From: a virus
Length of the DNA stretch: 41,746 nt
Direction: 5' to 3' (one strand)
Virus record (IMG/VR): IMGVR_UViG_3300007072_000018
Location: 1 to 41,746 of that record
Every line of letters starts with the position of its first letter. Within the stretch, counting starts at the first letter, position 1. The position numbers and the translations under genes are program-made. Shown here piece after piece: positions 1 through 41,746 of this stretch. Below the pieces are notes generated by a model. It did no database searches. It had not been told where the DNA came from and saw nothing but the letters and a program-made list of their open reading frames with translations.

Positions 1-123
1 AAATGGCGAGATGATTACAAGCGACCTACGAGGTTCATTTAAAGATAATCAATTAACAAGAGAGGAGTTTTTAAGATTATGCAAATTGTAAAAAGACAGA
101 TTTATATTACAGATACAATTGAG
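1..123. repeat. Left copy of 123-bp terminal direct repeat
   Basis: Bases 1-123 are identical to 41624-41746. The repeat begins inside the GTP cyclohydrolase reading frame and runs past its stop codon, so the two window ends are the same place on one molecule. The simplest reading is a circular contig opened at an arbitrary point, with an overlap left by the assembler. A true short terminal repeat on a linear virion genome is possible but less likely, because the repeat starts in mid-gene. Confidence 0.95.
2..91 (+). CDS. folE: C-terminal end of PRTase-FolE fusion (duplicate of right-edge gene)
   Basis: This open frame encodes the last 29 residues of the phosphoribosyltransferase-GTP cyclohydrolase I fusion, ending in LRLCKL and a TAA stop. 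It has no start because the window begins inside the gene. The full-length gene is at 40773-41714, and this piece is the same sequence seen again through the terminal repeat. It should not be counted as a second gene. Confidence 0.93.
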   Translation, partial: NGEMITSDLRGSFKDNQLTREEFLRLCKL

Positions 124-233
124 TGTTTTCATTGCTAAGACTAACTATTCCAGCACCAATCGTATTTAATGGTATAATAGGCATATTAAGGATTTACCTT
201 GGATACGCACCAGTTAAACTAATAATAAAATAA
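79..233 (+). pseudogene. Possible truncated thioredoxin/glutaredoxin-like remnant
   Basis: An ATG at 79 overlaps the folE stop and opens a 19-codon frame (79-138) ending in ECFHC, a CxxC pair after a beta-strand-like stretch, as at the start of small thioredoxin-fold proteins. The -1 frame then runs open from 135 to 233 and reads TIPAPIVFNG, which resembles the cis-proline strand of the same fold. The helix that normally follows the CxxC is missing, so this would be a decayed or internally deleted gene. The match is short and may be chance. The stretch also spans the contig junction, where an assembly fault is possible. Confidence 0.25.
170..178 (+). promoter_or_regulatory. Possible extended -10 promoter before head operon
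   Basis: TGGTATAAT (TG-n-TATAAT) matches an extended -10 element. It lies 60 bases upstream of the ParB-like gene. No good -35 box is seen at the proper spacing, which extended -10 promoters can tolerate. It would drive the terminase and head genes. It is a short AT-rich match in AT-rich DNA, so moderate doubt remains. Confidence 0.3.
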
Positions 234-237
234 AAAT

Positions 238-864
238 ATGATAAAGTTTGACATTTCAAAGCTAAAAGAAGTAGACATCTCGTTAATACGACCCAATAGT
301 TGGAACCCCAAGAACAAAGACACTATAGAATTTGACAAGGTGGTTAGAAGTATTGAATTAAAAGGGCAAAGGTTGCCTATTATTGTTAGAGAGATAGAAG
401 GGACTGATCCACAAGAATATGAGATTATAGATGGAGAACAAAAGTATAGAGCCTGTTTAAAACTAGGTAGGCAAAAAGTTCTTATCTACAATGAAGGGAT
501 AATGACTGACGAAGAAGCACAAGAGCTAACTATTATGTTTCAACAGCAAGTCCCTATGATTGAGGTTGAGTTGGCAAAATTAGTAGTAAAATTATCTGAG
601 CGACCAGACTTTCAGTTACCTTACACGCCTAGTGAAATTGAAACCTACAAAGGTATGCTAGACTTTGATTGGGACAGCCAAGAAGTAGGGACAGAAAATG
701 TCGCAATGATAGATGCTAAAGAAACATTCACTTTTTCACTAGAGAAAGAAGAAGCCTCAATAGTCATAGAAGCCTTAATCAATGCCAAGGGCGATGACGC
801 ACTAGAAGACGAACAGGCATTAGTAAAAATATGTAATTTCTATAATTTAAACTATGAAAAATAA
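238..864 (+). CDS. ParB/Srx-fold nuclease-like domain protein
   Basis: The 208-residue protein has an N-terminal ParB-like domain (about residues 10-110): a proline-rich start (LIRPNSWNPK), then EIIDGEQKYRACLKLG, the family signature in which an ExxDGxxR-type loop is followed by a helix. The C-terminal half is acidic and helical with no recognised domain. No ParA partner is visible, so plasmid partitioning is unlikely. Stand-alone ParB-like proteins beside phage terminases are common and are thought to act in DNA binding, nicking or packaging. The gene has no Shine-Dalgarno site and starts behind an A-rich taaaaatATG. The circular map places it directly after queD-queE-folE, so a role linked to modified DNA is possible but unproven. 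Confidence 0.8.
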   Translation: MIKFDISKLKEVDISLIRPNSWNPKNKDTIEFDKVVRSIELKGQRLPIIVREIEGTDPQEYEIIDGEQKYRACLKLGRQKVLIYNEGIMTDEEAQELTIMFQQQVPMIEVELAKLVVKLSERPDFQLPYTPSEIETYKGMLDFDWDSQEVGTENVAMIDAKETFTFSLEKEEASIVIEALINAKGDDALEDEQALVKICNFYNLNYEK

Positions 865-1066
865 AACCAACACAACAAGGTTTTGGATTAACCTAATTGT
901 TATAACAATAGTCTTAGCAGTATTTAAAATAAATGGACAGCTCCATTGGGATTGGGTATGGGTATTAGCACCCTTATGGATACCATTTGCTATATCTTTC
1001 CTAGCAGTTATTATAGTATTAACATATATTGAAACTATGGAAAAAAGAAATAAGGATGAAAAATGA
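854..1066 (+). CDS. Small two-span membrane protein (Tmemb_185A-like)
   Basis: The 70-residue protein has two hydrophobic segments (about residues 10-26 and 34-57) joined by a Trp-rich turn, WDWVWVLAPLWIP, followed by a charged tail. The W-rich turn with a PLWIP core is typical of the small Tmemb_185A/TMEM60-like proteins found in many phages, whose function is unknown. It overlaps the ParB-like gene by 11 bp, so the two are probably translated together. It could sit in the host inner membrane, but nothing shows a lysis or exclusion role. Confidence 0.7.
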   Translation: MKNKTNTTRFWINLIVITIVLAVFKINGQLHWDWVWVLAPLWIPFAISFLAVIIVLTYIETMEKRNKDEK

Positions 1067-1290
1067 GAATAGTAACTTATAGATGTGATAATTGTTACAA
1101 GATGTTGAGCGACAGAGATGTTGCAGTCAAACATATTTCAATTGTTCTTGGAAACAATACTGGTTGGGTTAGTAAAACGAAAAATCTAATATGGACACAC
1201 GATATTACTGTAAATGGAGTAAAACAATTTTGTGATGAGAAGTGCCTTGCTAATTACTTTAAGGAGTTAAAGAAAAAATGCCAAAAATAA
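1063..1290 (+). CDS. Small zinc-ribbon-like protein
   Basis: The 75-residue protein has a CDNCYK knuckle near residue 8 and a second cysteine pair, FCDEKC, near residue 57, so it can bind one zinc ion. The part between the pairs is beta-rich. The start overlaps the previous stop as ATGA, which indicates translational coupling, and the gene overlaps the terminase small subunit by 13 bp. I do not recognise a family. Small zinc proteins next to terminase genes are often unassigned DNA-binding or regulatory factors. Confidence 0.65.
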   Translation: MRIVTYRCDNCYKMLSDRDVAVKHISIVLGNNTGWVSKTKNLIWTHDITVNGVKQFCDEKCLANYFKELKKKCQK

Positions 1291-1862
1291 TCATTGATTG
1301 GAAACAACTTAGAGAGGAATATCTTGAACAGGAAAAATATGAGAGTCCATCTCTTTGGTTAAAAGAAGTAAAAGGTTGGAAAAAGACCCAAGCTTACTCA
1401 GATAATACAAAAAAGAATGTAATTAAATGGGTGGAAGATAAGGCTGCTTTAGATAGTAAGAAAGAAGAGATTAAAATTAGAGAACTTGAAAAGGCAGAGA
1501 GGCAAAGAGTAGCCTACATAATGGCAAATGAGATGAATTTTATGGACGCTATGATTAAGACTTTACAACCTAGAAGCTATAAGAAAGTTGTTTATATTAC
1601 AAAGAAGATAAAAAATGCTGATGGTTCTGAAACAAGTGAAAGAACGCCTCAAGTAATTGAACTAGAATTATTGCCTAGTGTTAAAGATATGTCCATTGTG
1701 TGGGAGCATCTTAGAACAACATTAGGAAAGCCAACAAAGGTCAATCAAAATAACAATATTGATGAAATTGGAAAAGAAGTTATTGATTACACAGAACGAT
1801 TATCAGAAATATATAAAGCAGTTTGTAAAAATGGATATTCCAAAAATAAAACTAACAAATGA
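1278..1862 (+). CDS. Probable terminase small subunit
   Basis: The 194-residue protein has a charged helical N-terminal part (about 1-90) that could form a DNA-recognition and coiled-coil unit, and a C-terminal part that ends against the large terminase gene. It shows no clear sequence signature. The call rests on its position directly before terL, its size and its charge pattern: small terminase subunits recognise the packaging site and diverge quickly. It overlaps the next gene by 32 bp. Confidence 0.6.
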   Translation: MPKIIIDWKQLREEYLEQEKYESPSLWLKEVKGWKKTQAYSDNTKKNVIKWVEDKAALDSKKEEIKIRELEKAERQRVAYIMANEMNFMDAMIKTLQPRSYKKVVYITKKIKNADGSETSERTPQVIELELLPSVKDMSIVWEHLRTTLGKPTKVNQNNNIDEIGKEVIDYTERLSEIYKAVCKNGYSKNKTNK

Positions 1863-3285
1863 ACAAAGAGCCTTAGCCTTAGAATTATTAAAACATTTTC
1901 AGATTGATGGCAAAAGAGCAGATCTCGTTGCCACAGAAGGTCAGATTGAAATATTTGCAACGATAGCTTTAAAAATAGCAAATAGAATTCAGATAATATG
2001 TGCGACACAGTATGGTAAATCATTATTTGTAGCACTTGCTTGTATATGCTTAACTTGTTTGGGTGGCGAAAAGGTTTGTGTAGTAGCACCAGGGCAAGAA
2101 CAGGCTAGAATAATAATGAGATATTACATTGAACATTTAGGCGATGATATGGCCTTTCTTAGTAGGTTAGAGTATGCCGATAGAAATAACTATAATAGAT
2201 TAAGACAAGATCAATCAAAGGCAAGAATAAGTTTAAATAATCAAGGCATTATCTTTGTGTTGTCAGCACAGAGTAAATATGCAGAGAGGTCAATAACCGC
2301 AGCAATGGGTCAAGGTGCAGGGGTAGTAATAGAAGATGAAAGCTGTTTAATAAGTGATAAAACAGAAGCGACAATCTTTCGTATGATTTCAGGTAAAGAT
2401 GATGGAATGTATGTCAAGATTGGGAACCCTTTTTATAGAAATCATTTCTTGAGGGATTGGCAGGACGATAAGTATGCTAGAATATTTATTGATTATCAAA
2501 GAGCCTTGGTTGAGGGTAGATACAATGAGGAACTTATAGAAGAAGCTAGGAAAAGACCATTGTTCAGTATCTTATATGGTTGTGAATTTCCACCAGAGGA
2601 CGAGATAGACGAACACGGTTATAGACAATTATTGACAACCGAAGATTTAAAGTATTCAATGGAAGCTAAATATGACGGAGAGCCAATACTAGGTTGTGAT
2701 ATTGCAGGTGGTGGGGATTACAATGTTTATGTAATTCGCTACAAACACTATGCCTTTGTGGCAGGAAAAAATCGCAGCAATGACACAATGATTAATGTAA
2801 CCGAGATAATTGATTTAATGAAGAAATATTATATCAGAGATTACAATGTCAATATTGACGACATCGGAATTGGTAGAGGAGTAGTAGACAGATTGAAAGA
2901 AATGGACTATAATGTAAATGGAGTTAGTGTAGGTGGAAAAACTGATGATGACAGGTTTAGTAATATAAAAGCCAAGATTTACTGGGAAGCTAGCCAATGG
3001 GTAAAAAACCCTAGAAACTATTTACGAGATAATGAAAACTGGAAACAGTTAACTTGGATTAAGTATAAAATACGAAGCGATACAACAATAATAATTGAGC
3101 CAAAAGAAGATTTAAAAAGGCGAACACACCAATCGCCTGACTTCGCAGAAGCATTTGCTTTAACCTTTGCAGATGTGGGAGAAGAAGAAATTAGATTAGA
3201 TGTTGGTTCAGAAGCAATATATAAACAAGGAGGCAACAATGAGCAAAATAACGCAGATAGTGAGAGAGATTTTTGGGAGAACTAA
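1831..3285 (+). CDS. terL: Terminase large subunit (ATPase-nuclease)
   Basis: This is the DNA-packaging motor. The ATPase half has a Walker A loop, CATQYGKS, at residues 57-64 and a Walker B strand, VVIEDE, at about 165-170. The nuclease half is RNase H-like: GCDIAGGGDYN at about 288 gives the first metal ligand, NIDDIGIGRGVVDRL the second, and SPDFAEAFAL the C-terminal aspartate. An in-frame ATG at 1759 exists, but the ATG at 1831 fits better because it gives a normal N-terminus (484 residues) and only a short overlap with the gene before it. The family is close to large terminases of HK97/SPP1-like siphoviruses. All catalytic residues appear intact. Confidence 0.93.
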   Translation: MDIPKIKLTNEQRALALELLKHFQIDGKRADLVATEGQIEIFATIALKIANRIQIICATQYGKSLFVALACICLTCLGGEKVCVVAPGQEQARIIMRYYIEHLGDDMAFLSRLEYADRNNYNRLRQDQSKARISLNNQGIIFVLSAQSKYAERSITAAMGQGAGVVIEDESCLISDKTEATIFRMISGKDDGMYVKIGNPFYRNHFLRDWQDDKYARIFIDYQRALVEGRYNEELIEEARKRPLFSILYGCEFPPEDEIDEHGYRQLLTTEDLKYSMEAKYDGEPILGCDIAGGGDYNVYVIRYKHYAFVAGKNRSNDTMINVTEIIDLMKKYYIRDYNVNIDDIGIGRGVVDRLKEMDYNVNGVSVGGKTDDDRFSNIKAKIYWEASQWVKNPRNYLRDNENWKQLTWIKYKIRSDTTIIIEPKEDLKRRTHQSPDFAEAFALTFADVGEEEIRLDVGSEAIYKQGGNNEQNNADSERDFWEN

Positions 3286-4708
3286 AGATGATGAAATGCT
3301 AGACCAAGTAAAAGGTTTTATAGCAGACATCTATGGAACTCCTGATATTGATACCACAAAATCAGACTACTCATTGACTAAGTCTATTTATTATTCTTCG
3401 GATTATGGTTATAAAGATTGGCAGAAGTTTTCTATTGGATCAGTATTTGGAAAACCTATTGTAAATACGGCAGTAAATTTTGCACAACCCGAACCATATC
3501 AGATAGAGTGCGAAGATGATTATGCTATGAAGTTAGCAAATGATTTTCTAAAGAACAGTTTTCATACTTTGGTTGATTGGCAAAAGTATGGTTTCAGAGA
3601 TGGAGATAGTTATATCAGAATGGACGATAAGGGCGAGGTTGAGATTGTTCCTGCCGAGTTGGTTACTATTCATTATAACGATCAAAACATAAATGAGATT
3701 ACTGGTTATGATATTAAGACGGTTGTTCCAGCAAACGATGGGACAGGCACAAATATAACCTACATTGAGTATTTAAGAAAAGACAGCCCTTACAGAGAAG
3801 TTTATAAATACACGAGTTCAAACTTTGATAAGAGCCAAGGAGAATTGTTACCTGAATATACCGAAACTGGTTTAGGTGAGAGATCTTTGCCTATGATTGC
3901 TTATCAACACAATAAAGAGCCTCGTTCTATTAGAGGTATTAGTGAGTATCAAAATACTTATGGATTAATGGCTGAATATACTAAAATATATAAGAATGGT
4001 GTTGCTAATTTTATGTATAATTCTAAATCTATACCAGTATTCCAAGGTATTAGAGATGTAGCAAAGTTTATTAAAACTAATTTTAGTAAGGACTCTTATG
4101 GGAATTGGAAAATGAATTGGGACGAAAGAAAAATGATAGTAGGTGGTGAGGGACTACAAGCATCGATGCTTTCTGGTCCACAAATGGCTGGCGAATGTGA
4201 GAAATTTTTGAATATAACATTCTGGCTTATATGTCAAGCAAGTGAAACTCCTGAATTTGTATTTGGAACAGCAGTTCAATCTAGTAAAGCGAGTGTTAGT
4301 GAGCAAATGCCAGTAGTTGTCCAAAAAGCAAAAAGAAATCAATCTGAATTTATTAATCCTCTAACACAATTAATTGACTTGTTTTTTGAAGTATCTAGCA
4401 AGTTTGATACTAGCCTAAATATACCCAAAGAATATACAGTTAATAGACCAAAGATAATCAGTGATGATTTGAAATTAAATCTTGAGATAATCAAAACCTT
4501 AAAAGCAGACGGACTTATTACAGATAAGACAGCTCTTATATTAGCAGGTATGGATAATTATATTGATGACTTAGATGCCGAGATAGAACAAGCAAGAAAA
4601 GAAGAAGAAGAAAAGAATGAAAGATCTGATTTATTTGCTAATAACCCTCAAGACCAATTGAATTCTTTGAATAATCAGAAAACAGATAATGAAGATATTG
4701 ATAATTAA
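3239..4708 (+). CDS. Portal protein
   Basis: The 489-residue protein forms the ring through which DNA enters the head. Its place directly after terL and before a MuF-type protein, its length, and segments such as YRDGDSY-like FRDGDSYIRMD followed by VEIVPAELV fit the SPP1 gp6/portal superfamily. The C-terminus is acidic and helical. The start at 3239 is chosen over an upstream in-frame codon at 3200 because AAGGAGG (3227-3233) sits 5 bases ahead of it. It overlaps terL by 47 bp. Confidence 0.88.
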   Translation: MSKITQIVREIFGRTKDDEMLDQVKGFIADIYGTPDIDTTKSDYSLTKSIYYSSDYGYKDWQKFSIGSVFGKPIVNTAVNFAQPEPYQIECEDDYAMKLANDFLKNSFHTLVDWQKYGFRDGDSYIRMDDKGEVEIVPAELVTIHYNDQNINEITGYDIKTVVPANDGTGTNITYIEYLRKDSPYREVYKYTSSNFDKSQGELLPEYTETGLGERSLPMIAYQHNKEPRSIRGISEYQNTYGLMAEYTKIYKNGVANFMYNSKSIPVFQGIRDVAKFIKTNFSKDSYGNWKMNWDERKMIVGGEGLQASMLSGPQMAGECEKFLNITFWLICQASETPEFVFGTAVQSSKASVSEQMPVVVQKAKRNQSEFINPLTQLIDLFFEVSSKFDTSLNIPKEYTVNRPKIISDDLKLNLEIIKTLKADGLITDKTALILAGMDNYIDDLDAEIEQARKEEEEKNERSDLFANNPQDQLNSLNNQKTDNEDIDN

Positions 4709-4722
4709 GATAAAAATGAATA

Positions 4723-5580
4723 ATGGCAATAACATTAGACCCACAAGATGAGAGTCAAAAATACTACCAAGGGTTGTATGAGATTATGATTTCTCAAGAT
4801 AATGCCATTGAAAAAGAATTGAACAAAGCGAAAACAAAAGTAAGAGATATAGTTATTAGCAATTCAAGAGATGGTGAGATAAAAAGCGAGAAAAAGATTA
4901 ACAGTGCAATTAATGATTTAATTCTAGCAACATTAACGAGTATTGCTTTGATAATGACAAAGTATAATAACAAGCTAACAACTTATCAGGTTAATGAAAC
5001 TGCTAAAACTTTAAAAGGAAAAGAAAAAAAAGACTTTTTAAAATCTAATAAAACACTACCGACAAAGATTGAGAAGTCAGTTATAAACAGAAAGATAGCA
5101 GACAAGAATACTAATCAAAGATTTAAAAGTATTTATTCGTCAGCACAAAAGACTGTTAAAAATATAATAGCAGTAGGTATTAAAGAAGGAAAAGATGCCT
5201 TTGAGATAGCAAAGAATATTCAGTATTATATAAAGCCGACAGCAAAGGGAAAAAAAGTTTCGCCTTATCAGTTTTATAGAGAAATGACTGGTAAGACAAC
5301 TATACCAAAAACATTAAGGAGTGGTAGTGTTGAATATAATGCCTTGAGAATAGCAAGGACAGAAATCGCAACCACGATGAGAGAAAATATCGTTTATATG
5401 TATAAAGATTTTACTGGATTGGTTGGTTATCAATGGATACTGAGTGCATCTCACCCTAGGCCAGATATATGCGATTTGTATGCTGCACATAACGAAGGAC
5501 TTGGGATAGGTATATGGAGAGACCCACCTGGCACACCACACCCTAATTGTATGTGTAAATTACAACCAATAATAAAATAA
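4723..5580 (+). CDS. MuF-type minor head protein (SPP1 gp7-like)
   Basis: The N-terminal 150 residues are helical and lysine-rich. The C-terminal domain has the classic MuF signature: RIARTEIATTMRENIVY, then SASHPRPDICDLYA and finally PHPNCMCKLQP. Such proteins bind the portal and are carried inside the head, where they help DNA ejection or head morphogenesis. Position straight after the portal supports this. No toxin domain follows the MuF domain. The start lacks a Shine-Dalgarno site. Confidence 0.88.
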   Translation: MAITLDPQDESQKYYQGLYEIMISQDNAIEKELNKAKTKVRDIVISNSRDGEIKSEKKINSAINDLILATLTSIALIMTKYNNKLTTYQVNETAKTLKGKEKKDFLKSNKTLPTKIEKSVINRKIADKNTNQRFKSIYSSAQKTVKNIIAVGIKEGKDAFEIAKNIQYYIKPTAKGKKVSPYQFYREMTGKTTIPKTLRSGSVEYNALRIARTEIATTMRENIVYMYKDFTGLVGYQWILSASHPRPDICDLYAAHNEGLGIGIWRDPPGTPHPNCMCKLQPIIK

Positions 5581-5589
5581 TATAAAAAT

Positions 5590-5823
5590 ATGCCATTTTT
5601 AAATGAACACTCTTGTAGAGTAAGAAACCCAAACAATTTTGAACCAAATAGCTTTAGAAGTATTAGCCCAAAAAAAGGTATTAGAATTATAATTGGCAAA
5701 TTAAAAGGTCAAAATACAACAGCAACACAAACAATTAGAATGGACAAAGATATTTACACAGAAGAAGAAGCTAGAAAGTTGTGCACAGAAGAAGGCGGTA
5801 TCTTTGAGCCAGCAAAAAAATAA
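5590..5823 (+). CDS. Small conserved phage head-region protein
   Basis: The 77-residue protein begins MPFLNEHSCRV and ends with YTEEEARKLC...GGIFEPA. This N-term/C-term pattern is found in a small phage family encoded between minor head proteins and the prohead protease, or as a domain attached to the protease. The function is not known. The gene is preceded by ataaaaatATG with no Shine-Dalgarno site. Confidence 0.6.
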   Translation: MPFLNEHSCRVRNPNNFEPNSFRSISPKKGIRIIIGKLKGQNTTATQTIRMDKDIYTEEEARKLCTEEGGIFEPAKK

Positions 5824-5838
5824 AAATAATCCGAAGCA

Positions 5839-7134
5839 ATGAGAGTATGCTCAATATGTAAATCACCAGCTCAAAATGAAAAGTGTCCGATATGTGGTTC
5901 ATCACCTATTATAGATTTATATTTGGAAGACGATAGAATAATTGAATTATGTAAAAACAATAGTAAGAACTCGGGTGCTATATACCAAAATGCTAAAAAA
6001 AGAGGATTACTTAGAAGCCCCAACACTATTGAATTGGCTTTGAAGCGAATGAGTCTTAGTATAGAGGACGATACTAGAAATGCTACTTATAGAACAATTG
6101 TCAATCCAATAAATCCAATAGATGTGGCAGTATTAATTGAGAATAACCATTTTTATAGTGGTGGTAGATACTTTGGTTATCAAGTAATCAAAGCATTGGC
6201 AGAGATTGTGCCTAATCTAGTTGTCTTTACTAATATGGAGCCAATATTCTCTAGTGATTTTATTGATTATAAGTTTCATAAGACAGTATATGTAAAAGAT
6301 ATTAGAAAGGTAGATGTTAAAGCAAGGATTTATATTTCTTTTCCTGTCTATGGCAATATAACAGCAGTCAATTTAGCAAAGCAATATGATGGCAGATGTC
6401 TTGCATTTGTCTTTGACCCATTACCTCTTATTGCAAAACATATGCCTAGTGATTATAAAATGGAAGAAAAATACTTTGCACCTATGATACCCTCACTTAA
6501 AGAAAAAGATGTTGAAATAGTCGGTATTAGTGAATATGTCAGAAAGAGTAGTAAAAATTGGTTGAATAAAAAGAAGGTATGGAAAGTCGAACCAGTAGTT
6601 AATGATAGAGTATTAGCACCTATTCTAAAGAATGAGATTAAGAAAGAGAATTGGATTTGCACAGTTAGCAGAGTAGTTAATCGCAAAAATTATACTGATG
6701 TGTTGAAAGCCTTTGCACCAATATCAGATAAGTATAGATTAAAGTTTATTACTTCAATGCCCGATAAAATAGAAAAAGAGATTGAGGCAATGAACCTAAA
6801 AGATAGAATTGATTTTATATTAGCACCCAGCGATACAGAAAAGTTTGAGATAATGTCAAAGTGTAAGGCAATGATTTGTGCTAGTAAGTTTGAAGGCTTT
6901 GGAATGTGGCTTATTGAGGCACTTGCCTGTGGTATACCTTGTGTATGTTATGATTATCCTACATTCCGAGAGATAAGTAAGGATTTAGTTTATTTATCAA
7001 GAAACCTAAACGAGTTGACAAAAAATCTAGCAAAAGCAGTAAAAGAACAACCAAGAGAGTTTGATACTAGATATTATCAACCACGATTAATAAAACAATT
7101 AGAAAGGGTCTTAAATGGCAAACAAGAAGATTAA
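5839..7134 (+). CDS. GT4-type glycosyltransferase with N-terminal zinc ribbon
   Basis: Residues 1-25 form a double-knuckle zinc ribbon (CSIC...CPIC). A short helical linker follows, then a GT-B glycosyltransferase from about residue 90. The C-terminal Rossmann half has the GT4 E-x7-E motif (E352GFG...E360 within SKFEGFGMWLIEALACG) followed by IPCVCYD. Retaining GT4 enzymes move a sugar from a nucleotide-sugar donor to an acceptor. The position in the head operon suggests the acceptor is a virion protein or a structure needed late in infection. A zinc ribbon fused to a glycosyltransferase is unusual and may dock the enzyme on its target. It overlaps the methyltransferase by 20 bp. Confidence 0.85.
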   Translation: MRVCSICKSPAQNEKCPICGSSPIIDLYLEDDRIIELCKNNSKNSGAIYQNAKKRGLLRSPNTIELALKRMSLSIEDDTRNATYRTIVNPINPIDVAVLIENNHFYSGGRYFGYQVIKALAEIVPNLVVFTNMEPIFSSDFIDYKFHKTVYVKDIRKVDVKARIYISFPVYGNITAVNLAKQYDGRCLAFVFDPLPLIAKHMPSDYKMEEKYFAPMIPSLKEKDVEIVGISEYVRKSSKNWLNKKKVWKVEPVVNDRVLAPILKNEIKKENWICTVSRVVNRKNYTDVLKAFAPISDKYRLKFITSMPDKIEKEIEAMNLKDRIDFILAPSDTEKFEIMSKCKAMICASKFEGFGMWLIEALACGIPCVCYDYPTFREISKDLVYLSRNLNELTKNLAKAVKEQPREFDTRYYQPRLIKQLERVLNGKQED

Positions 7135-7729
7135 GCAATTCTATAAGGAAGAAGGTAATGATTTACCTGATTATCAGAGAAGGTTATATTTTAGTGAGAG
7201 TAGTAATAAATGGAGTATCGATAGATACAATACTGTTACTAAACTAATTGATTTAATGAACAAATCTCATAATTGTAATTCATTATTAGAGCTTGGTTGT
7301 GCTAATGGTTTTTATTTGAGAGAAGCCTTAAGACATGGTTATACTGATAGATTAGTTGGGGTAGAAATAAGTGATAGGAAACTGCAGAATGCAGTAGAGA
7401 AAGATAAAATATTCTATATCCTTGCTGACTGGGACGAGATAGGTTTTATAAGAAAAAACTTTGATGTTGTCTTATTATCAGAAACTATTGAACATAGTGA
7501 AGACCCAAAGGAATTAGTTAGAAAAGCTATGGAATGGGGCAAGTATGTTATAGCAACCGTTCCTACTAGCGAAAATCTAAAAGAAGACCCATTTAATAAA
7601 GAACACGGTGGTGTAGGACACTTACACGCTTTTAGACACGATACATTCCTTGATTTATTCAAAGGTGCTGCTATTGTCTATGAGCAACAAGAAAAACATT
7701 ATAGTTATATAATAGTAAAAACAAAATAG
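7115..7729 (+). CDS. Class I SAM-dependent methyltransferase
   Basis: The 204-residue protein has SAM-binding motif I, LLELGCANGFY (about residues 57-67), an acidic residue after the next strand (GVEIS), and FDVVLLSETIEHSEDP as motif IV/post-IV, as in Methyltransf_11/23 enzymes that act on small molecules or sugars. Lodged between two glycosyltransferases and overlapping the first, it probably methylates the transferred sugar. Capping a glycan with a methyl group is a known way to end a chain. A DNA methyltransferase is unlikely because no DPPY-type or PCQ motif is present. Confidence 0.82.
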   Translation: MANKKIKQFYKEEGNDLPDYQRRLYFSESSNKWSIDRYNTVTKLIDLMNKSHNCNSLLELGCANGFYLREALRHGYTDRLVGVEISDRKLQNAVEKDKIFYILADWDEIGFIRKNFDVVLLSETIEHSEDPKELVRKAMEWGKYVIATVPTSENLKEDPFNKEHGGVGHLHAFRHDTFLDLFKGAAIVYEQQEKHYSYIIVKTK

Positions 7730-7745
7730 GAAAATAAGCAAAAAT

Positions 7746-8579
7746 ATGAAAATAGTATGGTTAACTGACTTTACAGAGAAAGAACACCAAGGAGGGGCTC
7801 AACAAACCAATAAGATAATGATTGAGAATAGTCCTTATCAAGTTATTGTTGTAAAAACAAAAGACTTTAGACCATCAATGATAAATGATAGAAATCTTTT
7901 CATAATTAATAATATAGTGTTCTTATCAGATGATAACCTTAATCAGATAATATCAAGGGCAAAATATGTAAGATATTGCCACGACTATGAGTGTGTGCCT
8001 AGACTAAAAGACAAAAAAGATTTCTATAATAATTCACTAATGAATATATTTTTATCTCCTTTGCATCACAAAGAATATGTAAACAAGATTGGTTATGAGA
8101 TACCTAATGTTGAGATACAGAATAGCCCTATTGACACTAAGATATTCAAACATCTTCCTTCAAATAAAAAGAAAGAGGTTTTATGGGTTGGGCAAGTTAA
8201 TGTTCATAAAGGTATTAGTAATGTTATTTATTTTGCAAAAAAGAATAAAGATGTTATGATAAATGTAGTAGGTTTTGGCAATGGAGATTTAATTAAAAAG
8301 TTAAAAGAATTACCTAATATCAAGTTTTTACAAGAAATACCGCATAACTTAATGCCAGTTTATTATCGTAAGTATGATAGTTTTATACATTTACCTGAAT
8401 GGAAAGAACCATTTGGCAGAACAGTATTAGAAGCCTACTTATGTGGTTGTGATTTAATCATAAACGATAATCTTGGTTGTATGAGTTTTGATTGGGATTG
8501 GAATAATTATAAATCTATTAAGAAACACTGTGAAGAAGCACCAAAAGAATTTTGGAATAAAATAAAACAAATAATATAA
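7746..8579 (+). CDS. GT4-type glycosyltransferase, short form
   Basis: The 277-residue protein starts with MKIVWLTDF and a GGAQ loop, as in the N-terminal Rossmann fold of GT-B enzymes, and has the donor-binding half with WVGQVNVHKGI (about 140-150) and the E-x7-E motif E221PFGRTVLE229 followed by AYLCG. It is shorter than usual (350-400), with a reduced N-terminal half, so it may recognise a short or peptide-bound acceptor. It completes the glycosyltransferase-methyltransferase-glycosyltransferase block. The start is SD-less (aaaaatATG). Confidence 0.82.
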   Translation: MKIVWLTDFTEKEHQGGAQQTNKIMIENSPYQVIVVKTKDFRPSMINDRNLFIINNIVFLSDDNLNQIISRAKYVRYCHDYECVPRLKDKKDFYNNSLMNIFLSPLHHKEYVNKIGYEIPNVEIQNSPIDTKIFKHLPSNKKKEVLWVGQVNVHKGISNVIYFAKKNKDVMINVVGFGNGDLIKKLKELPNIKFLQEIPHNLMPVYYRKYDSFIHLPEWKEPFGRTVLEAYLCGCDLIINDNLGCMSFDWDWNNYKSIKKHCEEAPKEFWNKIKQII

Positions 8580-8596
8580 TAAGGAGGAAAAAATCT

Positions 8597-8983
8597 ATGG
8601 CAAAAAGTGCGATGTGTCTAAAATGCAAAAAAGGAAGAGTAGCAATTTATGACGGAAAGTTTCTAGTAATTAGAAGACAAGGACAAAACTTTATGATACA
8701 AGGCAAGGATTATAGTTTGCTTTGTGCTTGTCCTAAATGTGGGACAATGAATACGGTTAATCTAAACTTCATTAAAAATGAGCAAGGGGAAGATATAGAA
8801 AACTTTAATTGTAGTGGAGAGGTTAGTGATATGACTGCCGAAGAAATAGAAAAAGTAATAGTAAATAAGGAGGAAGAAAATAATGACGAAAAAACAGACG
8901 AAAAACTCGAAGGAGATAAAGAAGATGGAGAAAAACAAGACGGAGGAGAAGGAAGTGATAAGCCAACAGGCATCAATTTCTAA
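8597..8983 (+). CDS. Zinc-ribbon protein with acidic tail
   Basis: The 128-residue protein carries a zinc ribbon made of MCLKCKKG near residue 7 and CACPKCGTMN near residue 47. The last 50 residues are almost all Glu, Asp, Lys and Gly and are probably disordered. A strong site, AAGGAGG, lies 9 bases before the ATG, unlike the glycosyltransferase genes upstream. I do not recognise the family. Its place just before the protease-scaffold gene suggests a head role. Confidence 0.65.
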   Translation: MAKSAMCLKCKKGRVAIYDGKFLVIRRQGQNFMIQGKDYSLLCACPKCGTMNTVNLNFIKNEQGEDIENFNCSGEVSDMTAEEIEKVIVNKEEENNDEKTDEKLEGDKEDGEKQDGGEGSDKPTGINF

Positions 8984-9350
8984 TGATGAAGATTTAAATT
9001 TGCCTACTCCACCCAGTGAACCGGCAAAAGAAGTAAATGAATTTGATGGATTAAATACTCCATCAACAGGCTTTGATATTTATGAGGAAGATGATGAAAA
9101 GAAAAAGCCACGAGAAGAAGGCAAACTTCCTGAAGGTGTTAATTTAGAGGTTAATGAACCTGAAGAAAATATAGTTGACAGTAATATTGAAAGTGCTAGA
9201 ATGAGTGTAGCAGATATTATTGGTCATATGGCAACAGTTGCCGATGTAAATAGAGAATTTCTTTCTTTACTTCAACAAGATAGAATTGCTAATCCAAAAG
9301 ATACTGCAAAAGCGTTAGCCAATAGAGGTTTCATTATAAATTACAAATAA
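8883..9350 (+). CDS. Acidic protein before the prohead protease, unknown function
   Basis: The 155-residue protein has a disordered acidic first part (rich in E, P, N) and a helical C-terminal third starting near SARMSVADIIGHMATVAD. It overlaps the previous gene by 101 bp in another frame, yet AAGGAGG at 8867-8873 precedes its ATG. A second in-frame ATG at 8925 with AAGGAG upstream is an alternative start (141 residues). Length and location would fit a head-assembly cofactor, but no family is recognised. Confidence 0.6.
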   Translation: MTKKQTKNSKEIKKMEKNKTEEKEVISQQASISNDEDLNLPTPPSEPAKEVNEFDGLNTPSTGFDIYEEDDEKKKPREEGKLPEGVNLEVNEPEENIVDSNIESARMSVADIIGHMATVADVNREFLSLLQQDRIANPKDTAKALANRGFIINYK

Positions 9351-9353
9351 GCT

Positions 9354-9425
9354 AAAGCCAGTTAATGGCTGTCAAAAGCTAGTTAATAGCTGAACCCATA
9401 TATAGATGGTGTTTGGCTTTTTTTT
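9354..9425 (+). terminator. Multi-hairpin intrinsic terminator or attenuator
   Basis: Three small hairpins follow each other: AGCCA-gttaa-TGGCT (9356-9370), AGCTA-gttaa-TAGCT (9377-9391) with the same loop, and AACCCAT/ATGG-t-GTT (9393-9413). In addition AAAGCCA (9354-9360) can pair with TGGCTTT (9414-9420), which runs straight into eight Ts (9418-9425). The last pairing excludes the first hairpin. The element separates the entry/modification genes from the protease-capsid genes and probably tunes read-through. Confidence 0.6.
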
Positions 9426-9443
9426 ATCTAATAATATAAAAAT

Positions 9444-10505
9444 ATGGAAATAAAAAAAGAACAACTTAGAGGAGAGATTGGGGCTATTCAAGAAATGTCC
9501 AGTGAAGATAACTTTTCATTAGATATTCCTATTACTGGTGTTGATATGGAAGCATTGAAAGCTAATGATAAAGACCCTCTCTTTGTAACAGTTGAAGTAT
9601 TGAACCCTCAAACTTCAAAGAATGGTAATAATTGGACGATAGAAGCTATGAGGTCAGTAATGGAACAGATAAATAAATTCAAGCCTGATGCTTATTTGGG
9701 TCATATGAAAGATGAGGATAGACCTTATAAGGCACCCGAAAGTCAAACAATTTGGTTAGGTGCAGTAATCAAGGAAATAGCTGGCAAGCCCCGCCTGTTT
9801 GCAAAAGGCTATATCCTTCCTTACGCTGAAAAATTGAAACAATATCTTAAAATAGCAAAGTCTACTGGTAAAGATGTTGGAGTTAGTGTCTATGGACTTG
9901 CTGAAAAAGTTCGTGGCGCAATTAGAGGAACTTGGGATATAAAATCTTTTAATCTTGAGTCTATCGACTGGGCTAGATCTGGTTCAAAAGGAACAAAAGA
10001 TACTAACTTTTTATTATTAACAAGTGAAATGTCAGATAAACAGGAGGTCAAAATGGATAAAGCAGAAATAATTTCTGAAATGTCTAGAAAAGACCTTGAG
10101 AAATACAACAGTGAATTATTCACTGAAGTAAAAACTCTGGGTGAACAAGATGCTTCAGAAAAAATCCAAAAGACATTGGAAGAGAAAGAAACAGAGCTGA
10201 AAAAAGCTACCGATATTATCTCTGAAATGTCAAAACAAGCCTCTGACCTTATTGGTTCTTATGTAGATAATGAATTAGCGAAGAAAATTGCTAATGAAGC
10301 TACACGAGGATTTATAAGTAAGATGGTTATGAGTGAAATGACTGGCAAAGCCTCTACAAAGGCTGTTGCTGACGAGGCACTCAAAACAGTTCTTGAAAGT
10401 GATGCTACAAAAGCATTGCTAAAAGAAATGATTGACGACAAAAAGTTTGCTCCTGAAAATAAAGGTCAAGAGCAAGCAAAAAAAGAAGTCGGAATAAAAT
10501 ACTAA
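9444..10505 (+). CDS. Prohead maturation protease fused to scaffold
   Basis: The 353-residue protein has a protease-like first half (about 25-190) with KNGNNWTIEAM, YLGHM, WLGAVIKE, a VSVYG segment that could hold the serine nucleophile, and ESIDWARSGSKGT, arranged as in phage capsid proteases that self-cleave. From residue 204 on it is helical, charged and coiled-coil-like, as scaffold domains are. Expected role: guide capsid assembly, then digest the scaffold. The major capsid gene lies two genes downstream. Which residues are catalytic cannot be fixed by eye. Confidence 0.75.
   Translation: MEIKKEQLRGEIGAIQEMSSEDNFSLDIPITGVDMEALKANDKDPLFVTVEVLNPQTSKNGNNWTIEAMRSVMEQINKFKPDAYLGHMKDEDRPYKAPESQTIWLGAVIKEIAGKPRLFAKGYILPYAEKLKQYLKIAKSTGKDVGVSVYGLAEKVRGAIRGTWDIKSFNLESIDWARSGSKGTKDTNFLLLTSEMSDKQEVKMDKAEIISEMSRKDLEKYNSELFTEVKTLGEQDASEKIQKTLEEKETELKKATDIISEMSKQASDLIGSYVDNELAKKIANEATRGFISKMVMSEMTGKASTKAVADEALKTVLESDATKALLKEMIDDKKFAPENKGQEQAKKEVGIKY
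10053..10505 (+). CDS. Nested in-frame scaffold product
   Basis: Inside the protease-scaffold gene, AGGAGGT (10042-10048) sits 4 bases before an in-frame ATG at 10053 (residue 204), exactly at the change from protease to helical domain. Such a strong ribosome site inside a gene is unlikely by chance in this AT-rich genome. It should yield a separate 150-residue scaffold in excess over the protease fusion, as in the lambda C/Nu3 arrangement. This is inferred from sequence only. Confidence 0.65.
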   Translation: MDKAEIISEMSRKDLEKYNSELFTEVKTLGEQDASEKIQKTLEEKETELKKATDIISEMSKQASDLIGSYVDNELAKKIANEATRGFISKMVMSEMTGKASTKAVADEALKTVLESDATKALLKEMIDDKKFAPENKGQEQAKKEVGIKY

Positions 10506-10527
10506 TTAAAACTTTTAGGAGGTTAAA

Positions 10528-10854
10528 ATGGCAGACAAAAGAAGTGATGGTCAAGCAGTAGTAGTTACACTACTTCAGACACAAAATAAAGGCGATCTTG
10601 TTAGAATATCTGATTTTATCGGTATTTTAATGAACGCTGGCTCGTCTGGCGACCAAGTAGCACTTGATATTGCACAAGACGAAGTGGAATTTGCAGTTCC
10701 ACAATCTGTAACCGCAAATGTAGGAGATATTTTGTATATGACATCAGGTGGTGTCATAACAAATACATCTTCTGGTAACCGAGCATTTGCAAAGGTAACT
10801 GTGGCTAAGGACGCAAACAATATTGTTTGGGCGATTAGACTACCACAGGCCTAA
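10528..10854 (+). CDS. DUF2190-type capsid decoration protein
   Basis: The 108-residue beta-rich protein has the DUF2190 layout: GDLVRISDFIGI near the start, a repeated small-residue beta pattern, then VGDILYMTSGGVIT and a final RAFAKVTVAK strand. DUF2190 proteins bind mature heads and stabilise them. It is preceded by AGGAGG and stands directly before the major capsid gene, so it should be made in large amount. Confidence 0.8.
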   Translation: MADKRSDGQAVVVTLLQTQNKGDLVRISDFIGILMNAGSSGDQVALDIAQDEVEFAVPQSVTANVGDILYMTSGGVITNTSSGNRAFAKVTVAKDANNIVWAIRLPQA

Positions 10855-10878
10855 TAGTAATTAATATGGAGGTTTAAA

Positions 10879-11916
10879 ATGAAAGAATTCAATTTCAACC
10901 AGGCAAGTGCTGAAGCAGAGGCTTTTGTTCAAGGCATCTTGAAAGAAATGGCTGAAGGCAAAAGAACTACTGGTGTAGAATGGGGTGATGAGTTTGCTAA
11001 TGGCAAATACACACTTCGTGAAATGATTACTTCTGCTGATGGTGGTAGTGCATTTCTAAAGAAAATTACCTATGATGTATATCAAGGTAGAGAAGCTACT
11101 CCTTTATTGTATAAAGATATCTACCAAACTAAGGTAGACTCAACATTTCCTGAAATATTGGAAATCAATGAAATGGGTCCAGTTAGAATGGTATTTCTTG
11201 AATACCTTGAAGGCTCTGAAGTAAAATTCGGTGACCTAGCTCCTGGCACAGTTAAGACTGTTAAATTCAAGACTTATGCTGCTGGTATTCAATACACCGA
11301 GAATATGATTGAATATAATCAGACTTGGAAAGTAAGTGATATCGGTGTTGCATTTGGTGAGGCTTATAACAAGCTATTGAACCACTTGCACCTTTATCCA
11401 ATAATATCAGATAGCTACACAGTTAGTTCTGGTGGCCTTAATGGGCAGAAGAAAGCTCAAAAGGCTGGAACTCCACAACAAATAGCATTTGATACATCTA
11501 TTGCAAAGACATTGAGAAATGCTATAACTGTCCTTCCAAAGGGTGCTTATATGCTTATCAACTCTGCTGATAGATTTGCTATCGAAGATGCTATCAAAGG
11601 TTCAATGTATGCAGACCTTACTCCTTCAACTGTAAAGACGAAATTGAGTTTGGCTAACATCATTGAATATGACGGAACTGAGATAACAGTTGGTGCTAAA
11701 ACCTATGAATATCCTGGTGTTGCACAAGGCGATTTGTATCTAATTGCACCTACCAAGAAAAACTATATAGAATATATCAAACACGATTTGCGTATCACGA
11801 GCGATAATGCAGACCTTTCTCGTTTGATTATGGAGGAAATAGTTGGTAGAGCAAGAAGGGCAGTTGCTACTGCGAACGGTGGGGTTGATGGTGCTGTTCA
11901 AGTAAAGTTAGCGTAG
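10879..11916 (+). CDS. Major capsid protein (HK97 fold)
   Basis: The 345-residue protein has the usual length and order for an HK97-fold capsid protein: helical N-terminal arm (1-60), an E-loop/P-domain stretch with VRMVFLEYLEGSEVKFGDLAPG, and a C-terminal A-domain with YMLINSADRFAIEDA and an YLIAPTKKNYIEY strand. Location after protease and decoration genes, a strong GGAGG site and the downstream structured terminator all fit the most abundant virion protein. The protease may trim its N-terminus, but no cleavage site can be assigned. Confidence 0.85.
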   Translation: MKEFNFNQASAEAEAFVQGILKEMAEGKRTTGVEWGDEFANGKYTLREMITSADGGSAFLKKITYDVYQGREATPLLYKDIYQTKVDSTFPEILEINEMGPVRMVFLEYLEGSEVKFGDLAPGTVKTVKFKTYAAGIQYTENMIEYNQTWKVSDIGVAFGEAYNKLLNHLHLYPIISDSYTVSSGGLNGQKKAQKAGTPQQIAFDTSIAKTLRNAITVLPKGAYMLINSADRFAIEDAIKGSMYADLTPSTVKTKLSLANIIEYDGTEITVGAKTYEYPGVAQGDLYLIAPTKKNYIEYIKHDLRITSDNADLSRLIMEEIVGRARRAVATANGGVDGAVQVKLA

Positions 11917-11929
11917 TATAATATTAAGC

Positions 11930-11984
11930 AGATGAAGCCCACTTGTTTCCTGTCTTTACAGGCTTTATGAGTGGGCTTTCGTCT
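11930..11984 (+). terminator. Branched hairpin after major capsid gene
   Basis: AAGCCCACT (11935-11943) pairs with AGTGGGCTT (11970-11978), and the pairing can be extended to about 14 bp (11930-11984) with one bulge and one G-U pair. Inside the loop, CCTGT/ACAGG (11949-11953/11958-11962) forms a second hairpin. Only a short T-run follows. It probably acts as a leaky terminator or as an mRNA-stabilising 3' end for the capsid message, lowering expression of the genes after it. Confidence 0.6.
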
Positions 11985-12000
11985 TAATAAGGAGGTCGAA

Positions 12001-13566
12001 ATGGGAATATCAAAGTTAGGATATGTTAGAAGTAACCCCAAACTTGCATTTGTAAGAGTTACACCTGATGGTGTTTCTTCAGATATATACAAGAATGAGT
12101 CTGGAGATGAATGGGTAGTGGCTCATAATGTCCACGCCTTATTCGATGGTAAGGAATATGGGGCAGATTATTATATAGAGCAGATTCAATATACTGTTCC
12201 AATGACATTGGCGTGTTATAAATATACTAAAGATGGGCACGACCAAATATTTACAAGTGGCTCTGTTATAACAAATCCAAGTGTTGGTGGAAACTATGGT
12301 TGGAATGGAGACTATCCAATCTATGCTATATTATGTAATCTAACATCTACAGTAGATGGTTCCATATTTATTGACAGTGCACCCTCTATTCTTTTATTAG
12401 AAGGTTGGGATAATATGGGTAACGAAGGGGAAGACATAAAAGCAATCCGTGATTTGATTGATGAATATGGAATTACTTTAGTTCCTGGTGGTGGAGGCGG
12501 AAATCAAGTAATAACACTATCAGATATACGATGTATATTCAGAATGTTTGATAATGTCGATGGGAATCAAGAACAACATCAAGGTTCTGGTGCTACTGGA
12601 TATGAACAGAATACTAAAACATTCTTCTCTGGGAATATGCTCGACTTAAGAATAAACAATGCTAGTGCTATTCATAATGGCGGACGACTAGTGATAGGAA
12701 TTGGTGAAAATGTATTAGTTGAGATAATTGGCGGTCAAAACAATTTTGGAGTTGATTATGGTATGGCAGGTGAAGATTTGACGCAATTAAAATCTCAGCT
12801 AGTTACTATCTTAAACAACGCTATGCAATTTGGTGAGCCGTTAAACGGAGTATTAACACTTGCCAGTCCTAGTAGTGATAATCTACCAGATTGGGTTCAA
12901 ATACATCTTGAGGGAATAAATGACACAATCTGGGTAGATAGTTATGGACAAAGTTATTGGGCTGATGCGTTTCGTTCATTACAACAAGGAAATAATGGTT
13001 GGGGATATGTTATTGATAGATTAGGGTTTTCTTTGGACAATAAACAGTATAGAGGACTTTATGGACAACCACCTACAATAGAGGCTTTTAATGGTTCTGT
13101 GGCTATGAAGGATAATAATGGCAATATTGTTAATTTCTTCCAAAAGATAGATAACTCTACAGAAGCATATTACATAGATAATCATACAATAGATTTAAGT
13201 TTTGCGACTGGAGAACAAGACATATATGCTATTCTAGGCAGGGTAACAATAGATAGTATAGAATATTTTGTTTGTATATTATCGAACGAAAATGAGAAAC
13301 AAACAATTATAGACTTCTGGACACAACAAGTTGGTGGTGTTGTTGATGAACAAGTAAAAGTATGGCAAGCAAATGGTATCAATATGGATTATACTTATGT
13401 TGGACCTGGAACAGAACCAGATGATAATGATCCATATTCAAGATGGCAAAGACAAAGAAATCATTTTGAGAATGGTGCAGTAGATGAGAGTTGGAATGAA
13501 TTGATGGATACTCCTTATGATGGCAAAGAAGCTCCAACAGTTCATAAAGAGGTTAAAAAGTTATAA
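12001..13566 (+). CDS. Large virion-associated protein of unknown function (521 aa)
   Basis: I do not recognise a family. The protein is rich in Gly, Asn, Asp and aromatic residues with beta-strand patterns, a GGGGGN linker near residue 165, and a hydrophilic C-terminus. The start at 12001 is preferred to an in-frame codon at 11971 because AAGGAGG lies just upstream. Strong translation and its place between the capsid and connector genes suggest a head fibre or surface protein. Being followed by a glycosyltransferase gene, it is a good candidate acceptor for sugar modification (inference). Confidence 0.6.
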   Translation: MGISKLGYVRSNPKLAFVRVTPDGVSSDIYKNESGDEWVVAHNVHALFDGKEYGADYYIEQIQYTVPMTLACYKYTKDGHDQIFTSGSVITNPSVGGNYGWNGDYPIYAILCNLTSTVDGSIFIDSAPSILLLEGWDNMGNEGEDIKAIRDLIDEYGITLVPGGGGGNQVITLSDIRCIFRMFDNVDGNQEQHQGSGATGYEQNTKTFFSGNMLDLRINNASAIHNGGRLVIGIGENVLVEIIGGQNNFGVDYGMAGEDLTQLKSQLVTILNNAMQFGEPLNGVLTLASPSSDNLPDWVQIHLEGINDTIWVDSYGQSYWADAFRSLQQGNNGWGYVIDRLGFSLDNKQYRGLYGQPPTIEAFNGSVAMKDNNGNIVNFFQKIDNSTEAYYIDNHTIDLSFATGEQDIYAILGRVTIDSIEYFVCILSNENEKQTIIDFWTQQVGGVVDEQVKVWQANGINMDYTYVGPGTEPDDNDPYSRWQRQRNHFENGAVDESWNELMDTPYDGKEAPTVHKEVKKL

Positions 13567-13576
13567 ACAAAAATAT

Positions 13577-14638
13577 ATGCCAATTAAAATAAATTGGCTA
13601 GGCACGATGGGAGCAGGGCAAGGATATAGTGGTTCTGCAGAAAAGATTATACTTGCTCTTGATAAACTAGGAGTGGATATAAGAATACTCGGTATTACGA
13701 AATCTTACCCTGTTCCATTGACTGCTGAAGCCGAAGCAATCAGAAAAAAAACTTACGAAGAAGCAGAGATTGGAATGTGTTATGGCTTTCCTCACACAGC
13801 CACAATGCTACAGAATAAAAAGATAGTCCTGTTCTCAATGTTTGAGACAGATAGATTGCCTAACGGAATAAATGCCTGGGCGGGAATTACTGGGAATGCT
13901 GGTAAAACTATAAATAATTTTAATGTATTAATTGTTCCTTCATATCATAATAAGAGACTATTCATAAAAGAAGGGGTAGATATACCTATTTATGTTATAC
14001 CTCTTGGAGTAGATGAGAAGTTTACTTTCAAACAAAGAGTAGTTAAAAATACTTTTACTTTCTTATGGGTTGGAACATTTACTAAAAGAAAAGACCCATT
14101 GCTAGTCGTAGATGCCTTTAAGGCACTATATAGCGATAGAGGTGATGTAAAATTAATTCTTAAGACTTCAGGAGGTATTGCACAAAAGTTTGACTTTGGT
14201 AGCAATATAGAGGTAATTGATAGGATTTTAACTGAAGACGAGTTGATAAACCTTTATCATAGTAGCGATTGCTTCGTATTTCCAAGCAGAGGTGAGGGTT
14301 TTGGATTACCACCATTAGAAGCGATAGCAACTGGTATGCCGACAATAATGGCTTACAATACTGGGATGATAGACATTTTAAAAAATGGTATTGGTTGTCC
14401 ACTAGAAAAACAGACACTCGAACCAGCTGAAAAGTTTAAAGATGATTGGGGAGAAATTGGTAATTGGAGTGTTAGTGATATAGATGAGTTGAAAGAAAAG
14501 ATGTCTTATGTCTATAACAATCAAGAAAAATGTTTTAAACAAGCCAAAGAACAATCTGATTTTGTAAAAAAAGTATATACTTATCAGAACACAGCATTAA
14601 AAATAAAAAAAATATTGGAGGTATTGAATGGAAATTAA
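13577..14638 (+). CDS. GT4-type glycosyltransferase
   Basis: The 353-residue GT-B enzyme has an N-terminal GTMGAGQGYSGSAEK loop, WVGTFTKRKDP at the start of the donor-binding half (about residue 165) and the E-x7-E motif E240GFGLPPLE248 followed by AIATGMP. This is the best-preserved GT4 of the three in the genome. The ATG at 13577 is preferred to one at 13517 inside the upstream gene, because the fold starts right after it. The start is SD-less (aaaatatATG). It overlaps the next gene by 11 bp. Confidence 0.87.
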   Translation: MPIKINWLGTMGAGQGYSGSAEKIILALDKLGVDIRILGITKSYPVPLTAEAEAIRKKTYEEAEIGMCYGFPHTATMLQNKKIVLFSMFETDRLPNGINAWAGITGNAGKTINNFNVLIVPSYHNKRLFIKEGVDIPIYVIPLGVDEKFTFKQRVVKNTFTFLWVGTFTKRKDPLLVVDAFKALYSDRGDVKLILKTSGGIAQKFDFGSNIEVIDRILTEDELINLYHSSDCFVFPSRGEGFGLPPLEAIATGMPTIMAYNTGMIDILKNGIGCPLEKQTLEPAEKFKDDWGEIGNWSVSDIDELKEKMSYVYNNQEKCFKQAKEQSDFVKKVYTYQNTALKIKKILEVLNGN

Positions 14639-15011
14639 ACAGCAAATAAGATACAAAATAGGCGATAATGATTCTTATGCTTATGTTTTTACAGACGAAG
14701 AGTTAGATAATATAATCTCAATAAACACAGGTTCTAGTGATGAGGAAACAGTTTTGCTATCCTCTGTATTTTGCGTTAAAGCAATGTTAGCTGATAGTGC
14801 AAAACGATTTAACTATAGACAAGATAATTCTAGCGTAAATGCCAGTGAAATATTTGACCACCTTAAAGATTTACTTGCTGATTTATTAGTCGATTTAGAA
14901 GTTTTACAGACAAATGCAGGTGAAGATGGTGGTGCGACAGTATTAGATAGATATAACACAGACCAAGAATTAAATTATAACTTAATAGACGAAAGTCCAG
15001 GAGCATACTAA
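14628..15011 (+). CDS. Head-tail connector (adaptor, gp6/gp15-like)
   Basis: The 127-residue helical protein begins with a short segment ending in FTDEELDNII, typical of adaptor proteins that bind the portal, followed by a long central helix and an acidic C-terminal tail. The order adaptor, stopper, gp10-like, tail terminator, major tail protein in the next genes supports it. The start overlaps the glycosyltransferase end and has GGAGG upstream. Confidence 0.72.
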   Translation: MEIKQQIRYKIGDNDSYAYVFTDEELDNIISINTGSSDEETVLLSSVFCVKAMLADSAKRFNYRQDNSSVNASEIFDHLKDLLADLLVDLEVLQTNAGEDGGATVLDRYNTDQELNYNLIDESPGAY

Positions 15012-15388
15012 TGGATATGAATAACTATGTTGGAAAAGAAATAAAACCACTTAAAAACCCCTATAACATAGTGGACGACCTATTTAGTGTCTTAGCTAAT
15101 ATAGAGAGCCAAACTATTAGCCAAACTGATACTGGTAGTATAGAAAAGAACTGGACAGTAAAGTTTAGTGATATAAAGTGCATTGTTGAAACACGAAGCC
15201 ACTACAATAGAGACAATCTTGCTAGTGCTTACATCAATGCAACACATAATATATATTTCAAATATAGAGAAGATATAGATATAAATGACAGAATTATAAT
15301 TGAGGGCAATACCTACGACATAAACGCCATAGAGTTCAATACCGTTAAAGACATAATAACAATAGTAGCACAAAAAATAATACAATGA
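15011..15388 (+). CDS. Head closure / head-tail joining protein
   Basis: The 125-residue protein shows a beta pattern ending in DRIIIEGNTYDINAIEFN...ITIVAQ, the typical end of SPP1 gp16-like stopper proteins that close the portal channel after packaging. It starts on the last base of the adaptor gene. An ATG at 15017 two codons later is an equally good start. It overlaps the next gene by 4 bp. Confidence 0.72.
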   Translation: MDMNNYVGKEIKPLKNPYNIVDDLFSVLANIESQTISQTDTGSIEKNWTVKFSDIKCIVETRSHYNRDNLASAYINATHNIYFKYREDIDINDRIIIEGNTYDINAIEFNTVKDIITIVAQKIIQ

Positions 15389-15720
15389 TAACACTTAAAA
15401 TAAAAGACACAAACAATACGACAGAATTTTATGCAAATCTTTATGCTGGTATTGATGATGGTTTGAATAAAAGTGCAAGTTTACTAAGAAAACAGATTAG
15501 AGATATAACTCCTGTTAGAACAGGTGCTTTGAAGAAATCTATGTCAGTTGAAAGAATTAGTGGGACACAATCACAGGTTAATACTGAATTAGAATATGCA
15601 CCTTATGTAGAGCTTGGAACAGTTAAAATGGCACCAAGATCTATGATGAGAACAGGTTTTGACAGTAATATAGATGCTATTCTTGATGAGTTTATAAGGT
15701 CAATAAAAAACAAAATATGA
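15385..15720 (+). CDS. HK97 gp10-like neck/tail-completion protein
   Basis: The 111-residue protein has the family pattern: KSASLLRKQIRDITPVRTGALKKS, then YAPYVELGTVKMAPRSMM. This matches the HK97 gp10 family of neck proteins exactly in order and size. It starts by ATGA overlap with the stopper gene and overlaps the next gene by 4 bp, so the four connector genes form a coupled run. Confidence 0.85.
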   Translation: MITLKIKDTNNTTEFYANLYAGIDDGLNKSASLLRKQIRDITPVRTGALKKSMSVERISGTQSQVNTELEYAPYVELGTVKMAPRSMMRTGFDSNIDAILDEFIRSIKNKI

Positions 15721-16115
15721 TACAAGAAGGAATATTCAACGCAATTAAAGAAGATGCTTATTTTAAAACATTACTAGAAAATAGTAATGGCACTTTTAGA
15801 ATATATCCACATTCGTTGCCTGAAAATATTTTAAATAATTATGACACTTTTATAACATATTCTAGAATTAGTGGAAATCTTGATAGGCACATAGGCTATG
15901 AGATAACTACCTTTCAAATAAATTGCATTGCAAAGAAGTATGATACTGCGATTGAAATGGCAAAAAAGCTAGAAGAATTATTGCAGTTTTATCAAGGCAA
16001 ACTTGGTGGAAAGATAAATGTCAATAGGACATTACAAGTAAATAAATATGATATGTATGATAAAGACACAGGATTGTTTATGATGCCAGTAGAATATAAA
16101 TTTATTTTTAAATAG
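15717..16115 (+). CDS. Tail terminator / completion protein (DUF3168-like)
   Basis: The 132-residue protein starts MIQEGIFNAIKED, has YITYSR-like TFITYSRISG and a late YKFIFK strand, as in DUF3168/SPP1 gp17 proteins that cap the tail tube and join it to the head. Length and position before the major tail protein support it. Confidence 0.75.
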   Translation: MIQEGIFNAIKEDAYFKTLLENSNGTFRIYPHSLPENILNNYDTFITYSRISGNLDRHIGYEITTFQINCIAKKYDTAIEMAKKLEELLQFYQGKLGGKINVNRTLQVNKYDMYDKDTGLFMMPVEYKFIFK

Positions 16116-16129
16116 GAGGCTATATAAAT

Positions 16130-16339
16130 ATGAAGAAGAAAAAAAACAATTTGGCTTCATTAGGTCAAAACAACAAGGCGGGTGTTGTTAGGCCTGTAAA
16201 GCATAGACAAATTAACCTTGTGTCAGTGAGAAATCACTTTAAACCAGAAGGTGAATTTGTCAAAGAAGGCACTAAAATTAAGGTCGATAGTGTCTTGGCT
16301 GATGCACTAGTTAATAGTGGCAATTGGCAAATAATATAA
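16130..16339 (+). CDS. Small basic protein before major tail protein
   Basis: The 69-residue protein has a lysine-rich start (MKKKKNN) and a compact C-terminal part, FVKEGTKIKVDSVLADALVNSGN. AGGAGG lies 8 bases upstream. It lies in the slot often filled by short unassigned tail proteins. No function is inferred. Confidence 0.6.
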   Translation: MKKKKNNLASLGQNNKAGVVRPVKHRQINLVSVRNHFKPEGEFVKEGTKIKVDSVLADALVNSGNWQII

Positions 16340-16361
16340 ATAAAAAGAATTGAGGTGTTTT

Positions 16362-17138
16362 ATGTCTCAAACTGTAATTCAAAAAAATGCAGCTCTAAGA
16401 TTTGGCTCAACCAAACTAGAGATTGGCGATGATGCAGGTTCATTAGTAAATCTTGGTGCTATCCGAGAAATGAGGTATGTATCTAAAGCAGAGAACAGCG
16501 AAGTAGAATTTGATAACTGTCCATCAATCACAAAGTTTATGAAGGGTGATAGAGCTTCTTTCCAATTTTCATTGGCAGAAGTTGATTTTACTACCCTACA
16601 AAAGACTGATGATGGGCTTATCAATATTGTTGCTGTAGCTGGAACTCCTGTTACAGGTGCAACTCAATCGGTTGGAGCTAACACAAAGGCTTTCAACGAA
16701 CTCATTATAATCGAGAACCAAATGGGCAATGGCAGTGCTCCTAGTATTACTTCTGTTGTTGGTTCAGTAGATGGTGCTTTAGTTGCTAATACCGACTTCT
16801 TCTTGCTTGAAAATAGCGATGGAAAATGGGGAATAATAATTGTAGATAGTGCGACTGTAACAACTATGAACCAGACTTTCACTATAACTTACGATTATAC
16901 TCCAAATGCATCAAAGAAAATCACTTTCAACACTACTGGTCAAAAGATTGGTAAATACGCTCGTATTACTAACACTGATAACAATGGTAAGAAATTTACT
17001 ATTGATTTGTCAGATGTTACTAATATCAAAGCTATTGAGTTGCCATTCATATCAGATAATACTGATGATGTAATGGTTGTTGAAATGGAGCTTGAAGGCA
17101 CAATCGTAGAGTGGGTTGACGAACAATCTGTAAGCTAA
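16362..17138 (+). CDS. Major tail tube protein
   Basis: The 258-residue beta-rich protein begins with a strand pair LRFGSTKLEIGDD...LVNLGAIREM and keeps the tail-tube order up to a final VVEMELEGTIVEW strand. Its place between the tail terminator and the assembly chaperones is the standard one. The ATG at 16362 with GAGGTG (16352-16357) ahead is preferred to a TTG at 16350. A central Gly/Ala/Thr-rich stretch (about 85-145) could be a surface-exposed Ig-like insertion. Confidence 0.82.
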   Translation: MSQTVIQKNAALRFGSTKLEIGDDAGSLVNLGAIREMRYVSKAENSEVEFDNCPSITKFMKGDRASFQFSLAEVDFTTLQKTDDGLINIVAVAGTPVTGATQSVGANTKAFNELIIIENQMGNGSAPSITSVVGSVDGALVANTDFFLLENSDGKWGIIIVDSATVTTMNQTFTITYDYTPNASKKITFNTTGQKIGKYARITNTDNNGKKFTIDLSDVTNIKAIELPFISDNTDDVMVVEMELEGTIVEWVDEQSVS

Positions 17139-17146
17139 TTTCTGAT

Positions 17147-17197
17147 GAGGTGGGATATTCCTTAAATTGGAGTGGTTTTTGCCAAGCTACCAGCCTC
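17147..17197 (+). promoter_or_regulatory. Folded spacer after major tail gene
   Basis: GAGGTGG (17147-17153) can pair with CCAGCCTC (17190-17197) with one bulge, and TGGT/ACCA pairs inside. No T-run follows, so it is not a typical terminator. It could stabilise the tail-protein mRNA or reduce read-through to the chaperone genes. The pairing is modest. Confidence 0.3.
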
Positions 17198-17245
17198 AAA
17201 GGATTTCTTCCGAGTAATAATAATTAATAAAAAAAGGAGACTAAA

Positions 17246-17683
17246 ATGGCAAGGGATATACTAGATTTAAACAATATAATAGACAGTTACGATACATTAA
17301 AAGTAGGAGATAAAACCTATAAAGTTGGTTCTATCTCTACTGAAGCAATTTTAAAAATGGAAAAGATAATGCGAGATATAGAATTTGAAAAGATGGAGAT
17401 AGACGAAAAAGAAAAGCAATTATCTTTAATAGAAGATGTCAAAGAGAAAAAGAAGTTTATGAAAGAAATTGTTGATATGAAGTCAGAGCTTCAATTAAAA
17501 CAGGTTAACGCCATTCCAGAGCAAATTCATATGATATTATCAGAATTTAATACCATTGAATTAGAAGAAGTAAAGAGTTGGGGTATCAATGCACAATTAA
17601 AGTTTATGGAGTGGTTCAATAAGCCTTTTTTAGGTTTAACAAAACCTCAAGAAGACACGCCCGAGAAGACGACACAGGAATAG
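17246..17683 (+). CDS. Tail assembly chaperone, upstream part (gpG-like)
   Basis: The 145-residue protein is acidic and helical with a long charged central helix (about 55-95). It lies between the major tail protein and the tape measure, where nearly all siphoviruses keep their two chaperone frames. Near its 3' end is a TTTTTTA slippery site (17626-17632), after which the -1 frame continues into the next ORF. The unshifted product is the G-like protein and coats the tape measure during tail assembly. AAGGAG precedes the start. Confidence 0.8.
   Translation: MARDILDLNNIIDSYDTLKVGDKTYKVGSISTEAILKMEKIMRDIEFEKMEIDEKEKQLSLIEDVKEKKKFMKEIVDMKSELQLKQVNAIPEQIHMILSEFNTIELEEVKSWGINAQLKFMEWFNKPFLGLTKPQEDTPEKTTQE
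17626..17647 (+). promoter_or_regulatory. Programmed -1 frameshift site
   Basis: T TTT TTA (17626-17632), read in the frame of the upstream chaperone gene, has the canonical X-XXY-YYZ form. Directly behind it AGGTTT (17632-17637) and AAACCT (17642-17647) form a hairpin. The -1 frame is open from 17623 to 17946, so a slip here fuses the two chaperone frames. The place and geometry match known tail-chaperone frameshifts. Confidence 0.75.
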
Positions 17684-17706
17684 TAAGGCTAGGTCTGGTT
17701 TTTGCG

Positions 17707-17946
17707 ATGTTCTTGAAGTTTTATGAAGGATCATTCAATTATGTAGATATACTAAAAATGCCTTACGATAGGTTTATGATGTTCTATGAATATATGATTT
17801 ATATCCAGAATATGGAAAGCGAAGAAGGGAGAAAAGAAAATGCTAGAAAGGATAAAGCTTTAAAATATAGCAAAGGCATATCAACAATTGATAATGATAT
17901 TTTAAAGATTAAACAACAATTAAAAGGTCAAAATGGCAGAACTTAG
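17707..17946 (+). CDS. Tail assembly chaperone, downstream (T) part of G-T fusion
   Basis: This frame has an ATG at 17707 but no ribosome site, while its reading frame is open back to 17623 and overlaps the slippery sequence. It is therefore most likely made only as the C-terminal part of a G-T fusion (17246 to 17946 with a -1 shift near 17632, about 233 residues). It contains FLKFYEGSFNYVDILKMPYDRF, a helical pattern typical of chaperone T domains, and it overlaps the tape measure start by 14 bp. Confidence 0.75.
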   Translation: MFLKFYEGSFNYVDILKMPYDRFMMFYEYMIYIQNMESEEGRKENARKDKALKYSKGISTIDNDILKIKQQLKGQNGRT

Positions 17947-20900
17947 AAGATTAGAAATCAACATTCAGGCTAATACTGGGACTACCAAGCAACAGATAGA
18001 CAGTATTAACAAAAGCACAGATAGCCTCAATAAAACACTGGGGCAGACTTCTAGTGCTATGAATAATGTTGGCAAACAGAGCAGTGTATTAGGCTCATCA
18101 TTCAAATCAATGCTAGGGGCTTTTGTGGGTGGAGATTTGATTGTTACTGGTATGAAAAGAATAGGTCAGGCAATGCTTAATATGGGTAAAGACGCTGTTA
18201 TGGCTGCTGCGAATATTGAGAGCCAAAGGCAAGGTTTCAAAACACTTCTAGGTTCAATTGAGTTAGCCGATGAGGCTATTAAGATGATACAAGAAGATGC
18301 CAAAAAGACACCTTTTACATTTACTGGATTATTGGAAGCAAATAAGGCACTTACATTCGTAACTAAAAATGCTCAAGTATCAGAAAAAGTATTACTAGAT
18401 GTTGGTAAGGCTTTGGCTGCTGCGGGTAAAGGTCAGGCAGAGCTTGATAGAGTTATATTTAACTTGCAGCAAATTGGTAATACAGGAAAAATTACTGAAA
18501 TGGATATTAGACAGTTTGGTAATGCAGGTATTAATATACTTGAATTATTGGCTGATAGTTATGGAGTAACCAAGGCAGAAGCAAGCGAAATGGTTAAGGA
18601 CAGTAAAAATGGATTTCTGGATCTAGCAAAGGCATTTGACAAAGCAGGTTCAGAGGGTGGTAGATTTGCAAACTCTTTTACAGATCAAGCAGGAACAATG
18701 AACCAATTAATATCTAACCTTGGAGATAGCTGGGAAGTATTTCTAGCTGGTCTAGGAGAAAAGACATTTCCAATTCTAAAACCAATTATATCTGCCTTAA
18801 CCGATTTTGTTTCAAATGATTTACAAGGCTGGATAAATGGCATACTAGGCGTATTATCTAAACTAGTTTCAGTATTACAAGTTTTGTGGCCTCTCATAAA
18901 GACAGTAGGAACGGCTTGGCTATCTTGGCTAGTAGTTACTAAGGTAGCAAACGCAGTTAGTAGCCTTAACCTAGCATTGCAAGGTTTTCAAATAGTAGGT
19001 CCAGGCATAATTAGCAAATTATCTGGGATTACTTCTCAATTCGCACTTATGGGTGGTGGTGCAGGTAGTATTATAAACACTATTACAGGTGCTTTGGAAT
19101 TACTGGGTGGAGTAGGCACCAAGGTTGTTACTGCACTAGGACCAGTAGGATTAATAATCGCAGGTATAGTTACTACTATTGGATTACTTTATACTGCTTG
19201 GCAGAATAATTTTGGTGGTATGAAAGACTCTCTTGCTGGGACACTAGCAGAGATAAAACCTGTATGGGATAAATTTATACAAGCCTTAACCTTTGCTCTT
19301 TATGTTTTCAAAGCTGTATGGGATAGAGTAGTCGCAGGACTAAAAGCTATATGGGATAGCACATTGAAAGGGCTAGTTCAGGCATTTACTACTATAATTA
19401 ATGGTGTAGTTAAACAATTTCAAGGCTTTATTGAAATATTAAAAGGTAACTGGGGAAAAGGACTACTTCTATTGTTAGAGGGTGCTATTAATATTTGGAA
19501 AGGAATACTTAAAGCAGTTTGGACAGTAATTAAAGCTATCGGGCAAATTATCTGGGCATTTGTTAAAAACGCAGGTAAACTTTTCTATGATTTACTATTA
19601 GTCAATCTAGGAATACTGAAAGACCTTGCTCTTAACTGGAGAACTATTTTGACTAATATCCTTTTGATGATTAGAAACTGGGCAAAAGGAGTTTTTCAAA
19701 GGGTTGCTAGTATTGATTGGGTTAGTGCTTTAAAAGGCATTGGTAGTGCTGTTGGAAAGTGGTTAAGTGAGTCATTAAAGGCAGTAGTAAATTGGGCTAA
19801 AAATGTTTGGAAACGAATAAAAGACGCTTTGAGTGGAAAAGAAGGTGGCGGAGATGTTGGTGTCTTTACTGTTAATGTTGCACCAGAGGTCAACGAACAG
19901 GCTAAAAAAGGCTTTATTGAGGATCTAAATGATGGAATAAATAAAATAAACTGGGCAAATACGACTGCTGCACTTAGAAAACTAGGAGAGGATTTTGGTG
20001 ATATTATTCTTGATGCAGGTCTTGATATGCAACTAGAACAGATTAAAAAGACAGCAGAGGTTCAAGACGAAATTAATGATAAAAAAGAAGAACAAATCAA
20101 TCTTGATGAACAACTAGCTAGTTTAGCGAGTGGCGCTACCGATGATGCAAAAGGTGCTTCAAAGGCAGAAAACGAGTCAGTTAAGGCGAGAAAAGCAAAG
20201 CTAGAATTAGATTTAGAGATAGCTAAGACAGCAGAAGAAAAGATTGATTTATTAAAGAAAGAACAAGCACTATACAAGGCTGGTAGTGCGGAGTTTTATG
20301 ATATTGAGAAAAAGATTTTAGATATTAAGAAAGAAAGTCAGAAATTATCATTAGAAGAAGCAGAAAAAGTATTTAAAAAGAATGTAGATAATCTTAAAGT
20401 AATCAGCGAATATCGTGATAAGTTAGCCAAAACTTCTTACAAAGATACATTTACTATTATTTCTAGCACAGGAACAAATCAAGTCAAAGAGAATATAGCA
20501 TTGCAAGAAAAATTAAAGAAAACTCTTGCAGATCAGAAAGTAGATATTAAAGATTTGATAGGTGTATGGGAGACAGGGTATAAAGATGTAGATGAGGCAT
20601 TAACTAAACTTGAAAGCGACCACAAAGCAAAACTAGATAGCATAAATAAATCCTTAAATGAAGTAGCAAGTAATCTAGAGAAGGCTAGTGCAGACTATCT
20701 TTCGAAGAGAACTGAAAGCACTGGTCAATTTGCTACAGATGTTGCTAATGCTGTTGTTAGTGCAGAACGAAAGATAAAAGAATTACGAGCAGACTTGGAT
20801 CGTGAAGAAAATATAAAACGAAGAAATGAAATACAAAACGAAATCAATAAGGAGCAAAAGATTATTGATGGCAAACAAAAAGCTCAACAAGAATATCTTA

Positions 20901-21712
20901 AATGGGTAGAAACAGTTATTACTGATAGTGAGAATAGATTAAAAGCAATTAAAGAAAAAATAGCTAGTGCAACTGATGATGAACAAAGAATTTCTTTATT
21001 ACAAGAACAGGCTTTGATTGAGGAAACATTAAAGAACCAAGCTCAATTAAGAAATAAGATTGATACTGAAATAAATAAGGCAAGAATTAAGGCGGATGCT
21101 ACTGACCTTGAAAGAATTATTATAGAATTCCAAGAGAGAATGAAAGTTGAACAAGAACAATTTGAGCAACAAAAAGCACAGTTACTTATTCGACAAACTG
21201 AATTAGAAGCCATCAAACAGAGAGAGATTAATCTATATGCTCAAAAAAAATCAGAGATTGAGGCGTTTGAAACTGAAATTACAAATATATTTATGGCTAA
21301 CCTAACAGCTAGAGAACAGGCTGAAATGGCTAGTATAAATAGATTATCACAGGCTTACGAAGAACTTGCTAAACAAAGAGCAGAAGCAGGAATATCTTTA
21401 GGCAGAAACATATCTGGTGCACCTGCAGGATTTTATAGTGGTGGTTTTACAGGTAGAGGAAGTTTATCAGATATTGCAGGGGTTGTTCATAAAGGTGAGT
21501 TTGTCTTACCTGCCTGGATGGTCAATAGATTTAGTGGTTTAGTAAAGGAATTAGAAAGAGTGAGGGTTAGAGGATTTGCTCAAGGTGGCTATACTAGTTC
21601 AATGCCTAGTCAGACGACTTATAACCAACCAATTAATATTAATGCAAGAGTAGAGAGCGAAATGGATTTTCATAATATTGGAAGATACCTTGCTTGGGCC
21701 TTAAGGAGTTAA
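17933..21712 (+). CDS. Tape measure protein
   Basis: At 1259 residues this is the largest protein. It begins with a Ser/Thr/Asn-rich coiled N-terminus, then the tape-measure domain (about 80-290) with ESQRQGFKTLLGS, KKTPFTFTGLLEANKAL and FGNAGINILELLADSYG. Hydrophobic segments lie at about 290-520, including LIIAGIVTTIGLLYTAW, and could form the DNA channel in the host membrane. About 700-1130 is a long Lys/Glu coiled coil. The end has YSGGFTGRGSLSDIAGVVHKG, also usual. By the known ruler relation (about 0.15 nm per residue) the tail would be near 190 nm long. No lytic enzyme domain is seen inside. Confidence 0.92.
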   Translation: MAELRRLEINIQANTGTTKQQIDSINKSTDSLNKTLGQTSSAMNNVGKQSSVLGSSFKSMLGAFVGGDLIVTGMKRIGQAMLNMGKDAVMAAANIESQRQGFKTLLGSIELADEAIKMIQEDAKKTPFTFTGLLEANKALTFVTKNAQVSEKVLLDVGKALAAAGKGQAELDRVIFNLQQIGNTGKITEMDIRQFGNAGINILELLADSYGVTKAEASEMVKDSKNGFLDLAKAFDKAGSEGGRFANSFTDQAGTMNQLISNLGDSWEVFLAGLGEKTFPILKPIISALTDFVSNDLQGWINGILGVLSKLVSVLQVLWPLIKTVGTAWLSWLVVTKVANAVSSLNLALQGFQIVGPGIISKLSGITSQFALMGGGAGSIINTITGALELLGGVGTKVVTALGPVGLIIAGIVTTIGLLYTAWQNNFGGMKDSLAGTLAEIKPVWDKFIQALTFALYVFKAVWDRVVAGLKAIWDSTLKGLVQAFTTIINGVVKQFQGFIEILKGNWGKGLLLLLEGAINIWKGILKAVWTVIKAIGQIIWAFVKNAGKLFYDLLLVNLGILKDLALNWRTILTNILLMIRNWAKGVFQRVASIDWVSALKGIGSAVGKWLSESLKAVVNWAKNVWKRIKDALSGKEGGGDVGVFTVNVAPEVNEQAKKGFIEDLNDGINKINWANTTAALRKLGEDFGDIILDAGLDMQLEQIKKTAEVQDEINDKKEEQINLDEQLASLASGATDDAKGASKAENESVKARKAKLELDLEIAKTAEEKIDLLKKEQALYKAGSAEFYDIEKKILDIKKESQKLSLEEAEKVFKKNVDNLKVISEYRDKLAKTSYKDTFTIISSTGTNQVKENIALQEKLKKTLADQKVDIKDLIGVWETGYKDVDEALTKLESDHKAKLDSINKSLNEVASNLEKASADYLSKRTESTGQFATDVANAVVSAERKIKELRADLDREENIKRRNEIQNEINKEQKIIDGKQKAQQEYLKWVETVITDSENRLKAIKEKIASATDDEQRISLLQEQALIEETLKNQAQLRNKIDTEINKARIKADATDLERIIIEFQERMKVEQEQFEQQKAQLLIRQTELEAIKQREINLYAQKKSEIEAFETEITNIFMANLTAREQAEMASINRLSQAYEELAKQRAEAGISLGRNISGAPAGFYSGGFTGRGSLSDIAGVVHKGEFVLPAWMVNRFSGLVKELERVRVRGFAQGGYTSSMPSQTTYNQPININARVESEMDFHNIGRYLAWALRS

Positions 21713-21713
21713 A

Positions 21714-23120
21714 ATGTTAGCATATTCATATAATGTAAAAAATAATTATAACCTAGAAGAAATAGATATAAATGCTGCAATAGATAGCGAACAGGGTTGT
21801 ATTACTGTTGACGGAAAACCAACTGGTATTAGGCTTACTCAATATCCTGTATTTGAATTAGAAGTTAGAAATCAAGAACAAGAAAAAATGGGTCAGCACG
21901 GAATATTTGATTTCTATTCTTTTTATGGAAAGAGAAACATTATTTTTGAAGGAGAGATATATGCTGAAAGCCACGAGCAATTAGTTATGATACAGAACAG
22001 AGTTAAAAGAGTATTTACTTTACCTAGCCAACCATTAAAAGGTATTAATGATGGTTATGTAACTATAAAATGGACAGATGCTACTGGTGAGGAATATTTT
22101 GTTAATGCAAAGATACAGCAAGATTTAAACTTCTCAAGATCATCTGGAGAAAAAACTTCATCAAGATTCTATGTCAGCTTAAAGGCAGAAAGCCCTTATA
22201 TTCTAACCACTGAAGAATATGAGGCTACTTCACTTATGGGCTGGAGACAAGGTCAAATGATATTGCCAACATTTTTACCCAACAATTTTAATATTGTATT
22301 CAACAATCTAATTAATATCTATCAGTCAGGTAGTGCAGATAGTTTGGGCAAATTTAGGCTTTACGGTCCTTGCACTAATCCAAAAATCACAAAATTAAAA
22401 GAAGTATTTTCTTATGAAGAACTATTATCGGATTTTACATTTGATTGGATAGGTGGAGAAGAAGATAGAGAATTTTTTCAAAGGAATGGTCTTGCAAGAA
22501 AATTAATTTCTACCAATGGTGCTATTGAAACAATGGAAAAAACTAATACTCAAGATTTATCTTATCTAACCAATGGTGAGTTTATTAATTTTTATTTATA
22601 CATAGACGATATTGATAAGATGGACACGACAGATAATCTAATAAAGTTTATAGAAACCGATGGAGTAGATGAGTTTTGGGCTGACTTTTCTATGGGAAAT
22701 AAGACACTAAGAACTGGTTGGAATTATTTTTCATTCTTAAAAGATGAGTTTAGAAGATTAGGCAATCCTAGCTGGGGAGATATAACAAAGATACTTATAA
22801 GTATCAAATCTACTGCTGGTAATACGCTAGAAGTTACCTTTGACGATTTATATCAAAGAACAATTACTTATACAGAAAGATTTTTACAGATTGCTACTAC
22901 TTTGAGTGATTTAGAATATATTGATATTGATACTATGAACGGAACTGTCACAAAAAGTGGTGGAGAGGATTTGAGTGGTTATCTAACACTTGATAGTGAT
23001 TGGTTTCAAGTTGAACCCAAACAGAACTTCTTTATTTATGAAAGCGACCAATCCCCATTGATTAGTTGGGAATATCCAACACAACAGTTATTAGTTAAGT
23101 GGAGAAACTCAATACTATGA
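21714..23120 (+). CDS. Distal tail protein (Dit) with inserted domain
   Basis: The N-terminal 200 residues and the last 80 fit a siphovirus Dit: GKRNIIFEGEIYAESHEQL, then LYGPCTNPKITK, and much later LEYIDIDTMNGTVT with ISWEY near the end. Between NPKITK (about residue 228) and ERFLQIATTL (about 387) lies an extra beta-rich domain of about 160 residues with ISTNGAIETMEKTN and VTFDDLYQRT, looking like a galactose-binding-type carbohydrate module. Dit proteins with such insertions help bind host polysaccharide. AAGGAG lies just upstream, at the tape-measure end. Confidence 0.75.
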   Translation: MLAYSYNVKNNYNLEEIDINAAIDSEQGCITVDGKPTGIRLTQYPVFELEVRNQEQEKMGQHGIFDFYSFYGKRNIIFEGEIYAESHEQLVMIQNRVKRVFTLPSQPLKGINDGYVTIKWTDATGEEYFVNAKIQQDLNFSRSSGEKTSSRFYVSLKAESPYILTTEEYEATSLMGWRQGQMILPTFLPNNFNIVFNNLINIYQSGSADSLGKFRLYGPCTNPKITKLKEVFSYEELLSDFTFDWIGGEEDREFFQRNGLARKLISTNGAIETMEKTNTQDLSYLTNGEFINFYLYIDDIDKMDTTDNLIKFIETDGVDEFWADFSMGNKTLRTGWNYFSFLKDEFRRLGNPSWGDITKILISIKSTAGNTLEVTFDDLYQRTITYTERFLQIATTLSDLEYIDIDTMNGTVTKSGGEDLSGYLTLDSDWFQVEPKQNFFIYESDQSPLISWEYPTQQLLVKWRNSIL

Positions 23121-24205
23121 CATACTCCATTAAAATATTTGATAGGTTGCTTACAAATAATCTTACTTCAATTACGAGTGAGAACTTTTGGGATTTATCT
23201 TTTTCAAATGAAATAGGAAAGGGCGGGACAGCAGAGTTTAAAATGCAGTTAAGAAATGAAAAAGCTAATACTACTAATCTGAAATTATATAATAAGATTA
23301 AGATTTATAAGGGTGGTATTTTTAAATGGATTGGCTATATAGATAATCTTAGTTGCGATTTGAATATTATAACTATAAGATGTAGCGGAATGTTGAACTA
23401 TCTCCAAAAGAGAAATGTATCTCGTTCTACCACACCTGGAAACTCTTTATATAATGAGATTGTGGCTACCTTAAATAGCATTAATTCAATTGATAATACT
23501 GGGATAGGCATAGGGACTATTGATACTACTATCAATATTACTGCTAGAATTGACTTAACTGATATATCAGGATTACAAGCCTTTGAGAAACTTGCTAATT
23601 TACAGAATAGAATAATTAGAATAAATGAAGATGGCAATCTCGATGTTCTATCAGCACTTGGGATAGATAAAAGTTCTGATGTAGTTTTTAGGTATCAAAT
23701 AAAGCAATTGCCTATGGCTAACCTATTAAAGTATGAGGTTGAGATTGATGGAAAGGAAATGGCAAATGTTATTATAGGTAAGGCTGAAAACTTATCGGTT
23801 ACCAAGACAGATGCGACTTCAATTTCGCAATGGGGAAGATTAGAACATACTGAAAATTTTGGTGGAACTACTGGTTCCTCTGACTTACAGAATGAAACAC
23901 AATCATATCTTGATAATCATAAACAAGAAGTAATTATACCTACTGTTGAGCCTAATGTTTTAAAAATAGATATTGAGAGCTTTGGCATAGGAGATACTGT
24001 AAAGGTTATTCTTGACAATGGTTTTATAGATTTGAATCATAATTATCTTATTACTAGGATAGAAACAAGGCTAAATAATAGTGGATTAGAGAGCATAAAT
24101 GTTTCGCTAACTCCTGTTGGAAAGTATTTTATGCCCAGTAATTTTTTTAGAAGTATCAATAAAATGGACAAGCGACTAAAAACCATAGAGTCAATTGTCT
24201 TATAA
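23117..24205 (+). CDS. Tail-associated baseplate protein (Tal/gp37-like)
   Basis: The 362-residue protein follows Dit, as the Tal base does. It begins with a tail-hub-like series of beta strands (FWDLSFSNEIGKGGTAEFKM, FKWIGYIDNLSCDL) and has the DIESFGIGDTVKVILDNG...ISRIETRLNNSGLESI-like ending found in siphovirus proteins that build the tail tip (I read ITRIETRLNNSGLESINVS). The ATG at 23117 overlaps the Dit stop (ATGA). A GTG at 23099 is an alternative. No peptidase or lysozyme domain is attached. Confidence 0.72.
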   Translation: MTYSIKIFDRLLTNNLTSITSENFWDLSFSNEIGKGGTAEFKMQLRNEKANTTNLKLYNKIKIYKGGIFKWIGYIDNLSCDLNIITIRCSGMLNYLQKRNVSRSTTPGNSLYNEIVATLNSINSIDNTGIGIGTIDTTINITARIDLTDISGLQAFEKLANLQNRIIRINEDGNLDVLSALGIDKSSDVVFRYQIKQLPMANLLKYEVEIDGKEMANVIIGKAENLSVTKTDATSISQWGRLEHTENFGGTTGSSDLQNETQSYLDNHKQEVIIPTVEPNVLKIDIESFGIGDTVKVILDNGFIDLNHNYLITRIETRLNNSGLESINVSLTPVGKYFMPSNFFRSINKMDKRLKTIESIVL

Positions 24206-24223
24206 CACAATTAATGTTATAAT
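24195..24223 (+). promoter_or_regulatory. Likely extended -10 promoter for fibre gene
   Basis: TTGTCT (24195-24200), a 17-base spacer, then TATAAT (24218-24223) preceded by TG-n (TGTTATAAT). The -35 box matches only partly but the extended -10 is perfect. It lies 20 bases before the fibre gene and directly after the Tal stop, so the fibre and lysis genes may have extra transcription. Confidence 0.45.
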
Positions 24224-24243
24224 TATAAACAAGGAGGATAACA

Positions 24244-26730
24244 ATGGCAAAGAAAACTACAATAATAGACAGTAATCAGGCACAGTATACATCAGCAGAG
24301 TTTGCTAAGTTTAATACAGAGCTATTTTCTGATGGAGTAATGAATACTCGTGGAACAAACGATGACCTTAAAGTTGTCCAACACGGTGCAGGAGATATGA
24401 CAGTTGATATTAATTCAGGTGCCTGTGTGATTGATTATTTCAAAAATAGTATTTATTGGAAAATCATAGCAGAAAGTAATGCTACTGAAAATATTTCTAT
24501 ACCTGCGAATAGTGGTGGCACACAGAGAATTGATGCTATTATAGTTAGAATATCTCAAGACGAACCTAATTCTTTGAAAAATAATTTAATGACTATTGAA
24601 AGAGTAAATGGGACAGGTGCTACTCCTTTGACTGACGGAGATATAACCACAGCAGTTGGAGATTTAAACTGGCAAAGACTTGCTAATATAGTAGTTAATC
24701 CAGGCGATACTCAAATACTTACTAATCAAATACTAGATACTAGAGAGGTCATAGAGTTTGGTAGAAATGCAGGTGGTTATAAGACAATTTTTAGAGGTGA
24801 TGGCAAATATTTAGATAATATTCTTAATAGTCCAGTAGACGAAAATATTATACCAGATATAGATCTAACCTATGATATTGGAGCTATTGACTATCCTTCT
24901 TATGGATTAAACAGAAGATTTAGGAATGTTTATGCACAAAGATATTATGGAAGTGCTCAATACTTAACTGATATTCCAGGAGGAAATTCATTGATTGAGC
25001 AATATACGGCAGGTGAAAATATAGAATTAGGTGATGCAGTATATATTGCAAAAAATTTATCTTATGATTTTGATAGAATATTTTCTGTAGACTCTAATAA
25101 TTATTCATATCAAACATTACACAGCACTTTTTATATAGCACAGTCATTTAGAACAGATAGATTTCAAAATATTTTAACTGGATTTAAGTTCAAAATGCGT
25201 AGAAATGGAAATCCAACAGGTAATTTTATTTTAAGAGTCTATCTAGCAGGTGCTGATTTTAAACCCACAGGGAGTGCATTAGCAACTTATACAATAACAG
25301 CAAGTTCTCTTAGTATAATATCAAATGATTGGTTACCGAACTGGATTAATCTGCCATCTCCATTAACTGTAACTCCATTAACAAACTATGTTGTAACACT
25401 GGCATTACCAAGCGGAACATTATCACCAGCAAATAATTTTGATGTCTGGTATAATCAGTATAGAAATTACACAGAGGGTTATCTGTTAACATCAACAGAC
25501 CATAATACCTGGACTGTAAGCCTTACTGGTTCTTTAGATTTTTGGATTAAAGGTAGCAAACAATGGGAAGGTGAGATTGGAAAAGTATATCGTGCTCAAG
25601 CAAGGTGGATATCTGAAAAAGCATTTAGTTTTGTTGGTATTGCCCAAGAAGCAAAACTAGCAGATCAAACTGTTTCTGTGAAGCGTGTTGGTAGTTCTGA
25701 CTTATTATCTCAATCTATTTTAGCAGTAACACAGCAATTTAATCCTGGTGGAGGAAACACAAATAGCTTTGGTGGACAAGTTACATTAAAGGGAGTTGGA
25801 CAATCATTTACTGGTGACGGAACAGCTATTGAAGCAATAGAGCTTGTTAATTTAGCAAAACAAGCGACAACGTCTTATAGTAATGTTTATGTCAAGATTT
25901 ATTCACACTCTGGTGTCTATGGAACATCATCTATACCTGGGACACTATTGGCGACCTCTGAACCAGTTGCGTATGATAATATTACGGCAACGACAAAGTT
26001 TGTTTTTAATACACCATTCCAAACAGTAAATGGGACATATTATGTTATGACACTTGAGTTTTGGGGTAGTTATTCTGCACAATCAAGATACATAACTTAT
26101 TATTACCAACAAGGCGGAGGAGCAACGCATAGTGGTAATATTTGCACTCTCAATAGCTCAAATGTTTGGTCGGCAACAGCAAATCAAGATTTAATGTTTA
26201 AAATTTATGGTCGTTCAACAGCAGTATTTACTCCAAACACAACTGTCTATCTATCTGATTTGGCAGGTGGTTATTCAAATACACCTGGAACTAATTCAAT
26301 TAAAATTGCAATAGCTTATACGACACAGAAAATAATGATAATAAATCCAATTATGTTATCATATGTTGACACTGTTAGTTATATATACTCATCCTATAAT
26401 CCAACACAGGTAACAAATATTATTCTTGGTTATAGACCAAAATCTATTGAACTTTCAGCTGTTCTTGCAAGTGGTGTTACTAATAACGCTATGTATTCTA
26501 CTGGGTTTGTTGACGAAGATGGGAATAATAGATGCATTACACTTGGTTGGACAACAAATATGATTGGTGTTTCACAACCATACGCTTTTTATCTTATATG
26601 GTCGGGCAGTTATTATATACAAGGAATAGCACAAATATTTGATTGGGGTTTTAGATTAACCATAACTGGAACATCAACTGGAACAGCATATATAGCATAT
26701 AAAGTAAATTCAATATTAACATTATTATAG
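24244..26730 (+). CDS. Receptor-binding tail fibre / upper baseplate protein
   Basis: At 828 residues it is the main host-recognition candidate. The first 180 residues match the N-terminal baseplate module of siphovirus fibres (MTVDINSGACVIDYF, RIDAIIVRISQDEPN, ILTNQILDTREVIEF). Two beta-sandwich units of about 160 residues follow (about 280-440 and 497-657). Each starts with a QSF-T/R segment, then a VY or RVYL strand, an LAT turn and a closing LDFWIKG or LMFKIYG, so they look like tandem copies of a carbohydrate-binding-like (choice-of-anchor R-like) fold. The last 130 residues (YRPKSIELSAVL to the end) form a separate head domain. AAGGAGG precedes the start. Confidence 0.82.
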   Translation: MAKKTTIIDSNQAQYTSAEFAKFNTELFSDGVMNTRGTNDDLKVVQHGAGDMTVDINSGACVIDYFKNSIYWKIIAESNATENISIPANSGGTQRIDAIIVRISQDEPNSLKNNLMTIERVNGTGATPLTDGDITTAVGDLNWQRLANIVVNPGDTQILTNQILDTREVIEFGRNAGGYKTIFRGDGKYLDNILNSPVDENIIPDIDLTYDIGAIDYPSYGLNRRFRNVYAQRYYGSAQYLTDIPGGNSLIEQYTAGENIELGDAVYIAKNLSYDFDRIFSVDSNNYSYQTLHSTFYIAQSFRTDRFQNILTGFKFKMRRNGNPTGNFILRVYLAGADFKPTGSALATYTITASSLSIISNDWLPNWINLPSPLTVTPLTNYVVTLALPSGTLSPANNFDVWYNQYRNYTEGYLLTSTDHNTWTVSLTGSLDFWIKGSKQWEGEIGKVYRAQARWISEKAFSFVGIAQEAKLADQTVSVKRVGSSDLLSQSILAVTQQFNPGGGNTNSFGGQVTLKGVGQSFTGDGTAIEAIELVNLAKQATTSYSNVYVKIYSHSGVYGTSSIPGTLLATSEPVAYDNITATTKFVFNTPFQTVNGTYYVMTLEFWGSYSAQSRYITYYYQQGGGATHSGNICTLNSSNVWSATANQDLMFKIYGRSTAVFTPNTTVYLSDLAGGYSNTPGTNSIKIAIAYTTQKIMIINPIMLSYVDTVSYIYSSYNPTQVTNIILGYRPKSIELSAVLASGVTNNAMYSTGFVDEDGNNRCITLGWTTNMIGVSQPYAFYLIWSGSYYIQGIAQIFDWGFRLTITGTSTGTAYIAYKVNSILTLL

Positions 26731-26739
26731 GAGGATAAA

Positions 26740-26952
26740 ATGACATACCATTATATTGAAATAATACCAAAATCCGAAGAAGAAATGATTACTGACATAA
26801 ACAATCTGCTAGATACAGAGATTGTATCATTGTATTATGAAAATCGTAAAATCATAACTATTGAAGATGGTGATCTTACAGAAGATCAGTTAAGAGCATT
26901 AGAAAATTATATGAATGCTTGGGGATATACAAGATATATACCAGAGGAATAA
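26740..26952 (+). CDS. Small acidic protein after fibre gene
   Basis: The 70-residue soluble protein (MTYHYIEIIPKSEEEM...) has GGAGG 6 bases before the ATG and ends 4 bases before the next start. It resembles small proteins that follow tail fibres and may be a fibre chaperone, but no family is recognised. Confidence 0.6.
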   Translation: MTYHYIEIIPKSEEEMITDINNLLDTEIVSLYYENRKIITIEDGDLTEDQLRALENYMNAWGYTRYIPEE

Positions 26953-26955
26953 AAT

Positions 26956-27291
26956 ATGCAAATACCAAACAATAATAATTGTAAAAGTCAAGAAGGTAAG
27001 GTAAAAAAGATACTCTATAACGAGGTAAATTTTGTGTTGGGTGTTATATCTATTGTAGGTGTTGTCTATGCTTTATTCTTTGGTGCATCTTATAAGGTTC
27101 AAAAACAAATTGATAGTATAAAGCACGAAATTGATACTACTACTAAATTATCTGCTCAATTACAGAATATAAAAGATAATGATATGCACACTTTAGCACA
27201 GAACGATATTGAAATAAAAAAACAGCTACAAGACATTATTATTCAGATAGTAAAGCTACAAACAACAATAGAGGAAAGGACATCAAAATGA
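26956..27291 (+). CDS. Membrane protein with C-terminal coiled coil (lysis-associated)
   Basis: The 111-residue protein has one membrane segment at about residues 26-46 (VNFVLGVISIVGVVYALFFG) followed by a heptad-rich coiled coil to the end. XhlA-type holin helpers have a coiled coil joined to one membrane span, though usually in the opposite order. Its position just before the small membrane protein and the peptidase suggests a role in lysis. It could equally be a membrane anchor for another protein. Confidence 0.6.
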   Translation: MQIPNNNNCKSQEGKVKKILYNEVNFVLGVISIVGVVYALFFGASYKVQKQIDSIKHEIDTTTKLSAQLQNIKDNDMHTLAQNDIEIKKQLQDIIIQIVKLQTTIEERTSK

Positions 27292-27410
27292 TAAACTTTA
27301 TGCTATATCTAACTGGATTTTTATTACTATCCACGATTGGGTATAGCATATATTTATTTATATTAAAACTAATAGAAGCAAGGAGGACAAAATGGAAGAA
27401 GAAAAGTTAG
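27288..27410 (+). CDS. 40-residue single-span membrane protein
   Basis: An ATG at 27288 overlaps the previous stop (ATGA) and encodes 40 residues: a hydrophobic stretch from about 4 to 28 (FMLYLTGFLLLSTIGYSIYL) and a basic tail. The end overlaps the peptidase gene by 19 bp and contains its AAGGAGG site. Small one-span proteins beside lysis genes often act as holins, antiholins or lysis regulators. The function here is inferred only. Confidence 0.55.
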   Translation: MINFMLYLTGFLLLSTIGYSIYLFILKLIEARRTKWKKKS

Positions 27411-28573
27411 TGTTTGGTGCTATACCAAGCCCCAAAGATGAGAGAGATTATATAGCTATGGCAGAAATACCCACAGCAGGTTTGCCTGTTAGTGTAGATA
27501 ATTCTGACAAGATTTTTAAAATTAAAAACCAAGGTAATGAAGGGACTTGTGTTGCTAATTCCGTTTCTTATCTGAAAGAGTTTTTTGATAGAACAGATTT
27601 ATCAGTAAGAGATATTTACTATCACGGAAGACAATTATCAGGAATGAACCCGATCTCAAATCCAGGTTCTTCTGATTGGAAAGATAGAGAAGGAATGGTT
27701 CCTAGGGATGCTATGCACTCTGTAAAAGATAGGGGTGTATGTCGAGAGTCTGTGTGGCCTTATAAAGTGTTTGATAAAAGCACTCCACCAGTAGGTAGCG
27801 ATAAAGATGCTTTGTCTTATAGATTTGCTAGTTATGCAAAGGTAGTTACTTTTAATGATATGAAAGCACAATTAGCAAAAGGTCAAATAGTTAGTGTATT
27901 AGTTAGAATATGGGATAATGGCTATAATTGGTATACAAATGTCGTTAAACAGAGAAATAATACGGTTCTAACAGGTGGGAATGTTATTACTAGTGGACAC
28001 GAGATTACTTGTGTGGGCTATGATGACAATAGAAATAATCCTGATGGGACTATTGGTGCCTGGAAAATGGCTAATAGTTGGGGAGAAGGTTGGGGAGATA
28101 AGGGCTTCTTTTGGCTACCTTATAACTATCCAATTGATGAAATGTGGGTGGGTGTAGATACCGAAGGAGTTTATTCTTTCAAATATGATGGTCAAGAACC
28201 CAAGAACCCAGTTGAAATAAAGCCGGGCGAAACAAAGATATTAACATTAAGATTGATAAACGATGGAACTGCTGATTGGTTGCCAAATATATTTAGAATA
28301 GGCACTTCTCAAAATCTAAAGAAAGAGAAAAACTTTTTCAATGATATTGATAGACCATCTTTATTCTATAATGTAAATTGGCAATGGATTAATAGACCAG
28401 CAACAGTTGATAAAGTAATTAAACCAGGGGAAAGTTATGATTTTAAAATATCAATAACAGCCCCATTTAATTCCAAGGTCGGCAATGTCTTTGAAGAATA
28501 TTTCAGACCAGTTGTTGATGGAGTGATGTGGTTAAAAGACATTGGGATATATTGGCAAATAAAAGTAATTTAA
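27392..28573 (+). CDS. Papain-family (C1) cysteine peptidase with Ig-like domain
   Basis: The 393-residue protein has the C1 catalytic order: oxyanion Gln47 in KNQGNEGTC, nucleophile Cys53, His203 in SGHEITCVGYDD and Asn228 in ANSWGEGWG. All four are intact. After the peptidase (about 15-260) comes a beta domain (about 272-393) with IKPGETKILTLRLINDGTADW and IKPGESYDF, which matches the NBR1-type Ig-like fold, thought to bind ligand or surface. No signal peptide is seen. It lies between small membrane proteins and takes the place where an endolysin is expected, while no muramidase or amidase is visible elsewhere. It probably cuts cell-envelope protein or peptide crosslinks during lysis, or acts on host surface protein. 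Confidence 0.85.
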   Translation: MEEEKLVFGAIPSPKDERDYIAMAEIPTAGLPVSVDNSDKIFKIKNQGNEGTCVANSVSYLKEFFDRTDLSVRDIYYHGRQLSGMNPISNPGSSDWKDREGMVPRDAMHSVKDRGVCRESVWPYKVFDKSTPPVGSDKDALSYRFASYAKVVTFNDMKAQLAKGQIVSVLVRIWDNGYNWYTNVVKQRNNTVLTGGNVITSGHEITCVGYDDNRNNPDGTIGAWKMANSWGEGWGDKGFFWLPYNYPIDEMWVGVDTEGVYSFKYDGQEPKNPVEIKPGETKILTLRLINDGTADWLPNIFRIGTSQNLKKEKNFFNDIDRPSLFYNVNWQWINRPATVDKVIKPGESYDFKISITAPFNSKVGNVFEEYFRPVVDGVMWLKDIGIYWQIKVI

Positions 28574-28582
28574 GGAGGTTAT

Positions 28583-28834
28583 ATGGCAAAAAAATTAAGC
28601 AAACCAAAAAAGATTAAGGATTTATACCTTAAACTTATGAACACTGCAACGGGTAAATTGGTAAATGTTTTATTCTATCTTTTACTTTCAAATGCAGTAG
28701 CTATTCTTACACAATACTATAGTAATATTGATTTGACAGGTAAAACATTAACCTATGTTTTATTTATCAGTAGTATTAATATTATTCTAGTATTTCTAAA
28801 TAAAATGGTATTGCCTTTATTTTCTAAGAAATAA
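28583..28834 (+). CDS. Two-span membrane protein, holin candidate
   Basis: The 83-residue protein has a basic N-terminus (MAKKLSKPKKIKD), two hydrophobic segments (about 24-44 and 57-77) and a lysine end, a shape usual for class II holins. It directly follows the peptidase gene and has AAGGAGG 5 bases before the ATG. It is the best holin candidate in the window, though family similarity cannot be read by eye. Confidence 0.6.
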   Translation: MAKKLSKPKKIKDLYLKLMNTATGKLVNVLFYLLLSNAVAILTQYYSNIDLTGKTLTYVLFISSINIILVFLNKMVLPLFSKK

Positions 28835-28842
28835 GCATTACA

Positions 28843-28928
28843 GGACAGGTTGTGCCTGTCCAGGTGGGTAAAACCACCTCTCTTGCTTCGGAGGCGGGTA
28901 GGCTTCTGCCTACCTGGTTTGGCACAAC
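28843..28928 (+). ncRNA. GC-rich folded RNA before the zinc-ribbon genes
   Basis: Three perfect hairpins follow each other: GGACAGG/CCTGTCC (28843-28861), AGGTGG/CCACCT (28862-28879) and GGTAGGC/GCCTACC (28897-28914). In addition GTTGTGCC, which fills the loop of the first hairpin (28849-28856), is perfectly complementary to GGCACAAC at 28921-28928, 2 bases before the ribosome site of the next gene. The second pairing either breaks the first hairpin or forms a pseudoknot with it. The 60-base line 28861-28920 is 57% GC in an AT-rich genome. A leader that controls translation, or a mobile palindromic element, are the main options. Confidence 0.6.
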
Positions 28929-28943
28929 AAAGGAGGGTTATTA

Positions 28944-29195
28944 ATGATATGTGTGAGATGTGGACAGCACTTAGAATTTATCAGGGTTTTGTCAGAAAAA
29001 GTGGAACTATGGAAATGCTCCAACGAAAAGTGTGGTGGCTTACACTTAGAGGAAGTCAAACAATCACCCTTGCAATCATTATGCACTTCGTCAAAAAAGC
29101 CGAAGAAAAAATCCAAAAGACAGAGGAGGAAAGAGAATGAACAAAGGAGACGAGAAGTTTCCCAAGTGTCCCAAGTGCCACCAGCCGATGTATAA
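28944..29195 (+). CDS. Zinc-ribbon microprotein 1
   Basis: The 83-residue protein begins MICVRCGQHLEF and has CSNEKCGG near residue 25, enough ligands for one zinc ion, then a strongly basic tail (KKPKKKSKRQRRKENEQRRR) that may bind nucleic acid. AGGAGGG lies 7 bases before the ATG. It is the first of four tiny zinc-ribbon genes which overlap one another in different frames. The function is unknown. Confidence 0.65.
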   Translation: MICVRCGQHLEFIRVLSEKVELWKCSNEKCGGLHLEEVKQSPLQSLCTSSKKPKKKSKRQRRKENEQRRREVSQVSQVPPADV

Positions 29196-29313
29196 TTGGG
29201 GTGGTCTATGGCATTGTTCAAGATGTGTTTTGCGTTTCTATCTCAAAGGGAAGGAGCTGATACAAATTGTCAAAGAAAGCACAGGTGAGGGCATTGTGTC
29301 CCAGGTGCAATGA
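29137..29313 (+). CDS. Zinc-ribbon microprotein 2
   Basis: This 58-residue frame starts at 29137 behind GAGGAGGAAAG and overlaps the previous gene by 59 bp. It has CPKC at residues 11-14 and CSRC at 27-30, the usual double knuckle, with Trp residues between (NWGGLWH). The tail after residue 32 is basic and helical. GC is near 50% here, higher than around it. Confidence 0.6.
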   Translation: MNKGDEKFPKCPKCHQPMYNWGGLWHCSRCVLRFYLKGKELIQIVKESTGEGIVSQVQ

Positions 29314-29455
29314 GCAAACACTCCATAACTTTCACGAAGGAAATCTCTACTGTGATATATGTGGTTCGCCATATGTATCAATAATTAAAGGGGTGAGTAA
29401 TGGAAGTAATCTGTCCTCTGTGCAACAAACCGATGACATTCGTCAGAAAGGGTAA
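29267..29455 (+). CDS. Zinc-ribbon microprotein 3
   Basis: The 62-residue frame starts with a TTG at 29267, with AAGGAG at 29251-29256. It has CPRC near residue 11 and CDIC near 29, again a double knuckle, and a polar tail. It overlaps both its neighbours in other frames. The weak start codon makes it less sure than the others. Confidence 0.55.
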   Translation: MSKKAQVRALCPRCNEQTLHNFHEGNLYCDICGSPYVSIIKGVSNGSNLSSVQQTDDIRQKG

Positions 29456-29531
29456 GTTTTGGACTTACTGGTGGTGTTATGACTGTATAATTGGTCATAT
29501 GCTAAAAAATGTCATCATCTCATTGAATTAG
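29400..29531 (+). CDS. Zinc-ribbon microprotein 4
   Basis: An ATG at 29400 with AAAGGGGTGA ahead encodes 43 residues with CPLC at 5-8 and CYDC at 26-29, and aromatic residues between (FWTYWW). It ends inside a TAGCCCA/TGGGCTA hairpin (29529-29555) that closes the cassette. Its layout matches microproteins 1-3, which suggests duplication and divergence or a set of zinc proteins with a shared job. Confidence 0.58.
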   Translation: MEVICPLCNKPMTFVRKGKFWTYWWCYDCIIGHMLKNVIISLN

Positions 29532-29555
29532 CCCATTTCTGCACAGAGTGGGCTA
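29529..29555 (+). terminator. Hairpin closing the zinc-ribbon cassette
   Basis: TAGCCCA (29529-29535) and TGGGCTA (29549-29555) form a perfect 7-bp stem that begins in the stop codon of the last microprotein. A weak T-run follows (AAATCTTTG). It is likely a mild terminator, with the clear one about 100 bases further on. Confidence 0.45.
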
Positions 29556-29564
29556 AATCTTTGC

Positions 29565-29573
29565 TGTGGATAA
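29565..29573 (-). promoter_or_regulatory. DnaA box (reverse orientation)
   Basis: TGTGGATAA is the exact reverse complement of the consensus DnaA box TTATCCACA. It lies 1.2 kb from the main cluster at 30.8 kb. It may take part in origin control or be a host DnaA-responsive site between the late and early regions. Confidence 0.5.
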
Positions 29574-29651
29574 CTCTGTAAAATAAGCCATATTTTTACA
29601 AGTATTTACTAAGATGCAAAGTGTAATTTATAAGAAATATGCTACAATAAT

Positions 29652-29674
29652 TCGCTAAAAATAGCGATTTTTTT
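29652..29674 (+). terminator. Rho-independent terminator of the late operon
   Basis: TCGCTA-aaaa-TAGCGA followed by seven Ts (29668-29674) is a textbook intrinsic terminator. It lies 20 bases before a consensus promoter and separates the late genes from the early ones. The 120 bases before it, after the zinc-ribbon cassette, hold only the DnaA box and AT-rich sequence. Confidence 0.85.
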
Positions 29675-29693
29675 ATTTATAAATAAAATGTTC

Positions 29694-29722
29694 TTGACAC
29701 TTCTTGAGACTTGCTATATAAT
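29694..29722 (+). promoter_or_regulatory. Consensus sigma-70 promoter (early)
   Basis: TTGACA (29694-29699), a 17-base spacer and TATAAT (29717-29722): both boxes and the spacing are perfect. The spacer start CTTCTT is shared with the promoter at 32592. It should be recognised by host RNA polymerase at once after infection and would drive the early small genes. Confidence 0.9.
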
Positions 29723-29823
29723 TAAGTTAATTAAAAAATAAATAAAGGTTGGCGAGGATAAATAATATTCCTTCCAGAGCAGAAGCAGGTTCATTAAAAA
29801 ATAGAGATTATAGATATATAGAG

Positions 29824-29902
29824 AGGGCAACGGTTTAGTAGATGTAGAGCTACTAAAATTAATGCCTAGGCAGAGTTGCCCCTTTAATTATATTAGTAAT
29901 TA
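29824..29902 (+). ncRNA. Structured early 5' leader
   Basis: Within the 200-base leader after the early promoter, GGGCAAC (29825-29831) pairs with GTTGCCC (29875-29881). Inside this stem are TTTAGTAG/CTACTAAA (29834-29841/29850-29857) and the palindrome TGCCTAGGCA (29863-29872), so a three-way junction forms. TTAATTA/TAATTAA follows (29885-29902), just before the ribosome site. The remainder of the leader (29735-29820) shows only a weak hairpin. It is a plausible regulatory RNA with unknown ligand. Confidence 0.5.
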
Positions 29903-29922
29903 AAAAAAGGAGGATCAAAAAA

Positions 29923-30051
29923 ATGACAAGAATGCAGAGAATTCAAAAAAAGCGTAAAGTAGAAAAGATTAAGATAGCAGTAATGGGATTAGTAGCAATG
30001 GCAGGTTGGGCAGGTATTTGGGCTTGGTATTTTATAATATTAACTAATTAA
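29923..30051 (+). CDS. 42-residue basic membrane protein (early)
   Basis: An ATG with AAGGAGG (29907-29913) ahead encodes 42 residues: a very basic first part (MTRMQRIQKKRKVEKIK) and a hydrophobic Trp-rich span (about 18-39). It is the first gene behind the consensus early promoter, so it is among the first proteins made. It could act on the host membrane, e.g. in superinfection exclusion, but this is only a guess from context. Confidence 0.6.
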   Translation: MTRMQRIQKKRKVEKIKIAVMGLVAMAGWAGIWAWYFIILTN

Positions 30052-30056
30052 AAAAA

Positions 30057-30245
30057 ATGGAAATCACAAAAGAAAAATTCATTGCTTATGAAAAGGTTAG
30101 ACAAAGTGGTCTAACAAATATGTTTGATGTAAATAAGGTTATTGATTTAGCAATTTTAATTTGTGGAGTTGAATTAGAGAAAGAAGAAGTATTAGACATA
30201 ATGAAAAACTACACAAAGTATTTTGAGAAGTATATAAATAATTAA
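30057..30245 (+). CDS. Small early protein, conserved phage type
   Basis: The 62-residue helical protein (MEITKEKFIAYEKVRQSGLTNMFDV start) has a pattern seen in many phages, where a short sequence with VRxSGxTNMFDV precedes a helix ending in LDIMKNY. Function is unknown. It follows the previous gene by 5 bases with no clear Shine-Dalgarno site. Confidence 0.65.
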   Translation: MEITKEKFIAYEKVRQSGLTNMFDVNKVIDLAILICGVELEKEEVLDIMKNYTKYFEKYINN

Positions 30246-30250
30246 TAATT

Positions 30251-30344
30251 GGGTGACGAAATGAGAAGTCTTAAATAAAACTTGGCTCTCAATATTCCAG
30301 AGTTTGAAAACTTCGCCCTCCGAGGTCCGAGAATATGGTGAGAG
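30251..30344 (+). ncRNA. Structured RNA with possible pseudoknot
   Basis: CTCTCAATATTC (30286-30297) pairs with GAATAT-gg-TGAGAG (30331-30344), a 12-bp stem with a 2-base bulge. The loop holds TTCGCCC (30312-30318), which can pair with GGG...CGAA at 30251-30260 (TGA bulged), crossing the first stem. GC here is higher than around it. It lies in the 134-base gap before the 30380 gene and may be a cis-acting leader or a separate small RNA. Confidence 0.5.
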
Positions 30345-30379
30345 AGATAAACAGCCCTAATATTTAGAAAGGAGATAAA

Positions 30380-30598
30380 ATGAGCAATAAAGAAAATGAT
30401 TTAATTTGGGAAGAAGTAAAAGCATTTTTAGATGCAGAGGTTATCACAGAATTAGAGGCAGATAAGGCATATAGAGATATACAATATGCTTATGAGTTGG
30501 TTGAGGAGCGTAGAGATGAGTATAGAGAGGTTATAGACATAGCAAAAGAAACACGAGATAGTGATTGGGACGATTACAATAGAGCAATAGCAATTTAG
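30380..30598 (+). CDS. Small acidic helical early protein
   Basis: The 72-residue protein is almost all helix and rich in Glu and Asp (MSNKENDLIWEEVKAFLD...). AAAGGAG lies 8 bases before the ATG. Acidic helical microproteins of this size include DNA mimics and inhibitors, but no family is recognised. Confidence 0.58.
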   Translation: MSNKENDLIWEEVKAFLDAEVITELEADKAYRDIQYAYELVEERRDEYREVIDIAKETRDSDWDDYNRAIAI

Positions 30599-30769
30599 AA
30601 AGAAAACTAAAAAATATACTAAAAACTTCTGAGATGCCCTAGAATTGATTTTTATTAGAAAAGGGTATCTCGGTATATAAACAGCATAAAACAAGCACAG
30701 GCAAAGGATTAGCCCATAAAAAAAGTGTATTACGAGTATAGTTGCAGTTTAAAAATTGAGTTAAATTAG

Positions 30770-30960
30770 TAATTCACAGATAATCCACAAGTAATCCACA
30801 GATAATATTAGTAAAAAAATAGATAGTTAATTGATATTCTTATAGTTATCCACATTATCCACAGGCCTTATTATTATTAATATTATATTTATATATATTA
30901 ATAATATATATAATGGCGTGTTAAAAAAAACAATTAGGTATATATAGGGGTATATATAGG
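30770..30960 (+). other. ori: Probable replication origin with DnaA boxes
   Basis: The 385-base gap between the genes at 30380 and 30984 holds two adjacent perfect DnaA boxes TTATCCACA (30846-30854, 30855-30863) and two near-perfect TAATCCACA boxes (30781-30789, 30792-30800), all in the same direction, plus a weak one at 30770. After the last box comes GGCC and then a run that on the opposite strand reads 3'-AAT repeats, as DnaA-trio elements do, inside an AT-only stretch (about 30868-30912) suited to unwinding. Tandem 12-bp repeats follow. This copies the box, GC-cluster, trio order of bacterial unwinding elements. The first 170 bases of the gap hold nothing that I recognise. Confidence 0.8.
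30937..30960 (+). repeat. Two tandem 12-bp repeats (iteron-like)
   Basis: GGTATATATAGG occurs twice head to tail, 30937-30948 and 30949-30960, without a mismatch. It stands at the far end of the AT-rich unwinding element and 11 bases before the next ribosome site. A degenerate copy lies before the DnaD-like replication gene (35777-35796). It may be the binding site of a phage initiator or an operator. Confidence 0.6.
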
Positions 30961-30983
30961 ACTATGTTAGAAAGGAGGTAAAA

Positions 30984-31115
30984 ATGGATATTGGGTTGAT
31001 AAATGTTATTTTTTGGTTTGGATTTAGTATAGGATTTACTATTGCTTTTGGAATAGCAGTAATAGTAATACAAATGATACTAATAAAACAAAATGAAAAC
31101 AATAGAAATAATTAA
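30984..31115 (+). CDS. 43-residue membrane protein next to origin
   Basis: An ATG with AAAGGAGGT (30971-30979) ahead encodes 43 residues with one long hydrophobic span (about 7-36, VIFWFGFSIGFTIAFGIAVI) and a polar Asn-rich tail. It overlaps the next gene by 23 bp. A very strong ribosome site suggests it is well expressed. No function is recognised. Confidence 0.55.
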   Translation: MDIGLINVIFWFGFSIGFTIAFGIAVIVIQMILIKQNENNRNN

Positions 31116-31260
31116 AAAAAATAAAAATAAATATCTAATATCATTTACTAAGAAAAAATTTAATATTATATTAACAAAATTAGAAGCAAAGGAGTTAATG
31201 CAAAAACTTATTAATGAATTCTGGAATGATAATATAGCATCAAAATATTATAAATTATGA
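31093..31260 (+). CDS. Small basic protein (55 aa)
   Basis: The frame from 31093 encodes 55 residues, rich in Lys, Asn and Ile, ending with an ATGA overlap with the next gene. Its start lies inside the gene before it with no ribosome site, so translation would depend on coupling. Open frame and coupling make it plausible; sequence alone does not prove it. Confidence 0.45.
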   Translation: MKTIEIIKKNKNKYLISFTKKKFNIILTKLEAKELMQKLINEFWNDNIASKYYKL

Positions 31261-31574
31261 GAAAACAAATGAAAGCAGTATTAATTAAAGTTGAGCCAAA
31301 AAAATTATCAAGGAATGGAGATTGCTACTTCCAAAGATTAAAGTTTAAATTGGAAGATGGTCGGTTTGCAATGACAGACTTGGTAAGTAGTTTTAGAAAT
31401 TTTGCTTGGTGGAAACCGATTATTGAGAAAGGTGAAGGCACTTGGATTACAAATGTATTTTTAAAAGAGGTAGCCGAAGGAAAGCCATTAAAAATAAATG
31501 CTGATAGTCAAGTAATGAGTTGTATACCACCTATATTGCCATTAGAAAGCGAGGACACAAATGAGAAAAACTAA
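31257..31574 (+). CDS. Early protein of unknown function (105 aa)
   Basis: The 105-residue protein has a compact beta-rich first half (MKAVLIKVEPKKL, then YFQRLKFKLEDGRFAMTDL), which could be an OB-like fold, and a Pro-rich end. It starts by ATGA overlap and overlaps the next gene by 14 bp. An OB fold would suggest nucleic-acid binding, but this is a guess from strand pattern. Confidence 0.55.
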   Translation: MRKQMKAVLIKVEPKKLSRNGDCYFQRLKFKLEDGRFAMTDLVSSFRNFAWWKPIIEKGEGTWITNVFLKEVAEGKPLKINADSQVMSCIPPILPLESEDTNEKN

Positions 31575-31770
31575 AGTCAAAAGATTAAGAAAGCAATTTT
31601 TAGAAGAAGTTGGCAGAAAACCCGATAAGTCAGTTATCAAAGTTAATGAAGTAAAAACATTAAGACCAGACAATAAGGGAAAGTTAGTTGAGGGCAAGAT
31701 GTTTGCAATGGAAATAGTTAAGAAGAATGAGTTTAGAAGATATAAAAAAGAAAGGAGAAAAAATGGGTAG
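31561..31770 (+). CDS. Small very basic protein
   Basis: The 69-residue protein is strongly basic at both ends (MRKTKVKRLRKQF and FRRYKKERRKNG), so it may bind nucleic acid. GCGAGG precedes the start, and the end overlaps the next gene by 8 bp and contains its AAAGGAG site. No family is recognised. Confidence 0.58.
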   Translation: MRKTKVKRLRKQFLEEVGRKPDKSVIKVNEVKTLRPDNKGKLVEGKMFAMEIVKKNEFRRYKKERRKNG

Positions 31771-32125
31771 AACATTACATTTTGAGGTTACTAATCCAAA
31801 AGAAGTCAATAATCAAGACAGATTTAAAATGTTGCAAATTAGTGAATATTATAATTCAGAAAAATTTAAAGATGTCTGGACTTGCGAAAACTTTTATTTT
31901 GACCCTTGGGATTACTACCCTAATTGGGAGAAAGAAGATAATAGTTGGGAAAAGGTTAAGCAACAAATAGATAGATTAAAGAAAATAAATATTCCTTATG
32001 ACCAGATAATAGCAAAGCTATATGACGAGGGCTGGATAAAACCCATACACGAAGAAGATAAGTTGTATGGCTTTTGTAAAGTTGGAGGTAATGAATATAA
32101 TCTTTACTTGTCTATTCTGCTTTAA
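31763..32125 (+). CDS. Frameshifted early gene, 5' part
   Basis: The 120-residue frame starts MGRTLHFEVTN with AAAGGAG ahead, has a WTCENFYFDPWDYYP segment, and stops at 32125. Near its end it reads KVGGNEYNLYL and then three out-of-register residues. The -1 frame, open from 32101, reads on as LLVYSALIDISKLTNAIIELN and joins the ORF at 32227. The two parts look like one gene of about 277 residues with an indel near 32101-32123. Either the gene is broken, or a base was lost in assembly, or a frameshift is programmed; no slippery heptamer is seen. Confidence 0.55.
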   Translation: MGRTLHFEVTNPKEVNNQDRFKMLQISEYYNSEKFKDVWTCENFYFDPWDYYPNWEKEDNSWEKVKQQIDRLKKINIPYDQIIAKLYDEGWIKPIHEEDKLYGFCKVGGNEYNLYLSILL

Positions 32126-32226
32126 TCGATATTAGCAAGTTAACAAATGCTATTATTGAATTAAATGACGAAGGAGAGTTTCTATTAGTCCCAGTTATAA
32201 TTCAAAGAGGTTTAGCTAGAGCAAAT

Positions 32227-32595
32227 ATGAATAGATTGAACGAAAATTGGTCTTACTGGAAAATGCAAGGCTGGTTAGACAAAAATCATAAAGATTTTAA
32301 TTCTTATGGTGTTTATACAAAACAGCAAAATCAGATTAGATTAATAGCCAAATATAATAATTTTTCTAATCCATTTGTTTATTGTAGAGTAGTTAATCCT
32401 AAAGATTTTGAAATCCACCCAGAGTATAGTGCAAGTCAAATAATGGCAGGATTTGATGGTGAGTATTATGGGCTAACCGATAAAGACCCTGAAAGTGAAA
32501 GTTATAAAATATTAGCTAGTTTTACCAAGTTAATTGACAATTTGGGCTATAAAGATGTAAAAATTGAAGTTGGTAAGAAGATAGAAAAGTCTTGA
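32227..32595 (+). CDS. Frameshifted early gene, 3' part
   Basis: The ATG at 32227 gives 122 residues, but the same frame is open from 32101 and the stretch before the ATG (DEGEFLLVPVIIQRGLA) looks like normal protein. There is no ribosome site before 32227. I therefore read this as the C-terminal part of the gene that starts at 31763. It contains WKMQGWLDKNHKDF and FDGEYYGLTDKDP and no recognised domain. Its stop codon overlaps the -35 box of the next promoter. Confidence 0.5.
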   Translation: MNRLNENWSYWKMQGWLDKNHKDFNSYGVYTKQQNQIRLIAKYNNFSNPFVYCRVVNPKDFEIHPEYSASQIMAGFDGEYYGLTDKDPESESYKILASFTKLIDNLGYKDVKIEVGKKIEKS

Positions 32596-32620
32596 CACTT
32601 CTTTGAAATTAATATATAAT
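32592..32620 (+). promoter_or_regulatory. Consensus sigma-70 promoter (replication genes)
   Basis: TTGACA (32592-32597), a 17-base spacer, and TATAAT (32615-32620), all perfect. CTTGACACTTCTT is shared with the early promoter at 29694, so the two may be copies. It drives the regulator, Rad52-like and nuclease genes. Confidence 0.9.
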
Positions 32621-32646
32621 GGAATAAATAGAATGGAGGTAAAATA

Positions 32647-32862
32647 ATGCAAAAAGAATGGTATACAATTAAAGAAATAGTTGAAGCAGGTCTATTAGAC
32701 GACTTCTTCTTTAAGAAAACTATAAAGCCTAATTCTAAGTATGAACACATAAGACTTTTGATTAAGAGTGGGAAATTAAAAGCAAAGAAGTTCACAGGGA
32801 CTAGATACGAATGGGTAAAAGTCCATATTGATTGGATAAATGAATATAAAAATAACAAATAG
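32647..32862 (+). CDS. MerR/excisionase-like HTH protein
   Basis: The 71-residue protein begins WYTIKEIVEAG and continues with KYEHIRLLIKSGKLKAKKF, the helix-turn-helix plus wing pattern of small excisionase/MerR-like (HTH_17-like) proteins, where a Gly before KLKA starts the wing. It is the first gene behind a consensus promoter, with GGAGG ahead. With no integrase seen, it more likely acts as a transcription regulator than as an excisionase. Confidence 0.65.
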   Translation: MQKEWYTIKEIVEAGLLDDFFFKKTIKPNSKYEHIRLLIKSGKLKAKKFTGTRYEWVKVHIDWINEYKNNK

Positions 32863-32871
32863 GAGGTCAAA

Positions 32872-33693
32872 ATGCCAAAAGAGAAGCAAGAGGCAAAGAC
32901 TAGACAACCTAGAAAAAAGAAAGAAAAATGTCTAGCAATTATTAATCCAGTTTCCGAAGCTGAACAGAAAGGTCTAACACAAGCAGATACACCATTCACA
33001 GTAAAACAGATATTAACAATAGCCCAAAGGACTCCCAAAGAACATATTTACCATAGACCAGCGAAGGGTGGTGGCGAATGGGAATATGTTACAGGCACTT
33101 ATGTAAAGAAAGTTCTTAATTCCGTATTTGGATTTATGTGGGATTTTACTATAGTTGATAAAGGTAGGGAAGGAGATGTAGTTTGGGTGCAAGGTAGATT
33201 AACAGTAAAAGATAATAAAGGCAATACAATTACCAAAGAACAGTTTGGTAGGGCAGAAATAAAATTTGTTAATACATATGAACCTGTATTAGATAAAGAT
33301 GGAAAGCCAGTAATGAATAAATGGGGAAAGCCCGACAGCAAAAAAGTCAAAACCGATATTCCTTTAGATTATGGGAATGATTTAAAAGCTGCTGCTACAG
33401 ATGCACTAAAAAAATGTGCAAGTGAATTTGGTATTGCGAATGATGTTTATGGTAAGGCAGAGTTTAAAGAATTAGATTTGCCTAATCCTGAACCAAATGA
33501 CGAGATTGAGCAAAAGAAAAATTTTGAGATTGCTTCAAAAATGATTAGTTCTTGCAAGACAGAAGAATTATTAATGGAGATTGGATTAAGAATATCTGAA
33601 AGCAAAGCATATACCAAAGAGTCAAAAGATAAGCTGAATAAATTAATAAAGGAAAAAGCAAATGAAATCCAAAATAAAAACCAAATGCAGTAG
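32872..33693 (+). CDS. Rad52-family single-strand annealing protein
   Basis: The 273-residue protein has the Rad52/Rad22-like core: GEWEYVTGTYVKKVLNSVFG, a strand pair with VVWVQGRLTVKD, then DLKAAATDALKKCASEFGIAND. It anneals complementary single strands and drives phage recombination. The first 30 residues are basic and the C-terminal 60 are helical. AGGAGG is upstream. The next gene is an exonuclease, the usual partner. Confidence 0.85.
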   Translation: MPKEKQEAKTRQPRKKKEKCLAIINPVSEAEQKGLTQADTPFTVKQILTIAQRTPKEHIYHRPAKGGGEWEYVTGTYVKKVLNSVFGFMWDFTIVDKGREGDVVWVQGRLTVKDNKGNTITKEQFGRAEIKFVNTYEPVLDKDGKPVMNKWGKPDSKKVKTDIPLDYGNDLKAAATDALKKCASEFGIANDVYGKAEFKELDLPNPEPNDEIEQKKNFEIASKMISSCKTEELLMEIGLRISESKAYTKESKDKLNKLIKEKANEIQNKNQMQ

Positions 33694-34270
33694 TATAGAA
33701 TTGCCTAGGGGTTATATATCTTGGAGTCAGTTAACAACTTGGGAAGGTAGCCCTGAAAGATATATCAAGCATTATGTTTATGGAGAAGAAACCTTTGTAA
33801 ATGATGAAATGAGATTTGGTGGATATGTGGCAAGAGAATTAGAAAAAGGTAAAAGTGATAACTTAATAATTGATATGTTGGTTAGTGTAGTTCCAAAGTA
33901 TGCCAAGTCAGAACATAAATTAGAAGTAGATTTAGAAGAAATAAAATTGTTTGGTATACTTGATAGCTTCTGTCCAAAGACAAAAAATATAATTGAGTAT
34001 AAGACAGGTAAGGAACCTTGGACACAAAATAGAGCAGACGAACACGGACAGCTACACTTTTATGCTTTAATGGTTTGGCTAAAATATAAAAAGATACCAA
34101 AAATTAAATTAGTATGGATACAGACAATTAGAGGTAATGGTATAGAGATAACAGGAGAAGTTAAGGAGTTTGAGGTAGAGATAAAATTAATTGACATATT
34201 AAAAATGGCAAATAGGATTAAAAAAGTGGCTTATGAAATAGCCCAAGCCTATAAAGCCGAAATAAATTAG
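33662..34270 (+). CDS. PD-(D/E)XK exonuclease (RecB/Cas4-like)
   Basis: The 202-residue protein starts with YISWSQLTTWEGSPERY, the typical opening of PDDEXK_1 nucleases, and has Asp101 in LFGILDSF, Glu112-Tyr-Lys114 in IIEYKTGK, and HGQLHFYALM as the following helix. These form the metal site. It should trim DNA ends to give single strands for the Rad52-like protein. It overlaps that gene by 32 bp. No four-cysteine cluster is seen, so it is not a Fe-S Cas4. Confidence 0.82.
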   Translation: MKSKIKTKCSSIELPRGYISWSQLTTWEGSPERYIKHYVYGEETFVNDEMRFGGYVARELEKGKSDNLIIDMLVSVVPKYAKSEHKLEVDLEEIKLFGILDSFCPKTKNIIEYKTGKEPWTQNRADEHGQLHFYALMVWLKYKKIPKIKLVWIQTIRGNGIEITGEVKEFEVEIKLIDILKMANRIKKVAYEIAQAYKAEIN

Positions 34271-34282
34271 AAAGGAAAAAAG

Positions 34283-34618
34283 ATGACAAAACCATTATCG
34301 CCACAAGAAAAAATTAGGCGAAAAGAAGAGAGGGAGGCACTTAAAACTATTAGTAATAAAGCTAAGGAGATTGGAAAAAAGATGACAAAAAAAATTGATG
34401 ACGAGGCAAGAATAGAAGCCTTGAGAGAATTAAAAATGTATCAAAGTGCAGATTGGGATTTGATAGAAGAAACACCACACTATTTCTTAATTAAAAGAAA
34501 TAAAGCAACCTTGGGTGGACATATTCTAATATTGCTATTAACAGGTTGGTTTACACTTGGTATTGGAAATCTAATTTATCATTTCGCAAGTATTCAAAAG
34601 AAAAAAATAATCAAATAG
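34283..34618 (+). CDS. Charged protein with C-terminal membrane hairpin
   Basis: The 111-residue protein has a highly charged helical first half (EKIRRKEEREALK), a beta segment (HYFLIKRNKATLGG) and a hydrophobic end, ILILLLTGWFTLGIGNLIYHF, that could enter the membrane. Similar GGH...LLTGWFTLGIGN-type segments are found in short phage and bacterial membrane proteins without known role. AAAGGA lies upstream. Confidence 0.6.
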   Translation: MTKPLSPQEKIRRKEEREALKTISNKAKEIGKKMTKKIDDEARIEALRELKMYQSADWDLIEETPHYFLIKRNKATLGGHILILLLTGWFTLGIGNLIYHFASIQKKKIIK

Positions 34619-34630
34619 GAGAATGCAAAA

Positions 34631-35224
34631 ATGAAAGTTGAAACAAAGGAAATTGAATTATTACAAAAAGAAACTGAAAGCGAATTATCCGAAGTAAAAG
34701 TAATGGAAATTACTAATGCAGAGCAAATGAAAAGTGCTACCGATGTATTAGGGAAGATAAAGTCTTATGCAAAAAAGGTTAAGGAAAAGAAAGAAACTAT
34801 TACAAAGCCTATGAATGATGCCTTAAAAGAAGTCAGAAATCTATTTAGACCCATTGAATTATTCTTAGATGAAACGGAGATCAGTATTAAGAATAAAATG
34901 CTAACCTTTCAAAGAGTAGAAGCCGAGAGAATTAGACAAGAAGAAGCCAAGATTATGGCGAGGATTGAAAAAGGCACAATGAAAACCGAGACAGCAATGA
35001 ATAAGTTGGAAAATGTTGGAGAAGTTCAGAAGAGTGTAAAGTCAGATTTTGGTTCTGTATCAACTAGAAAGATTAAAAAGTGGCGTATTACTAATTCAAG
35101 TATTATTCCAAGGGAATATTTAACCATAGATACAGTCAAAGTTAGTGATTGTATGAGGGCAGGAATAGCCATACAGGGCATAGAATATTATGAAGAAGAA
35201 ACAATCAGTGCTAGGGGTCTATAG
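34631..35224 (+). CDS. Recombination-region coiled-coil protein
   Basis: The 197-residue protein has a long helix with KETITKPMNDALKEVRNLFRPIE and a C-terminal part with KWRITNSSIIPREYL and IQGIEYYEEE. This combination occurs in a phage family encoded beside annealing proteins and exonucleases. The biochemical role is not known; it may be a single-strand or exonuclease cofactor. AGGAG lies ahead. Confidence 0.65.
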   Translation: MKVETKEIELLQKETESELSEVKVMEITNAEQMKSATDVLGKIKSYAKKVKEKKETITKPMNDALKEVRNLFRPIELFLDETEISIKNKMLTFQRVEAERIRQEEAKIMARIEKGTMKTETAMNKLENVGEVQKSVKSDFGSVSTRKIKKWRITNSSIIPREYLTIDTVKVSDCMRAGIAIQGIEYYEEETISARGL

Positions 35225-35245
35225 AATTAAATAGGAGAACAATAT

Positions 35246-35737
35246 ATGAAAAAAATTGAAAAAAAAGCTATTGAAGAAGAAGCTAAACAAGTAGCCGAAG
35301 AATTAAAACCAATTGATGAATTAGTTTACGATGCACCTGGCAAAGATGCTTTGACAAAGGACGACATCGAAAGGGGGCTAGCAAAGCTCCCTGCGATGAT
35401 TGCCAACCAATCAAGAAAGGTTGCACAAGCTAGAGAATTAAAAGACAAGCTAGAGATACAATTAAAAGTAGCGATGGCTAGATGTATTGTGCAGAACGAA
35501 AGCATCAAAAAATGTAATGCAACCGATAAGAAAGCGTATGCAGAATTGAACACTCAAATAGAGGCAGAAGAGTTGGCACACGCACAATTTTTACTATCAC
35601 TTGAGGAGATAATCCTTAAAAGCTATGAGAATTATTTTACCTCAATTAGAAAACAGGCATATTTTACCTTAATAGAAATGGAGAAAATGGGTGGGGCTAT
35701 TAGTCGAAGATATGGAGACGAAGATAATAAAAGCTAA
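35246..35737 (+). CDS. Helical protein in recombination operon
   Basis: The 163-residue protein is almost all helical, with heptad repeats across the centre (about 55-140), similar in style to phage proteins that accompany Rad52/RecT genes. I recognise no specific family. AGGAG stands upstream and an 82-base gap follows, which holds an A-rich stretch and a copy of the origin-repeat motif. Confidence 0.58.
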   Translation: MKKIEKKAIEEEAKQVAEELKPIDELVYDAPGKDALTKDDIERGLAKLPAMIANQSRKVAQARELKDKLEIQLKVAMARCIVQNESIKKCNATDKKAYAELNTQIEAEELAHAQFLLSLEEIILKSYENYFTSIRKQAYFTLIEMEKMGGAISRRYGDEDNKS

Positions 35738-35776
35738 CTTGATTTTCTTAAAAAAAGAATATAAAATAAGATAGAG

Positions 35777-35796
35777 CTATACATAGGGGTATAAAG
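35777..35796 (+). promoter_or_regulatory. Degenerate copy of the origin 12-bp repeat
   Basis: CTATACATAGGGGTATAAAG contains the core ATAGGGGTATA that is formed where the two 12-bp repeats meet at 30937-30960. It lies 23 bases before the start of the DnaD-like replication gene. A protein that binds at the origin may bind here and control its own gene. The match is short and one side is imperfect. Confidence 0.4.
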
Positions 35797-35819
35797 AAAA
35801 ATAAAACTAAGGAGGCAGA

Positions 35820-36638
35820 ATGAAAACCAGAGTAATACACACCAAGTTTTGGTCTGACAACTTTATTTCGGAACTGACTCCAAATGAAAAGTTGTTATTT
35901 TTATACTTTTTAACCAATGAAAGAGTAAATATGATACACTTATATGAGTGTCCTAATCGTATTATAGTTACTGATACTGGAGTTGGGGAAAAGGAGCTAG
36001 AACTGGCTAAGAGAAAATTTGAAGAAGCAGATAAGATATATTTTTATAAGGGTTATATCTTATTGAAAAATGCAATGAAGTATGATAAGTATGAGGGAAG
36101 AATAAATGAAAGAGCAAAGGAATTATTATTGAGTGAGATAAGCCAAGATGTTTTAGATTGGTATGCAAAGGTAATGAATAATTCCCTTGAAGGTTTATTT
36201 ACACCCAAAGAGAACAGAATTGTCAAAAGGATTAAAGACAGAGATGACAATAAAAAGTTAGCAAAAGAAATATTAGATTTTTATAACGAGGAAACTGGAA
36301 AAAATCTAACCTCAACGGTTGCGATTGAGGATAATCTAGGGTTTTGGTTAAAGCAATATTCAATAGATAAGATTAAAGAAGCTATAACTAAAATTAAAGA
36401 CCACGATTTTTGGAAAGATAAAATGAGCCTTGTTATTTTATTTAGGCAGAAAAATCCAAAGGGAGAAAGGGTTGATTATATTGCAGACCTACTAAATTAT
36501 GGTTTAAGGAAAAAGCCTAAGTTTATAGCAATACCAAAGGTCGATAAACCACCAGAACAGACACCCGAAGAAAGAAAAAGAGGACTAGAAACACTTGCTA
36601 GGCTCAGACAAAATCTAAATGTAAAAGGAATGAAATGA
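35820..36638 (+). CDS. DnaD-like phage replication organiser
   Basis: The 272-residue protein starts with TRVIHTKFWSDNFISELTPNEKLLFLYFLTNE-type winged-helix sequence (about 1-95), typical of phage replisome organisers, and continues with EILDFYNEETGKNLTS...IKEAITKIKDHDFWKDKMS (about 145-235), the conserved C-terminal domain of such initiators. It should bind origin DNA and bring host helicase. It is the only replication protein that I recognise here. AAGGAGG is upstream, and the end overlaps the next gene by 4 bp. Confidence 0.75.
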   Translation: MKTRVIHTKFWSDNFISELTPNEKLLFLYFLTNERVNMIHLYECPNRIIVTDTGVGEKELELAKRKFEEADKIYFYKGYILLKNAMKYDKYEGRINERAKELLLSEISQDVLDWYAKVMNNSLEGLFTPKENRIVKRIKDRDDNKKLAKEILDFYNEETGKNLTSTVAIEDNLGFWLKQYSIDKIKEAITKIKDHDFWKDKMSLVILFRQKNPKGERVDYIADLLNYGLRKKPKFIAIPKVDKPPEQTPEERKRGLETLARLRQNLNVKGMK

Positions 36639-37006
36639 AACCAATCTTATGCCCTGATTGTGGTATTGAGATGGTTCGCAGAAAAAGTAAGTTTAAGAGA
36701 GGATATTGGTGGGGTTGTAAGAACTTTCCAAAGTGCACCATTACTTGTAGCGAACACCCTGACGGAACCATAATGTCATTACCAGCAGATAAAGAGACAA
36801 AAGAATTAAGAAATAAAGCCCATAAATTATCAGAGATTATTTGGGGCAAGTGGGAAACAGCAGATAGAACAGCAATGTATGCTTGGCTATCAACTAATAG
36901 CAGAACAGGACACATAGGCACAACTAATAAATCTGAGCTGAAAGAATTAATAAAAAAGTTAAGAAAAGAAGCAAAACATAAAATAAAAAAAAGAGGAATA
37001 ATTTAG
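36635..37006 (+). CDS. Topoisomerase-type zinc-finger protein with DUF3268-like region
   Basis: The 123-residue protein starts with a topoisomerase-I type C4 finger, CPDCGIEM...WWGCKNFPKCTITC (about 6-38), then has KETKELRNKAHKL and MYAWLSTN...HIG, matching the arrangement of DUF3268 zinc-finger proteins in phages. It probably binds single-stranded DNA and serves replication or recombination. The ATGA overlap couples it to the replication organiser. Confidence 0.7.
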   Translation: MKPILCPDCGIEMVRRKSKFKRGYWWGCKNFPKCTITCSEHPDGTIMSLPADKETKELRNKAHKLSEIIWGKWETADRTAMYAWLSTNSRTGHIGTTNKSELKELIKKLRKEAKHKIKKRGII

Positions 37007-37018
37007 AAAGGAATAAAA

Positions 37019-37291
37019 ATGCTAACACTAGAAAAATTGCAAGATATGGAACCACATAGCATATTTGCAAGAGGCAAGTGTAGAATACCACACCCTATGA
37101 AAAGAGGGCATAAGGCACTAGTAAAATGGGTCGCAGTTAGAGGGAGCATAGCGGATTGGTCGATATTATACGGAACATCTTGCGAAGATGAAAACTTTAT
37201 CAAGGCGTATGGAACAAAGATAATTGACGAGAAAACAATTAGAAAAATTATACCTTGTGATGATTTAGCCTTTCAGTGGTATAGATATTAA
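37019..37291 (+). CDS. Conserved small phage protein of unknown function
   Basis: The 90-residue protein has VKWVAVRGSIADWSILYG in its centre, a pattern that recurs in small phage proteins from replication regions, whose role is not known to me. AAAGGA precedes the ATG. The sequence looks compact and globular with four cysteines, not arranged as a clear zinc site. Confidence 0.6.
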   Translation: MLTLEKLQDMEPHSIFARGKCRIPHPMKRGHKALVKWVAVRGSIADWSILYGTSCEDENFIKAYGTKIIDEKTIRKIIPCDDLAFQWYRY

Positions 37292-37300
37292 ATAAATAGA

Positions 37301-37534
37301 ATGAAAACAATAATAATAACACCCAAAGATAAAAATTATCCTAATAGTGTTTGTAATGATTGTGGAATTGAAGCCAACCGACAGACTTGCTTGAAAAAAT
37401 ATGGCAAAGAACCAAGTAAGAAAAAGTTTGAAGTTTCTACTTATCATATAGCCGAATGTGATATATGTGGCAAAAAGACATTCGTAACAAAAGCAAGGGA
37501 CTTCTTCTATCCTGATTTTAAAATTAAAAAATAA
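37301..37534 (+). CDS. Zinc-ribbon protein (77 aa)
   Basis: The protein has CNDCG near residue 18 and CDICGKK near residue 53, enough for a zinc ribbon, separated by a basic helical loop. It follows the gene before by 9 bases with no clear Shine-Dalgarno site. It is one of at least eight small zinc proteins in this genome. The function is unknown. Confidence 0.62.
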   Translation: MKTIIITPKDKNYPNSVCNDCGIEANRQTCLKKYGKEPSKKKFEVSTYHIAECDICGKKTFVTKARDFFYPDFKIKK

Positions 37535-37544
37535 ACATAGAAAA

Positions 37545-37772
37545 ATGAGACAAAAAATACTTAACCATAAAACAAGTAAATATGAATGGGTTGATATGGG
37601 AGCTTCACATATTGGAAACGGAATATCAGACTTTCATAGACACCGAAGAATATTGAAAATGAGAACAGAGTCTATTGCTATAAGTTGTGAAAACCTAGAG
37701 AAAAAGTTCTCAAAGATGAGTGATTATAAAAAACAAAAATACTTTCAAAAAGCTAATAGAAAACTTTATTGA
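37545..37772 (+). CDS. Small basic helical protein
   Basis: The 75-residue protein is basic, with a His/Arg cluster FHRHRRILKMR in the centre and a Lys-rich end. No ribosome site is clear (aaaaATG). The family is not recognised. Confidence 0.5.
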   Translation: MRQKILNHKTSKYEWVDMGASHIGNGISDFHRHRRILKMRTESIAISCENLEKKFSKMSDYKKQKYFQKANRKLY

Positions 37773-37810
37773 TTAGATGATTTAAGAATAGTAAAGAAAA
37801 GAGAAAAAAT

Positions 37811-38164
37811 ATGATTAAAACAAATAAAGAACATTTTGAATACTTTAAAAAATGCTGTAAATACTATATTAAGAAGTTTAACCTTGATAATTGGGATATT
37901 GATATACAACACAGAGAACTTAGGAATAATTTTGGTGAGAGTTCTATAAATGGTAAAAACTATGTCGGATCAATTAAACTAAATAAGACTTGGAGCAATT
38001 CAAAAGAATTAAACAAAGACAATCTTGATTTAGTTGCCAAGCACGAGGTTATCCATTTCTTAATTGGAAGATATACTTGGTTATCTAATGAGAGATTTCT
38101 TAATGAAGAAGAATTAGAGGCTTCTGAAGAGGAATTAGTAAATAAATTAACATTATTATTATGA
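37811..38164 (+). CDS. Zincin-type metallopeptidase-like protein
   Basis: The 117-residue protein has the zinc-peptidase motif H78EVIH82 in AKHEVIHFLIGR, and an acidic stretch after it (NEEELEASEEELVNKL) that can supply the third ligand. This is the usual form of short phage and mobile-element zincin proteins. Substrate is unknown; processing of a host or phage protein is a guess. The next gene overlaps by ATGA. Confidence 0.75.
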   Translation: MIKTNKEHFEYFKKCCKYYIKKFNLDNWDIDIQHRELRNNFGESSINGKNYVGSIKLNKTWSNSKELNKDNLDLVAKHEVIHFLIGRYTWLSNERFLNEEELEASEEELVNKLTLLL

Positions 38165-38433
38165 AAATTAAAGTAAAAGAATTATATAGAAATAAAGCCA
38201 TTATATCTAACGAAGACTACAAATATGCAAAAGATATGAATGAGAGAATAGTCATAGAATATATGAACCAAGTAATGACAATAAAGCCACAAGACATCGA
38301 AAATAGAATTGCTTTTATAGAGAATGACAAAGTATATTTTTGGTGGGAACCTGATAGCCTTATTGAAAATATTGAAAGACCAGCCAATCACTTACAAGAT
38401 GGTGCAAAAAGAAGTAAGTATTTACAAGTATAG
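38161..38433 (+). CDS. Small protein coupled to the zincin gene
   Basis: The 90-residue protein is beta-rich at first (MKIKVKELYRNKAIIS...) and has VYFWWEPDSL in the centre. It begins with ATGA overlap to the peptidase gene, so the two are translated together. It may be a partner of the peptidase, but no family is recognised. Confidence 0.58.
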   Translation: MKIKVKELYRNKAIISNEDYKYAKDMNERIVIEYMNQVMTIKPQDIENRIAFIENDKVYFWWEPDSLIENIERPANHLQDGAKRSKYLQV

Positions 38434-38454
38434 CCATCGTGATATAGTTAATCA

Positions 38455-38904
38455 ATGGGAACAAATAATTTTTTTAAAACCAAAACAAGAAAAAAAAAGA
38501 CGGATTATCAAAGGCAAGTGGACAGATTAGATAATTTATGGGGATTGATTATAAGAAAGAGAGAAAATGATAGATGTGAAAAATGTGGGTGTCCAGCAGA
38601 CCAACCACATCATTTTATTGGAAGAAGAAATCGTTCTGTAAGATGGGACTTAGATAATGGGTTTTGCCTTTGTCGTGGTTGCCACACAATGAGATTAGAT
38701 AGTGCACACCAAGACCCATCACTATTTGATTTCTGGGCAATCAATAAAAGAGGAAAAGAATGGTATAAGGCATTGAGGATAAGAGCAACATTAAGTTGGA
38801 AGTGTCAAGATTTAACATTAATTGAAATGTTTTTAAAAAAAGAATTAAAAGAACTTGAAAATAAGATAGATATGTGCTATACTGATGATGTATTGCAATG
38901 GTGA
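38455..38904 (+). CDS. HNH endonuclease-like / NinG-like protein
   Basis: The 149-residue protein has CEKCGCPADQPHHFIGRRN (zinc knuckle plus HH) and WDLDNGFCLCRGCHTM, that is, a treble-clef HNH-type nuclease with two CxxC pairs and a His in the active site. Similar proteins are called NinG/Rap (Holliday junction recombination) in phages. It ends the replication-recombination block and is followed by a terminator. The start has only a weak ribosome site. Confidence 0.72.
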   Translation: MGTNNFFKTKTRKKKTDYQRQVDRLDNLWGLIIRKRENDRCEKCGCPADQPHHFIGRRNRSVRWDLDNGFCLCRGCHTMRLDSAHQDPSLFDFWAINKRGKEWYKALRIRATLSWKCQDLTLIEMFLKKELKELENKIDMCYTDDVLQW

Positions 38905-38913
38905 TTGCCTCAG

Positions 38914-38942
38914 AGAAGACCCTACCCTATGGGGTCTTTTCT
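38914..38942 (+). terminator. Rho-independent terminator after HNH gene
   Basis: AAGACCC (38916-38922) pairs with GGGTCTT (38932-38938), and the stem can be extended by one pair. TTTTCT follows. It closes the replication operon and is directly ahead of a new promoter. Confidence 0.8.
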
Positions 38943-38955
38943 ATTAAGATAACTA

Positions 38956-38984
38956 TTGATTGTATTTTTAAATTATGATATAAT
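38956..38984 (+). promoter_or_regulatory. Sigma-70 promoter for small RNA
   Basis: TTGATT (38956-38961), a 17-base spacer and TATAAT (38979-38984). The -10 box is perfect and -35 matches 4 of 6. Transcription should start at about 38991, the first base of the folded RNA. Confidence 0.75.
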
Positions 38985-38990
38985 GTTTTT

Positions 38991-39069
38991 GTAGAGATAT
39001 TGTAAATAAAAAGCTGTTCTGACAATAAGTTGTTTAACAATTTATCTCTACCAGAACAGCTTTTTGTTT
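38991..39069 (+). ncRNA. Short promoter-to-terminator RNA with interlocking helices
   Basis: From the predicted start, GTAGAGATA (38991-38999) is perfectly complementary to TATCTCTAC (39043-39051). AAAAAGCTGTTCTG (39008-39021) is perfectly complementary to CAGAACAGCTTTTT (39052-39065), which starts at the very next base. The order is a-b-a'-b', so the helices cross. A third hairpin, ATAAGTTG/CAATTTAT (39025-39032/39038-39045), fills the loop. The 14-bp stem with its T-run is a good terminator, so an RNA of about 75-80 nt is expected. It has no coding frame and resembles no family that I know. Confidence 0.65.
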
Positions 39070-39080
39070 ATTATATTTTG

Positions 39081-39143
39081 TGAGTTGAGAGGATTTTGGT
39101 TTATGTTTGGGCTGAAGGGTTTGTTTATTTTCCTTTCAGCTCA
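39081..39143 (+). promoter_or_regulatory. Switch-like leader with two competing partners
   Basis: TCCTTTCAGCTCA (39131-39143) can pair over 13 bp with TGAGTTGAGAGGA (39081-39093; two G-U pairs) or over 9 bp with GCTGAAGGG (39111-39119). The two pairings exclude each other. The element ends 13 bases ahead of the AAAAGGAG site of the next gene, which heads the 7-deazaguanine operon. It does not fit the preQ1 riboswitch classes as I know them. Confidence 0.45.
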
Positions 39144-39172
39144 TAGAATATAATTAAAAGGAGATTAAAAAA

Positions 39173-39571
39173 ATGGAGAAAAAAAATGAGATTGTAGTCG
39201 AAGTCGTCGGCGAAAAAGAAGAAAGAAAGATTGTTCTAACAGATGAGGAAAGAGAAAGTTATATCAAAGCTGAAAAGATACTTTCAGAACTAGATAATGC
39301 TATCGTATTAACATCCGAAAGATTAGATAAAATACAAAGAGACCTATCTTCTACACTAGAAGAAAAAAGAAAATATATTAAAGAACAGAATGATTACTTT
39401 AGAACTATACTAGAAAAGTATTTCATAAAAGCAGAGAACATCAAATCCTTTGATATTAAGGAGGGTATTATAGTTGAGAAAATTGTTAAAGAAGAAACAA
39501 AGACAGAGGCAAAAGAAGAAGTCAAAGAAGATAATATTAAAGTAGAAACCGAGGAGGCAAAAAATGAATAG
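39173..39571 (+). CDS. Coiled-coil protein heading the queD-queE-folE operon
   Basis: The 132-residue protein has a central heptad-rich helix (about 25-80) and a Glu/Lys-rich tail with repeated KEE/KTE units (about 105-132). No family is recognised. AAAAGGAG precedes the start, and the end overlaps the next gene by 8 bp. Confidence 0.58.
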   Translation: MEKKNEIVVEVVGEKEERKIVLTDEERESYIKAEKILSELDNAIVLTSERLDKIQRDLSSTLEEKRKYIKEQNDYFRTILEKYFIKAENIKSFDIKEGIIVEKIVKEETKTEAKEEVKEDNIKVETEEAKNE

Positions 39572-39773
39572 AGATACTTACAGAACAATATTGGAATACT
39601 ATAAAACAAGACTTAACAAGATACTTGGTTCTGAAGATAAGACAGAAAAAGAAAGGTTAGACGAACTAAAAAATCTAGCAGATGAGATTGATGATCTAAT
39701 TGATAATGGTAATACTTATGTGAAAGAACCACGAGAATATCCTAAGCCTAGATTTAATGAAAGGAGATATTAA
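39564..39773 (+). CDS. Small helical protein ahead of queD
   Basis: The 69-residue protein is helical in its first 50 residues (MNRDTYRTILEYYKTRL...) and ends with a Pro/Arg-rich tail. GAGGAGG precedes the ATG, and the stop codon touches the queD start. The function is not known. Confidence 0.58.
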   Translation: MNRDTYRTILEYYKTRLNKILGSEDKTEKERLDELKNLADEIDDLIDNGNTYVKEPREYPKPRFNERRY

Positions 39774-40148
39774 ATGCTAATTGTAAAAGAATTTACTTTT
39801 GATAGTGCTCACTTTTTACCTTGGCACGAAGGTAAATGCAAAAATCTACACGGACACACTTATAAGATGCAGGTTGGAGTTAGAGGACAATTGAATCCAA
39901 ATGGAATAGTTATTGACTTTGGCGACCTTAAAAATATTGTTAATAGTATGGTTATTGAAAAACTAGACCATAAATATTTGAATGATATTTATTCAAACCC
40001 GACAGCTGAAGTTATGGCTTTAGAAATATTTGGTAATATTAGACCATTACTAAAAAAGATAGGAGTCGATTTAGCATTTGTTAGATTATGGGAAACACCA
40101 ACAAGTTTTGCTGAAGCTACCTATGAGGATTTTAATTATGAAAATTAA
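39774..40148 (+). CDS. queD: 6-carboxy-tetrahydropterin synthase
   Basis: QueD turns dihydroneopterin triphosphate into 6-carboxytetrahydropterin, the second step of queuosine/7-deazaguanine synthesis. The 124-residue protein has zinc ligands His13, His26 and His28 (in NLHGHTY), the catalytic Cys22, the LDHKYLND loop and WETPTSFAEA near the C-terminus, which fits QueD rather than eukaryotic PTPS. AAAGGAG is upstream. QueE follows with 11 bp overlap. Confidence 0.92.
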   Translation: MLIVKEFTFDSAHFLPWHEGKCKNLHGHTYKMQVGVRGQLNPNGIVIDFGDLKNIVNSMVIEKLDHKYLNDIYSNPTAEVMALEIFGNIRPLLKKIGVDLAFVRLWETPTSFAEATYEDFNYEN

Positions 40149-40773
40149 TGAAATATTCTTATCAGTCCAAGGCGAAGGTCAACAAGCTGGAGAATTAACA
40201 ATATTTATTAGAACAAGTGGTTGCAATTTTAAATGTAAATGGTGCGACACTCAGTATCATATTAATGGTAAGGAAATAGATGTTGAGGAGATAATACATA
40301 GGTTAGAAAGTGATTATCCTGAAATAAAAAATATTTGCCTTACTGGTGGAGAGCCATTATTACAGCCTGACATTGAAAAGTTTTTAGTAATTGCTACTAG
40401 CAAAAACTATAAAGTATTTGTTGAGACAAATGGTAGCCAACCATTGCCATTAGAAATTGATAATGTATTCTATGTCCTTGATTTCAAATTGCCAAGCTCT
40501 GGTATGTATGGAAAGTTCTTATTAGAAAATCTAGATAAAGATGTTTATGAAATTAAGTTTGTGATTGAGAACGAAGAAGATTATGACATAGCACACGATA
40601 TGGCAAAAGAAATATTAACTAATCACCCAAAAACAAAAGTATTATTCTCGCCTTGCTTTGAAAAAAAATGGAATACCAAACTAGCCGAAAGAATTGTTAA
40701 AGATAAATTGCCAGTAAGGTATTCATTACAAATACATAAAGTTCTTTGGAGCCATAAAAAGAGAGGTGTCTAA
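40138..40773 (+). CDS. queE: 7-carboxy-7-deazaguanine synthase (radical SAM)
   Basis: QueE makes 7-carboxy-7-deazaguanine (CDG) from the QueD product. The 211-residue protein has FLSVQGEGQQAGELTIFIR, the iron-sulfur cluster motif C29-x3-C33-x2-C36, CLTGGEPLLQ, FVETNGS and an LQIHKVLW end, all typical of QueE. The ATG at 40138 starts exactly at the family N-terminus, so the in-frame ATG at 40078 inside queD is rejected. It overlaps the next gene by one base (TAATG). Confidence 0.93.
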   Translation: MKINEIFLSVQGEGQQAGELTIFIRTSGCNFKCKWCDTQYHINGKEIDVEEIIHRLESDYPEIKNICLTGGEPLLQPDIEKFLVIATSKNYKVFVETNGSQPLPLEIDNVFYVLDFKLPSSGMYGKFLLENLDKDVYEIKFVIENEEDYDIAHDMAKEILTNHPKTKVLFSPCFEKKWNTKLAERIVKDKLPVRYSLQIHKVLWSHKKRGV

Positions 40774-41714
40774 TGGAAAACAAAATAAAAATATCAGAAG
40801 AACAATTTAAAGCTGACTGTATAATATTAGCCGAAATAATTAGAAAAGAAATTGCTATATTCAATATTAAAATAGAAAACATCTATGGTATTCCTAGGGG
40901 TGGAGAATATGTTGCAAAAGAGTTAAGTGCGATACTAAACATACCAATTAGTAATAGAATAACACCACAAACAATTGTAGTTGATGACTTGATTGATAGT
41001 GGGAAGACAATTGCTAATTTCTATGGTAAATATCCTTGCTTTAATATGTTTTATGTTTTATATAAAAAGCCACATAGTATTATAAGAGCATTGCCAACCA
41101 GTTTTAACTATGTTACAGAACATAATGGCTGGATTGAGTTTTGGTATGAAGACACAAATACCGATGATGAGAACCTTATTGTTAGAATGTTAGAAAGAAT
41201 AGGCGAAAACCCAAACCGCGAGGGTTTAGTAGATACTCCAAAAAGAGTAGTAAAAATGTGGGAAGAGATTTTCCGAGGTTATGATGAAGCACAGAAACCA
41301 AATATTACAATATTTGATAATAATTGTGATGGAGTAGAGTATGACCAAATGGTTTATGACAAAGGTTATTTCTTTTCTCATTGCGAACATCATATGGTGC
41401 CATTTTTTGGAGAATACTTTTTTGCTTATATACCTGGAGAAAAGGTAATTGGTCTATCAAAGATTGCTAGAATAATTGATTTCTATTCCGCAAAATTACA
41501 AATACAAGAAAGGCTAGTTAAAGAAGTGGTTGATGAAATTGAAAAGGTAGCAAAGCCTATAGGTATTGCTCTTATTATGAAGGGCAGACATCTTTGTAAA
41601 GAAATGCGAGGAGTTAAAAAGATAAATGGCGAGATGATTACAAGCGACCTACGAGGTTCATTTAAAGATAATCAATTAACAAGAGAGGAGTTTTTAAGAT
41701 TATGCAAATTGTAA
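40773..41714 (+). CDS. folE: Phosphoribosyltransferase-GTP cyclohydrolase I fusion
   Basis: The 313-residue protein has two domains. Residues 1-125 form a type I phosphoribosyltransferase: YGIPRGGEYVAKEL, the PRPP loop VVDDLIDSGKT (69-79) and a WIEFWYED end as in purine PRTases. Residues 134-313 form FolE: RMLERIGENPNREGL, zinc ligands Cys204, His207 and Cys275 (in CEHHM and GRHLCKEMRG) and the GTP-binding end. FolE turns GTP into dihydroneopterin triphosphate, the first step before QueD. The PRTase may salvage guanine to supply GTP, or may attach ribose phosphate to a deazaguanine base. AGAGGTG precedes the start. Confidence 0.9.
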   Translation: MENKIKISEEQFKADCIILAEIIRKEIAIFNIKIENIYGIPRGGEYVAKELSAILNIPISNRITPQTIVVDDLIDSGKTIANFYGKYPCFNMFYVLYKKPHSIIRALPTSFNYVTEHNGWIEFWYEDTNTDDENLIVRMLERIGENPNREGLVDTPKRVVKMWEEIFRGYDEAQKPNITIFDNNCDGVEYDQMVYDKGYFFSHCEHHMVPFFGEYFFAYIPGEKVIGLSKIARIIDFYSAKLQIQERLVKEVVDEIEKVAKPIGIALIMKGRHLCKEMRGVKKINGEMITSDLRGSFKDNQLTREEFLRLCKL

Positions 41715-41746
41715 AAAGACAGATTTATATTACAGATACAATTGAG
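41624..41746. repeat. Right copy of 123-bp terminal direct repeat
   Basis: Identical to bases 1-123. It begins within folE and extends 32 bases past its stop. Joining the two copies gives a circular map of 41,623 bp in which folE is followed by the stretch at 92-237 and the ParB-like gene. Confidence 0.95.

Follow-up and report, generated by a model that had tools for sequence, protein, structure and literature searches.

Genes at the 7-deazaguanine locus

The analyzed sequence, called the window throughout, is the entire IMG/VR record IMGVR_UViG_3300007072_000018 (41,746 bp), and its first 123 bases are an exact repeat of its last 123, giving a closed map of 41,623 bp. The locus consists of queD, queE, and PRT-folE, all transcribed from the + strand as overlapping or abutting open reading frames, with the start of queE overlapping the end of queD; on the closed map, these are followed by a ParB-like gene (Table 1).

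Table 1. Features of the que locus and of the closing junction, in positions of the window
Feature	Position	Strand	Match or content
Junction	1..237	.	folE 3' end (copy of 41624-41714) and 147-nt spacer to ParB
ParB-like protein	238..864	+	phrog_8071, 1.8e-16; first gene past folE on the closed map
QueD, 6-carboxytetrahydropterin synthase, 124 aa	39774..40148	+	PF01242, 9.3e-36
QueE, 7-carboxy-7-deazaguanine synthase (radical SAM), ~211 aa	40138..40773	+	phrog_2076, 2.9e-41; PF04055
PRT-FolE fusion, 313 aa	40773..41714	+	N-terminal PRT, C-terminal FolE
PRT domain, XGPRT-like, residues 1 to ~127	40773..41153	+	phrog_8995, 8.3e-5; NF006613 (XGPRT), 7.2e-6
FolE (GTP cyclohydrolase I) domain	41154..41714	+	PF01227, 2.2e-59

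QueD, QueE, and FolE are complete and retain their active-site motifs, as the preliminary description had stated, according to Pfam, TIGRFAM, and PHROG matches and direct reading of the motifs. QueD scores 102.9 bits against TIGR03367 (cut-off, 89.25), matches the solved homologues 2oba and 4ntm/4ntk, and has a legible His/Cys catalytic set. QueE starts at the ATG of MKINEIF, carries the C-x3-C-x2-C motif as CNFKCKWC, and matches the solved QueE 5tgs at 2.6e-14. The FolE zinc-site residues C204, H207, and C275 are all present, and in an AlphaFold2 model of the whole fusion protein (mean pLDDT, 93), the FolE part matches solved GTP cyclohydrolase I with a Z score of 21. The three proteins are a sufficient gene set for 7-carboxy-7-deazaguanine (CDG), in agreement with the earlier proposal, and would convert GTP to CDG.

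The fusion of a phosphoribosyltransferase (PRT) to FolE is confirmed by PHROG, XGPRT model, and solved-XGPRT profile matches spanning residues 1 to ~127. A profile of 21 such PRT domains finds solved XGPRTs of E. coli, Yersinia, and Pyrococcus, with 1vdm, 5xtk, and 1a95 among the hits, at E values of 1e-13 to 1e-15. Modeled alone with AlphaFold2 (pLDDT, 88), the domain has as its best structural match E. coli XGPRT with a guanine analogue (Z score, 16.8; 119 residues; rmsd, 2.4), and nearly all of the 18 best structural matches are other 6-oxopurine PRTs. The PPi loop reads PRGG, the PRPP motif reads DDLIDSGKT with an Asp at its fifth position, and K99 and W120 are also present. D75, K99, and W120 align with D92, K115, and W134 of E. 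coli Gpt, which are base-site residues, the Asp contacting purine N7 in Gpt and HGPRT; D75 is conserved in 67 of the 71 PRTs compared. As D75 would face N7, and a 7-substituted deazaguanine would place its carbon substituent there, this motif probably favors true purines.

The window PRT thus resembles the XGPRT (Gpt) of E. coli and Yersinia in fold, PPi loop, PRPP motif, and Asp/Lys/Trp purine site, but unlike Gpt it is fused to FolE and has a flexible loop that is ~20 residues shorter, as in most fused PRTs. The flexible-loop stretch from PRGG to DD is 26 aa in the window and mostly 20 to 40 aa in fused copies, versus 48 aa in Gpt. The domain is named XGPRT-like because the full-length loop of Gpt is missing, and its catalysis is uncertain because most of that catalytic loop is gone; from sequence and model together, we infer a 6-oxopurine (xanthine/guanine-like) phosphoribosyltransferase, with activity and substrate predicted accordingly. 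PRT domains on phage FolE proteins are widespread, although they are unnamed in the phage annotations examined.

Gene order, descent, and distribution

The viral contig loci L058, L090, L094, and L096 are organized as QueD-QueE-PRT-FolE-QueC-DpdA-ParB, and L001 has the same order with small extra genes. All five share QueD-QueE-PRT-FolE and ParB with the window but have QueC and DpdA after folE, and the window order, QueD-QueE-PRT-FolE-ParB, is that of these relatives minus QueC-DpdA. Together with L019 and L021, they are the nearest relatives of the window or share its order around PRT and FolE; L021 differs in coding for PRT and FolE as two genes. The window protein falls in a four-row clade with L001, L019, and L027 (SH-aLRT, 100), all three of which have both DpdA and QueC; because the window is nested in this clade, its lack of QueC-DpdA is either derived or artefactual. 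In L001, an intein-like insert splits PRT-FolE right at the zinc-site Cys (CEHH; L001:9995-11710). Terminase-based relatives have no que genes in the stretches examined and some retain ParB, which identifies the que genes of the window as an accessory block upstream of ParB-terminase. ParB-like genes frequently flank DpdA clusters, and they also lie upstream of the terminase where que genes are absent; ParB was therefore rejected as a marker of the cluster.

The distribution of the PRT was examined by six-frame scan for gene presence in 83 FolE-bearing viral contig loci. The PRT is present in 66 of these (61 fused, 5 separate), and DpdA accompanies it in 60, within the stretch in 58 and elsewhere in the record in L054 and L098; the other six PRT loci (L024, L026, L032, L045, L073, and L087) are short contigs or end near the cluster. 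Selection of the loci rested on resemblance to the window, and near-duplicates remain among them, so these counts describe an association and not independent trials. DpdA is still carried by 13 of the 17 loci that have no PRT, and the PRT is thus dispensable for some DpdA phages; in 14 DpdA-positive loci, no QueC was found within the stretch analyzed. A scan of prokaryotes with one genome per species (~85,000 species) recognized the fusion in only 2 of the 80 best loci, a set selected for resemblance to the window and containing some redundancy; one of the two has DpdA, and in the other a terminase accompanies what appears to be a DpdA frame.

The same association is seen in cultured phages. 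PRT-FolE is adjacent to QueC and DpdA in VpKK5, MMDA13, and ply2008005c; in PaMx25, the annotated folE start lies after the PRT, and both a tblastn match and the six-frame scan run through the PRT. In Flavobacterium phage immuto, the PRT is a gene of its own immediately upstream of folE, and DpdA lies 1.8 kb further along. Queuovirinae and similar phages (Vibrio VpKK5, Pseudomonas PaMx25 and NP1, Sphingomonas MMDA13, and Stenotrophomonas ply2008005c) have QueD, QueE, and PRT-FolE clustered as in the window, but they also code for QueC, DpdA, and a DNA polymerase of their own, none of which the window has.

Three apparent cases of a PRT without DpdA were rejected. L048 has a DpdA of a second type (and a 468-aa QueE with an apparent intein-like insert near its N terminus, L048:4441-5847). 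L140, a phage-like contig in a Thermoguttaceae MAG, has between ParB and QueD an open reading frame that begins like DpdA (FAGAE...DSG; L140:4937-5407 onward) and, as judged by eye, is apparently frameshifted. Cellulophaga phage phiST codes for a member of the second DpdA-like family; its FolE, QueE, and QueD adjoin MazG-like, P-loop kinase-like, and second-type DpdA-like (phrog_20335) proteins, and its PRT lies elsewhere, directly beside a dNMP kinase-like gene and at a distance of two genes from ribonucleotide reductase (L136:45600-49705 and 27602-28646). The second DpdA-like family (phrog_20335/phrog_19058) is beyond the reach of phrog_887 and phrog_7068 and is of unknown function according to PHROGs; its members include phiST CGPG_00065, L132:14138-14932, BSTP12_038 (L006:7664-8452; annotated as NadR), and L048:10929-11693. 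L008:5646-9295 codes for DpdA and a methyltransferase together with QueD, QueE, and FolE. Its record lacks QueC, and the locus is a candidate for placing CDG, or a methylated form of it, in DNA. At L022:7574-8371, between folE and queC, the PRT has a C-terminal HAD-like domain and a divergent PRPP motif, VDNTIRTGHT.

Genes absent from the closed map

The absence of QueC and a DpdA/TGT-type enzyme, noted in the preliminary description, holds in family searches and in six-frame HMM searches over the closed map. No QueC was found in the record with PF06508 or phrog_1550, and no DpdA with phrog_887, phrog_7068, or the second DpdA-like family; at maximum sensitivity, the best six-frame HMM E values are 0.16 for DpdA and 0.77 for QueC. 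Neither a nucleotide kinase nor a DNA polymerase was found on the closed map with Pfam, PHROG, or HMM searches. The remaining open reading frames, in which the description had proposed looking for further pathway enzymes, have no Pfam, PHROG, or sensitive HMM match to QueC, DpdA, TGT, or a kinase, and a hidden copy among them is rejected. The proteins of at least 200 aa without assignment are encoded amid the head and tail genes; the 531-aa product of 11971-13566 has no match. There are no Rfam matches to RNA elements and no tRNA genes in the window.

Because the contig ends overlap by 123 bp and the map closes, the lack of QueC and DpdA belongs to the assembly as such and does not stem from a truncated contig, and a simple contig-end cause is ruled out. 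FolE, QueD, QueE, and descent place the window locus with the DpdA-type clusters, in which QueC is variable; as it has no DpdA, it is not classed as a complete member.

Proposed function and alternatives

We modestly favor reading the que locus of the window as the first part of a 7-deazaguanine DNA-modification cluster of dpd type, from which QueC and DpdA have been lost or were dropped by assembly, and in whose relatives the PRT recycles guanine. TGT-type base exchange releases guanine, and it is because of this, and because the PRT-FolE fusion sits in DpdA clusters, that the PRT is read as a recycling enzyme. In DpdA-bearing relatives, it would join guanine released by DpdA to PRPP, yielding GMP that host kinases would convert to GTP for reuse by FolE; one purine would be regained per exchange, and the exchange would be pulled forward. 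The earlier idea that the PRT feeds a purine nucleotide to FolE would fit, judging from the XGPRT-like domain and the occurrence of the fusion throughout DpdA-type clusters. The tie between PRT and DpdA thus suggests that phages recycle guanine freed by base exchange, and the window is a case in which the output half of the cluster is missing. We know of no drawing of the pathway that includes a guanine recycling step, and no paper pairing DpdA with a phosphoribosyltransferase was found among those searched; the idea may already have been published.

Within the window itself, recycling has no visible guanine source because DpdA is absent. If the loss is genuine, the genes would yield CDG only, which may serve the QueC and queuosine pathway of the host, or the cluster may be a recent remnant; as the open reading frames are intact, such a loss would be recent or the genes would still be useful. 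A distinct explanation is that the genes act for the host throughout, with host enzymes turning phage-made CDG into preQ0 and queuosine and so raising Q in host tRNA, with no DNA modification. QueD, QueE, and FolE would be enough for this, and 48 phages, Campylobacter phages included, have preQ0 genes and no DpdA (group 4 of Hutinet 2019; PMC6884629), the role having been proposed for such partial sets. Supply of host queuosine nonetheless presupposes QueC and TGT in the host, and the fused PRT and the synteny indicate a DNA-modification ancestor; we regard this explanation as somewhat improbable.

The loss may also not be genuine. In the actual population, folE and parB may be separated by QueC and DpdA, either in all genomes or in part of a mixture, with the assembler having bridged the site. 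Gene-order comparison places QueC and DpdA of the relatives exactly at the junction where the contig ends join, and we estimate the chance of a random break within ~360 of 41,623 bp of the site at ~0.9%. The length of the repeat, 123 bases, resembles that of an assembler k-mer, and in L054, DpdA lies at one end of the record and the remaining cluster at the other. Against this, the junction reads continuously from the folE tail to parB, and because it is gapless, there must be reads with the short folE-parB arrangement, barring a duplication of the folE tail; opening of phage contigs near the terminase is common, and the terminase is ~1 kb from the junction. A search for near-identical siblings with QueC-DpdA, using a 36-base junction pattern, gave no match in a viral contig set from which near-identical records may have been withheld. 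We regard omission by the assembler as unlikely.

Less likely again is that the PRT domain is a noncatalytic sensor of PRPP or guanine nucleotides that regulates FolE. The shortened flexible loop of most fused copies would suit such a role, and regulators with a PRT fold are known, PyrR being among the structural matches; however, the PPi loop, PRPP motif, D75, Lys, and Trp are all conserved, and the same clusters include stand-alone PRT genes (for example, L021, L045, and L132).

The least probable alternative is the pre-replicative route put forward in the preliminary description, in which the PRT would attach a 7-deazaguanine base to PRPP; host enzymes would then make the dNTP, and a polymerase would insert it. 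The closed map without DpdA is in its favor, as is Campylobacter phage CP220 (Firehammervirus), in which dADG reportedly replaces dG (Crippen 2019). CP220 codes for a PRT (phrog_8995, 2.2e-61) and for QueC, and no DpdA was detected in it with either DpdA family type, phrog_7068 included. PMC6884629 cites the report of dADG substitution in CP220. Like the window, the group 4 phages have a partial preQ0 pathway and no DpdA, and CP220 shares the PRT as well, but it retains QueC, which the window lacks, and encodes the PRT apart from FolE; dG replacement is reported for CP220. The pre-replicative route is unsupported in the window, given that the fusion is a feature of DpdA clusters, with DpdA accompanying 60 of 66 PRTs, that the conserved D75 would meet the C7 substituent, and that kinase, QueC, and polymerase are all missing. 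Nor does a new logic of DNA modification emerge, since nearly all relatives carry QueC and DpdA and the window appears to have a shortened version of a known cluster. It would be a long shot to extend the route to the PRT group as a whole, both the fused form of the window and the stand-alone form of CP220, as a means to DpdA-free 7-deazaguanine DNA, with phosphorylation by the host and CDG as the base in the window. CP220 does pose the question of whether such a PRT aids dG replacement without DpdA, and its PRT gene at 163869-164282 (L138:5870-6283) is a candidate for an insertion route of dADG.

Two other groups of window genes are of note. The head-gene region (5839-8579 and 13517-14638) codes for three glycosyltransferases and one class I methyltransferase, which suggest that virion proteins are glycosylated. 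A papain-like peptidase extended at its C terminus (27392-28573) is encoded next to small holin-like genes, where a lysis gene would lie.
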